From the NCBI RefSeq assembly GCF_000633935.1, contig NZ_KK214996.1:637880-701879 (forward strand): 64,000 nucleotides of DNA, in the 5' to 3' direction. A model generated the notes under the pieces. That model was given only the letters and a program-made list of their open reading frames with translations, did not search any database and was not told the DNA's origin. A program made the translations under genes and the position numbers. Positions within the stretch are counted from its first letter, which is position 1. Each line of letters begins with the position of its first letter. This stretch comes from Ectothiorhodospira haloalkaliphila ATCC 51935. GTDB taxonomy: Bacteria > Pseudomonadota > Gammaproteobacteria > Ectothiorhodospirales > Ectothiorhodospiraceae. This document shows positions 1 to 64,000 of this stretch, piece after piece.

Positions 1-74
1 TTGCTCAGCCCTCGCTCCCATTTGAGGCGTAGGACTTCTTTGATCTTCCGCATGGATAACCTCTTCGCTGGCAT
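1..74 (-). CDS. istA: IS21-family transposase IstA, N-terminal fragment (runs off window)
   Basis: Reading the minus strand from the ATG at 74 gives MPAKRLSMRKIKEVLRLKWE and continues to the window edge, about 24 residues. This is the typical start of IS21-family IstA, which carries an N-terminal helix-turn-helix and an RNase H-fold DDE domain and works with the IstB ATPase. The gene is cut by the window start, so whether it is intact is unknown. Repeated 21-bp sequences upstream (173-239) fit the multiple terminal repeats of IS21 elements. The family call rests on a short stretch but the match is characteristic. Confidence 0.75.
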   Translation of the reverse strand, partial: MPAKRLSMRKIKEVLRLKWERGLS

Positions 75-172
75 CTGACCTTCCCCGGATGGAAAGGACC
101 AGCCTACCGGTAAGTTATCCCGCGTCTGGACACTTCGATGAGTCGACTCAGCGCCTCTGCCTGGGTGGCAGC

Positions 173-239
173 CTTGCCGTGGAATCAGTGGCAGCTTTCC
201 CCTGGAATGGGTGGCAGGCTTGCCGTGGAATCAGTGGCA
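173..239. repeat. 21-bp direct repeats of the IS21 terminus
   Basis: CTTGCCGTGGAATCAGTGGCA occurs at 173-193 (first 20 bases: CTTGCCGTGGAATCAGTGGC) and again at 219-239, a 46-bp period. A degenerate copy lies between them (about 194-216) and another after them (about 241-256). IS21-family ends carry such multiple repeats as transposase binding sites; that role is inferred here. Confidence 0.7.
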
Positions 240-289
240 ACCTTGCTCCGGAATACGCATAGCTGATTTCCTACTGTCTTCCCTTCACA

Positions 290-765
290 TCAGCGCAGGC
301 GAATACGCTTGTTGGACTGGATCGCCTCTTCCAGTTCGCGCTTGAGTGCGTCGAGGAAGGCATCCACCTCCTGCGTTTGGAGGCGCTCGTCCAGTCGGCC
401 ATCGATGCATCACGGCACACGCGCTCATCAAGAAAATCGTCCCAGTGGTAGACTTCCAGGATCTCCGCTCGCGTGACGAAAACATCGGCCACCACGGTCT
501 CGATGAACTCAACCAGGAGTGCATTGCATACAAGTGCGGCACAGAACGCCACTTGGGTCGCCAGCTGGTCATCGCCATCCCGCAGCGCTTGCCAAAATGG
601 CGGTTCCAGCCGCTCAAGGCGCTGACAAACCGCGCTGCCCACGCGCGTCGCCGTGGCGGGACGCGCCTTCTGCAGACGATTCCCGTCATGGATCGCGGCC
701 TTCCACGCCGTCTGGTCAGCCCCGGATAGCATCAGATCCGCCAGGACACGACTCTCGAAGACCAT
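290..765 (-). pseudogene. brxA: Degraded brxA (DUF1819) remnant of a BREX phage-defence locus
   Basis: From the ATG at 765 the minus strand encodes a protein with DUF1819/BrxA features in order: an ESR..A..ML.GAD..W..AI segment, NRLQKARPATATR, an RLERL..PFW..L.DG.D..ATQ segment, and HWDDFL followed by a DW.S.S segment. The similarity extends in frame upstream to about 798 (GGSLM) without a convincing earlier start. It is lost near 375. A different frame then gives a 39-residue tail ending at a TGA at 290-292 (EVDAFLDALKRELEEAIQ within it), whose origin I do not recognise. BrxA is the small first gene of type I BREX operons. The gene appears truncated at both ends and joined to foreign sequence, with the IS21 end immediately downstream where brxB would be expected. 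The family call is from memory of the motif pattern. Confidence 0.65.
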
Positions 766-926
766 CAGAGACCCGCCCCTGAGGTGGGTTTTTTCATTCC
801 CGGTCCCAGGGCCGAGCGATCGGCATCAGCCGTCCGAGTTGTCCCGCTTAGGTGGCCCAGTGGGGCCCAGCGCCATGAGGCGGGATTGATGGTGAGAGAG
901 GGAGCGGCGTAAGTGCCTGATTTGAA

Positions 927-1002
927 TGGTGGGTCGTGTAGGATTCGAACCTACGACCAATGGATTAAAAGTCCACTGCTCTACCAGCTGAGCTAACGAC
1001 CC
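927..1002 (-). tRNA. tRNA-Lys (anticodon TTT)
   Basis: On the minus strand the sequence runs from GGGTCGTTAGCTCAG (5' end at 1002) through an anticodon loop CTTTTAA with anticodon TTT, then a GGTTCGAATCC-like T arm, to the acceptor strand ACGACCC, discriminator A, and an encoded CCA at 927-929. All arms pair and the length is 76 nt. It decodes AAA/AAG lysine codons. It is immediately next to the brxA/IS21 remnant, which makes it a possible past integration site; no direct-repeat attachment copy is visible in the window. Confidence 0.97.
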
Positions 1003-1101
1003 ATTGAACTGACGTTCCTGGGGGATCATGCGCTCCGGCGGGGGGCCGGAAAGGGCCCGTATTCTACTGAAGTTTTCGGGGATTGCAAGGGCTTTGATGG
1101 A

Positions 1102-1123
1102 GGGCGGGCAGCCGTGCCCGCCC
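1102..1123 (-). terminator. Hairpin downstream of the YeeE gene
   Basis: GGGCGGGCA (1102-1110) pairs perfectly with TGCCCGCCC (1115-1123) around a 4-nt loop. It sits just past the stop of the minus-strand transporter gene. There is no T-run, so intrinsic termination is only suggested. Confidence 0.45.
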
Positions 1124-1140
1124 CCCCATGACCCTCGAGG

Positions 1141-2409
1141 TCACATGGCTTCCAGCTTCCTCAGCTTGCCCGGAAGCAGCCGCATGTCCACCAGGCTGGT
1201 GAGGAAGGCCTTGCCGAAGCTGGCTTCATCCTCGTAGAGCATCTTGTAGTACTGGATCTTCATGGTCAGCGCCGCCCCGAAGACGATGCTGGCGAAGGTG
1301 AGAAAACCACCCAGGGCCAGGGTGGAGATGCCGGTAATGCCCTGACCGATGGTGCACCCCATGGCCAGCACCCCACCGAAGGCCATGAGGATGGCGCCGA
1401 CGAAGTGATTGACGAAATCCCTTACCGAGGCAAACCACTCGATGCGGAACGCCTTGGTGACCAGCGCCCAGAACAGGGAGCCCAGGATGACACCGACCAG
1501 GGCCATCACACCGATGTAGAGCACCGCCGAGTCAAACCCGCTGCCCACATAACGCAGACTCTGCCCCATGGGGTTGATGAAGGTGAACGACTGCGCCGAC
1601 CAGGGGGCCGCTTCGGCCGGGCGGGCGTCCGGGTCATCGGCCAGGAAATCCCAGTCCTGCACGTATTCGTTCAGGGTGTTCTGGCCACCGAAACCATCGT
1701 CGATCATGGCCTGACTGGTCACGTACCAGGCCCCCACCACCATCAGGCCAATCACCACGCCGCCAAGGATATTGTCGAAACTGCGACGGAAATCCGCATT
1801 CTTGAAGATGAAGAACAGGACCCCGGCAGCCAGGATGAGACCGATGATCAGGCGCGCGATGGCGCCATGCTCCGTGCCTGCCACCAGGGAGCCCAGATCC
1901 TGCTGGTTGCCCAGGTTGATGGCGAGGGGGTTCATCCAGGGGTAGAACAGCGTGGAGTAAAGGGTGTGCGAGGTACCCGGGAAGGGATTGATCATGAAGT
2001 AGGCGATCACGGCAATAATGAGCAACACCATGATGGACTTGATGTTGCCGCCGCCCACCCGCACCAGGATCTTGTTGCCGCAGCCACTGGCCAGGCTCAT
2101 GCCGATACCGAACAACAGGCCGCCCAGCAGGTGCTCGATCCAGCGGAACTGGGGGGATCGGTAGGGCGGGAAGGCCCCGTCGGCGTTCACCATGCCGAAA
2201 ATCTCGAACAGGATCACACCCAGCATGGCCACGGCAATGGCCAGCAACCAGGCTCGCATGCGGCCCAGGTCGCCCATGTTGACCCAGTCGGAGACGGCCC
2301 CCATGGTGCAGAAGTTGGTCTTGTTGGCCACCGCGCCGAAGATGAAGGCCAGCACGAAAATGGATGTCAGCACCACGGCCGCCGCCGCGGTAAAGCTCTC
2401 GAATACCAT
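1141..2409 (-). CDS. YeeE/YedE (DUF395) family sulfur-compound transporter
   Basis: A 422-residue polytopic inner-membrane protein with about ten hydrophobic segments. It carries the cysteine-containing motifs of the YeeE/YedE (TsuA-like) family: NFCTMGAVSDW near residue 32, SGCGNKILVR near 107 and MGCTIGQGITGIS near 350. TsuA proteins move thiosulfate through cysteine relay sites, and DUF395 proteins in sulfur-oxidising bacteria are thought to handle reduced sulfur. The substrate here is unknown. The start ATG is preceded by GGAGGAG at 2412-2418. No TsuB/TusA-like partner lies next to it, and the nearest neighbours (tRNA-Lys, queC) are unrelated, so it is probably transcribed alone. Confidence 0.85.
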   Translation of the reverse strand: MVFESFTAAAAVVLTSIFVLAFIFGAVANKTNFCTMGAVSDWVNMGDLGRMRAWLLAIAVAMLGVILFEIFGMVNADGAFPPYRSPQFRWIEHLLGGLLFGIGMSLASGCGNKILVRVGGGNIKSIMVLLIIAVIAYFMINPFPGTSHTLYSTLFYPWMNPLAINLGNQQDLGSLVAGTEHGAIARLIIGLILAAGVLFFIFKNADFRRSFDNILGGVVIGLMVVGAWYVTSQAMIDDGFGGQNTLNEYVQDWDFLADDPDARPAEAAPWSAQSFTFINPMGQSLRYVGSGFDSAVLYIGVMALVGVILGSLFWALVTKAFRIEWFASVRDFVNHFVGAILMAFGGVLAMGCTIGQGITGISTLALGGFLTFASIVFGAALTMKIQYYKMLYEDEASFGKAFLTSLVDMRLLPGKLRKLEAM

Positions 2410-2617
2410 GTTATCTCCTCCTCCGGGTAGCGGGGGGCGTCTGTGCGCCCATGTCCTTGGGCCTGAAAGCCCGGACTTTTCTTATCATAGTTTGACATTC
2501 TGCAACAGCGAGCCCGATCACACCCATTCAGTGTTTTGAATGGGCAGATCAATGGGACTTGGGGGGCTGCTGCAGGACCGGCCTGCCTCGAAGCTGGTGG
2601 CACCGGAGACACCGCCA

Positions 2618-2641
2618 TTCGCGGCCGAGGGCCGCTCCCAC
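2618..2641 (-). repeat. REP-like palindromic unit
   Basis: On the minus strand this is GTGGGAGCGGCC followed by CTCGGCCGCGAA, identical over 24 bp to the unit at 29318-29341 and close to those at 29379-29402 and 32450-32473. It lies in the 263-bp gap between the queC stop and the yeeE start. The layout resembles Pseudomonas-type REP sequences. No RAYT transposase gene is in the window. Confidence 0.7.
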
Positions 2642-2672
2642 GGGGGCTTCCTGGACGCCTGAGACTCAGGGC

Positions 2673-3344
2673 TCAGAGGCGATAGCGGGTGGTGTCGGGC
2701 AGACCGGCGTCGGCAAAGCCCCGGGCGCGCAGGCGGCAGGCGTCGCACAGGCCGCAGGCGCGGCCTTGGTCATCGGCGCTGTAGCAGGACACGGTGCGGG
2801 CGAAGTCCACCCCGGCCCCAACGCCCTGGCGAATGATTTCGGCCTTGGAGAGGTCAATCAGGGGTGTACGGATATGGCAGTGATCACCACCCACCCCAGC
2901 CTTGGTAGCCAGGTTGGCCATGGTCTCGAAGGCCTGGATGAATTCCGGGCGGCAGTCGGGATAGCCGGAATAGTCCACGGCGTTCACGCCGATGAAGATG
3001 TCCCGGGCGTCGAGCACTTCGGCCCAGGCCAGGGCGATGGACAGGAAGACGGTGTTGCGGGCGGGCACGTAAGTGACGGGGATACCGTTGGAGGGGGCAT
3101 CGGGTACCTGAATGGCTTGATCGGTGAGGGCTGAGCCACCGAACAGGCCCAGGTTGAGGTCCACCACCCGATGGTCGGCGGCGCCCAGGGATTGCGCCAA
3201 TTCAGCGGCCGCCACCAGTTCGGCGTGGTGGCGCTGCCCATAGCGAAAGCTCAGGCAATGACAGTCGAAACCCTCGGCGCGGGCCAGGGCCAGGACCGTG
3301 GCAGAGTCCATGCCCCCGGAGAGGAGGACGACAGCGTTTTTCAT
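2673..3344 (-). CDS. queC: 7-cyano-7-deazaguanine synthase QueC
   Basis: The 223-residue protein converts 7-carboxy-7-deazaguanine to preQ0 using ATP and ammonia in queuosine biosynthesis. It has the N-terminal PP-loop [15 protein letters not shown] (residues 7-21) and a C-terminal zinc site with four cysteines ([17 protein letters not shown]). The ATG at 3344 was chosen because it directly precedes the conserved [10 protein letters not shown] strand and has GAGG eight bases upstream. The same frame stays open for 43 more codons but that part is not conserved. It lies 125 bp downstream of queE on the same strand, so the two pathway genes are probably co-transcribed at the end of the tol-pal cluster. 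Confidence 0.96.
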
Positions 3345-3469
3345 GGTGATTTCCTCAATCTTCATTTGCACCCTGCCGGCGATTGCCCTCCTCTCTCTAC
3401 CGCCAGTGAGGAAGAGGCTCAAATGCCCCTGGCCCGTGGAACAAGCTCCCCCGAGAGGGGCGCTTGCGG

Positions 3470-4147
3470 TCATCTGCCCCGGGCATCGTTCCAGAGGACC
3501 TTGTGGAGCTGCAACTGGAAACGCACGGGCAGACGATCTGCCACGATCCAGTCCGCCAGGGTGCCCGGGGCCAGGTCACCGAAGGCGGCGGAGAACAGCA
3601 CCTCCACTCGGTCGGCAAGGCCGTACCGGGACACCACCTCCCGGGCCCAATCGTAATCTGCCCGGCCACAAATCACGAACTTGACCTGATCGTGGGCGGA
3701 TAGATGCGCCAGGTTCTCCCACAGGTTGCGGGCAACCTCGCCGGAACCCGGGGTCTTGAGGTCCATGACCTTGATGGCCCGCGGGTCCACGGCGGAAACA
3801 TCAAGGGCGCCACTGGTCTCCAGGGAGACTTCATGACCGGCATCACAGAGGGCGGCGAGCAGGGGGAGACAGGCGGGCTGGGCCAGGGGCTCGCCGCCGG
3901 TCACACAGACATGATGCACGCCGTAGCCCTGCACCCTGGCAAGGATGTCCTCGAGGGGCATGACCCGTCCGCCGGTGAAGGCGTAGGCGGTGTCGCAATA
4001 ACCACAGCGCAGCGGACAGCCGGTGAGCCGGATGAACACCGTAGGCCAACCCACGCTGCGGGACTCTCCCTGCAGGGACAGGAAGATCTCGGTGATCCTC
4101 AGATTGATGGGCGCCGGGGGGGCGGATTCTAGGCTGGGTGTATTCAT
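3470..4147 (-). CDS. queE: 7-carboxy-7-deazaguanine synthase QueE
   Basis: A radical SAM enzyme of 225 residues that rearranges 6-carboxytetrahydropterin to 7-carboxy-7-deazaguanine. The N-terminal part has the substrate loop [18 protein letters not shown], and then the cluster motif [10 protein letters not shown] (CxxxCxxC), which binds the [4Fe-4S] cluster. VTGGEPL follows for SAM binding. The ATG at 4147 is preferred to the in-frame TTG at 4150. It sits between cpoB and queC in the same direction, a linkage seen in many gammaproteobacteria. QueD is not in the window. Confidence 0.95.
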
Positions 4148-4193
4148 CAATGACCTTGGCCTTAACGTAAAAGTACCCAGGTTCAGCTACGGA

Positions 4194-4222
4194 AGCCCCT
4201 CTCCCCTGTGGGGAGAGGGGCT
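4194..4222. terminator. Perfect 13-bp hairpin between cpoB and queE
   Basis: AGCCCCTCTCCCC (4194-4206) pairs with GGGGAGAGGGGCT (4210-4222) around a 3-nt loop. It lies in the 127-bp gap downstream of cpoB. No T-run follows on either strand, so it may attenuate tol-pal transcription before queEC or protect an mRNA end rather than terminate fully. Confidence 0.5.
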
Positions 4223-4274
4223 CGTAATGTATCTTTCATCATCGGGGGTGACTCGCCACCCTGGCATATAGGAG

Positions 4275-5027
4275 TTAGTCGGAGCGCTCGGCCAGGCGGG
4301 CCAGACGCTGTTCTGCCAGGCGTGCCACGGTGGTGCCAGGGTGTTCGTCCCTCACCTGGGTGAGTTGTTCCCGGGCGGCATCCCATTGCCCCAGTTCGTA
4401 ATGGGTGAAACCCTTCTTGAGCCGGGCATCGGCCTCCTTGTTGCTGCCGGGGTGCTCATCCAGCACCCGAGAAAACTCCTTGAGGGCCTGCTCAAAGTCC
4501 CGGGTCACGTAGAAGGCTTCGGCCAGCCAGTATTGCGCATTGGCAGCCAGGAGGCTGTCGGGGTGGTTTTCCAGGAACCCCTGAAAGGCTTCGATGGAGC
4601 GACGATGGCGACCCTCCCGCAGCAGGTTGAAGGCATCCTGGTAGGCCTGACGATCATCGCCGGCCGCCTGGGGATCCACCAGGGCCGGTTGCTCCGACGG
4701 GGGCTCACCGGCCTGCCGACCCGGACCCGCCCGCTCCAGTCGCTCCAGTCGCTGATCCACATCCAGGTAAAGATCCCGTTGTCGCGTCTTCACCGTTTCC
4801 AGTTCATGGCGCAGGGCGTCCGACTCACCCCGCAGGTCCCGCAGGTCCTGATCCATGCCCTCCATGCGGTTGAGCATTTCCATCAGGGCCTGGTTTTCAA
4901 GGATGCGTTCCAGGCGCTCCAGGCGTTCTTCCAGTTGCGCCAGCCGGTCCTGAGCCTGCACGGGACCGACCACGGCGCCGGTCAGCAGTGTCCCGGACAC
5001 CAGCAAAGGTATGACACGATGCCACAT
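4275..5027 (-). CDS. cpoB: Cell division coordinator CpoB (YbgF)
   Basis: The 250-residue periplasmic protein has a Sec signal peptide (hydrophobic segment then AQA|QD near residue 26), a trimerising coiled coil (about residues 30-105, rich in RLERLER heptads), a linker, and C-terminal TPR repeats including AFNLLREGRHRRSIEAF and AQYWLAEAFYVTRDFEQAL. CpoB links PBP1B-LpoB peptidoglycan synthesis to Tol-driven outer-membrane constriction. The ATG at 5027 overlaps the pal stop by one base (TGATG), implying translational coupling. An in-frame GTG at 5030 is an alternative. Confidence 0.94.
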   Translation of the reverse strand: MWHRVIPLLVSGTLLTGAVVGPVQAQDRLAQLEERLERLERILENQALMEMLNRMEGMDQDLRDLRGESDALRHELETVKTRQRDLYLDVDQRLERLERAGPGRQAGEPPSEQPALVDPQAAGDDRQAYQDAFNLLREGRHRRSIEAFQGFLENHPDSLLAANAQYWLAEAFYVTRDFEQALKEFSRVLDEHPGSNKEADARLKKGFTHYELGQWDAAREQLTQVRDEHPGTTVARLAEQRLARLAERSD

Positions 5028-5608
5028 CACTGTTCACCCTCGTAGACGATCTCCACGCGGCGGTTCCGCTCCCAGGCTTCCTCATTGCTGCCCAGCTCGG
5101 CTGGCATTTCCTCGCCATAGCTGATCACCTGAATCTGCTCACCACGGGCCCCCTGCAGCATCAACATGCGGCGCACCGACTGAGCCCGACGCTCGCCCAG
5201 GCCCAGGTTGTATTCGCGGGTGCCGCGCTCGTCGGTATGCCCCTCCAGGCGAACCCGGGCATCGCGATCACGGGACAGATAATCGCCATGGGCGGCGATC
5301 ACGTCCACGAACTCGGAACGCACCGTGTCACGGTCGAACTCGAAATAGATCACGCGGGTGGACAGGGGGCTATCCGGATCGTCCAGGGCCTCTGCCAGGG
5401 GACGGCCATCTCGACCCAGGGGACGCGTCCGAACATCCGGGTCCAGGGTACCAGGGGCGCGGGCATCCGGATCGGTCGCACCCGGCCACTGATCGGCGGG
5501 GGTTCCCGCAGGATGGCGGTCTGCAGTGGCACAGGCGCCAAGGGCGGCCACGGCGACCAGCATCACCAAGATCTTCAGGGCCTGAGGCCAGGCGGGGATA
5601 TTCAGCAT
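5027..5608 (-). CDS. pal: Peptidoglycan-associated lipoprotein Pal
   Basis: A 193-residue outer-membrane lipoprotein. The signal peptide ends in the lipobox LGAC, with the acylated Cys at residue 26. A proline-rich linker leads to an OmpA-like domain (about residues 85-190) that binds diaminopimelate in peptidoglycan: VIYFEFDRDTV, LEGHTDERGTREYNLGLGE and RRAQSVRRML. It interacts with TolB and TolA during division. The ATG at 5608 has GAGG upstream and lies 39 bp after tolB. Confidence 0.97.
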   Translation of the reverse strand: MLNIPAWPQALKILVMLVAVAALGACATADRHPAGTPADQWPGATDPDARAPGTLDPDVRTRPLGRDGRPLAEALDDPDSPLSTRVIYFEFDRDTVRSEFVDVIAAHGDYLSRDRDARVRLEGHTDERGTREYNLGLGERRAQSVRRMLMLQGARGEQIQVISYGEEMPAELGSNEEAWERNRRVEIVYEGEQ

Positions 5609-5647
5609 GGGGTGTTACCTCGGTAAGGGATTCAGGAAAACAGGGGT

Positions 5648-6943
5648 TCAATCAAGAAAAGGAGACCAGGCCGGCTCGCGCACCTCGCCGTCTTCCAGCA
5701 CCAGGCGCTGATGCACGCGGCCATCTTCACTGACCGCCGCCAGCACCCCGCGGCCGCCTTCCGAGGTGGCGTAGATGATCATGCTGCCATTGGGGGCAAA
5801 ACTGGGGGACTCATCCATGCCGCTGTCAGTGAGGGTGCGAAACAGTCTCGAATCCCGATCCAGCAGGCCAATGCGGAAACGGCCGCCAGAGCCGTGCACC
5901 ATGGCCAGGCGACGACCGTCAGGCGAGATGGTCACGCCCCCATTGTAGCGTCCCTCGAAGGTGAGGCGCTGGGCCTGACCTCCCCGAGCGGGCACCTCGT
6001 AGAGCTGAGGCTGACCGGCCCGATCGGAGGTGAAGACGATGGAGCGGCCATCAGGCATCCAGGCCGGCTCGGTATCGATGGCGCGGTGCTGGGTGACCCG
6101 GTTCAGGGACTGATCGGACAGGTCCAGCACATAAATGTCCGGCTGCCCCCCCCTGGACAGGGTCAGGGCCAGGCGACGCCCGTCCGGCGACCAGGCCGGG
6201 GCGCTGTTGATGCCCTCATGGCTGGCCACCCGGGTGCGGTTACCGCCATCCAGATCCTGGATGTAGATCTCTGAGCGCCGGTTCTCGAATGACACGTAGG
6301 CGAGGCGACGGCCATCTGGCGACCAGGCGGGAGACATGATGGGCTGACTGGAACTGAAGACGGTCTTGGGGTTATGACCATCGGCATCGGCCACCTGCAG
6401 GGCGAAGCGCAGATCCCCGTCCCGACGGGTGAGACTCACGTAGGCCACCTGCGTGTCAAAGGCGCCGCGATCGCCGGTGAGGCGCTCATAGATGATGTCG
6501 CTGACCATATGCGCGGCGCGGCGCAGGTTGTCACGCTCCACGGGAATGCTGTAACCGGTGAGCTGACGTTCGGAGGCCACGTCCAGGAGCTGGAAGCGCA
6601 CGGAGTAGCGGTCCCGGCCAGTCTGCTGCAGGCGCCCGACAACCAGATATTCACTGCCCTGGTCGCGCCAGGTGGCGTAGCTCACCTCGTCAGCGCCATG
6701 GGGGCGCTGAGGCATGTCATCCGGATCGGCGGGACTGAAGCGGCCGGTGCGGTTGAGGTTGGCGGCGATGATGCCGGCGATGTCTTCCGGGGCCTCTGAG
6801 GCCTCGCCGTCCCAGTCGAAGGGGACGATGGCCACGGGCATGGCCCCCTCCACCCCCTGGGTGATACGGATCTCCAGGGCAGCCTGGGCGATCAGGGGTG
6901 CGATCACCAGGAGGAGCAGCAGCAGTCGGGTCAGTGATTTCAT
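5648..6943 (-). CDS. tolB: Tol-Pal system protein TolB
   Basis: A 431-residue periplasmic protein with a clear signal peptide (MKSLTRLLLLLLVIAPLIAQ, cleavage near residue 21). The N-terminal alpha/beta domain (about 25-165) precedes a six-bladed beta-propeller with repeated SPDGRRLA and PAWSPDG units. The propeller binds Pal, and the N-terminus signals to TolA. The length matches the family. It is separated from tolA by 100 bp with no terminator evident. Confidence 0.97.
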   Translation of the reverse strand: MKSLTRLLLLLLVIAPLIAQAALEIRITQGVEGAMPVAIVPFDWDGEASEAPEDIAGIIAANLNRTGRFSPADPDDMPQRPHGADEVSYATWRDQGSEYLVVGRLQQTGRDRYSVRFQLLDVASERQLTGYSIPVERDNLRRAAHMVSDIIYERLTGDRGAFDTQVAYVSLTRRDGDLRFALQVADADGHNPKTVFSSSQPIMSPAWSPDGRRLAYVSFENRRSEIYIQDLDGGNRTRVASHEGINSAPAWSPDGRRLALTLSRGGQPDIYVLDLSDQSLNRVTQHRAIDTEPAWMPDGRSIVFTSDRAGQPQLYEVPARGGQAQRLTFEGRYNGGVTISPDGRRLAMVHGSGGRFRIGLLDRDSRLFRTLTDSGMDESPSFAPNGSMIIYATSEGGRGVLAAVSEDGRVHQRLVLEDGEVREPAWSPFLD

Positions 6944-7043
6944 CTATTTGGCTCGATCATGTTCAGGTAGAGCGCCGGGGATGAGGGTGCCAGAGCCTGG
7001 GCTCTCAGCGGCGCTGGGGGCATCAACATACCCATGGCCAGGG

Positions 7044-8009
7044 TCAACTCGGTTCAAAGGTAAACCGGATCTCCCGGGCAAACAGATCCGGGTCCGGTGG
7101 TGACGGCAGGGGCTCAGCCAGGCGCACGGCTCGCTCTACCGAATCGCAGAACACAGCATCTCCCGTGCATTGTTCCACCCTCACCTGCTGGATGAAACCG
7201 CCGGGCGACTGACGGACAAACACCACAGCGCTCTGCCCGGACCGATGCCCATCCGGGCGACGCCAACGGCGCTCCACGGCTGAGCGGATGGCGGCTGCGT
7301 ATTCATTCTGTTGCCTGTCCAGTTCCCGCTGCCTGGCGGCGCGCTGACGTTCTGCCTCGGCCTGGGCCTGGGCCTGCTCAAGACGCCGCTGTTCCGCTTC
7401 CATTCGCTCCCGGGTGCGTTGTTCCTCCGCCTGACGCTCCTGCTCGCGGCGTTCCGCCTCCGCCTGCCGTCTTGCCTCCTCCCTCTGACGCTCTTCCTCG
7501 GCCCGGCGTTCCGCCTCTTCGCGTTCACGCTGCTCCTGGGCACGGCGCTCGGCCTGCTCACGCTCCCGCTGTTCCCGGGCCCGCCGTTCGGCCTCGGCCC
7601 GCTCCTGCTCGGCCTGGGCACGGCGCTCGGCCTCACGTCGTTCCTGTTCCGCCTGGGCACGACGCTGTTCCTCCTGGCGCTGACGTTCCGCCTCGGCACG
7701 ACGCTGTTCTTCCCGACGCAGGGCCTCTTCCTCACGGCGACGCTCGGCCTCGGCCCGCTCCCTCGCCTGGCGCCGCGCCTCCTCCTGGGCCTGCTCCCGG
7801 GCCTGCTCCCGGGCCTGTTGCGCACGATCGAAGGCCTCAGCGTCCATGGCCACCGCCTCCACCACTTCCACCGGCGCCTGCTCGACCCGGGCCGCAGGTT
7901 CGGCGCTGGGCTTGAAGTGCAGGTTCACCCCCAGGACGAGGAACAGCAGAAGGTGAATGGACAGCACCAGCACGAACAGGCGGCCATGCTGCGTCAGCAA
8001 AGACCACAT
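7044..8009 (-). CDS. tolA: Tol-Pal system protein TolA
   Basis: A 321-residue inner-membrane protein with three parts: one N-terminal transmembrane helix (LFVLVLSIHLLLFLVLGVNL, about residues 11-30), a long Arg/Glu/Ala-rich helical domain (about 60-230) of repeats such as REQREREQAERRAQ, and a compact C-terminal domain (about 235-321) with RRWRRPDG and VEQCTGDAVFCDSV. The helix spans the periplasm so the C-terminal domain can reach Pal and TolB using energy from TolQR. It starts 4 bp after the tolR stop. Confidence 0.96.
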   Translation of the reverse strand: MWSLLTQHGRLFVLVLSIHLLLFLVLGVNLHFKPSAEPAARVEQAPVEVVEAVAMDAEAFDRAQQAREQAREQAQEEARRQARERAEAERRREEEALRREEQRRAEAERQRQEEQRRAQAEQERREAERRAQAEQERAEAERRAREQREREQAERRAQEQREREEAERRAEEERQREEARRQAEAERREQERQAEEQRTRERMEAEQRRLEQAQAQAEAERQRAARQRELDRQQNEYAAAIRSAVERRWRRPDGHRSGQSAVVFVRQSPGGFIQQVRVEQCTGDAVFCDSVERAVRLAEPLPSPPDPDLFAREIRFTFEPS

Positions 8010-8013
8010 GGAA

Positions 8014-8460
8014 TCAGCCGTCCTGTTCAGGCGGGTCGGTGATCAGACCCACGCGCCCGGCCCCTGCCGCCTGGACACTGATCATGGCGTCCACCACCCG
8101 ACCGTAATCCACGAATCGGTCACCGCGCACGAACACATCCGTGCCCGGCTGCCGGCTGAGCAGGTCGCTGACGATGCCACGCAACTCATCCCGCTCCAGC
8201 CCCTCACCCACGCGCGGGCCCTGGTTCAAGGTGATCCGGCCGTCCCGCGAGACAGTCACCACAATGGGCTCACCCTGGTCGGGCGTGGTGTCCAGGGCCT
8301 CCGCGTCCGCCTGCGGCAGGTCCACCTCCACCCCCTGCTGCAACAACGGCGCGGTGACCATGAAGATGATGAGCAGCACCAGCATCACGTCGATGAAGGG
8401 CACGACGTTGATCTGGGACATGGAGCGGCGGCGACGCCGCAGCGAGACACCTTCAGCCAT
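8014..8460 (-). CDS. tolR: Tol-Pal system protein TolR
   Basis: A 148-residue ExbD/TolR protein with a short basic N-terminus and one transmembrane helix containing the family's essential aspartate (INVVPFIDVMLVLLIIFMVT region split over residues 17-37; Asp near 24). The periplasmic domain follows. With TolQ it forms the proton channel that drives TolA. The start ATG overlaps the tolQ stop (TGATG), so translation is probably coupled. Confidence 0.97.
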   Translation of the reverse strand: MAEGVSLRRRRRSMSQINVVPFIDVMLVLLIIFMVTAPLLQQGVEVDLPQADAEALDTTPDQGEPIVVTVSRDGRITLNQGPRVGEGLERDELRGIVSDLLSRQPGTDVFVRGDRFVDYGRVVDAMISVQAAGAGRVGLITDPPEQDG

Positions 8461-9167
8461 CAGGCGGGCGCCTCCCCCTGCTCCTGCACGGCGCTCCCCA
8501 GCTGGCGCTGCAACAGGGCCGAGAGTTCCTCGGAGAAGTTCTCGTAACGGGCCATGAGCCGATCGATCTCGGCGGAGTAGCTGTTGTAGGCGATCACCGC
8601 CGGGATGGCGGCGAACAGGCCCAGGGCCGTGGCGATCAGGGCCTCGGCGATCCCCGGGGCCACCATGGCCAGGGTGGCCTGCTGCACACCGGAGAGGCCG
8701 ATGAAGGCATGCATGATGCCCCAGACGGTGCCGAACAGGCCGATGTAGGGACTGGTGGACCCCACCGTGGCCAGGAAGGTGAGATAGGTCTCCAGGCTGT
8801 CCACCTCACGGGAGACGGCCACCCGCATGGAGCGCTGCGTGCTGGCGGCTACCAGGGCACCGCTGCTGGCATCCCGGGCCAGGCGCCGCCCCCGCAGAAA
8901 CTCCTTGAAGCCCACGGCGAAGACATGCTCCAGCCCGGCAACATCGTCCTTGCGCCTCAGTCCTTCGTACAGCCGCGACAGATCCGCGCCCGACCAGAAG
9001 CGCTCCTCGAACCCATCCGCGGCCCGCCGCGCCTCCCGCAGCACCCGCCACTTGAGGGCGATGACCATCCAGGAGAACACCGAGGCCAGCACCAGGATGA
9101 GCATCACCACCTGGACGATCAGGCTGGCCTCAAGGATCAGGCGGTAAAGGGACAGATCAACGCTCAC
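8460..9167 (-). CDS. tolQ: Tol-Pal system proton channel protein TolQ
   Basis: A 235-residue MotA/TolQ/ExbB protein with three transmembrane segments: LIVQVVMLILVLASVFSW near residue 20, then VGSTSPYIGLFGTVWGIMHA near 130 and EALIATALGLFAAIPAVIAY near 165. The start was set at the GTG at 9167, which overlaps the ybgC stop as GTGA and gives a normal-length protein. The frame stays open upstream, but that part encodes an unconserved Cys/His/Arg-rich peptide inside ybgC. Confidence 0.96.
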   Translation of the reverse strand: MSVDLSLYRLILEASLIVQVVMLILVLASVFSWMVIALKWRVLREARRAADGFEERFWSGADLSRLYEGLRRKDDVAGLEHVFAVGFKEFLRGRRLARDASSGALVAASTQRSMRVAVSREVDSLETYLTFLATVGSTSPYIGLFGTVWGIMHAFIGLSGVQQATLAMVAPGIAEALIATALGLFAAIPAVIAYNSYSAEIDRLMARYENFSEELSALLQRQLGSAVQEQGEAPA

Positions 9168-9592
9168 TGCGGGTCTCCGGCATTCATGATGGCAGCAATG
9201 GTGTCGGGGATCGGGCGGGGCGTGAACTGCCTGGCATCCAGACAGGCAATCTTGACCTCGCCGCGGCATAACAGTTCCGGGGCTTCGCTTTCCATGCCGC
9301 GCCAGACCTCATGATGAATGTGCAGACTGGCCCGACGCTGGTCGGCCACCCGGGCCGTGATGGTCAGGGCGTCGTCCAGCGCAGCCGGCCGCAGGTAATC
9401 CACCCGGGCGCTGCGCACGGCGAAGATGACGCCCTGCTCCCGCATGAGCCGCTCCTGCTCAAACCCCAGGTGGCGCAGCCATTCAGTGCGGGATCGCTCC
9501 ATGTACTTGAGGTAGTTGGCGTAGAACACCACGCCGCCGGCGTCGGTGTCTTCGTAATAGACGCGCACGGGCCACTGAAAGGCCGGCAACAT
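9164..9592 (-). CDS. ybgC: Tol-Pal associated acyl-CoA thioesterase YbgC
   Basis: A 142-residue hotdog-fold thioesterase. The signature WPVRVYYEDTDAGGVVFYAN near the N-terminus contains the catalytic Asp of the 4-hydroxybenzoyl-CoA thioesterase class. YbgC proteins hydrolyse short acyl-CoA esters and have been linked to phospholipid metabolism. The ATG at 9592 leaves six residues before the conserved WPVR, as in E. coli. A GTG at 9619 is possible, but neither has a strong ribosome-binding site. It is the first gene of the tol operon here. Confidence 0.95.
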   Translation of the reverse strand: MLPAFQWPVRVYYEDTDAGGVVFYANYLKYMERSRTEWLRHLGFEQERLMREQGVIFAVRSARVDYLRPAALDDALTITARVADQRRASLHIHHEVWRGMESEAPELLCRGEVKIACLDARQFTPRPIPDTIAAIMNAGDPQ

Positions 9593-9654
9593 TGTGCTGT
9601 TTTGGGAAGATCGGGACACGAGAACAGTTCACAGTTTGAAGTGGAAGGTGCGTT

Positions 9655-10734
<1,080 letters not shown>

Positions 10735-10791
10735 GGGGGGGTGCCGTTCAAAAGTGTGGAGGATAACATTTGGGCTCCAGGCCGGCCGGCG

Positions 10792-11400
10792 TCAGTTCTT
10801 CAGCGTGGCCTTCAGTGCCCGGCGGATCATCTCCTCGCTGCTGTCGCACTCCTTTTCCACCTTGCTCACCAGACGGCTGGCCTCCTGGGGCTTGTAGCCC
10901 AGGGAGACCAGCGCCGCCACCGCATCACCGGCGGGATCCGCCGGCCCCGACAACGGGGCAACGCTGCCACCACCCGGCGCGACCTGCCCCTGGATCTGCG
11001 CCGTCACCTTGTCCCGCATCTCGATGATCAGGCGCTCGGCGGTCTTGCGGCCAATACCGGGAAGACGGGTGAGCGTGGTGATGTCGTTATCCATCACGCA
11101 ACGGTGAAAGGCCTCGGCACTCATGCCCGAGAGAATGGCCAGGGCCATCTTGGCCCCCACGCCACTCACCCGGATCAGGCTGCGGAACAGGGCCCGCTCA
11201 TCGGGGCTGGCAAAGGCAAACAGGACATGGGCATCCTCGCGCACGTGCAGATGGGTGTGCAGGATCACCTCGTCACCGGTCTGGGGCAGCTCGTAAAAGG
11301 TGGACAGGGGCGCCTCCAGCTCATAGCCGACACCATTGACCTCCACCATGAGTTGCGGCGGTTGCTTGAGCACCAGCACGCCACGCAAACGTCCGATCAT
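10792..11400 (-). CDS. ruvA: Holliday junction binding protein RuvA
   Basis: A 202-residue protein starting MIGRLRGVLV, the usual RuvA N-terminal OB fold. Helix-hairpin-helix motifs follow (SGVGAKMALAILSG and LPGIGRKTAERLIIEM), and a small C-terminal domain contacts RuvB. The ATG at 11400 has AGGAGAGG upstream and overlaps the ruvC stop as ATGA, which argues against the longer frame starting 63 bp earlier. Confidence 0.98.
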   Translation of the reverse strand: MIGRLRGVLVLKQPPQLMVEVNGVGYELEAPLSTFYELPQTGDEVILHTHLHVREDAHVLFAFASPDERALFRSLIRVSGVGAKMALAILSGMSAEAFHRCVMDNDITTLTRLPGIGRKTAERLIIEMRDKVTAQIQGQVAPGGGSVAPLSGPADPAGDAVAALVSLGYKPQEASRLVSKVEKECDSSEEMIRRALKATLKN

Positions 11401-11903
11401 CGACCTCTCCTGGCAAACCCCGCCGGCAGGCGGGACAGGGTGGCATGGGTGTGGGCGTGGCACAGGGCCACGGCCAGGGCATCGGCGGCGTCCGTGGCGG
11501 GCGTGGACTGCAACTCCAGGATCAGGGTGACCATGTGCTGCATCTGCTCCTTGGCCGCCGCGCCGGTACCCACCACCGCCTGCTTGATGGACCGTGGCGT
11601 GTACTCGGCCACCGCGAGCCCGCCCTCCACGCCGGCACAGATGGCGGCGCCACGGGCCTGGCCCAACTTGAGGGCGGAGGACGGGTTGCGCGAGACGAAG
11701 ACCTGCTCCACCGCCATGGTATCGGGCCGGTGCCGGGCAATGATCTCCTGGACCTGCCGGAAGATGAAGCCCAGACGCTCGGGCAACTCTTCGCCCTTGA
11801 CGCGGATGCAGCCGCTCTCCACATGGGTGCTGCGACGCCCATCGGTGTCCAGAACCCCGTAGCCGGTCACCAGGGAACCGGGGTCAATGCCGATGATGCG
11901 CAT
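11397..11903 (-). CDS. ruvC: Crossover junction endodeoxyribonuclease RuvC
   Basis: A 168-residue RNase H-fold resolvase. The N-terminal RIIGIDPGSLVTGYG supplies the first catalytic Asp (residue 7). AVEQVFVSRNPSSALKLGQA supplies the catalytic Glu, and the acidic pair sits in ATDAADALAVALCHAH near the C-terminus. It cleaves Holliday junctions made mobile by RuvAB. The start overlaps the yebC stop by one base (TGATG). Confidence 0.98.
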   Translation of the reverse strand: MRIIGIDPGSLVTGYGVLDTDGRRSTHVESGCIRVKGEELPERLGFIFRQVQEIIARHRPDTMAVEQVFVSRNPSSALKLGQARGAAICAGVEGGLAVAEYTPRSIKQAVVGTGAAAKEQMQHMVTLILELQSTPATDAADALAVALCHAHTHATLSRLPAGFARRGR

Positions 11904-12649
11904 CAGGACATGCCCTGCATCACCTCGTCCGGGAAGTCGGCGTTGGTATAGATATTCTGCACATCATCCAGGTCATCCAGCATGTCCAGAAGCTTGAGCA
12001 CCTGTTGAGCGCTGTCGGCATCCAGACTGCTGGCGGTGGCCGCACGCATGGTCACTTCGCCGCGCTCGGGTTTGACGCCGGCTTCGGTCATGGCCTCGCG
12101 CACGCTTTCGTATTCGTCCGGAGAGGTGAGCACTTCCATGGAGCCGTCGTCATTGACCACCACATCCTCGGCACCTGCCTCCAGCGCGGCCTCCATGATG
12201 CGTTCCTCATCCAGGCCCTCCGGATAGCTGAGCACGCCCTTCTTGTCGAAGAGGTAGGCCACGGAGCCGTCAGTGCCCAGGTTGCCGCCGCACTTGCTGA
12301 AGGCATGTCGCACTTCGGCCACCGTGCGGTTACGGTTGTCGGTCATGCAGTCCACCATGACAGCAGCGCCGCCGGGGCCATAACCCTCGTAGCGAATCTC
12401 CTCGTAGGTAACACCTTCCAGCTCGCCGGCGCCGCGCTTGATGGCCCGCTCCACCGTATCCTTGGTCATGTTGGCGTCCAGCGCCTTGTCCACGGCCAGG
12501 CGCAGACGGGGGTTGGAATTGGGGTCCGATCCCCCCATGCGGGAGGCCACGGTGATCTCCTTGATGAGCTTGGTGAACAGCTTGCCGCGCTTGGCGTCCT
12601 GGGCATTCTTGCGGTGCTGGATGTTTGCCCATTTACTGTGTCCGGCCAT
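11903..12649 (-). CDS. yebC: YebC/PmpR family regulator
   Basis: A 248-residue protein with the hallmark start [20 protein letters not shown] and [14 protein letters not shown]. YebC proteins have been described both as transcription regulators and as ribosome-associated factors helping translate difficult motifs, so the exact role is open. It heads the ruvCAB group in the usual gammaproteobacterial order. An AAGAGATC sequence precedes the ATG. Confidence 0.97.
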
Positions 12650-12685
12650 GTGATCTCTTCTCTTGGATGATGTGCTTCAGGGGCA

Positions 12686-13327
12686 TCATGAATGCGTGGT
12701 TCGACCCGCGAAATCTCCGGTGCGCAGGAAGTTGGCTACCGCCTGGGCCACTGGCCGGGCCGTGAGCAGCGTGAAATGGCTATAGGGCACGGTGAGATGT
12801 GCAGTCACCGCGTCGCTCCAGGTCTCGCGCAGATCCACCGTGCCATCCCCCTCCCCTGGCGGCGCAGCCCCCAGGGCGCGGCCCACTCCCACACCGCGGG
12901 CGCCGGCGATCATGCCCAAATCACGCGCGCCTTTCCAGCGGGGCACATCGCCCAGCAGGCCCCTCTGGATGCTCCGGCCCAGGGTCCAGCGGCTCAGGGG
13001 GGAGCGGGCCAGGGAGGCTGCCACGCCACTACCCGAGACCGGCGTGCCCAGCATCACCACCCGACCCGGACGCTGCAGCGGAAACTGATGGAACAGGTGC
13101 ATGATCACCAGCCCACCCAGGCTATGCCCCACCAGATGCACCACATCCGCATCCAGGGTACGCAGATAGGCATCCAGTCGGGCCGCATTGCCCTCGGGGG
13201 TGGCAAGGATACTGGAATAGCGGAAACGGTGCACCGCAAAGCCCTGCCCACTCAATCGACGCGCCAGCAGGTTCATTTCCAGACCGGTCATCCACAGCCC
13301 GTGTATGTAGACGACGGCCTCACGCAT
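12686..13327 (-). CDS. Alpha/beta-fold hydrolase (lipase-like)
   Basis: A 213-residue protein with an oxyanion segment VYIHGLWMTGLEM near the N-terminus and the nucleophile elbow VGHSLGGLV (Ser near residue 92). The final segment PYSHFTLL supplies a likely catalytic His, and GTVDLRETW may contain the acidic residue. No signal peptide is visible. The substrate is unknown. The ATG at 13327 overlaps the nudB reading frame end by 8 bp, which suggests co-transcription. An in-frame GTG at 13336 is possible. Confidence 0.8.
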   Translation of the reverse strand: MREAVVYIHGLWMTGLEMNLLARRLSGQGFAVHRFRYSSILATPEGNAARLDAYLRTLDADVVHLVGHSLGGLVIMHLFHQFPLQRPGRVVMLGTPVSGSGVAASLARSPLSRWTLGRSIQRGLLGDVPRWKGARDLGMIAGARGVGVGRALGAAPPGEGDGTVDLRETWSDAVTAHLTVPYSHFTLLTARPVAQAVANFLRTGDFAGRTTHS

Positions 13328-13769
13328 CCCGGGCACCCGGCCCCTTGGGCACGTGGTCCAGAATCACCTCGGCATTGGTCCAGGAGGTGACCCAGCGAGC
13401 CGCCTCATCCCTGGGTAACCAGCGGTATTCAACATGCTCGTGGGGGCTGATCCGGACGGTCACCCCCTCCGGGACCCACAAGGTGAAGTGATGTTCCAGA
13501 TTCTCATGGGCATCGGGCGGATAACGCTCCCGCCAGGGGGGCACGATGGGAAAGCGAACCTGCCGATGCAGGTTGACCAGGCCGTCGGCAGACAGACCCG
13601 TCTCCTCCTCCAGCTCACGGCGGGCAGCCTGCACCGGGGACTCGCCCCATTCCAGACTGCCGGTGACCGACTGCCAGAAGTCCGCCGGGGTACGGCGCCG
13701 CAGCAACAGCACACGGCCGGCGTCATCATGAACCACCACCAGGACCGATTCGGGACGCTTGAAGACCAT
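13320..13769 (-). CDS. nudB: Dihydroneopterin triphosphate diphosphatase NudB
   Basis: A 149-residue Nudix hydrolase with a full Nudix box, GSLEWGESPVQAARRELEEE followed by TGL (about residues 37-59). Flanking residues FWQSVTGSLEWGE and HHFTLWVP resemble E. coli NudB, which removes pyrophosphate from dihydroneopterin triphosphate in folate synthesis. Other folate genes (folM, folK, folB) lie 7-9 kb away. Assignment within the Nudix family is by overall resemblance. Confidence 0.85.
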   Translation of the reverse strand: MVFKRPESVLVVVHDDAGRVLLLRRRTPADFWQSVTGSLEWGESPVQAARRELEEETGLSADGLVNLHRQVRFPIVPPWRERYPPDAHENLEHHFTLWVPEGVTVRISPHEHVEYRWLPRDEAARWVTSWTNAEVILDHVPKGPGARDA

Positions 13770-13840
13770 ATATCAATACTTTACAAGGGACCGACAGGCA
13801 GTAAAAGGGCCGCGCCGGAAGCTTTGGCACGGCATCAGAC

Positions 13841-15163
13841 CTAGAACGCGTGACTCGTGCCGAAGTAGGCCCGGGATTCATTGGCACTGAATCCATAGGC
13901 ATAGTCCACCCGTAGATCCGTGCGCACGAACCACCGCAGGTTGATGCGCAATCCCAGACCGGCCCCTACGTGTACGTCCGACAAATCCACGTCGCGGCGC
14001 GGCCAGACTCCGCCCAGGTCCACGAATCCCACCCCGCGCACATCGGGGCGACCGAACAGGGGGTGCAGGTACTCGGTATTAAGGAGCATGAGCAGATCTC
14101 CCTCCCGGTAGTCCCGGGGATAACCGCGCAGGTTGCTGCCGCCACCCAGGGAGTAGGCCTCGTCGCCAAAGGCAGTGCGACTGGCCACGGCAAAGCGGGC
14201 CTGGTAGTTCAGATTGGGAGACAATTCGCCGTTGCCCAGCGGCCGGTAGGCACGGTAGAACAGGCTCAGGTTCTGGTGACTGGTATCCGAGCCGATGGCC
14301 TCGCCCCCAAAGGACAGGGAGGCCCCGTACTCCACGCCCTCCCGACGCACCCCCAGATCCGCCACATCGGTAAAGGAAATGCCCCCACTCCAGCTCAGCA
14401 CGCGCGCATCGTCGGGGACGGCCTCACCCGCATCATGAGGGCTGTAACGCCGATCGTTCCAGTTCACCCCCAGGCTGGCCCGCCACCCGGCACTCGGCCC
14501 CTGGCGATCCAGCCAGCGACTGATGGAGGCGCCCAACTGCAGGGTGTCCTTGTCGTGGTCACCATGACCATCCTCCTCCGAGGCCGATTCCACCACCCTC
14601 TCATCCTCGAAGGAAAGCGTCAGGCCCCAGGCCGTGTGGGGGATGCGGGGAATACTGTAACTTGCGCTCAACGTGCGCGACTCTTCTTCGGAGGTGTCGC
14701 TGCCGGCGTCCTCCCATTCGGCCCTCAAACGCAGCACCTGGTTATAGCCCAGGAAGTTATCGAAGCGCACATCGCCCCCGTAGCGGATATCGCCATCGGA
14801 GGTGCGGCTCAGCCGGGGCAAGGGAAAGATGTAGAATTTCTCGCGCACGGTGAAGGTCACCTCGGCCTCGCCATTGACCACCTCCACCCGGGACTCCACC
14901 GACTGGAACAGCCCCATGTTCATCAGGGCCTGGCGCGTGTCCTCAATGGCCTGGGCGTCCAGCGGATCGCCCCGCTCGACGATCAGCTCCTGGCGCATCA
15001 CCGATTCACGGGTCACCCGGTTGCCTTCGAAACGGATGTCACTGATCACGGGGGCATCGAGTGAGGGCTCCGACAAGACCGGTGTAACCCACAGGCACAG
15101 GGCCGCCACACACCCAGATATCACCCAGGAAGCCCACGCACTCCCTCCTCTGGACATCGTCAT
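13841..15163 (-). CDS. Short Omp85-family outer membrane protein (one POTRA + barrel)
   Basis: A 440-residue protein with a signal peptide (WVISGCVAALCLWVTPVLS, then EPSL), one POTRA-like domain (about residues 35-115: ISDIRFEGNRVTRESVMRQE and ALMNMGLFQSVESRV) and a C-terminal beta barrel. The barrel includes SNLRGYPRDY, the RGY/RGF loop-6 motif of BamA/TamA proteins, and ends in a Phe (GTSHAF), as expected for a barrel inserted by the BAM complex. BamA has five POTRAs and TamA three, so this is neither. The ATG at 15163 has AAGG upstream and leaves a normal signal peptide. Function unknown; it may assemble or export envelope components. Confidence 0.8.
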   Translation of the reverse strand: MTMSRGGSAWASWVISGCVAALCLWVTPVLSEPSLDAPVISDIRFEGNRVTRESVMRQELIVERGDPLDAQAIEDTRQALMNMGLFQSVESRVEVVNGEAEVTFTVREKFYIFPLPRLSRTSDGDIRYGGDVRFDNFLGYNQVLRLRAEWEDAGSDTSEEESRTLSASYSIPRIPHTAWGLTLSFEDERVVESASEEDGHGDHDKDTLQLGASISRWLDRQGPSAGWRASLGVNWNDRRYSPHDAGEAVPDDARVLSWSGGISFTDVADLGVRREGVEYGASLSFGGEAIGSDTSHQNLSLFYRAYRPLGNGELSPNLNYQARFAVASRTAFGDEAYSLGGGSNLRGYPRDYREGDLLMLLNTEYLHPLFGRPDVRGVGFVDLGGVWPRRDVDLSDVHVGAGLGLRINLRWFVRTDLRVDYAYGFSANESRAYFGTSHAF

Positions 15164-15188
15164 CACGCGCCTTGCAGCCCCTTCGCTC

Positions 15189-15791
15189 TCACCTGCCCTT
15201 GATCCCTTGCGCCAGCAACCGGCGCACCACAAAGATGCCCACCACCACCAGCACAGTGGCCGTGACCAGGGCCCCGTACACGCCGAGATAGGGCTCTAGG
15301 GCACTCCACTGCGCGCCCAGGGTATATCCCGCCAGGCCCAGAAAGCTGTTCCAGATGAATGTCCCCAGGAAGGTCAACCCAACGAACCGACCGAAGGACA
15401 TGGGCAGCAGCCCCGCCGGGATGGACACCAGACTGCGCACCGTAGGGATCAGGCGCCCACCGGCCACGATCCAGTCGCCCTTGCGCTCATAGACCCCCAG
15501 CACCTTATCCAGGTCGGACTCACGCACCAGCACCCAGCGGCCACGACGCCGCAGAAGATCCCGCACGCGTTCCTCACCGGCGCGGCGGGCCAGCAGGTAG
15601 ATCAGGGTGGACCCGGCGGTGCCACCGAGTGAGCCCACCAGGATGGACAGCCACAGGTTCAGCAGGCCCTCGTGGGCCAGGAAGCCCGCGAAAGGCATCA
15701 GGGCTTCCGGGGCCAGGATGACCAGGAAGACCCCCAGAGCCCAGTAGCCGTAGTCGGCGATCGCATCCGTTGCCAGTTCGACCATGTCCAT
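15189..15791 (-). CDS. DedA family membrane protein
   Basis: A 200-residue inner-membrane protein with the DedA/SNARE-associated pattern: a buried acidic residue in LVILAPEALMPFAGFLA near the N-terminus, GGTAGSTLIYLLARRAGE, and the basic motif GRLIPTVRSLVSIPAGLLPM (about residues 111-130). Recent work links DedA proteins to lipid-carrier and phospholipid flipping. The gene is 25 bp upstream of the Omp85-like gene on the same strand, so the two may be co-transcribed. Confidence 0.9.
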   Translation of the reverse strand: MDMVELATDAIADYGYWALGVFLVILAPEALMPFAGFLAHEGLLNLWLSILVGSLGGTAGSTLIYLLARRAGEERVRDLLRRRGRWVLVRESDLDKVLGVYERKGDWIVAGGRLIPTVRSLVSIPAGLLPMSFGRFVGLTFLGTFIWNSFLGLAGYTLGAQWSALEPYLGVYGALVTATVLVVVGIFVVRRLLAQGIKGR

Positions 15792-15808
15792 GAGGGGTCA
15801 GCGCTCTC

Positions 15809-17173
15809 TCAACGCAGGGTGAGGGTCTTGGTGTTCACGAAGGCCAGGATGCCGGCCCGGGCCAGCTCCCGACCGTAACCGGAATCCTTCACGCCACCGA
15901 AGGGCAGCCGCGGGTCGCTCTTGACCATGGCATTCACGAAGGTGGCCCCGCAGGCCAGCTGTCGGGCTACCGCCGCCCCTCGCTCCGGGTCGCGGGTCCA
16001 GACACTGCCGCCCAGCCCGAAGCGGGTGTCATTGGCGATACGCACTGCGTCCGCATCGTCCTCGGCCCGGATGATGCTGGCCACCGGACCGAACATCTCC
16101 TCATTATAGGCCCGGGTGCCGGGCACCACCCGATCCAGGATCGACGGGGCGTACCAGGCCCCCTTGCCAGGCAGCGGCTCGCATCCCAGCACGGGGATGG
16201 CCCCCTCGGCGATGGAGTCTTGCACCTGCTGGTGAAGCTCATCCCGCAGATCCGCGCGAGCCATGGGAGCCAGCGTGGTGCCCTCCCGGGTGGGGTCGCC
16301 AGGCTTGAGGGCCTTCACTGCGGCCTTGAAGCGCTCCATGAAACCATCGACGGCGCCAGGCAGGAGAATGAAACGCTTGGCCGCGATGCAGCTCTGGCCG
16401 GCATTCTGATATCGGGAGACCACCGCCTGCTCCACGGCCCGGTCCAGATCCGCATCGTCCAGGACGATGAAGGGATCCGAACCTCCCAGTTCCAGCACGG
16501 ATGGCTTGAGGGACTCACCGGCCACGGCGGCCACGGCGCGCCCCGCCGGCTCGCTGCCCGTGAGGGTCACCCCATGGACCCGCGGGTCACGGATGACATC
16601 GGCCACGGCATCGGAGGGGATCATCAGCGTCTGAAAGACCCCGGCGGGGAAGCCCGCGTCCCGAAAGACCTCCTCCACGGCCAGCGCACACCGGGGGACG
16701 TTGGAGGCATGCTTGAGCAGGGCAGTGTTGCCTGCCATCAGGGTGGGGGCGGCGAAGCGGAACACCTGCCACAGGGGGAAGTTCCAGGGCATGACGGCCA
16801 GGATGGTGCCCAGGGGCTGGAAGATCACCCGGGCATCCCCCTCCACTTCAGGCACGGCCTCATCGGCCAGGAATTGTGCCGCATGATCGGCATAGTAATC
16901 GCAGACGGTGGCGCAGCGGTCGACCTCCCCCCGTGACTCGCGCAGCAGCTTGCCCATCTCCTGGGTGATCATATGGGCAAAGTGGTCCCGCCGATGGCGC
17001 AGGACATGCGCCGCCTGGCGCATCAAATCGGCTCGCTCGGCCAGCGGCAGATCCCGCCAGGGGCGGGCAACGCGCTCGGCCTGGCCGAGGGCCTTGTCAA
17101 TACGCGGCCGGTCCCATGTCTCGAACACGTTGAGCACGGAACCATTGGCGGGATTGACAGAACTCATGGGCAC
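15809..17173 (-). CDS. NAD(P)-dependent succinate-semialdehyde-type dehydrogenase
   Basis: A 454-residue aldehyde dehydrogenase. Key motifs are MPWNFPLWQVFR, the catalytic Glu region LELGGSDPFIVL, the catalytic Cys region QNAGQSCIAAKRF, and EEMFGPVASI near the end. The length and lack of an N-terminal extension fit the GabD/Sad class, but the true aldehyde substrate is not certain. A GTG at 17173 is preferred as start because AAGGAG lies 7 bases upstream; the ATG at 17167 is only two codons later. A promoter-like site lies at 17209-17236. Confidence 0.85.
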   Translation of the reverse strand: MPMSSVNPANGSVLNVFETWDRPRIDKALGQAERVARPWRDLPLAERADLMRQAAHVLRHRRDHFAHMITQEMGKLLRESRGEVDRCATVCDYYADHAAQFLADEAVPEVEGDARVIFQPLGTILAVMPWNFPLWQVFRFAAPTLMAGNTALLKHASNVPRCALAVEEVFRDAGFPAGVFQTLMIPSDAVADVIRDPRVHGVTLTGSEPAGRAVAAVAGESLKPSVLELGGSDPFIVLDDADLDRAVEQAVVSRYQNAGQSCIAAKRFILLPGAVDGFMERFKAAVKALKPGDPTREGTTLAPMARADLRDELHQQVQDSIAEGAIPVLGCEPLPGKGAWYAPSILDRVVPGTRAYNEEMFGPVASIIRAEDDADAVRIANDTRFGLGGSVWTRDPERGAAVARQLACGATFVNAMVKSDPRLPFGGVKDSGYGRELARAGILAFVNTKTLTLR

Positions 17174-17208
17174 AGGTGAACTCCTTGGGAAGCAGGGGGC
17201 CATACCAT

Positions 17209-17236
17209 AGTATATTTGGCCGTTTGACGATGTAAC
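17209..17236 (-). promoter_or_regulatory. Candidate sigma-70 promoter for the aldehyde dehydrogenase
   Basis: On the minus strand GTTACA (17236-17231) and TATACT (17214-17209) are separated by 16 bp, 36 bp before the GTG start. The -10 box matches consensus in five of six positions. It lies in the 176-bp divergent gap before the NDUFA9-like gene. Confidence 0.45.
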
Positions 17237-17349
17237 GGGACCGCCGCCGTCACTCTCCTCCAAGAGAAAAGGGAGGGGCGACAGACAGGGTTCCGGATGC
17301 CGGTTGCCTTATGACTTTCAACGTACTTCAAGACAGGAATAACAAAAGC

Positions 17350-18288
17350 ATGAACATCCGGACGGTGTGTGTATTGGGGGGCACGGGTTTTGTTGGGAGC
17401 CACCTGGTCACCCGACTGGTGGACCAGGGATACCGGGTCAAGGTTCTGACTCGGCGAGCCTTTCGTTCCAAGCACCTGATGGTGCTCCCCGGGGTGAGAC
17501 TGGTGGAAGCGGATTGCCACGACGGGTCGGTGCTTCGAACCCACTTCCAGGATTGCGAGGCCGTGATCAACCTGGTGGGTATTCTAAACGAGCGCGGCCA
17601 CGATGGCAGCGGTTTCCGCCGCACCCACGTGGACCTGGCCCATACCGTGATCGAATCGGCCCGCGAGATGGGTGTGAGACGACTCCTGCACATGAGCGCC
17701 CTGAACGCCGACGCGGCCAGCGGCCCCAGCCATTATCTGCGTACCAAGGGCGAGGCAGAAAACATCGTGCATACCCTGGCAGGGGATGTGGCGGTGACCA
17801 GCTTCCGCCCATCGGTGATCTTCGGTCGGGGCGACAGTTTCTTCAACCGCTTTGCCGGCCTGCTGCGCATCACTCCCGTGCTGCCCCTGGCCTGCCCGAA
17901 CGCACGCTTCGCGCCGGTGTTCGTGGGAGACGTGGTGGAGGCCTTTGTCGGTGCCCTGAAGGATTCGACCACACACGGTGAGCGCCTGGATCTATGTGGC
18001 CCCCAGGTTTACACCCTGAAGGAACTGGTGGAGTACACCGCAAGGCTTCAGGGAAAATCCCGGCTGATCATCGGCCTGTCTGACCGGCTCTCCCTGCTGC
18101 AGGCCCGGGTGATGGAATACGTGCCCGGCAAGCCTTTGAGCCTGGACAACTATCACTCACTCCAGCGGGACAGTCTCTGCCCGGGAGGAGGCATCTGCCC
18201 CACCGCCCTGGAATCCGTGGTGCCCCAATATCTGGGCGATACCACGCATCATAACCGCCTGCAGCATCTGCGCAGCAGCGCCCGCTGA
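17350..18288 (+). CDS. Complex I NDUFA9-like NAD(P)-binding protein
   Basis: A 312-residue atypical short-chain dehydrogenase with an N-terminal Rossmann motif, VCVLGGTGFVGSHLVTRL, and a later SFRPSVIFGRGDSFFNRF segment typical of the NDUFA9/UDP-sugar epimerase-like group. Bacterial members are often annotated as complex I NDUFA9-family proteins, though a respiratory role is not established in bacteria. The ATG at 17350 fits the start of the Rossmann fold. The gene ends 2 bp before cca, so the two are probably co-transcribed. Confidence 0.85.
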   Translation: MNIRTVCVLGGTGFVGSHLVTRLVDQGYRVKVLTRRAFRSKHLMVLPGVRLVEADCHDGSVLRTHFQDCEAVINLVGILNERGHDGSGFRRTHVDLAHTVIESAREMGVRRLLHMSALNADAASGPSHYLRTKGEAENIVHTLAGDVAVTSFRPSVIFGRGDSFFNRFAGLLRITPVLPLACPNARFAPVFVGDVVEAFVGALKDSTTHGERLDLCGPQVYTLKELVEYTARLQGKSRLIIGLSDRLSLLQARVMEYVPGKPLSLDNYHSLQRDSLCPGGGICPTALESVVPQYLGDTTHHNRLQHLRSSAR

Positions 18289-18290
18289 TC

Positions 18291-19529
18291 ATGCAGACCT
18301 ACCTGGTGGGTGGCGCATTGCGGGACGAACTCCTGGGCCTGCCGGTCAAGGAACGAGACTGGGTCGTGGTGGGCGGCACCGTGCAGCAGATGCTCGACCA
18401 GGGTTTCACTCAAGTGGGCAGGGATTTCCCGGTTTTTCTGCACCCCCACACCCACGAAGAACATGCCCTGGCCCGCACGGAGCGCAACACCGGCCCCGGT
18501 TACCATGGGTTCGAGGTCCATGCCTCGCCCGAGGTGACCCTGGACGATGATCTGGCGCGACGCGACCTCACCATCAATGCCATGGCCCGGGACGCACAAG
18601 GCCACCTGATCGACCCGTTCAATGGCCAGAGGGACCTGCATGAGCGCTGGCTACGGCATGTTTCCCCCGCCTTCGTGGAAGACCCGGTGCGGGTGCTGCG
18701 CGTGGCCCGCTTCGCCGCCCGCCTGTCCCCTCTGGGTTTTCGGGTGGCGGACGAGACCCGATTGCTGATGCAACGCATGGTGGACGAGGGCGAACTGGAT
18801 GCCCTGGTCCCCGAACGGGTCTGGCAGGAGACGGAAAAGGCGCTCAAGGCTCCGGCACCCACGGCCTTCTTCCAGGTGCTGCGTGACTGCGGGGCCCTGG
18901 CGGTGCTGTTCCCGGAACTGGAGGCCCTGTATGGCGTGCCCCAACCGCCGCGCTACCATCCCGAGATCGATACCGGCGTGCATGTGTTCATGGTGCTGGA
19001 TCAGGCCACCCGCCTGAGCAAGGATCCTCTGGTCCGCTTTGCAGCCCTCACCCACGACCTGGGCAAGGGCGACACACCTGTAGAAATCCTGCCCAGCCAC
19101 CGTGGGCACGAGGAACGCGGCGTGGTCTTGATCGAGGCCCTGTGCGATCGATACAGGATCCCGAACCGGTACCGGGAACTGGCGCGTCTGGTGGCCCGCT
19201 ACCATGGCCTGGTGCACCGGGTTTTCGAGCTGCGCCCCCAGACCCTGGCGCGCACCCTGGAGGGGCTGGATGCCTATCGTCGCCCCGAGCGGCTGGAATC
19301 GGCACTGCTGGCCTGCGAGGCGGATTACCGGGGGCGCACGGGCTTTGAGGCCAGGCCCTATCCCCAGGCAGATTACGTGCGCCGTGCCCAGGCACGTTGC
19401 GCCGCCATCCAGGCCCGGGAACTGGTGGAGCAAGGGCTCAGGGGTCCGGCCATCGCCGAGGCCCTGCAGCAGCAGCGCATTCGGGCCCTCAAGGCGCTCA
19501 AGGCCGAAGAGACTACAGACGAGGGATAA
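18291..19529 (+). CDS. cca: Multifunctional CCA-adding enzyme
   Basis: A 412-residue class II tRNA nucleotidyltransferase that builds or repairs the 3'-CCA end. The N-terminus has YLVGGALRDELLG, then RDW (the metal-binding DxD is in KERDWVVVGG), and RRDLTINAMA. The C-terminal part contains an HD phosphohydrolase domain (LTHDLGKGDTP), as in E. coli Cca. Its 3' end overlaps the convergent midA by 17 bp. Confidence 0.96.
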   Translation: MQTYLVGGALRDELLGLPVKERDWVVVGGTVQQMLDQGFTQVGRDFPVFLHPHTHEEHALARTERNTGPGYHGFEVHASPEVTLDDDLARRDLTINAMARDAQGHLIDPFNGQRDLHERWLRHVSPAFVEDPVRVLRVARFAARLSPLGFRVADETRLLMQRMVDEGELDALVPERVWQETEKALKAPAPTAFFQVLRDCGALAVLFPELEALYGVPQPPRYHPEIDTGVHVFMVLDQATRLSKDPLVRFAALTHDLGKGDTPVEILPSHRGHEERGVVLIEALCDRYRIPNRYRELARLVARYHGLVHRVFELRPQTLARTLEGLDAYRRPERLESALLACEADYRGRTGFEARPYPQADYVRRAQARCAAIQARELVEQGLRGPAIAEALQQQRIRALKALKAEETTDEG

Positions 19530-20694
19530 GATCCCGCCCGGAAAAACCCATCAACGGCCCCGACACACCACGCCCCAGGGCCATGGCCTGGAAGCGTTCC
19601 CCCATCTCCCCGGGCAGGGTGAGCATGCGCACCTGGGCCGCCAGATCCATCTGCTCGCGCAGCCCCTGTGCCTGACAGGCCTGGAAGGCTGACTCCAGCC
19701 CGGAACCCATGAGGAACCAGGCCTGGCTGGTGTAGCCCAGCAACGACAATCCCGCCGCCTCCCCGGCCTCGGCCACGGCGGTGAAGTCCACGTTGGCGGT
19801 AATGTCCACCACCCCCGGCCAGACCAGGGGCTCGTCCAGGGCCCGATGACGGTAATGGGCGATCAGGGTGCCCCGATACCGCTCCGGGCTGTAATACTCC
19901 CGACGCGGGTAGCCGTAATCCACCAGAATGATCACGCCGGCAACGAGGCTGTTCGCAGCGGCCCGCATCCACGGGGACAAGCCGGGGTTGATCTCCGAGA
20001 CATACCCGGACGGCCATGCGCCGCCGGTGCTTTCATGCAGGGCGCGTACCGTGCTCGTGAGCGTCTCATCGGCCGGTCGATCAGCCCACTCCAGACGCTG
20101 CCCGAGCACCACGCCCCGCTCCAGCACTTCCCCATCCTGCCAATGGAACACCTGCACCGGCATGGCATCCAGCACCTCGTTTCCCAGCATGACGCCCCGG
20201 AAACAGCCCGACTCCGGCAGGGCATCCAGCCATTGCACGCGATGACGCAGGGTCTCGGGCAAGTCGGCCACGGCGGCCTGCTGGCGCTGACGCAGGTCGG
20301 GGCTCAACTCAAGGATCAGGTAACGTTCCGGGAGGGCATCCAGCGCCTCCAGGGTGGTGAGAATCTCCACCGCCAGGATGCCCGTGCCCGCGCCGAATTC
20401 CAGAATATCGCCGCCCCCCAGCCTCTCCAGCACCTGGGCACACTGGCGGGCGATACAACGACCGAACAGGGGCGACACCTCCGGGGCAGTGATGAAGTCG
20501 CCGCCCCGCCCCAGTTTGTGGCTGCCCGCGGTGTAATACCCCAACCCCGGGGCATAGAGGGCCAGTTCCATGTAACGTCGGAAAGACAGCCAGCCATTGC
20601 CTGCGTTAATCTCCTGTCTGACCAGTTCCAGCAACTGCTGGCTGACCTGCAGGGCCTCGGGTTCAGGCGTGGGTAATGGGGAATCCGTGGGCAT
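19513..20694 (-). CDS. MidA/NDUFAF7-family SAM-dependent methyltransferase
   Basis: A 393-residue class I methyltransferase with the SAM-binding motif ILEFGAGTGILAVEIL (about residues 94-109). Upstream are YYTAGSHKLGRGGDF and APEVSPLFG, characteristic of the MidA family (DUF185). The mitochondrial member NDUFAF7 methylates an arginine of a complex I subunit; the bacterial target is unknown. Its placement near an NDUFA9-like gene is notable. The ATG at 20694 was chosen because sequence upstream is unconserved. Confidence 0.88.
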   Translation of the reverse strand: MPTDSPLPTPEPEALQVSQQLLELVRQEINAGNGWLSFRRYMELALYAPGLGYYTAGSHKLGRGGDFITAPEVSPLFGRCIARQCAQVLERLGGGDILEFGAGTGILAVEILTTLEALDALPERYLILELSPDLRQRQQAAVADLPETLRHRVQWLDALPESGCFRGVMLGNEVLDAMPVQVFHWQDGEVLERGVVLGQRLEWADRPADETLTSTVRALHESTGGAWPSGYVSEINPGLSPWMRAAANSLVAGVIILVDYGYPRREYYSPERYRGTLIAHYRHRALDEPLVWPGVVDITANVDFTAVAEAGEAAGLSLLGYTSQAWFLMGSGLESAFQACQAQGLREQMDLAAQVRMLTLPGEMGERFQAMALGRGVSGPLMGFSGRDLIPRL

Positions 20695-20802
20695 GCATGC
20701 AGTCCAAGATGATCGGCGCCGTGGGGAGGGGCATTGTGGCCCCACCCGCTCTGCGCCTCAAGCCGTCGGCACACCGCTTCGCGAGCAGCACAAGGAAACC
20801 GC

Positions 20803-21561
20803 ATGGAACAGCCCAAACACCCCGACCTGAGCGGCAAGACCGCCTTCATCACGGGCGGCGCCCGCCGCATCGGCGCCGAAATGGCACGCACACTGCACGC
20901 GCAGGGGATGAACCTGGTGATCCACTATCGGAGTTCCGGGCAGGCGGCCCAGGCACTTCGGGAGGAGCTGCATCGCAAGCGGCCCGATTCGGTGCGTCTG
21001 GTGGCAGGAGAGCTTCTGGAACCCGGGGCGTTCAGGCGTCTGGCCAGCGAGGCGGAAGCCGCCTTCGGGGGCATGGATGTGCTGGTGAACAATGCCTCCA
21101 CCTTCTACCCCACGGCCCTGAGCGAGATCACCGAGGCCCACTGGGATGACCTGATGGGAACCAATCTCAAGGCCCCCCTGTTCCTGTCCCAGGCGCTGGC
21201 ACCGGCCCTGACGCAGGCTGAGGGCTGCATCCTCAATATCGTGGATATCCACGCCCTGCGTCCTCTGAAGGGCTACCCGGTCTATTGCGCGGCCAAGGCA
21301 GGACTGTGGATGCTCACCCAATCCCTGGCCCGGGAGCTGGGCCCCCGGGTACGCGTGAACGGCATCGCACCCGGAGCCATTCTCTGGCCGGAGGCAGAAG
21401 AGAACGCAGCCACCCATGAAGAGATGATTCAGCGCACCGCGCTAAAACGGGAGGGGTCGCCGGAGGATATCGCCACCACGGCGCTGTTCCTGATCCGGGA
21501 TGCCCGCTACGTCACCGGCCAGGTGATCCCTGTGGACGGGGGGCGTACCACGGCACAGTGA
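20803..21561 (+). CDS. Pteridine/dihydromonapterin reductase (FolM-like SDR)
   Basis: A 252-residue short-chain dehydrogenase with AFITGGARRIGAEMA (the ARRIG variant of the glycine-rich motif is typical of pteridine reductases), NNAS, and the catalytic YxxxK in YCAAKAGLWML. FolM-type enzymes reduce dihydromonapterin or dihydrofolate. The ATG has AAGGAAA upstream. It is convergent with folK and folB only 10 bp away, which supports a pterin role. Confidence 0.88.
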   Translation: MEQPKHPDLSGKTAFITGGARRIGAEMARTLHAQGMNLVIHYRSSGQAAQALREELHRKRPDSVRLVAGELLEPGAFRRLASEAEAAFGGMDVLVNNASTFYPTALSEITEAHWDDLMGTNLKAPLFLSQALAPALTQAEGCILNIVDIHALRPLKGYPVYCAAKAGLWMLTQSLARELGPRVRVNGIAPGAILWPEAEENAATHEEMIQRTALKREGSPEDIATTALFLIRDARYVTGQVIPVDGGRTTAQ

Positions 21562-21571
21562 ATACCGCGCG

Positions 21572-22087
21572 CTAATCCGACGGCAGGAGGTCCACGCGAC
21601 GCAGCCATTGGCCCGCCGGGTCAAAGGTCTCCCAGAGGCGACCGATGGGTGTCTGGAGCACCGGATGGATCACGTCGGCCGCGATGTCTGCCAGGGGGCC
21701 GAGCACGAAGGCGTGGCGGATGATCTCATCACGCGGCAGCTGCACCCCCGGGGCCTCCAGCACGAGATCTCCCAGCAGCAGCAAGTCCAGATCCAGGGTG
21801 CGGTCGGCGAAGCGCTCGCCACCCCGCTGACGACCATGACGCGCCTCCATGGCCTTGAGACTGGCCACCAGAGCCTCAGGCGGTTGATCCGTATCGAAGC
21901 CTGCCGCCAGATTGTAGAAAGGGCTGCCGTCGAAACCCACGGCCCCGGTCTCATAGACGGGGGAAAAGGTCACTTCCCGGAAAGCGTTGAGGAGTTCCTG
22001 ACGAGCAACCTCCACATGCCACTCGCGGTTCACGTTGGTGCCGATACTCACGAAGGCACGGCGCAAGGGGGATTCCGGCCGAGTCAT
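21572..22087 (-). CDS. folK: HPPK, 2-amino-4-hydroxy-6-hydroxymethyldihydropteridine diphosphokinase
   Basis: A 171-residue folate enzyme that transfers pyrophosphate from ATP to hydroxymethyldihydropterin. It shows the N-terminal FVSIGTNVN strand, SPVYETGAVGF, and the metal-binding signature RTLDLDLLLLG with two aspartates. The ATG at 22087 overlaps the folB stop (ATGA), so the pair is translationally coupled. Confidence 0.95.
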   Translation of the reverse strand: MTRPESPLRRAFVSIGTNVNREWHVEVARQELLNAFREVTFSPVYETGAVGFDGSPFYNLAAGFDTDQPPEALVASLKAMEARHGRQRGGERFADRTLDLDLLLLGDLVLEAPGVQLPRDEIIRHAFVLGPLADIAADVIHPVLQTPIGRLWETFDPAGQWLRRVDLLPSD

Positions 22088-22440
22088 CCGCGCTCCCCAC
22101 GCTCGATGCTCACACCCACCTCCCGAGCCCCGCGCACGGCGCCCGGCTTGCCCAGGGTAAGGCGCAACCAGGGCACGGAGAACTCCTGCATCACCATGCG
22201 GGCGATGTCCTCGGCCATGGCCTCCACCAATTCCCGTTCATTGCTTTCCACCAGGGCGATGACGCGCTTGGCCACAGCCTTGTAATCCAGAGTGTGGTCA
22301 ATGCAGTCGGAGTCCGACGCAGGGCGGATATCGGTGCCCATCTCCAGGTCAATGCGCACCTCCTGACGGATACTGCGCTCCCAATCGAAGATGCCGACGG
22401 TGGTTTTCACCTTTAAATCACGAATGTAGACGATGTCCAT
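22084..22440 (-). CDS. folB: Dihydroneopterin aldolase FolB
   Basis: A 118-residue T-fold enzyme converting dihydroneopterin to hydroxymethyldihydropterin. It starts [20 protein letters not shown], with the conserved Glu ([15 protein letters not shown]) and a C-terminal [17 protein letters not shown] containing the conserved Lys. It precedes folK in the same operon and is divergent from rpmB. Confidence 0.96.
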
Positions 22441-22509
22441 GGAATTGGACTATATACGCCGCCCCGCGCGGGCACCACCCCCGACCTGGCCCGACATGGC
22501 GCCCCGTAC

Positions 22510-22538
22510 TTGCCCCCACCCCACCCTTCTGCTAAGGT
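22510..22538 (+). promoter_or_regulatory. Candidate promoter for rpmB-rpmG
   Basis: TTGCCC (22510-22515) and TAAGGT (22533-22538) are spaced by 17 bp, 45 bp upstream of the rpmB start. The -10 is weak against consensus. Confidence 0.35.
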
Positions 22539-22582
22539 TCCCGGCTTTCCTCAAATCAGCCTGGTTTTTCCGGAGAACACCA

Positions 22583-22819
22583 ATGGCCCGAGTCTGCCAA
22601 ATCACGGGTAAGCGCCCGATGACCGGGAACAACGTATCCCACGCGAATAACAAGACGCGTCGTCGCTTCCTGCCCAACCTGCACGAACACCGTTTCTGGG
22701 TGGAGAGCGAGAACCGTTTCGTGAAGCTGCGCATCAGCCAGAAGGGCATGCGCATCATCGACAAGAAGGGTATCGACACGGTCCTGACGGACCTGCGCGC
22801 CCGTGGCGAAAAGGTCTAA
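22583..22819 (+). CDS. rpmB: 50S ribosomal protein L28
   Basis: A 78-residue basic protein starting [20 protein letters not shown], the normal L28 N-terminus, with [15 protein letters not shown] and [12 protein letters not shown]. The size matches E. coli L28. CGGAG lies upstream of the ATG. It is followed 12 bp later by rpmG, the universal pairing. Confidence 0.98.
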
Positions 22820-22831
22820 GGAGACGCACCC

Positions 22832-22999
22832 ATGGCGAAAGGCATTCGTGAAAAGATCCGCCTGGTGTCCAGTGCCGGCACCGGCCACTTCTACACCACC
22901 ACCAAGAACAAGCGGAACATGCCCGACAAGATGGAGATCAAGAAATTCGATCCCGTCGTGCGTCAGCATGTGATGTACAAGGAAGCCAAGATCAAGTAA
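22832..22999 (+). CDS. rpmG: 50S ribosomal protein L33
   Basis: A 55-residue protein, [20 protein letters not shown] at the start and [13 protein letters not shown] at the end, colinear with E. coli L33. It lacks zinc-binding Cys pairs, so it is the zinc-free type. TAAGGAG precedes the ATG. Confidence 0.97.
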
Positions 23000-23043
23000 T
23001 ACCGGCTTGCCTGCCGGCATGACCCGGCAACACCTGGCTGATA

Positions 23044-23066
23044 GGCCCACCGTATGACGGTGGGCC
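23044..23066. terminator. Hairpin between rpmG and the convergent small gene
   Basis: GGCCCACCGT (23044-23053) pairs with ACGGTGGGCC (23057-23066) around a 3-nt loop. It lies between convergent genes and could serve both strands. No long T-run is present. Confidence 0.55.
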
Positions 23067-23079
23067 GCCAGCCCGGCGG

Positions 23080-23295
23080 TCACTCCTCCCTCTGAGCCGC
23101 CTCCATCCGCTCCACCGTCTCCCGAGCCCAGACCTGCATGAGCCTGCCCCAGCGATTGGCGGTGGCGGGATCCAGATCCAGATAGGTGTAACGCCCCCCG
23201 TCTCGCACGAGCACCCGCAATAGCGGCACACCACTCTCGTGCATCACCTGTCGCAACTCGATCTCCTCCCCCATGGGGGCCTTGATCTGCTCCAT
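23080..23295 (-). CDS. Small conserved-looking protein downstream of hsp20
   Basis: A 71-residue protein beginning MEQIKAPMGEEIELRQVMHE, with a beta-hairpin-like VPLLRVLVRDGGRYTYLDL and a C-terminal helix. I do not recognise the family. No membrane segment, Cys or signal peptide is seen. The ATG at 23295 is preferred because GAGGGGGG lies upstream and codons before it are poor. It follows hsp20 by 31 bp on the same strand, so a stress-linked role is plausible but unproven. Confidence 0.65.
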   Translation of the reverse strand: MEQIKAPMGEEIELRQVMHESGVPLLRVLVRDGGRYTYLDLDPATANRWGRLMQVWARETVERMEAAQREE

Positions 23296-23326
23296 GCCAC
23301 ATCCCCCCTCGGGCAGTGACGGGCGT

Positions 23327-23836
23327 TCAGCCCGCCTCCACGTTGATGGATCGTTGCGCATGGGCGCTACTGAGCCGTGGCATCTCAACACGCAGGACGC
23401 CATGCTCGTAGGTGGCTCGGGCACCCTCGGTGCTCACCGGCCCCGGCAGCGGGATCGCCCGCTCAAAGCGCCCATAAGCACACTCGGCGATATGGTAGCG
23501 CCCCCTGCTGAGCTCCTTCTGGATACCCTTCTCGCCCCGGATCACCAGATGATCATCGATCACCTGAATATCAAAGCTGTCCCGATCCATACCCGGAGCC
23601 TCCAGGCGCACCACCAGACGATCAGTGTCGTCAAAGACCTCGGCCGCCATCACGCCCCAGCCGATACTGCGGGCCTCCAGTTCATGCTCATCCCGCTCAA
23701 GGTCTTCGGCGGACCGACTCCCCGGCGTGAACGGGGTAATGGCTCCCGAGGCGCGGGCATAGAGTCGCTGCCAACCACCCAGGATGCTCTCCCAGGCGTC
23801 ACTCACACCCTGACGCAAATGCTGCAGATTCGACAT
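23327..23836 (-). CDS. Hsp20/alpha-crystallin family small heat shock protein
   Basis: A 169-residue ATP-independent holdase chaperone. A variable N-terminal helical part leads to an alpha-crystallin domain (about residues 65-165) with DRLVVRLEAPGMDRDSFDI, HLVIRGEK, RGRYHIAECAYGRFERAIPL and YEHGVLRVEMPR. The ATG at 23836 has GGAGG upstream. A CTTGAAA sequence at 23937-23931 resembles a sigma-32 -35 box, but no good -10 match follows, so heat-shock control is only suggested. Confidence 0.93.
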   Translation of the reverse strand: MSNLQHLRQGVSDAWESILGGWQRLYARASGAITPFTPGSRSAEDLERDEHELEARSIGWGVMAAEVFDDTDRLVVRLEAPGMDRDSFDIQVIDDHLVIRGEKGIQKELSRGRYHIAECAYGRFERAIPLPGPVSTEGARATYEHGVLRVEMPRLSSAHAQRSINVEAG

Positions 23837-24021
23837 CTCCACCCCCTCCTTCAATCTTTGGCTATCCCGCAACAGTGAAAGAGCGGGTGTATCCCCGCTT
23901 TACAGTCAAGTATCACGCACCCCAGGTATATTTCAAGCCCGACCGTTTTCGGCACCCGACCGCAAGCCTTTTCATCCGTTGGTGATACGACGACCGCCCA
24001 TGATCCGGTAACATTAGGCCC

Positions 24022-25011
24022 ATGGCGAACATCTCTGAATCGACACCACTGACCGTCCGGCTACTGACCGAAAGCGAGCTTGCCACGCGCGACCCTCGCC
24101 GCCTGGCCGTGATCCGCTTCGGCCAGGAGAATCTCCTGGATCCGGCGCGCCCAACGGAACTCACCCTGGCCCTGCCACCCCTGGCGGCCGACACCCCCGT
24201 GGAGGTCTGGGAGGCCAACGAACCGGTGGCCGCCGGTTGCGACCATGACTTGGGTTACGCCCACACCCGGGACGCACTGTTCGGCTGGATCCTCGTGGAC
24301 GAGGCCCGCTTCGATCACGACATGGACCAGGCCGCGGAGTACGCCTACGACCGTGTGCTCGCCTTTCATCGAGCCATGGGATTCCCCAGCCTGCTACGGA
24401 TATGGAACTACTTCCCGCATCTGCACGACGAAGTGGACGGCCTGGATCGCTACCAGGCCTTCTGCCTGGGGCGCCACCGCGCCCTGGAGCGCGTGCCCCT
24501 CACCGAAGGAGAACTGCCCGCCGCCACCGCCATCGGCACCACCGCACCCGGCCTGGTGGTCTACTTCCTGGCCGGACGCGAACCGGGCATACAGATCGAA
24601 AACCCCCGCCAGGTCAGCGCCTTTCATTACCCCCGGCGCTACGGACCCAAGAGCCCGTCGTTCTCCCGAGCCACCCTCAAGCCCTGGCCGGGCAAACCGC
24701 ACCTGTACATTTCCGGCACCGCCAGCATCGTCGGCCACGAAACCCTGCACACCGACGTCATCACACAACTGGACGAAATCCTGGAAAACCTGCGCGCCCT
24801 GATCGGCTCGGCCGGCGACCCCATGGCCACCCTGGAAGGCAACCCCGGCGCCCTCTCCCTGCTCAAGGTCTACGTACGCCACGCCCAGGACGTGGACGCC
24901 GTGCGCTCGCGCCTGCAGGAAGCCCTGGGCCCGAAGGCACCCGCCATTTACCTGCGAGGCGATATCTGCCGGGACGACCTGCTGGTAGAGATCGAAGGCC
25001 TGCATGCCTGA
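24022..25011 (+). CDS. Chorismatase family protein (FkbO/Hyg5/XanB2-like)
   Basis: A 329-residue protein with the chorismatase pattern: IWNYFPHLHDEVDGLDRYQA (about residues 127-146), GLVVYFLAGREPGIQIENPR then QVSAFHYPRRYGPKSPSFSR, a YISGTASIVGHETLHTDV segment near 230, and VEIEG near the C-terminus. Family members cleave pyruvate from chorismate to give dihydroxy- or hydroxybenzoates. XanB2 of Xanthomonas makes 3- and 4-hydroxybenzoate for pigment and ubiquinone. Which product forms here cannot be read from sequence. No signal peptide. It overlaps mutM by 8 bp. A ubiC gene is not in the window, so this could supply the ubiquinone head group. Confidence 0.82.
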   Translation: MANISESTPLTVRLLTESELATRDPRRLAVIRFGQENLLDPARPTELTLALPPLAADTPVEVWEANEPVAAGCDHDLGYAHTRDALFGWILVDEARFDHDMDQAAEYAYDRVLAFHRAMGFPSLLRIWNYFPHLHDEVDGLDRYQAFCLGRHRALERVPLTEGELPAATAIGTTAPGLVVYFLAGREPGIQIENPRQVSAFHYPRRYGPKSPSFSRATLKPWPGKPHLYISGTASIVGHETLHTDVITQLDEILENLRALIGSAGDPMATLEGNPGALSLLKVYVRHAQDVDAVRSRLQEALGPKAPAIYLRGDICRDDLLVEIEGLHA

Positions 25012-25819
25012 ACTGCCCGAGGTGGAAACCACCCGGCGCGGCATCGAACCCCACCTCACCGGACGCCGCATCACCCAGGTCCACATCCGGCAGCCGCGAC
25101 TGCGCTGGCCCATACCCACCGACCTGCCCCATCGACTTCAGGGGCGCACGATCACCCGCGTCGAGCGCAGGGGCAAATACCTGCTCATCCAGTGCCCCCC
25201 GGGGACCGTCCTCATCCACCTGGGCATGTCCGGCAGCCTGCGCCTGGTGCCCCCCGACGCCCCACCCCGCCCCCACGATCACGTGGACCTCACCCTGGAC
25301 TCCGGCCTCACCCTGCGCCTGCACGACCCACGCCGCTTCGGGGCCCTGCTCTGGTTCGACCCCGAAACCGGCAACCACCCCCTGCTCGCCCACCTGGGCC
25401 CCGAACCCCTGGGCGACAGCTTCGATGCCGACTACCTGTTCCGCATCAGCCGCGGCCGCCGCATCAGCATCAAGGCCCTGATCATGAACAGCCAGGTCGT
25501 GGTAGGGGTGGGCAACATCTACGCCTCCGAATCCCTGTTCCTGGCCGGCATCCGCCCCCGCCGCGCCGCCGGCCGCCTCACCCGCGCCGAGGCCACCCGC
25601 CTCGTCGCCGCCATCCGCCAGGTCCTGGAAGCCTCCATCGCCCAGGGCGGCACCACCCTCCGGGACTTCGTCCACGAAGACGGCGCCCACGGCTACTTCA
25701 GCCAGTCCCTCCGAGTGTACGGACGCCCCCAGGCACCCTGCACCACCTGCCAGACCCCCATCAAGCACATCACCCAGGGCGGCCGATCCAGCTACTACTG
25801 CCCCACCTGCCAGAAATGA
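25004..25819 (+). CDS. mutM: Formamidopyrimidine-DNA glycosylase (Fpg/MutM)
   Basis: A 271-residue bifunctional glycosylase/AP lyase that removes 8-oxoguanine. The catalytic N-terminus is MPELPEVETTRRGIEPHL (Pro2 nucleophile after Met removal, Glu3). It has GRRISIKALIMNSQVVVGVG in the helix-two-turn-helix part and a C-terminal zinc finger, CTTC...YCPTC. The start overlaps the chorismatase gene, so they are likely co-transcribed. The gene is followed by the 587-bp repeat-filled gap. Confidence 0.97.
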   Translation: MPELPEVETTRRGIEPHLTGRRITQVHIRQPRLRWPIPTDLPHRLQGRTITRVERRGKYLLIQCPPGTVLIHLGMSGSLRLVPPDAPPRPHDHVDLTLDSGLTLRLHDPRRFGALLWFDPETGNHPLLAHLGPEPLGDSFDADYLFRISRGRRISIKALIMNSQVVVGVGNIYASESLFLAGIRPRRAAGRLTRAEATRLVAAIRQVLEASIAQGGTTLRDFVHEDGAHGYFSQSLRVYGRPQAPCTTCQTPIKHITQGGRSSYYCPTCQK

Positions 25820-25870
25820 CTTCCTGAGCACTTGCTCTCGTAAAACGCACTCCTCTCAGCAGGCAAACAA

Positions 25871-26325
25871 CCAGAAGCCTCCGGGCGGGTGAAGCCCTCC
25901 GGGGGTGTTCACCGCATGAATGCGGTGGCCAAGCCTACAAGGATGTATTCACGGCGTCCCCCGGAGGGATTTACCCACCCACAGGCCGCCACCAAACCCA
26001 CGGAGGGCACCCTGCGGCGAGCACACAAGCCAGAAGCCTCCGGGCGGGTGAAGCCCTCCGGGGGTGTTCACCGCATGGATGCGGTGGCCAAGCCTACAAG
26101 GACGTATTCACGGCGCCCCCCGGAGGGATTTACCCACCCGCAGGCCGCCACCGAACCCACGGAGGGCACCCTGCGGAGAGCACACAAGCCAGAAGCCTCC
26201 GGGCGGGTGAAGCCCTCCGGGGGTGTTCACCGCATGGATGCGGTGGCCAAGCCTACAAGGACGTATTCACGGCGTCCCCCGGAGGGATTTACCCACCCGG
26301 AGGCCACCACCGAACCCAAGGAAGG
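25871..26325. repeat. Tandem 159-bp repeat, three copies
   Basis: Units begin CCAGAAGCCTCCGGGCGGGT at 25871, 26030 and 26189, exactly 159 bp apart; the third diverges after about 26300. Each unit has a conserved core (25904-25968 in copy 1) with an internal CACCGCAT-GCGGTG hairpin and GTATTCACGGCG. The core lies between inverted flanks, CCCTCCGGGG and CCCCGGAGGG, extending to about 22 imperfect pairs. The same core recurs at 37829-37890. The array fills most of the 587-bp gap between convergent mutM and the ferredoxin gene. The period is a multiple of three, so it leaves a long but meaningless open frame. Nothing else is seen in the gap besides the ferredoxin terminator. Confidence 0.93.
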
Positions 26326-26352
26326 AGGCCACCAAGACGGCGACCCAGAAAC

Positions 26353-26381
26353 AAAAAGGGCCGGGTAACAGCCCCGGCCCT
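26353..26381 (-). terminator. Intrinsic terminator of the ferredoxin gene
   Basis: On the minus strand AGGGCCGGG (26381-26373) pairs with CCCGGCCCT (26365-26357) around 7 nt and is followed by TTTTT (26357-26353). It lies 26 bp past the ferredoxin stop. Confidence 0.85.
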
Positions 26382-26406
26382 GCACAACACCAAAAAAATG
26401 ATCGAC

Positions 26407-26676
<270 letters not shown>

Positions 26677-26804
26677 TCAAACTCAATAAGATGTAGTCGC
26701 TTGTCCGTGACTGCAAAAACCCCTGCCAGCCCCACTATCAAACCACTGGCAGACCTCACGTCACAGCTTCTTATAATCCCGCCCACGGCGGATGACCGCG
26801 CATC

Positions 26805-28671
<1,867 letters not shown>

Positions 28672-28806
28672 CGTCTGGATTGTGGGATCAGGTTAACGTG
28701 AAAGAACCAAGTCAGCTACAGGCACTCCCTCGAGAGGATGCCGATTGACCGGAACCGTGGGAGCAACCGAGAATACAGAGCACTTCACTCAATCGCGAGC
28801 AACCTC

Positions 28807-29205
28807 ATGAAAAATAATCCCCTCCTGCAACGCCTGGTCACCCTGGTCTGCATCATGGCCCTGCTTCTGGCCGGCACGGCGCCCCTGCACGCCTCCATGG
28901 TAGGAACGGATCAACTCATCCTGTCCGAACAGGCCCAGGTAGACCGCGCACAACTGCTCGCCACCCTGGAGAGGGATGATGTAAGGCAACAACTGACCGC
29001 CATGGGCGTGGATCCCAGCGAAGCAGCCCAGCGGGTGGCACGGATGACCGACCAGGAAGTGCGTGAACTGAACGAGCGTATTGAAGACATGCCGGTGGGC
29101 TCGGCGAGCGTGCTGGGCGTCGTGGCCCTGGTCTTCATCGTCTTCATCATCACCGACGCCATCGGCGCCACCGACATCTTCCCCTTCGTGCGCCCCGTGA
29201 ACTGA
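28807..29205 (+). CDS. PA2779-family secreted/membrane protein
   Basis: A 132-residue protein with an N-terminal signal sequence (LVTLVCIMALLLAGTAPLHA), a soluble helical middle with the pattern ERDDVRQQLTAMGVDPSEAA and RVARMTDQEVRELNERIEDM, and a C-terminal hydrophobic helix (VLGVVALVFIVFIITDAIG) ending in TDIFPFVRPVN. This is the layout of proteins annotated as PA2779 family, which occur beside a PA2778-type cysteine peptidase. Function is unknown. The ATG at 28807 gives a compact signal peptide. Confidence 0.82.
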   Translation: MKNNPLLQRLVTLVCIMALLLAGTAPLHASMVGTDQLILSEQAQVDRAQLLATLERDDVRQQLTAMGVDPSEAAQRVARMTDQEVRELNERIEDMPVGSASVLGVVALVFIVFIITDAIGATDIFPFVRPVN

Positions 29206-29236
29206 TCCCCCACACCCCATGACCTGAGACCATGAC

Positions 29237-29265
29237 TGCGGGGCTGGGACGGCCCCAGCCCCGCA
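29237..29265 (+). terminator. 12-bp hairpin between the PA2779- and PA2778-type genes
   Basis: TGCGGGGCTGGG (29237-29248) pairs with CCCAGCCCCGCA (29254-29265) around 5 nt. It lies 32 bp after the first gene and 10 bp before the next ATG. No T-run follows, so partial attenuation is more likely than full termination. Confidence 0.5.
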
Positions 29266-29275
29266 AGAGCGACAC

Positions 29276-30418
29276 ATGGCTGTCAAACTCAACGTCGATA
29301 AGCCCGAAACACCCCCTGTGGGAGCGGCCCTCGGCCGCGAAGTGTTTCCGGATTGCACCGCCCCGGCCGAGCGCGGCCTTCGCGGCCAAGGGCCGCTCCC
29401 ACAAAAACACCCACAGGACCGGGCCCGACTCTGGGGACTGACCGGCCTGTTGCTGGCCATCCTCCTGCTCAGCGGCTGCGCCACCCCTCTGCAGACCCGC
29501 GACCTGCTGCGCGAACCACCCGACGAACTCCCCCGACAGGTGGAACTGGACCAGACCCCCTTCCACCCCCAGGAACTCTATCAATGCGGACCGGCCGCCC
29601 TGGCCACCGTACTGGGCGCCCGCGGCCTGCTGGTGCACCCCGACGACCTGGTGGATGAAGTCTACGTCCCCGAACGCCAGGGCAGCCTGCAGACCGAAAT
29701 GCTGGCCGCCGCCAGGGCCCGCGGACTCGTGGCCTACGTCATCGAACCCCGCATGGAAACGCTCCTCAAGGAAGTGGCCGCAGGACACCCGGTGCTCGTC
29801 TTCCAGAACCTGGGCCTCAACGCCTTCCCCTACTGGCATTACGCCGTGGTGATCGGATTCGATCTGGACCAGGAAGAGATCATCCTGCGATCGGGCACTA
29901 TCCATCGCCACGTCACCCGCATGCCCGTCTTCGAACGCACCTGGCGTCGCGGCGACTACTGGGCCTTCGTCGTCCAGCCCCCCGGCCAACTCCCCGCCAC
30001 TGCCCAGCCCCTGCGCTGGCTGCGCGCCGCCAACGCCCTGGAAGCCACCGGCCAGCTCACCACCGCCGCCACGGCCTACCGGACCGCCACCCAACAGTGG
30101 CCCGACCACCCCGTGGCCTGGATCGGCCTGGGCAACACCCTGTACGCCCTCGAGGACCACAACGGCGCCGAGCAGGCCTTCCGACAACTCATCCAGAGAA
30201 ATCCCGAGGCCCACGCCGCCTGGAACAACCTGGCCCACGTCCTCCACGCCCGCGGCTGCAACACCCAGGCCCTCGAGGCCGTCACCTGCGCACTGCGAAT
30301 GGCCCCCAACGAGTCCTTCTACCAGCGCACCCTGGAAACCGTGACCAGATCGCCCGACGCCCAGCCCCAGGACAACACCTGCCTCCCCCTTCTCTGCCCC
30401 ACCGAAGCCCACCAATAG
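29276..30418 (+). CDS. PA2778-family C39-like cysteine peptidase lipoprotein with TPRs
   Basis: A 380-residue protein. A lipoprotein signal LTGLLLAILLLSGC ends in a lipobox Cys near residue 68. Next is a C39-like papain-fold domain with the nucleophile segment LYQCGPAALATVLGARGL and a probable His in YWHYAVVIGFDL, then about three C-terminal TPR-like repeats (AWIGLGNTLYALEDHNGAEQ). The first roughly 50 residues come from sequence that includes two REP units, so the annotated ATG may not be the real start, but no other ATG, GTG or TTG in frame precedes the signal. It pairs with the PA2779-type gene just upstream. Substrate unknown. Confidence 0.8.
   Translation: MAVKLNVDKPETPPVGAALGREVFPDCTAPAERGLRGQGPLPQKHPQDRARLWGLTGLLLAILLLSGCATPLQTRDLLREPPDELPRQVELDQTPFHPQELYQCGPAALATVLGARGLLVHPDDLVDEVYVPERQGSLQTEMLAAARARGLVAYVIEPRMETLLKEVAAGHPVLVFQNLGLNAFPYWHYAVVIGFDLDQEEIILRSGTIHRHVTRMPVFERTWRRGDYWAFVVQPPGQLPATAQPLRWLRAANALEATGQLTTAATAYRTATQQWPDHPVAWIGLGNTLYALEDHNGAEQAFRQLIQRNPEAHAAWNNLAHVLHARGCNTQALEAVTCALRMAPNESFYQRTLETVTRSPDAQPQDNTCLPLLCPTEAHQ
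29318..29402. repeat. Inverted pair of REP units inside a reading frame
   Basis: A 24-bp unit beginning GTGGGAGCGGCC at 29318-29341 is matched by an inverted copy at 29379-29402 with one mismatch (BIME-like). Both lie between the ATG and the lipoprotein signal of the peptidase gene and are translated in frame. Confidence 0.85.
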
Positions 30419-30435
30419 CAGCAGCCCCCCGCCCC

Positions 30436-30491
30436 ACGGCGGGCACCCTGCGGAGACCACATCAGCCAGAAGCCTGCGGGTGGGTGAAGCC
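30436..30491. repeat. Partial copy of the 159-bp repeat unit (linker only)
   Basis: CGGCGGGCACCCTGCGGAGA then CCACATCAGCCAGAAGCCTG and CGGGTGGGTGAAGCCC match the linker and left flank of the 25.9-kb units, but the core is missing. It lies between the convergent peptidase and HlyIII genes. Confidence 0.75.
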
Positions 30492-30501
30492 CCAGAAGCC
30501 C

Positions 30502-31161
30502 CTACGCCCCATACCAAAGAATCGCGAAATAATGACAAACCGTCCCCGCGATCACGAACAGATGCCAGATGAAATGCCCATACCGCACCCGCTGATCCAG
30601 GGCATAAAACACCACCCCACCCGTATAGGCCAGCCCCCCGGCCACCAGCCACATCAACCCGGGTGTAGGCATCAGGTTATAGAGCGGCACAATGGCAATC
30701 ACCACCAGCCAGCCCATCAACAGATACAAACCCGTGGACAGCACAGGATGGGACAGCCCATTGAACGACTTCAGCAACACCCCAAGCCCCGCCAGCCCCC
30801 AGACCAGACCAAACAACGTCCACCCCCAGGGCCCGCCCAACACCCCCAGCGTAAAGGGCGTATACGTGCCGGCAATCATCAAAAAGATCACCGAATGATC
30901 CACCACCCGGAACACCCGCTTCGCCCGACCCTGCGGCATCGCGTGATACAGGGTTGACGACAGATACAACACCACCATGGTGGCCGAAAACACACTCACA
31001 CCCACCACAAATGCCGCACTGCCCGACCGAACAGCATCCAGGATCAGAAACGGAATTCCCACAATCACCGCCACCAGGGCAGCCCCGTGACTCACACTGT
31101 TGGCGATCTCCTCACCCAGCGTCTGACGACGCCGGCCCAGGGTACTCGAAGCAGCACTCAT
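30502..31161 (-). CDS. trhA: Hemolysin III / TrhA (PAQR) family membrane protein
   Basis: A 219-residue seven-helix membrane protein. Family motifs are SHGAALVAVIVGIPFLIL at helix 1, LYLSSTLYHAMP (conserved Ser and His), DHSVIFLMIAGTYTPF and the C-terminal HFIWHLFVIAGTVCHY with metal-site histidines. TrhA proteins have been tied to membrane fluidity control; hemolytic activity is doubtful. The ATG at 31161 sits 9 bases after AGGAGG, favouring it over the one at 31170. Confidence 0.92.
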   Translation of the reverse strand: MSAASSTLGRRRQTLGEEIANSVSHGAALVAVIVGIPFLILDAVRSGSAAFVVGVSVFSATMVVLYLSSTLYHAMPQGRAKRVFRVVDHSVIFLMIAGTYTPFTLGVLGGPWGWTLFGLVWGLAGLGVLLKSFNGLSHPVLSTGLYLLMGWLVVIAIVPLYNLMPTPGLMWLVAGGLAYTGGVVFYALDQRVRYGHFIWHLFVIAGTVCHYFAILWYGA

Positions 31162-31433
31162 GGATTGCATCCTCCTCTTCGCGGCCACCGCATCAGCGGC
31201 TCAGGGTCCCCGGTGACGATACACCCGGCCCTCCCCGATTCGCAATTGCGGGCCAACACCACTATCATGGGGGACTTACAACAGCTCTCTCGCCTGTCCA
31301 CGACCCTGCGGCAGTCCCACGGACTCACGCCGCCCGGCCCTGCGCCGGCCCCCATGGACAGGCCACGGCGCTCGCCCGGAGCGCCGGGCCGACCCCGCGG
31401 TCGGTCCCTCATTCAACCAAGCCAGGAGATCCG

Positions 31434-32366
31434 ATGTCTGCTCTCATCTGCGGTTCATACGCCTACGACACCATCATGGTCTTTCCCGACCGCTTCAAGA
31501 ACCACATCCTCCCCGAGAAGGTGCACATGATCAATGTCTCCTTCCTGGTGCCCGGGATGCGTCGGGAATTCGGCGGCTGCGCCGGCAACATCGCCTACAA
31601 CCTGAAACTGCTGGGGGGCGACCCCCTCCCCATGGCCACCGTCGGCGCCGACTTCGACCCCTACGCCGAGTGGATGGACAAGTGCGGCATCTCCCAAAAG
31701 CACATCACCGTCGTCCCCGAGCACTACACCGGCCAGGCCTTCATCACCACTGACCAGGACGACAACCAGATCACCGCCTTCCACCCCGGTGCCATGGGTG
31801 AATCCCATCGCAACAAGGTGAGCGACGCCAGCGGCGTGAAGATCGGCATCGTCTCCCCCGATGGCCGCGACGGCATGATCCAGCACGCCGAACAGTTCGT
31901 GGAAGCCGGCATCCCGTTCATCTTTGACCCGGGCCAGGGCATGCCCATGTTCGGTGGCGACGACCTGCGCCGCTTCGTGGAACAGGCCACCTACGTGACC
32001 CTGAACGACTACGAGGCCCAGCTCATGAGCGAGCGCACCGGCTGGAGCCACGAGGAACTGGCCAGCCACGTGGACACCCTGATCATCACCCGCGGCGGCG
32101 AAGGGTCCGACATCTACACCAAGAACGGCAAGATCCAGGTGCCAACCGCCCCCATCGCCGGCATCAAGGACCCCACCGGTTGCGGCGACGCCTACCGCGC
32201 CGGCCTGCTGTGGGGCCTGATGAACGATCTGGACTGGGAAACCACCGGCCGCATCGCCTCGCTGATGGGCGCCATCAAGATCGAGCAGGTGGGTCCGCAG
32301 AACCACGCGCCCAGTCGGGCCGACATTGAAGCCCGCTTCAAGGAGGCCTTTGGCCGGGAGATGTAA
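31434..32366 (+). CDS. PfkB-family sugar/adenosine kinase
   Basis: A 310-residue ribokinase-fold protein. The N-terminus MSALICGSYAYDTIMVFPDR binds the sugar, GGCAGNIAYNLKLLGG follows, and the C-terminal catalytic loop DPTGCGDAYRAGLLWGLMND holds the base Asp and the anion hole. Bacterial orthologs of this type are often called adenosine-kinase-like. The substrate is not settled by sequence. AGGAG lies 5 bases before the ATG. An intrinsic terminator follows 26 bp after the stop. The 272-bp upstream gap shows no gene. Confidence 0.88.
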   Translation: MSALICGSYAYDTIMVFPDRFKNHILPEKVHMINVSFLVPGMRREFGGCAGNIAYNLKLLGGDPLPMATVGADFDPYAEWMDKCGISQKHITVVPEHYTGQAFITTDQDDNQITAFHPGAMGESHRNKVSDASGVKIGIVSPDGRDGMIQHAEQFVEAGIPFIFDPGQGMPMFGGDDLRRFVEQATYVTLNDYEAQLMSERTGWSHEELASHVDTLIITRGGEGSDIYTKNGKIQVPTAPIAGIKDPTGCGDAYRAGLLWGLMNDLDWETTGRIASLMGAIKIEQVGPQNHAPSRADIEARFKEAFGREM

Positions 32367-32392
32367 TCGGCCTCTCCCAAGGCTTTGAACGC

Positions 32393-32435
32393 AATGGCCC
32401 GGATGAGGTGAACCCTCTTCCGGGCCATTTTTTTT
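32393..32435 (+). terminator. Intrinsic terminator of the PfkB-family gene
   Basis: AATGGCCCGGA (32393-32403) pairs with TCCGGGCCATT (32419-32429) around 15 nt and is followed by a run of T to 32435. Confidence 0.92.
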
Positions 32436-32449
32436 ACGGTGCCAACCTT

Positions 32450-32473
32450 TTCGCGGCCAAGAGCCGCTCCCAT
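32450..32473 (-). repeat. REP-like unit beside mgtE
   Basis: TTCGCGGCCAAGAGCCGCTC then CCAT is the same 24-bp family as at 2618 and 29318, with three differences from the latter's complement. It ends 2 bp before the mgtE stop codon and lies between convergent genes. Confidence 0.7.
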
Positions 32474-32475
32474 GC

Positions 32476-33837
32476 TCAGACGCTGAGTTGCAGCACCAGC
32501 GTCGCCACGCTGAAATAGACCAGGATGCCGCCCACGTCCGCGATGGACGTGACCAGCGGGGCACTGGCGGTGGCCGGATCCATATTGAGCCGGGTCAGCA
32601 GCAGGGGCAGCATAAGCCCCAGCATACTGCCAACGATCACCACCAGTACCATCGCGATCGCCACGGCCATACCCACTTCAGGCCCCCCTAGCCAGACGCC
32701 CGCCCCCCAGACCGCCAGACCCAGTGTGACCCCCAGCGCGATGGAGACGAACAACTCCTTGCCCCACAGTTTGAGACCATCCTTGAGCTGCACATCACCG
32801 GTGGCCAGCGAACGCACCATGAGCGTTGATGCCTGCGTGCCCGCATTCCCCCCCGTGGCAATGACCAGGGGAAGGAAGAAAACCAGAGCCACCACCGTCT
32901 CGATCGCCTGCTCGAAAATGGAAATGGCAGCGCCACTCGCCAGGTTCACAAAGATCAGGATCACCAGCCAACCGACCCGCTTGCGGTAGAGAACCCCCAG
33001 GGCCACGTCCCTGAGACTGGTGACCGTGGGCCCCACACCGACACTCCCCATGCGGAGAAAGTCCTCCGTGGTCTCCTCGGTGGCCACGTCCATGACATCA
33101 TCCACGGTAATGATGCCCACGAGGATGTCCCGCTCATCCACTACCGGCAGCACCTCCAGATCGTAATGTCTGATCAAACTGGCTGCCTTCTCCTGGTCCA
33201 TGCGGGTCTGGGCACGCACCACGTCCTCGCGTAACAGCGTATCCACCCGGCGGCGCGGGGACCCCACCAGCAATTCCTTGAGCTTCACGGCCCCCAGCAG
33301 CCGCCCCTCCTCGTCGGTAACGAACACCACGTTGACAGTCTCGCTTTGCTCAAACTCCCGACGCAAATGATCCAGGGCCTGCTCCAGGGTCCAGTGAGGA
33401 CGAACCGCAAGAAAACCCGGCGTCATTCGGCGACCGGCACTCTCCTCCGGATAGGCCAGCAGACTCTTGATGACCCACTGATGCCGATCCGGCAACAGGT
33501 TCATCACCTCGCGGGCATGATCCTCCGGCAGGCTGTCGATCAGTGCGGCGGTATCGTCATAAGAGGAGCGTTTGAGCAGATGCGATTTTTCCTGGTCGGT
33601 CAGGTCCCGGAGGATGCGCTGCTGCTGCTCCTGGGTCAGGTAGGAGAAGACGTCCGGAGCCCGGTCGCCGGGCAATAGCCGGATCAACTCACCCCAGGCC
33701 TCCGGTTCCAGATGCTCGGTCAACGCCGCCAGGTCCTGATCCTGCAGGGCCTCAAGGACCTCTTTCAGGGCTTCGGGATCCTGGTTTTCCATGTGCGCCC
33801 TGAAAGTGTCCGGGCTGATGGTCTCTGTCATGTCCAT
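32476..33837 (-). CDS. mgtE: Magnesium transporter MgtE (second of a tandem pair)
   Basis: A 453-residue Mg2+ channel. The N-terminal superhelical domain (about residues 20-125), two CBS domains (about 130-250; VLPVVDERDILVGIITVDDV) and five C-terminal transmembrane helices are present, with ATGGNAGTQASTLMVRSLAT around the pore. Magnesium binding in the cytosolic domains closes the pore. GAGGAGG precedes the ATG, which lies 14 bp after the first mgtE. It resembles its neighbour throughout but is clearly diverged. Confidence 0.95.
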   Translation of the reverse strand: MDMTETISPDTFRAHMENQDPEALKEVLEALQDQDLAALTEHLEPEAWGELIRLLPGDRAPDVFSYLTQEQQQRILRDLTDQEKSHLLKRSSYDDTAALIDSLPEDHAREVMNLLPDRHQWVIKSLLAYPEESAGRRMTPGFLAVRPHWTLEQALDHLRREFEQSETVNVVFVTDEEGRLLGAVKLKELLVGSPRRRVDTLLREDVVRAQTRMDQEKAASLIRHYDLEVLPVVDERDILVGIITVDDVMDVATEETTEDFLRMGSVGVGPTVTSLRDVALGVLYRKRVGWLVILIFVNLASGAAISIFEQAIETVVALVFFLPLVIATGGNAGTQASTLMVRSLATGDVQLKDGLKLWGKELFVSIALGVTLGLAVWGAGVWLGGPEVGMAVAIAMVLVVIVGSMLGLMLPLLLTRLNMDPATASAPLVTSIADVGGILVYFSVATLVLQLSV

Positions 33838-33851
33838 GTGCGTCCTCCTCG

Positions 33852-35207
33852 CTAGCGCGGCAGTCCCAGCATGGCCGCCGCCAGGCCGAAGTAGATCAAG
33901 ATGCCGGCCACATCAGCGATGGACGTAACCAGCGGGGCACTCGCCGTGGCGGGATCCAGTCGCAGGCGCGACAGGATGAATGGCAGGATCATCCCCACCA
34001 TGCTGCCCACCATGACGATCAAGAGCATGGCCAACGACAGCATCAGGGCGACTTCAGGGCCGCCACGCCATAGCCCCAACATGGACACGGTCACCCCCAT
34101 GGTCAGCCCCAGGGCCCCCGCCACCGCCAATTCCCGACCCCACAGGCGAAGCCAGTCCCCCGGCCTGGCATCCCCGGTCGCCAGGGAACGCACCATCAAG
34201 GTGGAGGATTGAGCCCCGGCATTCCCCCCGCCGGCAATCACCAGAGGCAGGAAAAACACCAGCAGCACGAGGGCCTCAATAGCCTCTTCGTAGCCCGCAA
34301 TGATGAAGCCACCCACAATGTTCAGGCCCACCAGGATAAGCAGCCAGCCCACCCGCTTGCGGTAAAGCAGCCAAGGGCGGGCATCTCGCAGACTCAGGTT
34401 CAGGGCCCCGACACTCCCCATCTTCTGGAAGTCCTCGGTGGTCTCCTCTTCCTCCACATCCAGCACATCATCAACGGTAATGATGCCCAGGAGCTCACTG
34501 TCCTCATCCACCACCGGCAAGGCCGGCAGGTCGTAGTGGCGCATGATGTGCAGGGCCTCCTCCTGAGGCTGATGCGCGTCGATGGAGATGACGCTACGGG
34601 TCATCAACTCGGACACCAGCGTCTGCGTCTGCTGCTTGAGAAAATGTTTAAGGGCCAGCACACCCTCCAGCACGCCCTCATCATCGGTCACGTAAACCAG
34701 ATTGACGGTTTCGCCGCGCCCGGCCTGCACGCGAAGGTGATCCAGGGCCCGGGCCATCGTCCATTCGGGGCGAACGCTCACCACCGCTGTGGTCATGAGG
34801 CGCCCGCAGCTATCTGCGGGATAACCAAGCAGGCTCAGTGCCCGGCGAATGGAGCGGAAGGGTAGCAGGCGCAGCAGCTTGCGCACCTGGTCCTTATCCA
34901 GATCCTCCAGCAGAGCCGTCAGATCATCCGGCAGCATCTCCGATAGCAGGTAGCGCCCCTCGTCCACGGACACCTGATTGATCAGCTGCAGCTGATGGTG
35001 AGGGTCCAGATAGGAGAACACGTCCACTCGTCGACCCGGCGGCAGCAGACGGAACACATCCCGGCGGGGATCGGGTTCCAGATCCATGAGCACATGGGCG
35101 ATATCCTGTATGCGCATCTCGTCCAGGCGTTCACGCACACCGGGAAGATCCCCCGCATCCAGGCATTCCCGGACTTGCTCCAGGTCTCGTTCGTGCAGAA
35201 ATTCCAT
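33852..35207 (-). CDS. mgtE: Magnesium transporter MgtE (first of a tandem pair)
   Basis: A 451-residue paralog of the next gene, with the same order: N domain, CBS pair (ALPVVDEDSELLGIITVDDV) and membrane domain (GGGNAGAQSSTLMVRSLATG). The starting segment is MEFLHERDLEQVRECL. The two genes are in the same direction, separated by 14 bp and likely one operon. Whether they form mixed dimers is unknown. Confidence 0.95.
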   Translation of the reverse strand: MEFLHERDLEQVRECLDAGDLPGVRERLDEMRIQDIAHVLMDLEPDPRRDVFRLLPPGRRVDVFSYLDPHHQLQLINQVSVDEGRYLLSEMLPDDLTALLEDLDKDQVRKLLRLLPFRSIRRALSLLGYPADSCGRLMTTAVVSVRPEWTMARALDHLRVQAGRGETVNLVYVTDDEGVLEGVLALKHFLKQQTQTLVSELMTRSVISIDAHQPQEEALHIMRHYDLPALPVVDEDSELLGIITVDDVLDVEEEETTEDFQKMGSVGALNLSLRDARPWLLYRKRVGWLLILVGLNIVGGFIIAGYEEAIEALVLLVFFLPLVIAGGGNAGAQSSTLMVRSLATGDARPGDWLRLWGRELAVAGALGLTMGVTVSMLGLWRGGPEVALMLSLAMLLIVMVGSMVGMILPFILSRLRLDPATASAPLVTSIADVAGILIYFGLAAAMLGLPR

Positions 35208-35302
35208 AAGGCAGCCCCAGGATCAAAGGCTCATGAAAGAGATCACGCACATCCCATCATGTCACTTGAATCTTTCGATGGAATGGCACCGTTAGTGGGC
35301 CA

Positions 35303-36250
35303 TCACCCACCATGCAGGCAGGTCAGCAAGTCTGCCATATCCGGGGGTATGGATGCCTCCCAGCACACCGTGTCACCCTGCCCGGGGTGCACCAGGGTGA
35401 GCCGCGTGGCGTGCAGGGCCTGGCGACGGAAGCCCTGGAGGGTGTCTATCGCCGTGTCGGACAGCCCGGCAGGCAGCCTCAGGCGGCCACCGTAGACCGG
35501 ATCACCCACGATGGGATGGCGCAGGTGGGCCATGTGCACCCGGATCTGGTGCGTACGGCCCGTCTCCAGGCTCACGCGCAGCAGGGTGAAACCCTCCAGA
35601 CGGCCCTCGACCCGGTAATGGGTGATGGCCGGTCGTCCGCCGCCCACCACGGCCATGCGCTTGCGATCCACGGGGTGACGGCCGATGGGCTCATCCACCG
35701 TGCCACCGGCCACCATCTCCCCCTGCACCAGGGCCAGGTATTCACGGCCCACCGTACGGGCTTGCAACTGGCGCACCAGGTCGGTGTGGGCCTCCAGGGT
35801 ACGGGCCACCACCAGGAGCCCCGAGGTCTCCTTGTCCAGGCGATGGACGATACCCGCCCGAGGCAGATGCGCCAGCTCCGGTGCGTGGTGCAGGAGGGCA
35901 TTCACCAGCGTGCCTCGCGGATGACCGGCGGCGGGGTGCACCACCAGGCCCGCTGGCTTGTGGATGACGATCAGGCTGTCGTCTTCATGGACGATGTCCA
36001 GGGGCAGATCCTGAGGGGCATCGTCTCCCGGCTCATCCAGGCAGGCGCGGACCACCACCATCGCGCCCTCCGTCGCCTTGTCACGGATGCGTGGCACCAC
36101 GTCATCCACCCGAACCCAGCCCGCCTCGATCCACTGCTGGATGCGACTGCGGGAATAGTCGGGAAACAGACGCGCCAGAACCGCATCCAGGCGTTTTCCC
36201 GCCAGTTCCGGGGGGATGGTGGCGTCCAGGTGAATGGTGGTTTGGGGCAT
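35303..36250 (-). CDS. rluD: 23S rRNA pseudouridine synthase RluD
   Basis: A 315-residue enzyme with an N-terminal S4 RNA-binding domain (about residues 15-75; SRSRIQQWIEAGWVRVDD) and a RluA-family catalytic domain with HRLDKETSGLLVVA, whose Asp is catalytic. RluD modifies U1911, U1915 and U1917 of helix 69. It is divergent from bamD, the usual gammaproteobacterial arrangement. Confidence 0.95.
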   Translation of the reverse strand: MPQTTIHLDATIPPELAGKRLDAVLARLFPDYSRSRIQQWIEAGWVRVDDVVPRIRDKATEGAMVVVRACLDEPGDDAPQDLPLDIVHEDDSLIVIHKPAGLVVHPAAGHPRGTLVNALLHHAPELAHLPRAGIVHRLDKETSGLLVVARTLEAHTDLVRQLQARTVGREYLALVQGEMVAGGTVDEPIGRHPVDRKRMAVVGGGRPAITHYRVEGRLEGFTLLRVSLETGRTHQIRVHMAHLRHPIVGDPVYGGRLRLPAGLSDTAIDTLQGFRRQALHATRLTLVHPGQGDTVCWEASIPPDMADLLTCLHGG

Positions 36251-36367
36251 TGGCTAACGCATCTGTCAGGTGGGTGTCGGTGACCCCGGGACGCAAGTCA
36301 CTTGGATGGCTTTACCGCCCGGGTCCTTAGTATACTCCGGGGCTGATGCTTCAATCTCGTGGCCACC

Positions 36368-37153
36368 ATGTCCGCTCTTCGCAATACGCTGATCCTGATC
36401 CTCCTGGCCGTCCTGATCTCCGGCTGCGGCGCCATGCGCCAGGACCCCACGCGGGACTGGTCCGCCAGCCAGCTCTATGAAGAGGCCAAGGCCGCGCTGG
36501 AACGGGGCAATTTTGACCAGGCCGTGGAGTATTACGAAACCCTGGAGGCCCGGTTCCCCTTCGGCCGCCACGCTCAACAGGGGCAACTGGAAATCGCCTA
36601 CGCCTACTACAAGGCCCAGGAGCCGGAGATGGCCATCGCCGCCATCGACCGCTTTCTGCAGATGAACCCTCGCCACCCCCATGCGGATTACGCCTACTAC
36701 TTGCGTGGCCTCACCAATTACGAGCGGGACCAGAGTTTTCTGAATCGCTGGATCCCTCAGGATCAGGCCCGCCGCGACGCCGCGCCGCTGCGCACGGCCT
36801 TCCAGGACTTTGGCACTCTGGTGCAGTATTTCCCCGACAGTCGCTACGCTCAGGATTCTCGGGAGCGCATGGTGCGTCTGCGCAATCTGCTGGCGGCCCA
36901 TGAGATGCACGTGGCCGACTTCTACATGCGCCGAGGCGCCTGGGTGGCGGCCGCCCAGCGGGGGCGTTACGTTCTGGAGCATTATGACGGCTCAGCGTCC
37001 GTGCCTGACGCCCTGGAGGTCATGGTGAGGGCCTATCGGGAGCTGGACATGGATGATCTGGCTGAGGATGCCCTGCGGGTGCTGAGGCAGAATTTCCCGG
37101 ACAGAGCCGACGAACTGGCGGCCCTGCCGCACCGGATCACTGCACCGGCTTGA
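36368..37153 (+). CDS. bamD: Outer membrane assembly lipoprotein BamD
   Basis: A 261-residue lipoprotein of the BAM complex. The signal peptide ends in LISGC (acylated Cys near residue 19). Five TPR motifs follow, starting YEEAKAALERGNFDQAVEYY, with FPFGRHAQQGQLEIAYAYYK and PHADYAYYLRGLTNY. It scaffolds BamA, BamC and BamE. The ATG at 36368 is used; an in-frame GTG lies at 36359. A TATACT sequence about 35 bp upstream may be a -10 element. Confidence 0.95.
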   Translation: MSALRNTLILILLAVLISGCGAMRQDPTRDWSASQLYEEAKAALERGNFDQAVEYYETLEARFPFGRHAQQGQLEIAYAYYKAQEPEMAIAAIDRFLQMNPRHPHADYAYYLRGLTNYERDQSFLNRWIPQDQARRDAAPLRTAFQDFGTLVQYFPDSRYAQDSRERMVRLRNLLAAHEMHVADFYMRRGAWVAAAQRGRYVLEHYDGSASVPDALEVMVRAYRELDMDDLAEDALRVLRQNFPDRADELAALPHRITAPA

Positions 37154-37201
37154 CGCCGTGCACCCGCCCGATCATCGCACAGGCACGAGGAGACAACCGG
37201 G

Positions 37202-37723
37202 ATGTGGGATTTCTTTCAGACCGTCAGGCACCGTCACTCCATCCGCAGCTACCAGCCGGACATGCCGGTGGAGCCGGAAAAGCTGCATGCCATCCTGGAG
37301 ACCGCCGTCACAGGGCCATCCGCAGGGGATCTGCAGTCCTACCGGATCATCTGTATCGAGGATGCCGCCCTGCGCCAGTCGTTGGTGGGCGCCGCCCATG
37401 ATCAGGCCTTCATCGCCCAGGCGCCCGTATGCCTGGTGTTCTGCACGGATGCGGCCCGGGCGGAGCAGCAGTACGGTGAGCGGGGGCGGGATCTGTTCGC
37501 GCTGCAGGATGCCACCATCGCTGCCGCGTATGCGCAACTGGCTGTCGTGGCGGCCGGCATGGGCTCCACCTGGGTGGGCTTTTTCGACGAGGGTGCGGTG
37601 ATCCGGGCACTGGATCTGGAGCCGGGTCTGCGTCCGGTGGCGCTGATGTGCGTGGGGTATCCGGCGGAGATCCCGGAGGCCTCCCATCGGCGGCGTCTTG
37701 ATGAGGTGGTCACCTACCGGTAG
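37202..37723 (+). CDS. Nitroreductase family FMN protein
   Basis: A 173-residue flavoprotein with the N-terminal VRHRHSIRSYQPDMP pattern that contacts FMN, AVTGPSAGDLQSYR, and a GMGSTWVGFFDEGAV segment. Such proteins use NAD(P)H to reduce nitro groups, quinones or flavins; the natural substrate is unknown. GAGGAG precedes the ATG by 9 bases. It follows bamD by 48 bp and could share its transcript. Confidence 0.9.
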   Translation: MWDFFQTVRHRHSIRSYQPDMPVEPEKLHAILETAVTGPSAGDLQSYRIICIEDAALRQSLVGAAHDQAFIAQAPVCLVFCTDAARAEQQYGERGRDLFALQDATIAAAYAQLAVVAAGMGSTWVGFFDEGAVIRALDLEPGLRPVALMCVGYPAEIPEASHRRRLDEVVTYR

Positions 37724-37807
37724 CCGGCCAAGAAAGGGGACAGTCCCCTCTGTCCCGGCCCCTTACCGTCGGAGGTTTCCTTGGCCGGGGGCTTTGTGAC
37801 CGGTCCA

Positions 37808-37911
37808 AGCCGGGGGGCAGTGTTGTCCGCGGGACGCCGTGAATACGTTCCTGTAGGCTTGACCACCGCATCCATGCGGTGAACACCCGCCGACAACACT
37901 GCCCCCCGGCT
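37808..37911. repeat. Dispersed repeat core inside a 26-bp palindrome
   Basis: AGCCGGGGGGCAGTGTTGTC (37808-37827) is perfectly inverted at 37892-37911. The stem extends inward over GCGGG with one mismatch. Inside is a reverse-orientation copy of the core seen in the 25.9-kb array (CGCCGTGAATACG, CCTACA-like TGTAGGCTTG, CACCGCATCCATGCGGTG). The rest of the 266-bp gap between the convergent nitroreductase and glnB genes shows no gene. Confidence 0.88.
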
Positions 37912-37989
37912 CGCACCTGCATCGGGGTGGGGACCGTTCCTTCCTTCTTGCTGCTTCCTTACTGCTTCCCTCTTGCTCGATTGCTCCCC

Positions 37990-38391
<402 letters not shown>

Positions 38392-40026
38392 TTATCTTAA
38401 CAGCCTGCCATAGCCCGATGTAATGGGATAGCGCCGATCCTTGCCGAAGGCCCGCGGCGTGACCCGCACGCCCGGCGGGGCCTGGCGGCGCTTGTACTCG
38501 TTGCGCAGGACCAGACCGATCACCCGTCGTACCACGGTCTCGTCATAGCCGGCATCGACAATGCGGGAGAAGGATTCATCCCGTTCCACAAAGCGTTCCA
38601 GGATGGCGTCCAGGATCTCGTACGGCGGCAGGCTGTCCTCGTCCCGTTGATCCGGCGCCAGTTCCGCCGAGGGGGGGCGTTCGATGACCCGTTCCGGGAT
38701 GGCAGGCCCCCGCTGGTTGCGGTAGCGAGACAGGCGATACACCCAGAGCTTGCCCAGATCCTTCAGGGGTGCAAAGCCGCCGGCCATGTCCCCGTAGAGG
38801 GTGGCGTAGCCCACGGCCATTTCGCTCTTGTTGCCGGTGGTGAGCAGCATGCGCCCGGTCTTGTTGGAGAAGGCCATCAGGATGGTTCCCCGACAACGGG
38901 CCTGGATGTTTTCCTCGGTGGTGTCGGCAGCCAGGCCGGCGAAGGCGTCGGACAGGCTTCCCATGAAGGCCTCCACCATGGGCGCGATGGGGATCTCCCG
39001 AAAGCGCACGCCCAGTAACTTTGCCTGGGCTGATGCGTCCTCCCGGCTCATGCTGGCGGTGTAGTGGTAGGGCATCATGATGGCCTCCACCGCATCCGGC
39101 CCCAGGGCGTCCACGGCGATGCACAGAGTCAGAGCGGAGTCGATCCCGCCGGAGAGACCCAGCACGGCCCCCTTGAAGCCATTCTTGTTGACGTAGTCCC
39201 GCACTCCCAGCACCAGGGCGTCGTAGAGGCTGGCCTCGGCCGGTTGCGGCGGCGCCATGACTCCACCGGAAAACCGCACACTCTCGGCATCGTGCTGCAC
39301 CTCCAGCAGATACAGCCCTTCCTGCCAGGGGGGCGCGCACAGGCGCAGGGAGCCGTCGGCATCCACGGCCATGGAATGACCGTCGAATACCAGCTCGTCC
39401 TGCCCGCCCACCAGGTTCACGTAGGCGATGGGCAACCCGGTTTCGGCCACCCGCGCGCGCAGCACCTCCAGGCGCTCCTGGTGTTTGTCCCGATGAAAGG
39501 GCGAGGCATTGATATTGAGGATGAGCCTCGCACCGGCTTCCCGGGCCCGGCGGGCCGGTTCCGGTTGCCAGATGTCCTCGCAGACCGTGATGCCCATGGG
39601 CAGCCCACCCACTTCCACGACGCAGGCTTGGCCACCGGGGCAGAAGTAACGTTTTTCGTCAAAAACACTGTAATTGGGAAGGATCTGCTTGTGATAGCGG
39701 GCGTGTACCTTCCCATCACGCAGCCACACCGCAGTGTTGCACAGGCCACAGGCATCTCGCAGGGGCGCCCCGAGCAGGATGTCGATACCCCGCACCTGGT
39801 CAGCCACCTCTTCCAGGGCCTGGGTGACGCGGTCCAGCAGGCTGCCGCGCATGAGCAGGTCTTCTGGCGGATAGCCGGTAAGGGCCAGTTCGGGAAACAG
39901 GGCCAACTGCGCGCCATGGCGATCACGGGCCTGGCTGGCGGCATGAATGATCCGCTCGGCGTTGCCTTCCACGTCGCCCACCATGAGGTTCACCTGGGCC
40001 AGGGCGATCTTCAGCGTCTGAGTCAT
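38392..40026 (-). CDS. nadE: Glutamine-dependent NAD+ synthetase
   Basis: A 544-residue two-domain enzyme. The N-terminal nitrilase-fold glutaminase (about 1-255) has the Glu-Lys-Cys triad around FPELALTGY, YHKQILPNYSVFDEKRYF and ITVCEDIW. The C-terminal synthetase has the PP-loop LGLSGGIDSALTL and TTGNKSEMAVGYATLYGDMA. It amidates nicotinic acid adenine dinucleotide. The size fits the shorter, dimeric class. The ATG at 40026 begins just before the first conserved strand. The adjacent glnB suggests a regulatory link. Confidence 0.96.
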   Translation of the reverse strand: MTQTLKIALAQVNLMVGDVEGNAERIIHAASQARDRHGAQLALFPELALTGYPPEDLLMRGSLLDRVTQALEEVADQVRGIDILLGAPLRDACGLCNTAVWLRDGKVHARYHKQILPNYSVFDEKRYFCPGGQACVVEVGGLPMGITVCEDIWQPEPARRAREAGARLILNINASPFHRDKHQERLEVLRARVAETGLPIAYVNLVGGQDELVFDGHSMAVDADGSLRLCAPPWQEGLYLLEVQHDAESVRFSGGVMAPPQPAEASLYDALVLGVRDYVNKNGFKGAVLGLSGGIDSALTLCIAVDALGPDAVEAIMMPYHYTASMSREDASAQAKLLGVRFREIPIAPMVEAFMGSLSDAFAGLAADTTEENIQARCRGTILMAFSNKTGRMLLTTGNKSEMAVGYATLYGDMAGGFAPLKDLGKLWVYRLSRYRNQRGPAIPERVIERPPSAELAPDQRDEDSLPPYEILDAILERFVERDESFSRIVDAGYDETVVRRVIGLVLRNEYKRRQAPPGVRVTPRAFGKDRRYPITSGYGRLLR

Positions 40027-40053
40027 GGAGTCAGTGCAATCTCGAAAAGGATA

Positions 40054-40099
40054 CGGGCCCGAAGCCATCGCCAGGAATCATCGCGCAGCCTCGGGCCCG
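40054..40099. terminator. Hairpin between sucD and nadE
   Basis: CGGGCCCGA (40054-40062) pairs with TCGGGCCCG (40091-40099) with a 28-nt loop that has a few internal pairs. It lies 24 bp past the sucD stop. No T-run. Confidence 0.35.
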
Positions 40100-40122
40100 G
40101 GTCATGCGGAAATGGGAGTGGC

Positions 40123-40992
<870 letters not shown>

Positions 40993-41051
40993 GAAAAGTC
41001 CGTGTCCGCCCTTGTTGATCTGGCTGATTCTATGGGGATGGCGTGATGGGG

Positions 41052-42218
41052 TCAGGCCTCGGAGGCCGCCTTGACCACCTGCTGGGCGCCCTCGGTCAGG
41101 CTGGGTGCGGTAATGATGTTGAAACCGCTGTCCGCCAGGAGCTGGCGGCCCTGTTCCACGTTGGTACCCTCAAGTCGCACCACCACCGGGACAGTGATAT
41201 GCACTTCCTTGACCGCCGCGATGATCCCCTCGGCGATCAGGTCGCAACGCACGATGCCGCCGAAGATGTTCACGAACACCGCCTTCACGGCATCATCGGA
41301 CAGGATCAGCTTGAAGGCCTCTGCCACCCGAGCCGCTGTGGTGCCGCCTCCCACGTCCAGGAAGTTGGCGGGCTCGCCCCCATGAAGCTTGATGAGGTCC
41401 ATGGTGGCCATGGCCAGGCCGGCGCCATTCACCATGCAGCCGATATTGCCATCCAGGCGCACGTAGTTCAGTTCATGTTCCCGGGCCTGGGCCTCGCGCG
41501 CCTCTTCCTGGGAGATATCGCGCATGTCTGCCAGTGCCGGGCGGCGATACAGGGCGTTGTCATCAATGTTCACCTTGCCGTCCAGGGCGATGAGTTCGCC
41601 GCTGCCGGTCACCACCAGGGGGTTGATCTCCACCAGACTGGCGTCACTATCGACGAAGAGCTCATACAGTCGGCTGAGCAGCTTCACGAAGGCCCCCACC
41701 TGCTTGCCTTCCAGGCCCAGGGCGAAAGCCGCCCGACGCCCCTGGTAGGGCATGATGCCGGCGGCCGGATCGACAAACTGCGTGAGCAGTTTTTCAGGGG
41801 TTTTCTCGGCCACCTCCTCGATATCCATCCCCCCGGAAGCGGACACCATCACGGCCACCCGCCGGGTGCCGCGATCCACCAGCAAGCTCACATAGAGTTC
41901 CCGCTGGATGTCGGTGAGGGATTCCATGAGCAGGGTGTTGACCGGAAGGCCCTCGGGACCGGTCTGGTGGGTCACCAGGGTGGTGCCCAGCAGGTCCGAC
42001 ACCGCAGCCAGCAACTCGGCGCGGCCACGCACCCGCCTGACTCCGCCGGCCTTGCCCCGGCCGCCCGCGTGCACCTGGGCCTTGACCACCCAGGCGTCGC
42101 CGCCCAGTTGCTCCATGGCCTCGTCCACATCCTCGGGACGCTGAATGGAAACCCCCTCGGGCACGGGGATCTGGTGTTCTCTGAACAGGGTCTTGGCCTG
42201 GAATTCGTGAAGGTTCAT
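41052..42218 (-). CDS. sucC: Succinate-CoA ligase, beta subunit
   Basis: A 388-residue ATP-grasp subunit: [39 protein letters not shown] for nucleotide binding, and the C-terminal [19 protein letters not shown]. It forms the heterotetramer with SucD. There are no sucAB genes beside it. The 147-bp upstream gap is divergent from the PP0621-type gene. Confidence 0.97.
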
Positions 42219-42365
42219 GGATCCTGATTATCAAAGGGGATGAATTTCGCCGGCAGGCTGCCCGATATCAAGGGCCAGGCCCGCAATGGCTGATCACATA
42301 CTCACTGCCGACGCCTTTTATGTAGTACCTTTTTATACACCACTCAAACCCGAATCACCGCTCCC

Positions 42366-42608
42366 ATGAACATCCTGTTCCTGATCGCTGCCTTCGTACT
42401 GGTCTTTATGGTGGTCCGACTGCTGCTCAAAACCCCGGACGTGAAACGACCCAAGCACCCACAGCAGGTGAGTTCCAGCCACATGCTGCGTTGCGAGTAC
42501 TGTGGCCTGCACGTCCCGGAGAACGAAGCGGTCAAGGAAGGCCCGCGGGCCTTTTGCTCCAACGAGCACCGGGAACTGGCATTGGCTCAAGAGTCTACAC
42601 GAGAATGA
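42366..42608 (+). CDS. PP0621-family small membrane protein with zinc-ribbon-like motif
   Basis: An 80-residue protein with one N-terminal transmembrane helix (ILFLIAAFVLVFMVVRLLL) and a cytoplasmic tail with CEYCGLHVPENEAVKEGPRA then FCSNEH, a CxxC...C..H set likely to bind zinc. Such proteins (PP0621 family) are typically found just upstream of pilS. The function is unknown. It ends 51 bp before pilS and may be in its operon. Confidence 0.85.
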   Translation: MNILFLIAAFVLVFMVVRLLLKTPDVKRPKHPQQVSSSHMLRCEYCGLHVPENEAVKEGPRAFCSNEHRELALAQESTRE

Positions 42609-42659
42609 CACTCGCCGCGGCATGAGCCCATCCGCACCGCCAGCCCCGATTGACGGGGC

Positions 42660-44300
42660 ATGAAGCGCTCAGGCCTGCCCCCTACCGGCTGGACACGGCG
42701 CCCGATGGACGATGTCTGGCGGGCGCTCCGCCTGTTCAGCCTGTATCGCTTCTTCATTGCCGGGATGCTGCTGGCCCTGGTGGTGCTGGGCACCGGCCCC
42801 GAAACCCTGGGGCAGTCCCACCCCCGGCTGTTTCTGGTGTGCGCGTCCGTCTATCTGGTACTGAGCTTCGGGTTCGGCACGGCGGCTCGCCTTTTCACCC
42901 CATCCGCAGAGACTCAGGTCTACAGCCAGGCCGTCACCGACACCCTGTGCATCACCCTGCTCATGTATGCCAGCGGCGGCGTGACCAGTGGCCTGGGCAT
43001 GCTGACCATTCCGGCCATGGCCGGCTTGAGCATCCTGGCGCCGGGGCGCCCGGCACTGTTCTTTGCGGCGCTGGGTTCCATCGCCCTGTTGCTGGCGCAG
43101 ATTCACGGCTATCTGTTCGACCCCACCCGGGACGCAGCCCTGACCCAGACGGGCCTGCTGGGTGCAGCACTGTTCGCCACGGCACTGCTGGGGCTGGTGT
43201 TGTCCCGGCGGGTGCGGGAGAGCGAGGCGCGGGCGGAGCGTCACAGCGTGGACCTGGCCAACATGGCCGAGCTCAATGCCCACATCATCGAGCGCATGCA
43301 ATCGGGCGTCATCGTCGTCAACGACACCGGCCACGTGCACTTGATCAACGAGGCAGCCTGGGGGCTGCTGGGCAACCCCAGCGCCGACAATCCCAGCGAT
43401 CTGGGGCAGATATCGCCGCAGATCGAGGCCGCCCTGCAACAGTGGCTGGCAAAGCCGGGCATTCAGGGCCATCAAACCCTGGAGGCCGGGGCCTACGGAC
43501 CCGAGTTACGGGTGCGATTCACGCGCCTGGGGGTGGACCGTGCCGTGGGGACCCTGATCTTCCTGGAGGACATCGCTGAACTGCACCGACAGATGCAGGC
43601 TATCAAGCTGGCCTCCCTGGGGCGCCTGACCGCCAGCATTGCCCACGAGATCCGCAACCCCCTGGGGGCCATCAGTCACGCCGCTCAGCTGTTGGGGGAG
43701 TCGGAATCCCTGGACAAGGCGGACCGTCGCCTGGCGGGCATCATCCAGGATCAGAGCCAGCGCATGAACGCGCTGATCCAGAATATCCTCGGCCTGTCCC
43801 GGCAGGCCTCGCCCCGGGGTGAGTCCCTGCTCCTCAAACCCTGGCTTGAGCAGTTCACGGAGGAGTTCCGGCGGCATTACAATCTCGAACCGGCGCAGTT
43901 GCAGGTGGCCATCCGTCCCGATGACGCCCGTGGGCGTTTCGACCCGGAGCAGCTTCACCAGGTCCTGTGGAATCTGTGCGTGAACGCCCTGCGCTATGGG
44001 ACCCGTGCTGGAGAGCCGCCGCGCATCCGCATCCAGGGCGGCACCCAGGACATATCCCGACAACCGGTGGTGGATGTCATCGATGAGGGCCAGGGAGTGA
44101 AGCCGGGGATCGCGCGTCAGCTCTTCGAGCCATTCGTCACCTCGGGCAACCAGGGCACCGGACTCGGGCTGTACATCGCGCGGGAGCTGTGCGAGAACAA
44201 TGGAGGCGGGTTGGAATACCTGCCCCTGCCCACCGGTGGCAGCTGCTTTCGCATACGATTCCCCATACCCGAACACACCGCCGCCCAACCGGCCCCTTGA
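42660..44300 (+). CDS. pilS: Sensor histidine kinase PilS
   Basis: A 546-residue membrane kinase. About six transmembrane segments occupy residues 20-185, followed by a PAS-like domain, the dimerisation/phosphorylation box ASIAHEIRNPLGAISHAAQL (His near 329) and the ATPase N and G boxes (LWNLCVNALRYG, GLGLYIAREL). PilS controls pilin transcription through PilR and can sense PilA in the membrane. The ATG at 42660 is used; a second in-frame ATG is at 42705. Confidence 0.94.
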   Translation: MKRSGLPPTGWTRRPMDDVWRALRLFSLYRFFIAGMLLALVVLGTGPETLGQSHPRLFLVCASVYLVLSFGFGTAARLFTPSAETQVYSQAVTDTLCITLLMYASGGVTSGLGMLTIPAMAGLSILAPGRPALFFAALGSIALLLAQIHGYLFDPTRDAALTQTGLLGAALFATALLGLVLSRRVRESEARAERHSVDLANMAELNAHIIERMQSGVIVVNDTGHVHLINEAAWGLLGNPSADNPSDLGQISPQIEAALQQWLAKPGIQGHQTLEAGAYGPELRVRFTRLGVDRAVGTLIFLEDIAELHRQMQAIKLASLGRLTASIAHEIRNPLGAISHAAQLLGESESLDKADRRLAGIIQDQSQRMNALIQNILGLSRQASPRGESLLLKPWLEQFTEEFRRHYNLEPAQLQVAIRPDDARGRFDPEQLHQVLWNLCVNALRYGTRAGEPPRIRIQGGTQDISRQPVVDVIDEGQGVKPGIARQLFEPFVTSGNQGTGLGLYIARELCENNGGGLEYLPLPTGGSCFRIRFPIPEHTAAQPAP

Positions 44301-44321
44301 GCCACAGCTGAACACGACCCC

Positions 44322-45683
44322 ATGGGCATCCAGCACGTACTGATCATCGACGACGAGCCGGACATCCGGGAGCTCCTGGAGATCACTCTGGGCCGTATGA
44401 AACTGCACACCCACTCTGCTGCCTCGGTGCGGGAGGCCAAGGCCCTCCTGGAGAGCGAGACCTTTGATCTGTGCCTCACCGACATGCGTCTGCCCGACGG
44501 TGATGGCATCGAACTGGTGGAACATATCCAGGCCTACCACCCCTGCCTGCCGGTGGCGGTGATCACGGCCTATGGCAGCATGGACACGGCCGTGCAGGCA
44601 CTCAAGTCCGGGGCCTTCGACTTCGTCTCCAAACCCGTGGACCTGACCACCCTGCGGGACCTGGTGAGCAGCGCCCTCAAACTTTCGGCACCATCTACAA
44701 CGCCCCCCCTTGACCGGACTCAGGACACGGCTCAGGACGACGACCACCTGCTGGGCGACGCCCCGGCCATGCGCAAGCTCAAGGGCACCATCGCCAAACT
44801 GGCTCGCAGCCAGGCCCCGGTCTACATCCTGGGGGAGTCGGGCAGTGGCAAGGAACGGGTGGCCCAGGAGATCCACCGGCTGGGCCCCCGGGCGGAGCGG
44901 CCCTTTGTACCCGTGAACTGTGGCGCCATCCCCGCCGAACTCATGGAGAGCGAATTCTTCGGGCACATGAAGGGCAGTTTCACCGGGGCGGTCACCGACA
45001 AGCAGGGCCTTTTCCAGGCCGCCCAGGGGGGCACCCTGTTCCTGGACGAGGTGGCGGAACTACCGTTGCACATGCAGGTAAAGCTGCTGCGTGCCATTCA
45101 GGAACGAGCCATCAAACCGGTGGGGGCGGCCCGGGAGATCTCCGTGGACGTCAGGATTCTCTCGGCCTCCCACAAGAACCTGGCCAACGAGGTGGAGGGC
45201 GGCCGCTTCCGCCAGGACCTTTACTACCGGCTCAACGTCATCGAACTCAAGGTCCCCAGCCTGCGCGAAAGGCTTGAAGATCTGCCGCGACTGGCCGATC
45301 ACATCCTTGGGCGGCTGGCCGAGCGCTGGGGCGAGCCGCCCAGGCGCCTGAGCGAGACAGCCGCGAGCCAGTTGGCGGGCTATCACTATCCGGGCAACGT
45401 GCGGGAACTGGAAAACATCCTTGAGCGGGCCGCCACCTTGTGCGACGGGGCGGTCATCGAGGCTGAGGATCTGCAACTCCCCCGGGGGGCAGAATCACCG
45501 AACCCGGGCCAGCACGCGTCCAGGCTGTCTCTGGAAGAGCGCCTGGCCCACGAGGAGCGACAGGTCATCCAGGAGGCACTGGAGGCCGCAAGCGGTGATC
45601 GCCAGCAAGCGGCGCAGAGGCTGGGTCTGAGCCCCCGGCAACTGGGTTTTCGGCTGCGGCGACTGGGGCTTGAGAGCCCCTGA
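44322..45683 (+). CDS. pilR: Sigma-54-dependent response regulator PilR
   Basis: A 453-residue NtrC-family activator. The receiver domain has DDEPDIRELLE and the phospho-Asp in LCLTDMRLPDG (near 54). The AAA+ domain has Walker A GESGSGKERVAQ, the sigma-54 contact loop GSFTGA (PilR-type variant of GAFTGA) and Walker B GGTLFLDEVAELP. The C-terminal Fis-type helix-turn-helix is DRQQAAQRLGLSPRQLGF. It starts 21 bp after pilS. The expected target pilA is not in the window. Confidence 0.95.
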   Translation: MGIQHVLIIDDEPDIRELLEITLGRMKLHTHSAASVREAKALLESETFDLCLTDMRLPDGDGIELVEHIQAYHPCLPVAVITAYGSMDTAVQALKSGAFDFVSKPVDLTTLRDLVSSALKLSAPSTTPPLDRTQDTAQDDDHLLGDAPAMRKLKGTIAKLARSQAPVYILGESGSGKERVAQEIHRLGPRAERPFVPVNCGAIPAELMESEFFGHMKGSFTGAVTDKQGLFQAAQGGTLFLDEVAELPLHMQVKLLRAIQERAIKPVGAAREISVDVRILSASHKNLANEVEGGRFRQDLYYRLNVIELKVPSLRERLEDLPRLADHILGRLAERWGEPPRRLSETAASQLAGYHYPGNVRELENILERAATLCDGAVIEAEDLQLPRGAESPNPGQHASRLSLEERLAHEERQVIQEALEAASGDRQQAAQRLGLSPRQLGFRLRRLGLESP

Positions 45684-45707
45684 CATCCCGAAGAGGTCTG
45701 CCGTGAA

Positions 45708-45736
45708 ATGACGTCAACGAGGAATGCCCATATACT
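45708..45736 (+). promoter_or_regulatory. Candidate sigma-70 promoter upstream of pilB
   Basis: ATGACG (45708-45713) and TATACT (45731-45736) are spaced by exactly 17 bp in the 154-bp gap between pilR and pilB. The -10 matches consensus at five of six positions. Confidence 0.5.
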
Positions 45737-45837
45737 TCTGATGGATCAAGACAGTTCCACAGGCGGCGCAGGACTTGAGCCTGACGCCCTTAACCCCGAG
45801 ACTAAACCCTCGCAACCCTCTGCCTGAACGGTCGCCC

Positions 45838-47439
45838 ATGTCCACACCTGCCAGTTCCATCCCCCTGAGCGGCCTCGCCCGAAGACTTGTCCAGGATGGC
45901 CAGCTCAATGAGGCAGACGCCAACCGGGCCCTTGAGCAGTCGCGCAAGAAGCGCGTGCCACTGGTGGCCTACCTGGTGGACGAGAAGCTGGTCCGCCAGC
46001 ACCAGGCCCTGCCCCTGTACAGGCGTGGCAATCGCCTGTTCGTGGGCCTGGCCGACCCCATGAACCTCACCGCCCTGGACGAGATCAAGTTCAATACCGG
46101 TATCGCCACCGAGCCGGTGCTGGTGGAGCAGGACAAGCTGGTCAAGCTGATCGAGGATGCCCTCAACGATTCCGGGGCCATGATGGAAGGCCTCATGGAC
46201 GAGGATCTGGACGATCTGCAGATCAAGGGGGACGACGAGGACCGGGGCCAGGACGTCTCGGAAAGCGATATCGACGACACCCCCGTGGTGCGCTTCGTCA
46301 ACAAGGTGTTGCTGGATGCCATCAACAAGAAGGCCTCGGACATCCACTTCGAGCCCTACGAGAAGAACTTTCGCGTGCGCTTTCGCCTGGACGGGGTGCT
46401 CTCTGAGGTGGCTCACCCACCCTCCAACCTGGCCCCCCGCATCACCGCCCGCATCAAGGTCATGTCCCGCATGGACATCTCCGAACGCCGCATCCCCCAG
46501 GACGGCCGCATCAAGATGCAGCTCTCCAAGAACCGGGCCATCGACTTTCGGGTGAACACCTGCCCTACGCTGTACGGGGAAAAGGTGGTCCTGCGTATCC
46601 TGGATCCCACCAGCGCCTTTCTGGGTATTGACCAACTGGGCTATGAGCCGCACCAGAAAGACCTCTACATGAATGCCCTGAGCAAGCCCTATGGCATGAT
46701 CCTGGTCACTGGCCCCACCGGCTCCGGCAAGACCGTGTCCCTGTATACGGGCCTGGGCATTCTCAACACGGCGGACCGCAACATCTCGACCGCCGAGGAC
46801 CCGGCCGAGATCAACATGCCCGGAGTGAACCAGGTGAACGTGAACCCCAAGGTGGGTCTCACCTTCGCCAGCGCCCTGCGGGCCTTTTTGCGGCAGGATC
46901 CGGACATCATCATGGTGGGCGAGATCCGCGACCTGGAAACCGCCGAGATCGCCATCAAGGCGGCCCAGACGGGCCACCTGGTGCTCTCCACCCTGCACAC
47001 CAACGATGCCCCCCAGACCCTCACCCGACTGGCCAACATGGGGGTGCCTTCCTACAACATCGCCTCCTCCATCCTGCTGATCATCGCCCAGCGACTGGGG
47101 CGTCGCCTGTGCAATCATTGCAAGACCCCCCACGATGTGCCCGACGAAGTGCTGCTGGAGGAGGGTTTCACGGAGCAGGAGGTCAAGGAGGGCATCAAGC
47201 TGTTCAAGCCGGTGGGATGCGACCGCTGCACACTGGGTTACAAGGGGCGCGTGGGGATCTACCAGGTGCTGCCCATCTCCGAAGGGATGCAGCGACTGAT
47301 CCTGGAGGGGGGCAACTCCATGCAACTCGCGGAACAGGCCGAGCAGGAAGGCATTGCGGATCTGCGTCGTTCGGGGCTGCTCAAGGTCAAGGCCGGCATC
47401 ACCAGCCTTGAAGAAATCAACCGTATCACCAAGGATTAA
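45838..47439 (+). CDS. pilB: Type IV pilus extension ATPase PilB (shortened N-terminal domain)
   Basis: A 533-residue hexameric ATPase that powers pilus assembly. Motifs: LHFEP-like IHFEPYEKNFRVRFRLDG, Walker A GPTGSGKTVSLYTG, Asp box ISTAEDPAEINMPG, Walker B IIMVGEIRDLETAEIA, His box STLHTNDA, and a zinc site CNHCKTPH...CDRCTLGYKGR. Pseudomonas aeruginosa PilB is 566 residues. Here YLVDEKLVRQHQALPLYRRG joins directly what are two separate segments in that protein, leaving out roughly 35 residues of the N-terminal MshEN-type domain. The ATG at 45838 matches the family start (SIPLSGLARRLV). Confidence 0.95.
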   Translation: MSTPASSIPLSGLARRLVQDGQLNEADANRALEQSRKKRVPLVAYLVDEKLVRQHQALPLYRRGNRLFVGLADPMNLTALDEIKFNTGIATEPVLVEQDKLVKLIEDALNDSGAMMEGLMDEDLDDLQIKGDDEDRGQDVSESDIDDTPVVRFVNKVLLDAINKKASDIHFEPYEKNFRVRFRLDGVLSEVAHPPSNLAPRITARIKVMSRMDISERRIPQDGRIKMQLSKNRAIDFRVNTCPTLYGEKVVLRILDPTSAFLGIDQLGYEPHQKDLYMNALSKPYGMILVTGPTGSGKTVSLYTGLGILNTADRNISTAEDPAEINMPGVNQVNVNPKVGLTFASALRAFLRQDPDIIMVGEIRDLETAEIAIKAAQTGHLVLSTLHTNDAPQTLTRLANMGVPSYNIASSILLIIAQRLGRRLCNHCKTPHDVPDEVLLEEGFTEQEVKEGIKLFKPVGCDRCTLGYKGRVGIYQVLPISEGMQRLILEGGNSMQLAEQAEQEGIADLRRSGLLKVKAGITSLEEINRITKD

Positions 47440-47442
47440 GCC

Positions 47443-48651
47443 ATGGCCGAGACAATGACCGTGTTTGTCTGGGAAGGCGTGGACAAGAAGGGAGCCCGGG
47501 TCAAGGGAGAGACCACGGCCGCCAACGAGAACCTGGCCAAGGCGGATCTGCGCCGCCAGGGCATCAACCCCCTCAAGGTCCGCAAGAAACCCAAGCCCCT
47601 GTTTGGTGGCAAGAAGAAGATCACGCCCAAGGATATCGCCGTGTTCCTGCGGCAGATGTCCACCATGATGAGCGCTGGCGTGCCCCTGGTGCAGGCCTTC
47701 GAGATCGTCGGGCGGGGCCATGAAAACCCCTCCATGCAGGAACTCATCCTGCGCATCAAGTCGGATGTTGAAGGCGGTTCCACCTTCGCCAGCGCCCTGG
47801 CCAAGCATCCGCTCTACTTCGACGACCTGGTGGTCAACCTGGTGGGGGCCGGCGAGCAATCAGGGGCCCTGGAAACCCTGCTGGATCGCATCGCCACCTA
47901 CAAGGAGAAGACCGAGTCCCTCAAGGCCAAGATCAAGAAGGCCATGTTCTACCCGGCGGCGGTCATCGTGGTGGCCTTCATCGTCACCGCCATCCTGCTG
48001 ATCTTCGTGGTGCCCCAGTTCCAGGACCTGTTCCAGGGCTTTGGCGCCGACCTGCCCGTGTTCACCCAGTTCGTGATCGGCATTTCCGATTTCTTCCAGA
48101 ACTACTGGTGGGCCATTTTCGGCGGGATCGGTCTGGCGGTGTTCGCCTTCACCCAGGGCAAACGACGGTCTCCCGGCTTCCGGCGCCAACTGGATCTGTG
48201 GTCCTTGAGGGTCCCGGTGGTGGGTGAACTGCTGCGCAAGGCCTCCATCGCCCGCTTTGCCCGCACCCTGTCCACCATGTTTTCCGCCGGGGTACCGCTG
48301 GTGGAGGCCATGCAGTCGGTGGCCGGGGCCACCGGCAATGCCCTGTACTACGAGGCCACCATGCGCATGCGGGACGAAACCGCCGGGGGCACGCAGCTGC
48401 AGCAGGCCATGCGCAACACCGGGGTATTCCCCAACATGGTGGTGCAGATGGTGGCCATCGGCGAGGAATCCGGGTCTCTGGACGAGATGCTGGGCAAGGT
48501 GGCAGATTTTTACGAGGAAGAGGTGGACAACATGGTCGATGGCCTCTCCAGCCTCATGGAGCCCATGATCATGGCCTTCCTGGGCATCGTGGTGGGTGGC
48601 CTGGTCATCGCCATGTACCTGCCCATCTTCCAGCTGGGAGCAGTGGTGTGA
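47443..48651 (+). CDS. pilC: Type IV pilus inner-membrane platform protein PilC
   Basis: A 402-residue GspF-family protein with two homologous cytoplasmic helical domains, the first after residue 65 (KDIAVFLRQMSTMMSAGVPL) and the second near 270 (ARFARTLSTMFSAGVPLVEA). Three transmembrane segments are visible (AVIVVAFIVTAILLIFVVPQ, another near 220, and the C-terminal MIMAFLGIVVGGLVIAMYLP). It couples PilB motion to pilin insertion. It starts 3 bp after pilB with AAGGA upstream. Confidence 0.96.
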   Translation: MAETMTVFVWEGVDKKGARVKGETTAANENLAKADLRRQGINPLKVRKKPKPLFGGKKKITPKDIAVFLRQMSTMMSAGVPLVQAFEIVGRGHENPSMQELILRIKSDVEGGSTFASALAKHPLYFDDLVVNLVGAGEQSGALETLLDRIATYKEKTESLKAKIKKAMFYPAAVIVVAFIVTAILLIFVVPQFQDLFQGFGADLPVFTQFVIGISDFFQNYWWAIFGGIGLAVFAFTQGKRRSPGFRRQLDLWSLRVPVVGELLRKASIARFARTLSTMFSAGVPLVEAMQSVAGATGNALYYEATMRMRDETAGGTQLQQAMRNTGVFPNMVVQMVAIGEESGSLDEMLGKVADFYEEEVDNMVDGLSSLMEPMIMAFLGIVVGGLVIAMYLPIFQLGAVV

Positions 48652-49526
48652 TCGACCTCATGGCAAGTACCCCCTGGCTGCTGCTCACCGTGACCGGGCT
48701 GTTCAGCCTGCTCATCGGCAGCTTCCTCAACGTGGTGATCCACCGGCTGCCCATCATCATGGAACGTCAGTGGCAGAGCGAGGCCCGTGCCTGGCTGCAA
48801 ACCCAGGGACAACACCCGGGAGGCGAAGCCGAGGTGGCCGGCCCCTACAACCTGGTGGTTCCCCGATCCGGCTGCCCCCACTGCGGCCACCGCATCAAGG
48901 CCCTGGAGAACATCCCGGTGCTGAGCTACCTGTTCCTGCGGGGGCGCTGCTCGGCCTGTGGTGCCCGCATCTCCCCCCAGTACCCGCTGGTGGAGGCGGC
49001 CACGGCGGTGCTGTCCATGCTGGTGGTGTGGCACTTCGGATTCACCTGGGCCGCTGGCGCCGCCCTGCTGTTCACCTGGGCCCTGATCGCCCTGGCGGTG
49101 ATCGACCTGCGCACCACACTGCTGCCGGACATGATCACCCTGCCCGTGCTGTGGCTGGGCCTGATCGTCAACCTGCCCGGCCTGTTCACGGATGCCACCA
49201 GCAGCGTCATCGGCGCCATTGCCGGCTATCTCAGCCTGTGGCTGGTGTACCATGCCTTCCGGCTGCTCACCGGCAAGGAGGGCATGGGCTACGGGGACTT
49301 CAAGCTCTTCGCCCTGATCGGGGCCTGGCTGGGCTGGCAGGTCCTGCCACTGGTCATTCTGCTCTCTTCCCTGGTGGGCGCGGTGGTGGGCATTGCCCTG
49401 ATCCTGGCCCGGGGACGCGACCGCGACATCCCCATCCCCTTCGGCCCCTACCTGGCCGCCGCCGGCTTCATCGCCCTGCTCTGGGGAGACGCCATCATCG
49501 GGGCCTATCTGCAGGCCCTTGTCTGA
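48648..49526 (+). CDS. pilD: Prepilin peptidase/N-methyltransferase PilD
   Basis: A 292-residue bifunctional inner-membrane enzyme. The N-terminal part has SFLNVVIHRLP and two Cys pairs (CPHCGHRI and CSACGARI) of the methyltransferase domain. The aspartyl protease uses Asp in VIDLRTTLLPD and the GxGD motif GMGYGDFKLFALIGA. The GTG start overlaps the pilC stop (GTGA) with GGGAG upstream. Confidence 0.96.
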   Translation: MIDLMASTPWLLLTVTGLFSLLIGSFLNVVIHRLPIIMERQWQSEARAWLQTQGQHPGGEAEVAGPYNLVVPRSGCPHCGHRIKALENIPVLSYLFLRGRCSACGARISPQYPLVEAATAVLSMLVVWHFGFTWAAGAALLFTWALIALAVIDLRTTLLPDMITLPVLWLGLIVNLPGLFTDATSSVIGAIAGYLSLWLVYHAFRLLTGKEGMGYGDFKLFALIGAWLGWQVLPLVILLSSLVGAVVGIALILARGRDRDIPIPFGPYLAAAGFIALLWGDAIIGAYLQALV

Positions 49527-50125
49527 TGCTGACCGTTGGCCTGACCGGTGGCATCGGCAGCGGAAAGTCCACGGTGGGGCGCCTGTTTCAGAAGCGTGGC
49601 GCCGCGCTCATCGACTCGGACGTGGTGGCCCGCCAGGTGGTGGAACCCGGCAGCGAGGGTCTCGAGCGCCTTCGCGAGGCCTTCGGCGAAACCATTCTGG
49701 ATGCCCAAGGCCATCTGGACCGGTCCGCCATGCGGGAAGTGATCTTTCAGAACAGCCAAGCCCGTCACAGATTGGAGTCTTTGTTACACCCTATGATCTG
49801 GGCTGAGATAGACCGCCAGAAATCAGAAACTAACGCCCCTTACTGCATGCTGGTTATCCCGTTGCTGGTGGAGTCGGGCTCGCAGGAGCGGGTGGATCGT
49901 GTGCTGGTGGTGGACTGTCCCGAGGACATGCAACGCTCCCGGGCCAGCGCACGGGATGGGGTATCCCCACAGCAGATTCAGGCAATCCTCGATGCGCAGG
50001 CCACCCGAGCCCAGCGTCTGGCCGCCGCCGACGACGTGATCGACAACAGCGGCGCCACCGAGGCCATTGCGACCCGGGTGGATGAGCTGCATCGGCAGTA
50101 TCTGGACCTGGCCGACGCCCGCTGA
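49526..50125 (+). CDS. coaE: Dephospho-CoA kinase
   Basis: A 199-residue P-loop kinase finishing CoA synthesis. It starts MLTVGLTGGIGSGKSTVGRL, has DSDVVARQVVEPGS and the later VIPLLVESG and VVDCPEDMQRSR motifs. The ATG overlaps the pilD stop (TGATG); pilD-coaE is a standard linkage. Confidence 0.97.
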   Translation: MLTVGLTGGIGSGKSTVGRLFQKRGAALIDSDVVARQVVEPGSEGLERLREAFGETILDAQGHLDRSAMREVIFQNSQARHRLESLLHPMIWAEIDRQKSETNAPYCMLVIPLLVESGSQERVDRVLVVDCPEDMQRSRASARDGVSPQQIQAILDAQATRAQRLAAADDVIDNSGATEAIATRVDELHRQYLDLADAR

Positions 50126-50182
50126 GACAAGGCGGATCCACTGCGGCCAATAGCGCCAGCCCCACAATTCAGAGGTGATGAC

Positions 50183-51025
50183 ATGTTTGTGAATTTCGGC
50201 CGTAAAGCGGAAAATAACGAGTATGTGGTTCACAATCCGCCGTCGGTCGCACCTGTGAAGGGATCCGTCATCTACGAACAGCCTCTCCACGAGCGCATGC
50301 GCCTGTTCATGCGCCTGGAAGTGTTGATGCACCGTTTCTGGCACAGCCTGCAGCACGACGGTGGCCCCGATACCCATAATGCCCTGCTCACCCTGATCGA
50401 GTTACTCAACCTGACCAACCGGGTGGATCTCAAGCGGGAACTCATGAAGGAGCTGGAGCGCCAGACCACCAACCTGAGCCGGCTCAGGGAAGATCCCGGC
50501 GTGGACCAGCGACGCCTGCAGGCGGTGATTGATCAACAGCGCAAGCTGATCGAGAACATTCACACCATCAGCGGTCAGCTGGATCAGCAGGTGAAGGGCA
50601 ACGACTTTTTCAACAGTGTGCGCCAACGGGTCTCCATCCCCGGTGGCACCTGTGACTTCGACCTGCCCGCCTACCATTTCTGGCTCATGCGACCGGTGTC
50701 CGAGCGACGCAAGCTGCTGGAAGAGTGGGCCCGCCCCTTCGACGACATTCACGAGGCCGTGGGGCTGATCCTGCAACTCATCCGTAATGCCGGCGCGCCG
50801 CGGGAACTGACCGCCAGCAAGGGCTTCTTTGAGCAGACCCTGGACACCAGTCAACCCTGGCAGATCATCCGTATCGTCCTGCCCCAGAACGCGCCCTTCT
50901 ATCCGGAGATCAGCGCAGGTCGACAGCGCTTCAATGTGCGCTTCCTGCAGCCGGGAGACATGCGTGAAAGGGCGCCACAATGTCAGGGGGATATCCGGTT
51001 CTCACTGACTTGCTGCGCCTTGTAG
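50183..51025 (+). CDS. zapD: Cell division protein ZapD
   Basis: A 280-residue FtsZ-bundling protein. The conserved part begins near residue 28 (VIYEQPLHERMRLFMRLEVL) with later NDFFNSVRQR and PGGTCDFDLPAYHFWL. E. coli ZapD has about 247 residues and begins close to this point. A 24-residue N-terminal extension is present here if the ATG at 50183 is used; AGAGGTGATG upstream supports it. A GTG at 50255 would give a family-typical length but lacks a clear ribosome-binding site. yacG, which often follows zapD, is missing. Confidence 0.94.
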   Translation: MFVNFGRKAENNEYVVHNPPSVAPVKGSVIYEQPLHERMRLFMRLEVLMHRFWHSLQHDGGPDTHNALLTLIELLNLTNRVDLKRELMKELERQTTNLSRLREDPGVDQRRLQAVIDQQRKLIENIHTISGQLDQQVKGNDFFNSVRQRVSIPGGTCDFDLPAYHFWLMRPVSERRKLLEEWARPFDDIHEAVGLILQLIRNAGAPRELTASKGFFEQTLDTSQPWQIIRIVLPQNAPFYPEISAGRQRFNVRFLQPGDMRERAPQCQGDIRFSLTCCAL

Positions 51026-51066
51026 CCACCGCGTGAAATGAAAGCGGTTGAGTCGCCCGTGCCGCG

Positions 51067-51564
51067 CTACATGCCTCGCACCGAGCGTTCGAGCAGCACC
51101 GGCACCCGCGCCTCGTAAGCCTGACCCTGGTAGGCGAACCGCACCTGAGCCACCCAGTCCAGTCGACCCGACATGCACAGGGGCAGGGCCGACGGGGCAA
51201 GCCATACGCCATCGGCCCCCTCCCCGAAGGCAAACCGGTTCACGCCCATGTCCATGCCTGGCATGATATAGGACACCTCCAGTGGCTCCACCGGACCTTG
51301 CGCTTCCAGTATCAGGTCAAAGTCCTCCAGGGGCGGGATGGTGTCCGGACCACGAATGACCAGGCGCATTCCATCCAGCTCCACGGTGCAGCCGGCACGA
51401 TTCAGCTCGCAGCCCTCGGGCACCTCCAGCATCACCCGGTCCCCTGCGCCGGGGTCCAGCATCGGGCGCAACCAGGTTTCGCTGCCCCAGATACTCAGGC
51501 CAAGTACCAGCAGGATCAACGGCAGAACCTGCCACGGACGGGGGTTGCGAAGGCTCATGAACAT
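51067..51564 (-). CDS. Membrane-anchored periplasmic protein of unknown function
   Basis: A 165-residue protein with one N-terminal transmembrane helix (VLPLILLVLGLSIWGSETW) and a predicted beta-rich periplasmic part. Two cysteines lie close together (GCELNRAGCTVEL) and a Met-rich MPGMDMG motif is near residue 102. The latter loosely resembles the Met-rich motif of FixH/YtkA-like metal-related domains, but I cannot assign a family. It lies 6 bp downstream of the Nudix fusion gene on the same strand, convergent with zapD. Confidence 0.75.
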   Translation of the reverse strand: MFMSLRNPRPWQVLPLILLVLGLSIWGSETWLRPMLDPGAGDRVMLEVPEGCELNRAGCTVELDGMRLVIRGPDTIPPLEDFDLILEAQGPVEPLEVSYIMPGMDMGVNRFAFGEGADGVWLAPSALPLCMSGRLDWVAQVRFAYQGQAYEARVPVLLERSVRGM

Positions 51565-51570
51565 GCACTC

Positions 51571-52548
51571 CTATTCGGATGAACAACCGGGCCATACTCC
51601 ACGGATGCCGGCCACCCCCTGACCTCCATGGGCACGGGCAAGAGGGATATCCTCGGGGGTCATGCCTCCCAGGGCGTACGCCGGACAGACCGCCTCGTCG
51701 ACCAGGGCCTGGAAACCCGACCAGCCCAGCGGCTCGGCTGAGGGGTGTGTGCGTGTGGGCGCAACCGGGGAGACCACCACGAAATCACAGCCCGCCCGAC
51801 GGGCCATCGCCATGGAGGCAACATCATGTACCGAGGCCGCCACGAGAAAGCCGGAGGGTACACCGGACGGAAGCCCCTGCCAGCCGCACAAACGCCGATG
51901 GTTGAGATGGACGCCATCTGCCCCCAGGTCACGGGCGAGTTCGGGGTCGGCATTGAGCATCAGTCGAACCCCTTGCCGCCGGCACAGGGCCAGGGCATCA
52001 CGGGCCAGCGAGCCATAGGCCCCGGCATCCAGTTGGGGGGCACGCAGTTGCACCAGGCTCACGGCAGGATCCCCCAGGCTGCACTCCAGATGGACCCGCA
52101 ACTGCTCCGGGTCCCAGTGATCCGGGGTGATGAGATACCGATCCGGTAGGGAGAGGGCCCGAATGATGGGACGGTTGGCCTCGGGGAAGTCCCGGGTATC
52201 AAGGGCCTCCACGAGCACCCACTCCAGGGGCTGACCTTCCAGCCCTCCAGGCGTGCCCTGAAAATCGTTCACCCGGACCACGTCCAGATGGACCCTCAGG
52301 TCCGGGTAATCATGGGTGAGACTGATCAAGGGCTCGTGGCTCAGGGGTGTGATGCCCAGCTCTTCCCGAAGCTCCCGGGTCAAGGCCTGATCCAGCGACT
52401 CCCCAGGCTCACGCTTGCCTCCCGGAAACTCCCAGCGCCCTCCCTGATGGACACCCTGCGGGCGGCGGGCGATCAGGCACCGACCCTGGCCGTCCATGAC
52501 GACGGCCACCACCACCGGCAGGGCAGAACAATCATTACGGGTGCCCAT
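51571..52548 (-). CDS. MutT-type Nudix hydrolase fused to a ThiE/TenI-like domain
   Basis: A 325-residue two-domain protein. The N-terminal Nudix domain (about 8-135) has the box GGKREPGESLDQALTREL followed by REELG, matching MutT, which cleans 8-oxo-dGTP from the nucleotide pool. The C-terminal domain (about 150-320) has a TIM-barrel outline like thiamine phosphate synthase (GADGVHLNHRRL, VVVSPVAPTRTHPSAEP), but key positions differ from the usual HLGQ and SPVFPT.TK. This fusion is common in gammaproteobacteria and the ThiE-like half may not be catalytic. It is downstream of argJ. Confidence 0.92.
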   Translation of the reverse strand: MGTRNDCSALPVVVAVVMDGQGRCLIARRPQGVHQGGRWEFPGGKREPGESLDQALTRELREELGITPLSHEPLISLTHDYPDLRVHLDVVRVNDFQGTPGGLEGQPLEWVLVEALDTRDFPEANRPIIRALSLPDRYLITPDHWDPEQLRVHLECSLGDPAVSLVQLRAPQLDAGAYGSLARDALALCRRQGVRLMLNADPELARDLGADGVHLNHRRLCGWQGLPSGVPSGFLVAASVHDVASMAMARRAGCDFVVVSPVAPTRTHPSAEPLGWSGFQALVDEAVCPAYALGGMTPEDIPLARAHGGQGVAGIRGVWPGCSSE

Positions 52549-52565
52549 GACCTCCCTCCCCGGGC

Positions 52566-53780
52566 TCAGGAGCGGTATTCTGCGTTGATGCGCACGTAGT
52601 CGTAGGAGAAGTCACAGGTGTACACCTCGGCCTGCTCATGCCCTCTTCCACCCAGGTCAATGGTCATCATGATCTCCGCCTGATCCATGACCCGCTGACC
52701 GGCCTGCTCGGTGTACTCCGGTGCCCGCCCGCCATCCACCACGATGCGTACATCGCCCAGGTGGATGGTCACCGCATCCACGTCCAGCTCCGGAAGACCG
52801 GCACGGCCCACGGCAGCCAGAATGCGTCCCCAGTTGGGGTCGGAGGCGAACAGGGCCGTTTTCACCAACGGTGATTGGGCCACGGTCATGCCCACGGCGC
52901 GGGCCTCCCGGGCATCCCGGGCCCCGGTCACCCGCACGGTGACGAACTTGGTGGCGCCCTCACCGTCCCTGACGATGGCCTGGGCCAGGTAACGGCACAC
53001 GCGCAGCAGGGCCGCCTCGAAGGCGTCCCGGTCCCCGGGGCTTTCCACCGCCACGCCCGAGGCCCCGGTGGCGGCCAGCACGCAGGCATCGTTGGTGGAG
53101 GTATCGCCGTCCACGGTGATGACATTGAAACTCTGATCGGCGCAGCGCCCCAGCATGGTTCGCAACAGGCCGGATTCCACCCGCGCATCGCTGGCCACAT
53201 AGGCCAGCATGGTGGCCATGTCCGGATGGACCATCCCGGAGCCCTTGGCAATCCCGGTGAGGGTCACCGTGCCGCCGGAGAGTTCCACCTGCTCGCTGAT
53301 GCCCTTGCCCACCGTATCAGTGGTCATGATGGCGCGCATGGCAGCCATCCAGCCCTGTGGGTTCAGGCCCTGGATGGCCATCGACAAGGCGCCGGTGATG
53401 CGCTCCACGGGCAGGGGTTCGCCAATCACGCCGGTGGAAAAAGGCAACACCCGCTCGGGCTGGGTGTGCCCCACTTCGGCCACGGCGGCACAGCAGGCCA
53501 GCGCCGCGCGCATGCCCGGCTGCCCTGTTCCCGCATTGGCATTGCCGGCGTTGATCAGCAGATAGCGCGGAGCCTCCCGGGCCAGATGATCCCGCGCCAC
53601 ATGCACCGGCGCGGCGCAGAAGGCGTTCCGGGTGAAGACAGCGGCACACGCGCTCCCGGGCGCCAGTTCCATCAGCACAAGATCGTCGCGGTCCTTGTAG
53701 CGGATGCCTGCCGCCACGGCGCACAGGCGCACGCCGGGCACGGGCAACAGATGATCGGGTTCAGAGAGGTGAACAGCCAC
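52566..53780 (-). CDS. argJ: Bifunctional ornithine acetyltransferase/N-acetylglutamate synthase
   Basis: A 404-residue protein that self-cleaves into alpha and beta chains. It transfers acetyl between N-acetylornithine and glutamate in the cyclic arginine pathway. The cleavage site is in KGSGMVHPDMATMLAYV, just before the catalytic Thr of ATML. GNANAGTGQPG and SFNVITVDGDTSTND are also typical. The start is GTG. It lies 3 bp after secA. Whether it also has N-acetylglutamate synthase activity cannot be told from the sequence. Confidence 0.95.
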   Translation of the reverse strand: MAVHLSEPDHLLPVPGVRLCAVAAGIRYKDRDDLVLMELAPGSACAAVFTRNAFCAAPVHVARDHLAREAPRYLLINAGNANAGTGQPGMRAALACCAAVAEVGHTQPERVLPFSTGVIGEPLPVERITGALSMAIQGLNPQGWMAAMRAIMTTDTVGKGISEQVELSGGTVTLTGIAKGSGMVHPDMATMLAYVASDARVESGLLRTMLGRCADQSFNVITVDGDTSTNDACVLAATGASGVAVESPGDRDAFEAALLRVCRYLAQAIVRDGEGATKFVTVRVTGARDAREARAVGMTVAQSPLVKTALFASDPNWGRILAAVGRAGLPELDVDAVTIHLGDVRIVVDGGRAPEYTEQAGQRVMDQAEIMMTIDLGGRGHEQAEVYTCDFSYDYVRINAEYRS

Positions 53781-53783
53781 GGC

Positions 53784-56636
<2,853 letters not shown>

Positions 56637-56741
56637 GAAGGTTTCGCGCTGCGTGACTGAGTTTCTGGTCGGCCATGATAACTGATCGCCCGTCAGGGCG
56701 CAGGAGGCCGGGGCCCGCGCCCGATGGCTCATCCGGAGAGG

Positions 56742-57659
56742 TCAGCCGGAGGACTGAATGAACCGATGGGGATTGGTATGCCGACCGTCCTTGAGCACTT
56801 CGAAATGCACATGCGTGCCGGTGGCCCGACCGGTGGCACCCATTTTGGCGATCACATCGCCTCTGCGCACCGTATCCCCCACCGAGACCAGCATTTCCTT
56901 ATTGTGGGCATAGCGCGTGACATAGCCGTTACCGTGATCGATCTCCACCAACTTGCCAAAGGCATCGTTATAGTCGGCAAAGACCACGAGCCCACCGGCC
57001 ACGGCGATAATCTCGGTGCCCGGAGCGGCGGCAAAGTCCACCCCCCGATGGAAGGCCTGGCGGCCGGTGAAGGGATCGGTGCGGGTGCCATAGCCAGAGG
57101 ACATCCAGCCCGTCCTCACCGGACGTCCCGCAGGGGTGACCTCTTCCTGCAACTGGTCCGAGAGGATCAGCCGACCCAGCAGCCGCAACTGGGATTCCCG
57201 ATCGTCCAGCACACGGGCCAGATCATCCAGCTCCCGCGTCAGATCGGATCGCCGCGTGTCCTGCAGGAGATCCTCAGGCCCCCCGATACCGGGGAGCCCG
57301 GCAAAATTGAATTCGCCGTCGTCGAGCCCGGCCATGTTCACCAGCTTGCTGCCCAGGGCGTCCAGGCGTGTGGCCTGGGCCTGAAGCTGCGCCACCCTGA
57401 GGGTGAGGGCATCAAGGCTGGCCTTGGTGGTGTCCCGGGTCTGGCTGAGCTGTTCACGTTGTTCGACCAGCGCCCTTTCCCACTGGACGAAAATGGCATC
57501 CGGGGGCGCCTGACGGCTGCCCAGCTGGTATCCGGCCCACAGTAGGGCACCACCGACCACCAGCAAGGCGGCGATGGGCATGGCAAACTGTTGCCAGCGG
57601 GTGAACTGGATACGACGTGGACCGTTTTGGCCCTGACCTGCCAATAGGATGATCTGCAT
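56742..57659 (-). CDS. M23-family peptidoglycan endopeptidase / EnvC-like regulator
   Basis: A 305-residue protein with one N-terminal transmembrane anchor (MPIAALLVVGGALLWAGYQL), a coiled-coil segment (about 75-135) and a C-terminal LytM/M23 domain. The zinc ligands appear intact: HRGVDFAA (first His and Asp) and GTHVHFEVLKDG. An intact site suggests an active D,D-endopeptidase rather than a mere amidase activator. It lies between secA and dciA, common in this group. The ATG at 57659 gives a plausible cytoplasmic tail of about 30 residues before the anchor. Confidence 0.9.
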   Translation of the reverse strand: MQIILLAGQGQNGPRRIQFTRWQQFAMPIAALLVVGGALLWAGYQLGSRQAPPDAIFVQWERALVEQREQLSQTRDTTKASLDALTLRVAQLQAQATRLDALGSKLVNMAGLDDGEFNFAGLPGIGGPEDLLQDTRRSDLTRELDDLARVLDDRESQLRLLGRLILSDQLQEEVTPAGRPVRTGWMSSGYGTRTDPFTGRQAFHRGVDFAAAPGTEIIAVAGGLVVFADYNDAFGKLVEIDHGNGYVTRYAHNKEMLVSVGDTVRRGDVIAKMGATGRATGTHVHFEVLKDGRHTNPHRFIQSSG

Positions 57660-57825
57660 GGCGACCTGAGTTTGTGAGTGACACCACCCGACCAAACCAC
57701 GAGCCGGAGTTAGCCGGGGGATGCGCTCGACACAATCCCGTATAGAACTACAAACTTTGGGATAATAGCGAACGAACCCGCTCAAGGGAAACCATTCACG
57801 CCCAACCACCCCGGGAAGATTCACC

Positions 57826-58236
57826 ATGCGTGCCCCCCGAACCTATCTCGATCCCACGATGCTGGACCAGGCGCGACGACTGGAAGCCATGACCCAGAGC
57901 GTGCGCACACTGCTGCCGCCGGGATTGAGGGATCATTGCTGGGTGGGGAACATCAAGGACGGCGTATTGGTCCTGGTGACCGACTCCGGCACCTGGGCGC
58001 ACCCGTTACGCTACATGCAGCGGGAGGTGCTCAAGCAGATGAAGGCCCACCACGGCATCAGCGCCCGATCCATCAAGATCCGCGTGCGTCCGGTGATGCA
58101 GGCCTTCACGCCACGCCCCGGCAAGCCTCTGCCCCCGCTCAACGAGGACGCCCGCGAAGCCCTTTCCCGGGCAGCGGATTCAGTAGAGGATCCGGAACTG
58201 AGGGAGACCCTGCGTCGCTTTGCAACGCAGGGCTGA
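57826..58236 (+). CDS. dciA: DciA-family (DUF721) DnaB helicase loader protein
   Basis: A 136-residue protein. The N-terminal part has the DUF721/DciA pattern of a hydrophobic helical segment (TQSVRTLLPPGLRDHCWVGN) and a K-homology-like fold (LVLVTDSGTWAHPLRYMQRE). DciA loads the replicative helicase in bacteria lacking DnaC. The 3' tail is charged and probably disordered. It is convergent with lpxC, 11 bp apart, and divergent from the M23 gene. Confidence 0.87.
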   Translation: MRAPRTYLDPTMLDQARRLEAMTQSVRTLLPPGLRDHCWVGNIKDGVLVLVTDSGTWAHPLRYMQREVLKQMKAHHGISARSIKIRVRPVMQAFTPRPGKPLPPLNEDAREALSRAADSVEDPELRETLRRFATQG

Positions 58237-58247
58237 TGCTGAAACGC

Positions 58248-59159
58248 TCAGGCGGTGGCCGCCTGGGCATAGGAGATGGGCAGACGCTCGGACTCGTCCT
58301 CGAAGGTGACGATCTCGTAGGCGTCCGGCTGGTGGATCAGTTGGCGGATCAGGTGATTGTTCAAGGCATGACCGGACTTGTAGCCCTCGAAAGCGCCAAT
58401 CAGGCTGTAGCCCAACTGGTACAAGTCACCGATGGCATCCAGGATCTTGTGCTTGACGAACTCGTCCTCGTACCGCAGGCCGTCCTCGTTGAGCACACGG
58501 AAGTCGTCAAGCACCACGGCATTGTCCAGACTACCCCCCAGGGCCAGTTGCTTGCCTCGCAACGCCTCGATATCGCGCATGAAGCCGAAGGTGCGGGCCC
58601 GGCTCACCTCCTTGACGAAGGACGTGGTGGAAAAATCCAGTTCGGCACTCTGGATGCCACCGCTGAAAATGGGGTGATCAAAGCCGATGGAGAAGGCCAC
58701 CTTGAAGCCATCGAAGGGCTCGAACCGGGCCCACTTGTCATCCTCACGCACCTCCACCGGCTTCTTGATCCGGATAAAGCGTTTAGGTGCATTCTGTTCA
58801 ACGATGCCCGCGGATTGGATCAGGAACACAAAGGGGCCTGCACTGCCGTCCATGATGGGCACCTCTGCGGCACTGACCTCCACGTAAAGGTTGTCGACCC
58901 CAAGACCCGCCACGGCCGAGAGCAGATGTTCCACTGTGGAAACCCGCACCGGGCCATCCACCATGGTGGTGGAGAGACAGGTATCTCCCACATTCTCGGG
59001 ATGGGCCTTGATCTCCACCACGGGATCCAGATCCACGCGCCGAAAGACCACACCGGTGTCCGCCGGGGCGGGACGCAACATCAGGTAGATCTTCTCCCCG
59101 GTGTGAAGTCCCACCCCGGTGGCCCGGATGGTGTTCTTGAGTGTGCGTTGTCTGATCAC
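58248..59159 (-). CDS. lpxC: UDP-3-O-acyl-N-acetylglucosamine deacetylase LpxC
   Basis: A 303-residue zinc enzyme for the first committed step of lipid A synthesis. It starts at a GTG with [20 protein letters not shown]. The zinc ligands are His in VEHLLSA near 78 and the His and Asp of [10 protein letters not shown] near 237-241. GAGG lies 8 bases upstream of the GTG. It is the last gene of the minus-strand division cluster, after a 220-bp gap from ftsZ. Confidence 0.97.
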
Positions 59160-59328
59160 AGCGATGTCCTCGGAGCATCGGACGGCCCGGAAGGGCGCCC
59201 TGCCGTTCCCGCCAGGGCCGGAGCGGCGTCGATAAAAGTTGACGACTATAGCACAGCATTATGTCATGTGCAGTGCAGCATAAGTGGCCGGTCATCGACC
59301 AAAACTCTCCGATGAGCGCCCACCCGGC

Positions 59329-59363
59329 GCCGGGGGGTGCCCCGCCCCGCGAGGCCCCCCGGC
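59329..59363 (-). terminator. GC-rich hairpin after ftsZ
   Basis: GCCGGGGGG (59329-59337) pairs with CCCCCCGGC (59355-59363) around 17 nt, 17 bp past the ftsZ stop. There is no T-run. It may separate ftsZ from lpxC. Confidence 0.5.
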
Positions 59364-59379
59364 CCTCCCCGGGCCATGA

Positions 59380-60591
59380 TCAATCTGCCTGTTTGCGCAG
59401 GAAAGCCGGAATATCCAGGTAGTCCATGTTGGCGTTACCGGAAGAGTCATAACCGCCACCCCCTTGCTGCTTGCGCATGACGGCGGGACGGTCCAGCTTC
59501 TCGTAGTCCACCACTTCCAGTTCCGACTGACCGTGCTGCACGGCCGCAGCCGCTGCACCGCCGGCGGCAGCCACCTGGTGGGTCTCCACCAGCTTGACGG
59601 CCGGCTTCTCCCGGGTGGGACGGGTGGCCTGCCCAGGCGTGCCCAGACCGGTGGCCACCAGGGTCACGCGCAGTTCGTCGCCCATGTCCGGATCGATGAC
59701 CGTACCCACCACCACAGTGGCGTCTTCGGAGGCGAACTCCTTGACGGCGGCGCCCACTTCCTCGAACTCGCCAATGGACATATCCATGCCGGCGGTCACG
59801 TTCACCAGGATGCCACGAGCCCCGGAGAGGTTCACGTCTTCCAGCAGGGGGCTGGAGATGGCGGCCTCGGCGGCCACCCGGGCGCGATCACCGCCGGAGG
59901 CAGTACCCGTGCCCATCATGGCCATACCCATCTCCGACATCACCGTGCGCACGTCGGCGAAGTCCACGTTGATCAGACCTGGGCGGGTGATCAGCTCGGC
60001 AATACCCTGAACCGCACCCAACAGCACATCATTGGCGGCCTTGAAGGCGTCCAGCAGAGTGACGTTCTTGCCCAGCACCGAGAGCAGCTTGTCATTGGGG
60101 ATGGTGATCAGGGAATCCACATACTTGGCCAGATTCTCCATGCCCGTCTGCGCCACCTGCATGCGCTTCTTGCCCTCGAAGGGGAAGGGCTTGGTGACCA
60201 CCGCCACGGTGAGCACGCCCATTTCCTTGGCGATCTGCGCCACCACCGGCGCGGCGCCGGTGCCCGTACCTCCGCCCATGCCGGCGGTGATGAAGACCAT
60301 GTCGGCCCCATCGATCATCTCCTGGATGCGCTCCCGATCCTCCAGGGCGGCCTCGCGGCCCACCGTGGGGTCGGCACCGGCACCCAGCCCCTTGGTGATG
60401 TGCGCGCCCATCTGCAGCAGGGTCTTGGCATCCACCCGCTTCAGCGCCTGGGCATCCGTGTTGGCGCAGACAAAATCCACGCCCTCGATGGAGGCGTTGA
60501 CCATGTGCTGCACCGCATTACCACCGCCGCCACCGACGCCGATGACCTTGATGACCGCGTTCTGCGGATAAGTATCCATCAGTTCAAACAT
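59380..60591 (-). CDS. ftsZ: Cell division GTPase FtsZ
   Basis: A 403-residue tubulin homolog that forms the Z ring. It has GVGGGGGNAVQHM, the tubulin signature GGGTGTGAAPV and the synergy-loop region DPDMGDELRVTLVATGL. A variable linker precedes the C-terminal grappling-hook peptide DYLDIPAFLRKQAD, which binds FtsA and ZipA. AGGAGGTAACGGAA precedes the ATG, an unusually strong ribosome-binding site. It lies 120 bp after ftsA. Confidence 0.98.
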   Translation of the reverse strand: MFELMDTYPQNAVIKVIGVGGGGGNAVQHMVNASIEGVDFVCANTDAQALKRVDAKTLLQMGAHITKGLGAGADPTVGREAALEDRERIQEMIDGADMVFITAGMGGGTGTGAAPVVAQIAKEMGVLTVAVVTKPFPFEGKKRMQVAQTGMENLAKYVDSLITIPNDKLLSVLGKNVTLLDAFKAANDVLLGAVQGIAELITRPGLINVDFADVRTVMSEMGMAMMGTGTASGGDRARVAAEAAISSPLLEDVNLSGARGILVNVTAGMDMSIGEFEEVGAAVKEFASEDATVVVGTVIDPDMGDELRVTLVATGLGTPGQATRPTREKPAVKLVETHQVAAAGGAAAAAVQHGQSELEVVDYEKLDRPAVMRKQQGGGGYDSSGNANMDYLDIPAFLRKQAD

Positions 60592-60711
60592 TTCCGTTAC
60601 CTCCTAGAACCCATTGGTTCATTCAACCGAATTGATTTTGCGAATCCCGATCTCACCCAACCAGCCGCCGCATTCCCGTATGTTCTTTGCCATTCCCTCA
60701 CCCGGCCCGCA

Positions 60712-61947
60712 TCACAGGTTCCCCTGGAACCAACTGCGCATGCGCGCCCAAACCGATTTCATGCCACCGCCACGCACTCCCTCACCGGTACGCTCCAGAC
60801 GGCTTTCATGACCAAACAAAAGCAGCCCCACACCGGTGGAATGCACCGGGTTGCGAACCGCATCCACCAGCCCGGTCACGTAATGGGGCAACCCCAGCCG
60901 CACCGGCATGTGGAACACCTCTTCCGCCAGTTCGGCGACGCCCTCCATCTTCGAGGAACCCCCGGTGAGCACCACGCCGGCCGCCACCATCTCCTCGCAG
61001 CCGGAACGCCGCAGTTCCGACTGCACCAGGGACATCAGTTCCTCGTAGCGAGGCTCCACCACCCCGGCCAGTGTCTGGCGTGACAACCGACGCGGGGGAC
61101 GATCCCCTACGCCCGGCACCTCGATGGTTTCCTCCGGGTCCGCCAGCTGACGCAGGGCGCAGGCGTACTTGATCTTCAAATCCTCGGCATACTGGGTGGG
61201 CGTACGCAGGGCCACGGCAATGTCGTTGGTCACCTGATCGCCGGCAATGGGGATCACCGCCGTGTGACGGATGGCCCCATCGGTGAACACGGCAATATCG
61301 GTGGTGCCGCCACCGATATCCACCAGGCACACCCCCAGCTCCTTCTCGTCCTCGGTGAGCACCGCGTAACTGGACGCCAGTTGCTCAAGGATGATGTCGT
61401 CCACCTCCAGGCCACAGCGACGGACGCACTTGATGATGTTCTGAGCCGCGGAGACGGCGCCCGTGACCAGATGCACCTTGGCCTCCAGCCGTACCCCGGA
61501 CATGCCCACCGGCTCGCGAATACCCTCCTGCTCGTCGATGATGAATTCCTGGGGCAGCACATGCAGGATGCGCTGATCCGCCGGGATGGCCACCGCCCGG
61601 GCGGCATCGATCACACGTTCCACATCCGCCGGTGTCACCTCCTGGTCCTTGATGGCCACCACGCCGGTGGAGTTGAGACTCTTCACGTGGCTACCGGCGA
61701 TGCCGGTGAACACCGAGTGGATCTGGCAGCCGGCCATCAACTCGGCCTCCTCGATGGCCCGCTGAATGGACTGCACGGTGGACTCGATATTGACCACCAC
61801 ACCCTTCTTGAGGCCCCGAGAGGGGTGCGAGCCGATACCGACGATCTCGATCTCTCCTTCATCGGAGATCTCGCCGACGATGGCCTCCACCTTGGAGGTC
61901 CCGATATCCAGGCCGACGATCATTCCCTTATCCGATCGCTTCGACAT
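60712..61947 (-). CDS. ftsA: Cell division protein FtsA
   Basis: A 411-residue actin-like ATPase tethering FtsZ to the membrane. It has VGLDIGTSKVEAIVG (phosphate 1), LVDIGGGTTDIAVF (phosphate 2) and VVLTGGSSKMEGV. The C-terminal amphipathic targeting helix is VWARMRSWFQGNL. It follows ftsQ by 75 bp. Confidence 0.97.
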   Translation of the reverse strand: MSKRSDKGMIVGLDIGTSKVEAIVGEISDEGEIEIVGIGSHPSRGLKKGVVVNIESTVQSIQRAIEEAELMAGCQIHSVFTGIAGSHVKSLNSTGVVAIKDQEVTPADVERVIDAARAVAIPADQRILHVLPQEFIIDEQEGIREPVGMSGVRLEAKVHLVTGAVSAAQNIIKCVRRCGLEVDDIILEQLASSYAVLTEDEKELGVCLVDIGGGTTDIAVFTDGAIRHTAVIPIAGDQVTNDIAVALRTPTQYAEDLKIKYACALRQLADPEETIEVPGVGDRPPRRLSRQTLAGVVEPRYEELMSLVQSELRRSGCEEMVAAGVVLTGGSSKMEGVAELAEEVFHMPVRLGLPHYVTGLVDAVRNPVHSTGVGLLLFGHESRLERTGEGVRGGGMKSVWARMRSWFQGNL

Positions 61948-62022
61948 AAATCTTGCTCTCCCGTACCCGGACGTTCGCTGTCTGTCGCTGTTGCCTATTG
62001 GCCATAAACGTCTTCAAGTCAT

Positions 62023-62805
62023 TCATTCCAATGCCTCCGCTGGCTCTCCCCAGGCGACGGCAATACCGTTGGTGTAACGCATGTCGATGCGCTTGATGGG
62101 CTCGTCCCGGTGCTCCGTCAAACGCGGATACATGCGCACCAGGCGATCCAGCCGGTCCGTATCCATGCCGCGCCCCATGACCACCTGACTGCCGTCCTGC
62201 AGACGAATCACCCAGGAGCGGCGGGCATCCTCCTGGAGCCCTTCCACTTCCAGGCCCACATCGGCGAGACGGGCCTGGACCGCCAGATACCGTTCCATGA
62301 GCGGCCGCTCCCGACCGTCGCGGCCCCACAGGGCGGGCAATCCCTCGGGCTGAGTCTCCACCGGGGGGTGGAAAAGCTCACCATACTGGTTGAGCAGGGC
62401 CGTCTCGCCCCAGCGGGCCACGGGCACCTGCTCATCCACCCGCACCACCAGGCGGTCCGGCCATTCCCGGCGCACGGAGACGCCATGCACCCAGGGCATC
62501 GCCTCCACCGCCCGCTCCACCGGCCGCAGGTCCAGACTGAAGAACCCGCCGCTGGCATAGGGCACCAGAGTCTCCGATACGGCCTGACGATCCAGGTACT
62601 GAAAGTCCCCCTCGATCACCACGCTGCGTACCGGCAGGGTCTCCGGATGCAGGAGTCGCTCCACGCCCTTGGTCACCAATGCCATCAGCAACACGGCCAC
62701 CCCTCCCAGCCACACAAGGCGCAGGCCACGGCGCAGCCAGGGCCGGCGCCACCAGGGTGGTCGCGACAGATGACGCCGTGCCATGGTGCGTTTGCGCATG
62801 CGCAC
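62023..62805 (-). CDS. ftsQ: Cell division protein FtsQ
   Basis: A 260-residue single-pass divisome protein. A basic cytoplasmic tail precedes a membrane helix (LVWLGGVAVLLMALVTKGVE, about residues 30-49), a POTRA domain (VRSVVIEGDFQYLDRQAV) and a beta domain (PWVHGVSVRREWPDRLVVRV). It binds FtsB and FtsL. The GTG at 62805 is 11 bases after GGAGG; ATGs at 62799 and 62784 are alternatives. Confidence 0.94.
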   Translation of the reverse strand: MRMRKRTMARRHLSRPPWWRRPWLRRGLRLVWLGGVAVLLMALVTKGVERLLHPETLPVRSVVIEGDFQYLDRQAVSETLVPYASGGFFSLDLRPVERAVEAMPWVHGVSVRREWPDRLVVRVDEQVPVARWGETALLNQYGELFHPPVETQPEGLPALWGRDGRERPLMERYLAVQARLADVGLEVEGLQEDARRSWVIRLQDGSQVVMGRGMDTDRLDRLVRMYPRLTEHRDEPIKRIDMRYTNGIAVAWGEPAEALE

Positions 62806-62809
62806 TGCA

Positions 62810-64000
<1,191 letters not shown>

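Follow-up and report, generated by a model that had tools for sequence, protein, structure and literature searches.

Element copies in the window and in the host genome

In the window (the whole stretch of 64,000 nucleotides of Ectothiorhodospira haloalkaliphila ATCC 51935 that we analyzed), a repeat core lies on the reverse strand at 37.8 kb, enclosed by a long palindrome and flanked by a nitroreductase-like gene and a PII gene. Further copies lie near 25.9 kb. The features are listed below, where R1 denotes the model that we built in the present analysis.

37805..37914, minus strand (sense strand, with the GGA loops): whole stem-core-stem element; R1, 95.4 bits, E 5e-23
37892..37914, minus strand: outer stem, 5′ arm in the sense orientation; inverted-arm search and fold
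37805..37827, minus strand: outer stem, 3′ arm in the sense orientation; inverted-arm search and fold
37860..37885, minus strand: hairpin A, with the loop CATGGATG that corresponds to CANGGANG, the CsrA/RsmA consensus; fold, PMC6849547
37836..37858, minus strand: hairpin B, with the 5-nt bulge UUCAC and the loop CAGGAACG, which is CANGGANG with one change; covariation and fold
25871..25991, plus strand: tandem copy 1, with the hairpin A loop CATGAATG, GGA lost; repeat search and R1
26030..26150, plus strand: tandem copy 2, sharing 97% identity with copy 1; repeat search and R1, start-to-start spacing 159
26189..26310, plus strand: tandem copy 3; degenerate core pattern and R1
37202-37723, plus strand: nitroreductase-like gene, one neighbor of the 37.8-kb element
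37990-38328, minus strand: PII (glnB/glnK-like) gene, its other neighbor

The original prediction placed the core in reverse orientation inside a palindrome at 37.8 kb, and our analysis bore this out. The two arms (37802-37833 and 37886-37917) are 32 nt each, 91% complementary and separated by 52 nt, and they contain the perfect 20-mer AGCCGGGGGGCAGTGTTGTC. The fold of the strand carrying this copy has z = -9.3 against dinucleotide shuffles. Its core matches those at 25.9 kb over 56 nt, with 1 mismatch to the degenerate pattern where the chance expectation is 0, and a single G-G mismatch occupies the place in the outer stem where other copies have a GNA/GNA loop. The stem around the core at 25.9 kb has the predicted sequence CCCTCCGGGG and continues outward (GCCTCCGGGCGGGTGAAGCCC); however, what had been taken for a single copy is a set of three in tandem, 159 bp apart. 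The window total is hence four copies, one at 37.8 kb (minus) and three at 25.9-26.3 kb. The array at 25871-26310 consists of three 159-bp units, and the relative G190 has two.

Upon collecting copies from the host genome (3.45 Mb, 4 contigs), we found about 40, including the 4 in the window. All 38 of the copies that were read share one fold design and have inverted flanks. The expectation that the outer stem changes in sequence while its pairing is kept held in each of these 38 and also across genera. In the sense orientation, the layout runs from the long variable outer stem through a short GGG/CCC helix to hairpin A (loop CANGGANG), a joint ending in A, hairpin B with its 5-nt bulge (GCC NNC ANGGAN GNN UUYAC GGC), and finally GU. 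The core forms a three-way junction whose two hairpins have CANGGANG loops, and the outer stem of many own copies is interrupted by a purine-rich, symmetric 3x3 loop (GNA/GNA). Some copies, including one in the window, are without GGA in one of the loops.

Covariation and the favored strand

To assess covariation, we used 69 diverse gammaproteobacterial copies, from which a few broken or chimeric copies had been excluded beforehand. Standard pairs made up 90.8% of the paired cells in this set, and double-sided changes numbered 688 compared with 244 in shuffles. The covariation score was 0.687, against 0.181 for shuffled alignments and ≤0.15 for slid versions of the structure, in which the paired share dropped to 37-47%. 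The small hairpins covaried as well, with near-invariant loops. Between orthologous copies in related species (20 comparisons), 31 pairs were compensated by a double change, 14 had a one-sided change that was tolerated, and 13 were broken, 9 of the latter being due to one misregistered comparison. At one orthologous locus where four species have a single copy each, the stem is largely paired, with some pairs compensated and some broken. The stems had also seemed to change at more than the neutral rate, but we abandoned this idea since the immediate flanks differ more between orthologues.

The mismatches of the outer stem, read on the strand with the GGA loops, are strongly asymmetric. We observed GU/UG 146 times versus AC/CA 57 times, and purine-purine mismatches 244 times versus 50 for pyrimidine-pyrimidine (binomial p 3e-10, assuming independent copies). 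The G-A and A-G mismatches cluster at stem positions 5-8, where many own copies have the 3x3 loop of GNA/GNA type. This wobble and purine bias identifies the strand with the GGA loops as the structured one; from a double-stranded cruciform, no bias of this kind is expected. That the element is a structured single strand bearing GGA loops is well supported. RNA is the simplest reading of the strand bias, and a single-stranded DNA substrate would also fit. The original prediction had offered an RNA in need of its outer stem as one of two possibilities, and it is this one that the cross-genus covariation, the compensation between orthologues and the strand-specific mismatches favor.

Probable relation to TwoAYGGAY and plausible relation to CsrA/RsmA ligands

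Searches against Rfam, with the window at the gathering threshold and copy L022 at E up to 10, returned no informative family, RF01731 included, and the core strings of the element had no match in the literature. RF01731 is TwoAYGGAY, a candidate RNA since 2010 whose role is unexplained (Weinberg et al. 2010, PMC2864571); CsrA binding has been proposed for it, and tandem G-A pairs in a stem are given as one of its features (PMC4333381). This model gave no match in the host genome at E up to 10. Across 185 genomes of the class it matches others, likewise multi-copy and often in inverted pairs. As with TwoAYGGAY, the element has two adjacent hairpins with A-N-GGA-N loops, enclosed by an external stem of low sequence conservation; AG separates the hairpins and CGUC follows the second one, and the element occurs in multiple copies in Gammaproteobacteria, often as inverted pairs. 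In contrast to TwoAYGGAY, its core is GC-rich and its second hairpin, a long plain stem in the known family, is short and bulged, with an invariant GCC/GGC base and the 5-nt UUYAC bulge. Two bridge sequences scored with both models: L165 (RF01731 44.6 bits, over the cut-off; R1 57.9 bits, E 5.5e-13) and L169 (RF01731 43.8 bits, over the cut-off; R1 62.4 bits, E 3.4e-14). From the shared plan and these bridges, we read the element as a GC-rich TwoAYGGAY variant. The two likely form one superfamily, in which the element would be an unannotated, GC-rich branch beyond the reach of the Rfam model.

The loops themselves resemble known protein-binding sites. Published CsrA/RsmA sites include CANGGANG and the SELEX consensus RUACARGGAUGU, and the motif CATGGATG has been functionally verified (PMC6849547). 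The common loop of hairpin A is CATGGATG, identical to that motif. In total, 149 of 185 copies have CANGGANG in the hairpin A loop and a further 24 have A(N)GGA; hairpin A lies outside the search pattern, so that these counts are an independent test, while those for hairpin B are inflated by the pattern. Both hairpins present the A/UCANGGANGU/A arrangement of CsrA-type sites in a hairpin loop, with two sites per dimer, and the outer A/U and U/A flanks of such sites are only partly matched. In CsrB/CsrC, RsmX/Y/Z and RsmU, too, hairpin loops with GGA are the expected binding sites of CsrA/RsmA (PMC7694677). However, those RNAs have sRNA genes dedicated to them and contain several GGA motifs, whereas the element is dispersed as a repeat and has precisely two, on a long stem. 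We found csrA in 67 of the 72 genomes that bear the element and in 245 of the 297 that do not (Fisher p 0.03), a co-occurrence that is compatible with a CsrA link but says little because csrA is near universal across the class. Judged by its loops, the element is a plausible candidate ligand of CsrA/RsmA.

Dispersal, rival explanations and proposed role

The element was found in 72 of 369 sampled gammaproteobacterial genomes and 63 of 271 genera, and copy number within the genus of the host is erratic, from 40 down to 1. Stenotrophomonas, Arenimonas, Lysobacter, Sedimenticola, Thioalkalivibrio and Idiomarina are some of the genera among the matches listed for the degenerate core pattern, and an Ectothiorhodospira shaposhnikovii record bears the element as well. 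Phages and plasmids gave no element match. Copies are intergenic, in 54 convergent, 45 tandem sense, 38 tandem antisense and 12 divergent gaps, with genes called by a simple codon model. A plain sense-oriented 3′-UTR role is disfavored, since the tandem pairs (45 same, 38 opposite) show no clear bias. An intrinsic terminator, in which a T run comes after a GC hairpin, was rejected as well, TTTT directly following the sense stem in only 2 of 185 copies. Between the inverted copy pairs that we examined there are ordinary genes and no transposase, which disfavors an autonomous mobile element there. One such pair encloses a ccdB-like toxin ORF; these are the only two copies of their genome (G106; L203, ~2.0 and ~3.6 kb).

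Several copies are parts of larger repeats. Seven of the ~40 own copies are enclosed by two inverted REPs, whose spacing is nearly constant, and the homology of these composites ends at the outer REP ends; about 10 more have one REP nearby. Most own copies, including those in the window, are not flanked by two inverted REPs. An inverted REP doublet without the element (REPIN-like) occurs in the window at 29321-29399, with further REPs at 2618 and 32450. A RAYT-like Y1_Tnp protein of 160 aa is encoded among seven identical REPs of sequence GGAGCGGGCCTTGCCCGCGAA (L208:2726-3208; contig C4 of the host genome near 267.5 kb). REPINs and BIMEs are REP doublets associated with RAYT (PMC3116915), and the element is like them in that some copies are enclosed by two inverted REPs whose outer ends bound the homology. 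It differs in its interior, a structured element of ~110 nt that is widely distributed in its own right, also where the REP class is absent. G185 and G191 have ~31 elements, while these REPs number 2 and 0 there; REPs are therefore dispensable and cannot be the sole vehicle. Comparison of L037 in the host genome with L260 in G190 revealed a REP composite with its interior inverted.

In a rival explanation, the element would be a MITE- or REPIN-like DNA hairpin, mobile but non-autonomous, whose conserved loops, bulge and stem serve as a one-strand ssDNA substrate, for instance of a REP-associated tyrosine transposase, without involvement of CsrA. Its dispersed, multi-copy and patchy occurrence, the exact coincidence of composite ends with inverted REPs, the Y1_Tnp protein among seven REPs, the absence of whole composites from a relative, and the lack of a clear sense bias between tandem genes would all fit. 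Nonetheless, this account does not predict ~31 copies in genomes almost free of REPs, the lack of a transposase between the inverted pairs examined, a largely paired stem kept in single orthologous copies of four species, or loops that equal a protein-binding RNA consensus, and we hold it to be possible at less than even weight. By genome comparison, a mobility component as such is real, the repeat being dispersed and turning over.

We consider it improbable that the complementarity of the arms is kept by DNA-level template switching in the hairpin instead of by selection on RNA. Matched indels and clustered compensated changes between orthologues (L029, L005 and L017) would suit this mechanism. 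Template switching alone, however, leaves the GNA/GNA-type loop and the strand bias of the GU and purine mismatches unexpected, and the small hairpins with their near-invariant loops covary too.

Empty sites in G190 bear on the other possibility in the original prediction, a small mobile element having palindromes, for example terminators, as its target. At L013 and L022, ~255 and ~237 nt are missing, roughly the whole composite, with no matching palindrome, and at L007 the element is missing with no palindrome left. The bare palindrome expected at an empty site was found at L019 alone, where the core is absent, and it may represent a deletion because four other G190 loci (L018, L020, L032 and L035) are internal-deletion remnants. 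The glnK locus of G190 lacks the element and is rearranged, so it is unclean as an empty site. Own-copy homology runs 30-50 nt past the outer stem. That the outer stem is an integral part of the element, and not a targeted palindrome, is well supported by these comparisons. Palindrome targeting is accordingly mostly unsupported and unlikely, and insertion into host terminators or other existing palindromes is the least probable of the explanations: the preference for convergent over divergent gaps (54 versus 12) and L019 speak for it, whereas the homology beyond the stem, the lack of a palindrome at three of four clear empty sites, the deletion remnants and the near absence of T runs speak against it.

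On balance, we think it somewhat probable that the element is a dispersed repeat encoding a structured RNA with twin loops for CsrA/RsmA, a GC-rich variant of TwoAYGGAY. The long outer stem, free in sequence, would carry a three-way junction with two CANGGANG loops. Copies would be read through in transcripts, mainly near gene 3′ ends, and the two loops would hold one CsrA/RsmA dimer, which when bound would either alter transcript fate or titrate CsrA. The copies would spread as parts of larger repeats, and those within REP doublets in the host genome could be moved by a REP-associated transposase. Counting against this reading are the erratic copy number (40 to 1), unlike that of a dedicated regulator, the lack of a clear tandem sense bias together with the REP composite flipped in a relative, the loss of GGA from one loop in some copies, and the failure of RF01731 to match the host genome. 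More speculatively, these repeats might be a large class, so far unrecognized, of dispersed CsrA/RsmA docking sites across Gammaproteobacteria. Their transcribed copies, at tens per genome, might act together as a distributed sponge or as local stabilizers of transcripts, with copy number tuning the Csr/Rsm network and being altered, among other ways, by REP transposition. Our analysis suggests that relatives of TwoAYGGAY are far commoner than the RF01731 model shows and that they behave as genomic repeats with paired CsrA-type loops. If CsrA/RsmA does bind them, a global regulator would, in many bacteria, receive a hidden input from dispersed repeats.

Lastly, three Stenotrophomonas copies (L050, L097 and L136) have the same foreign palindrome, GCCGTGTGCGCAGGAC.GCGCACACG, in place of hairpin A.
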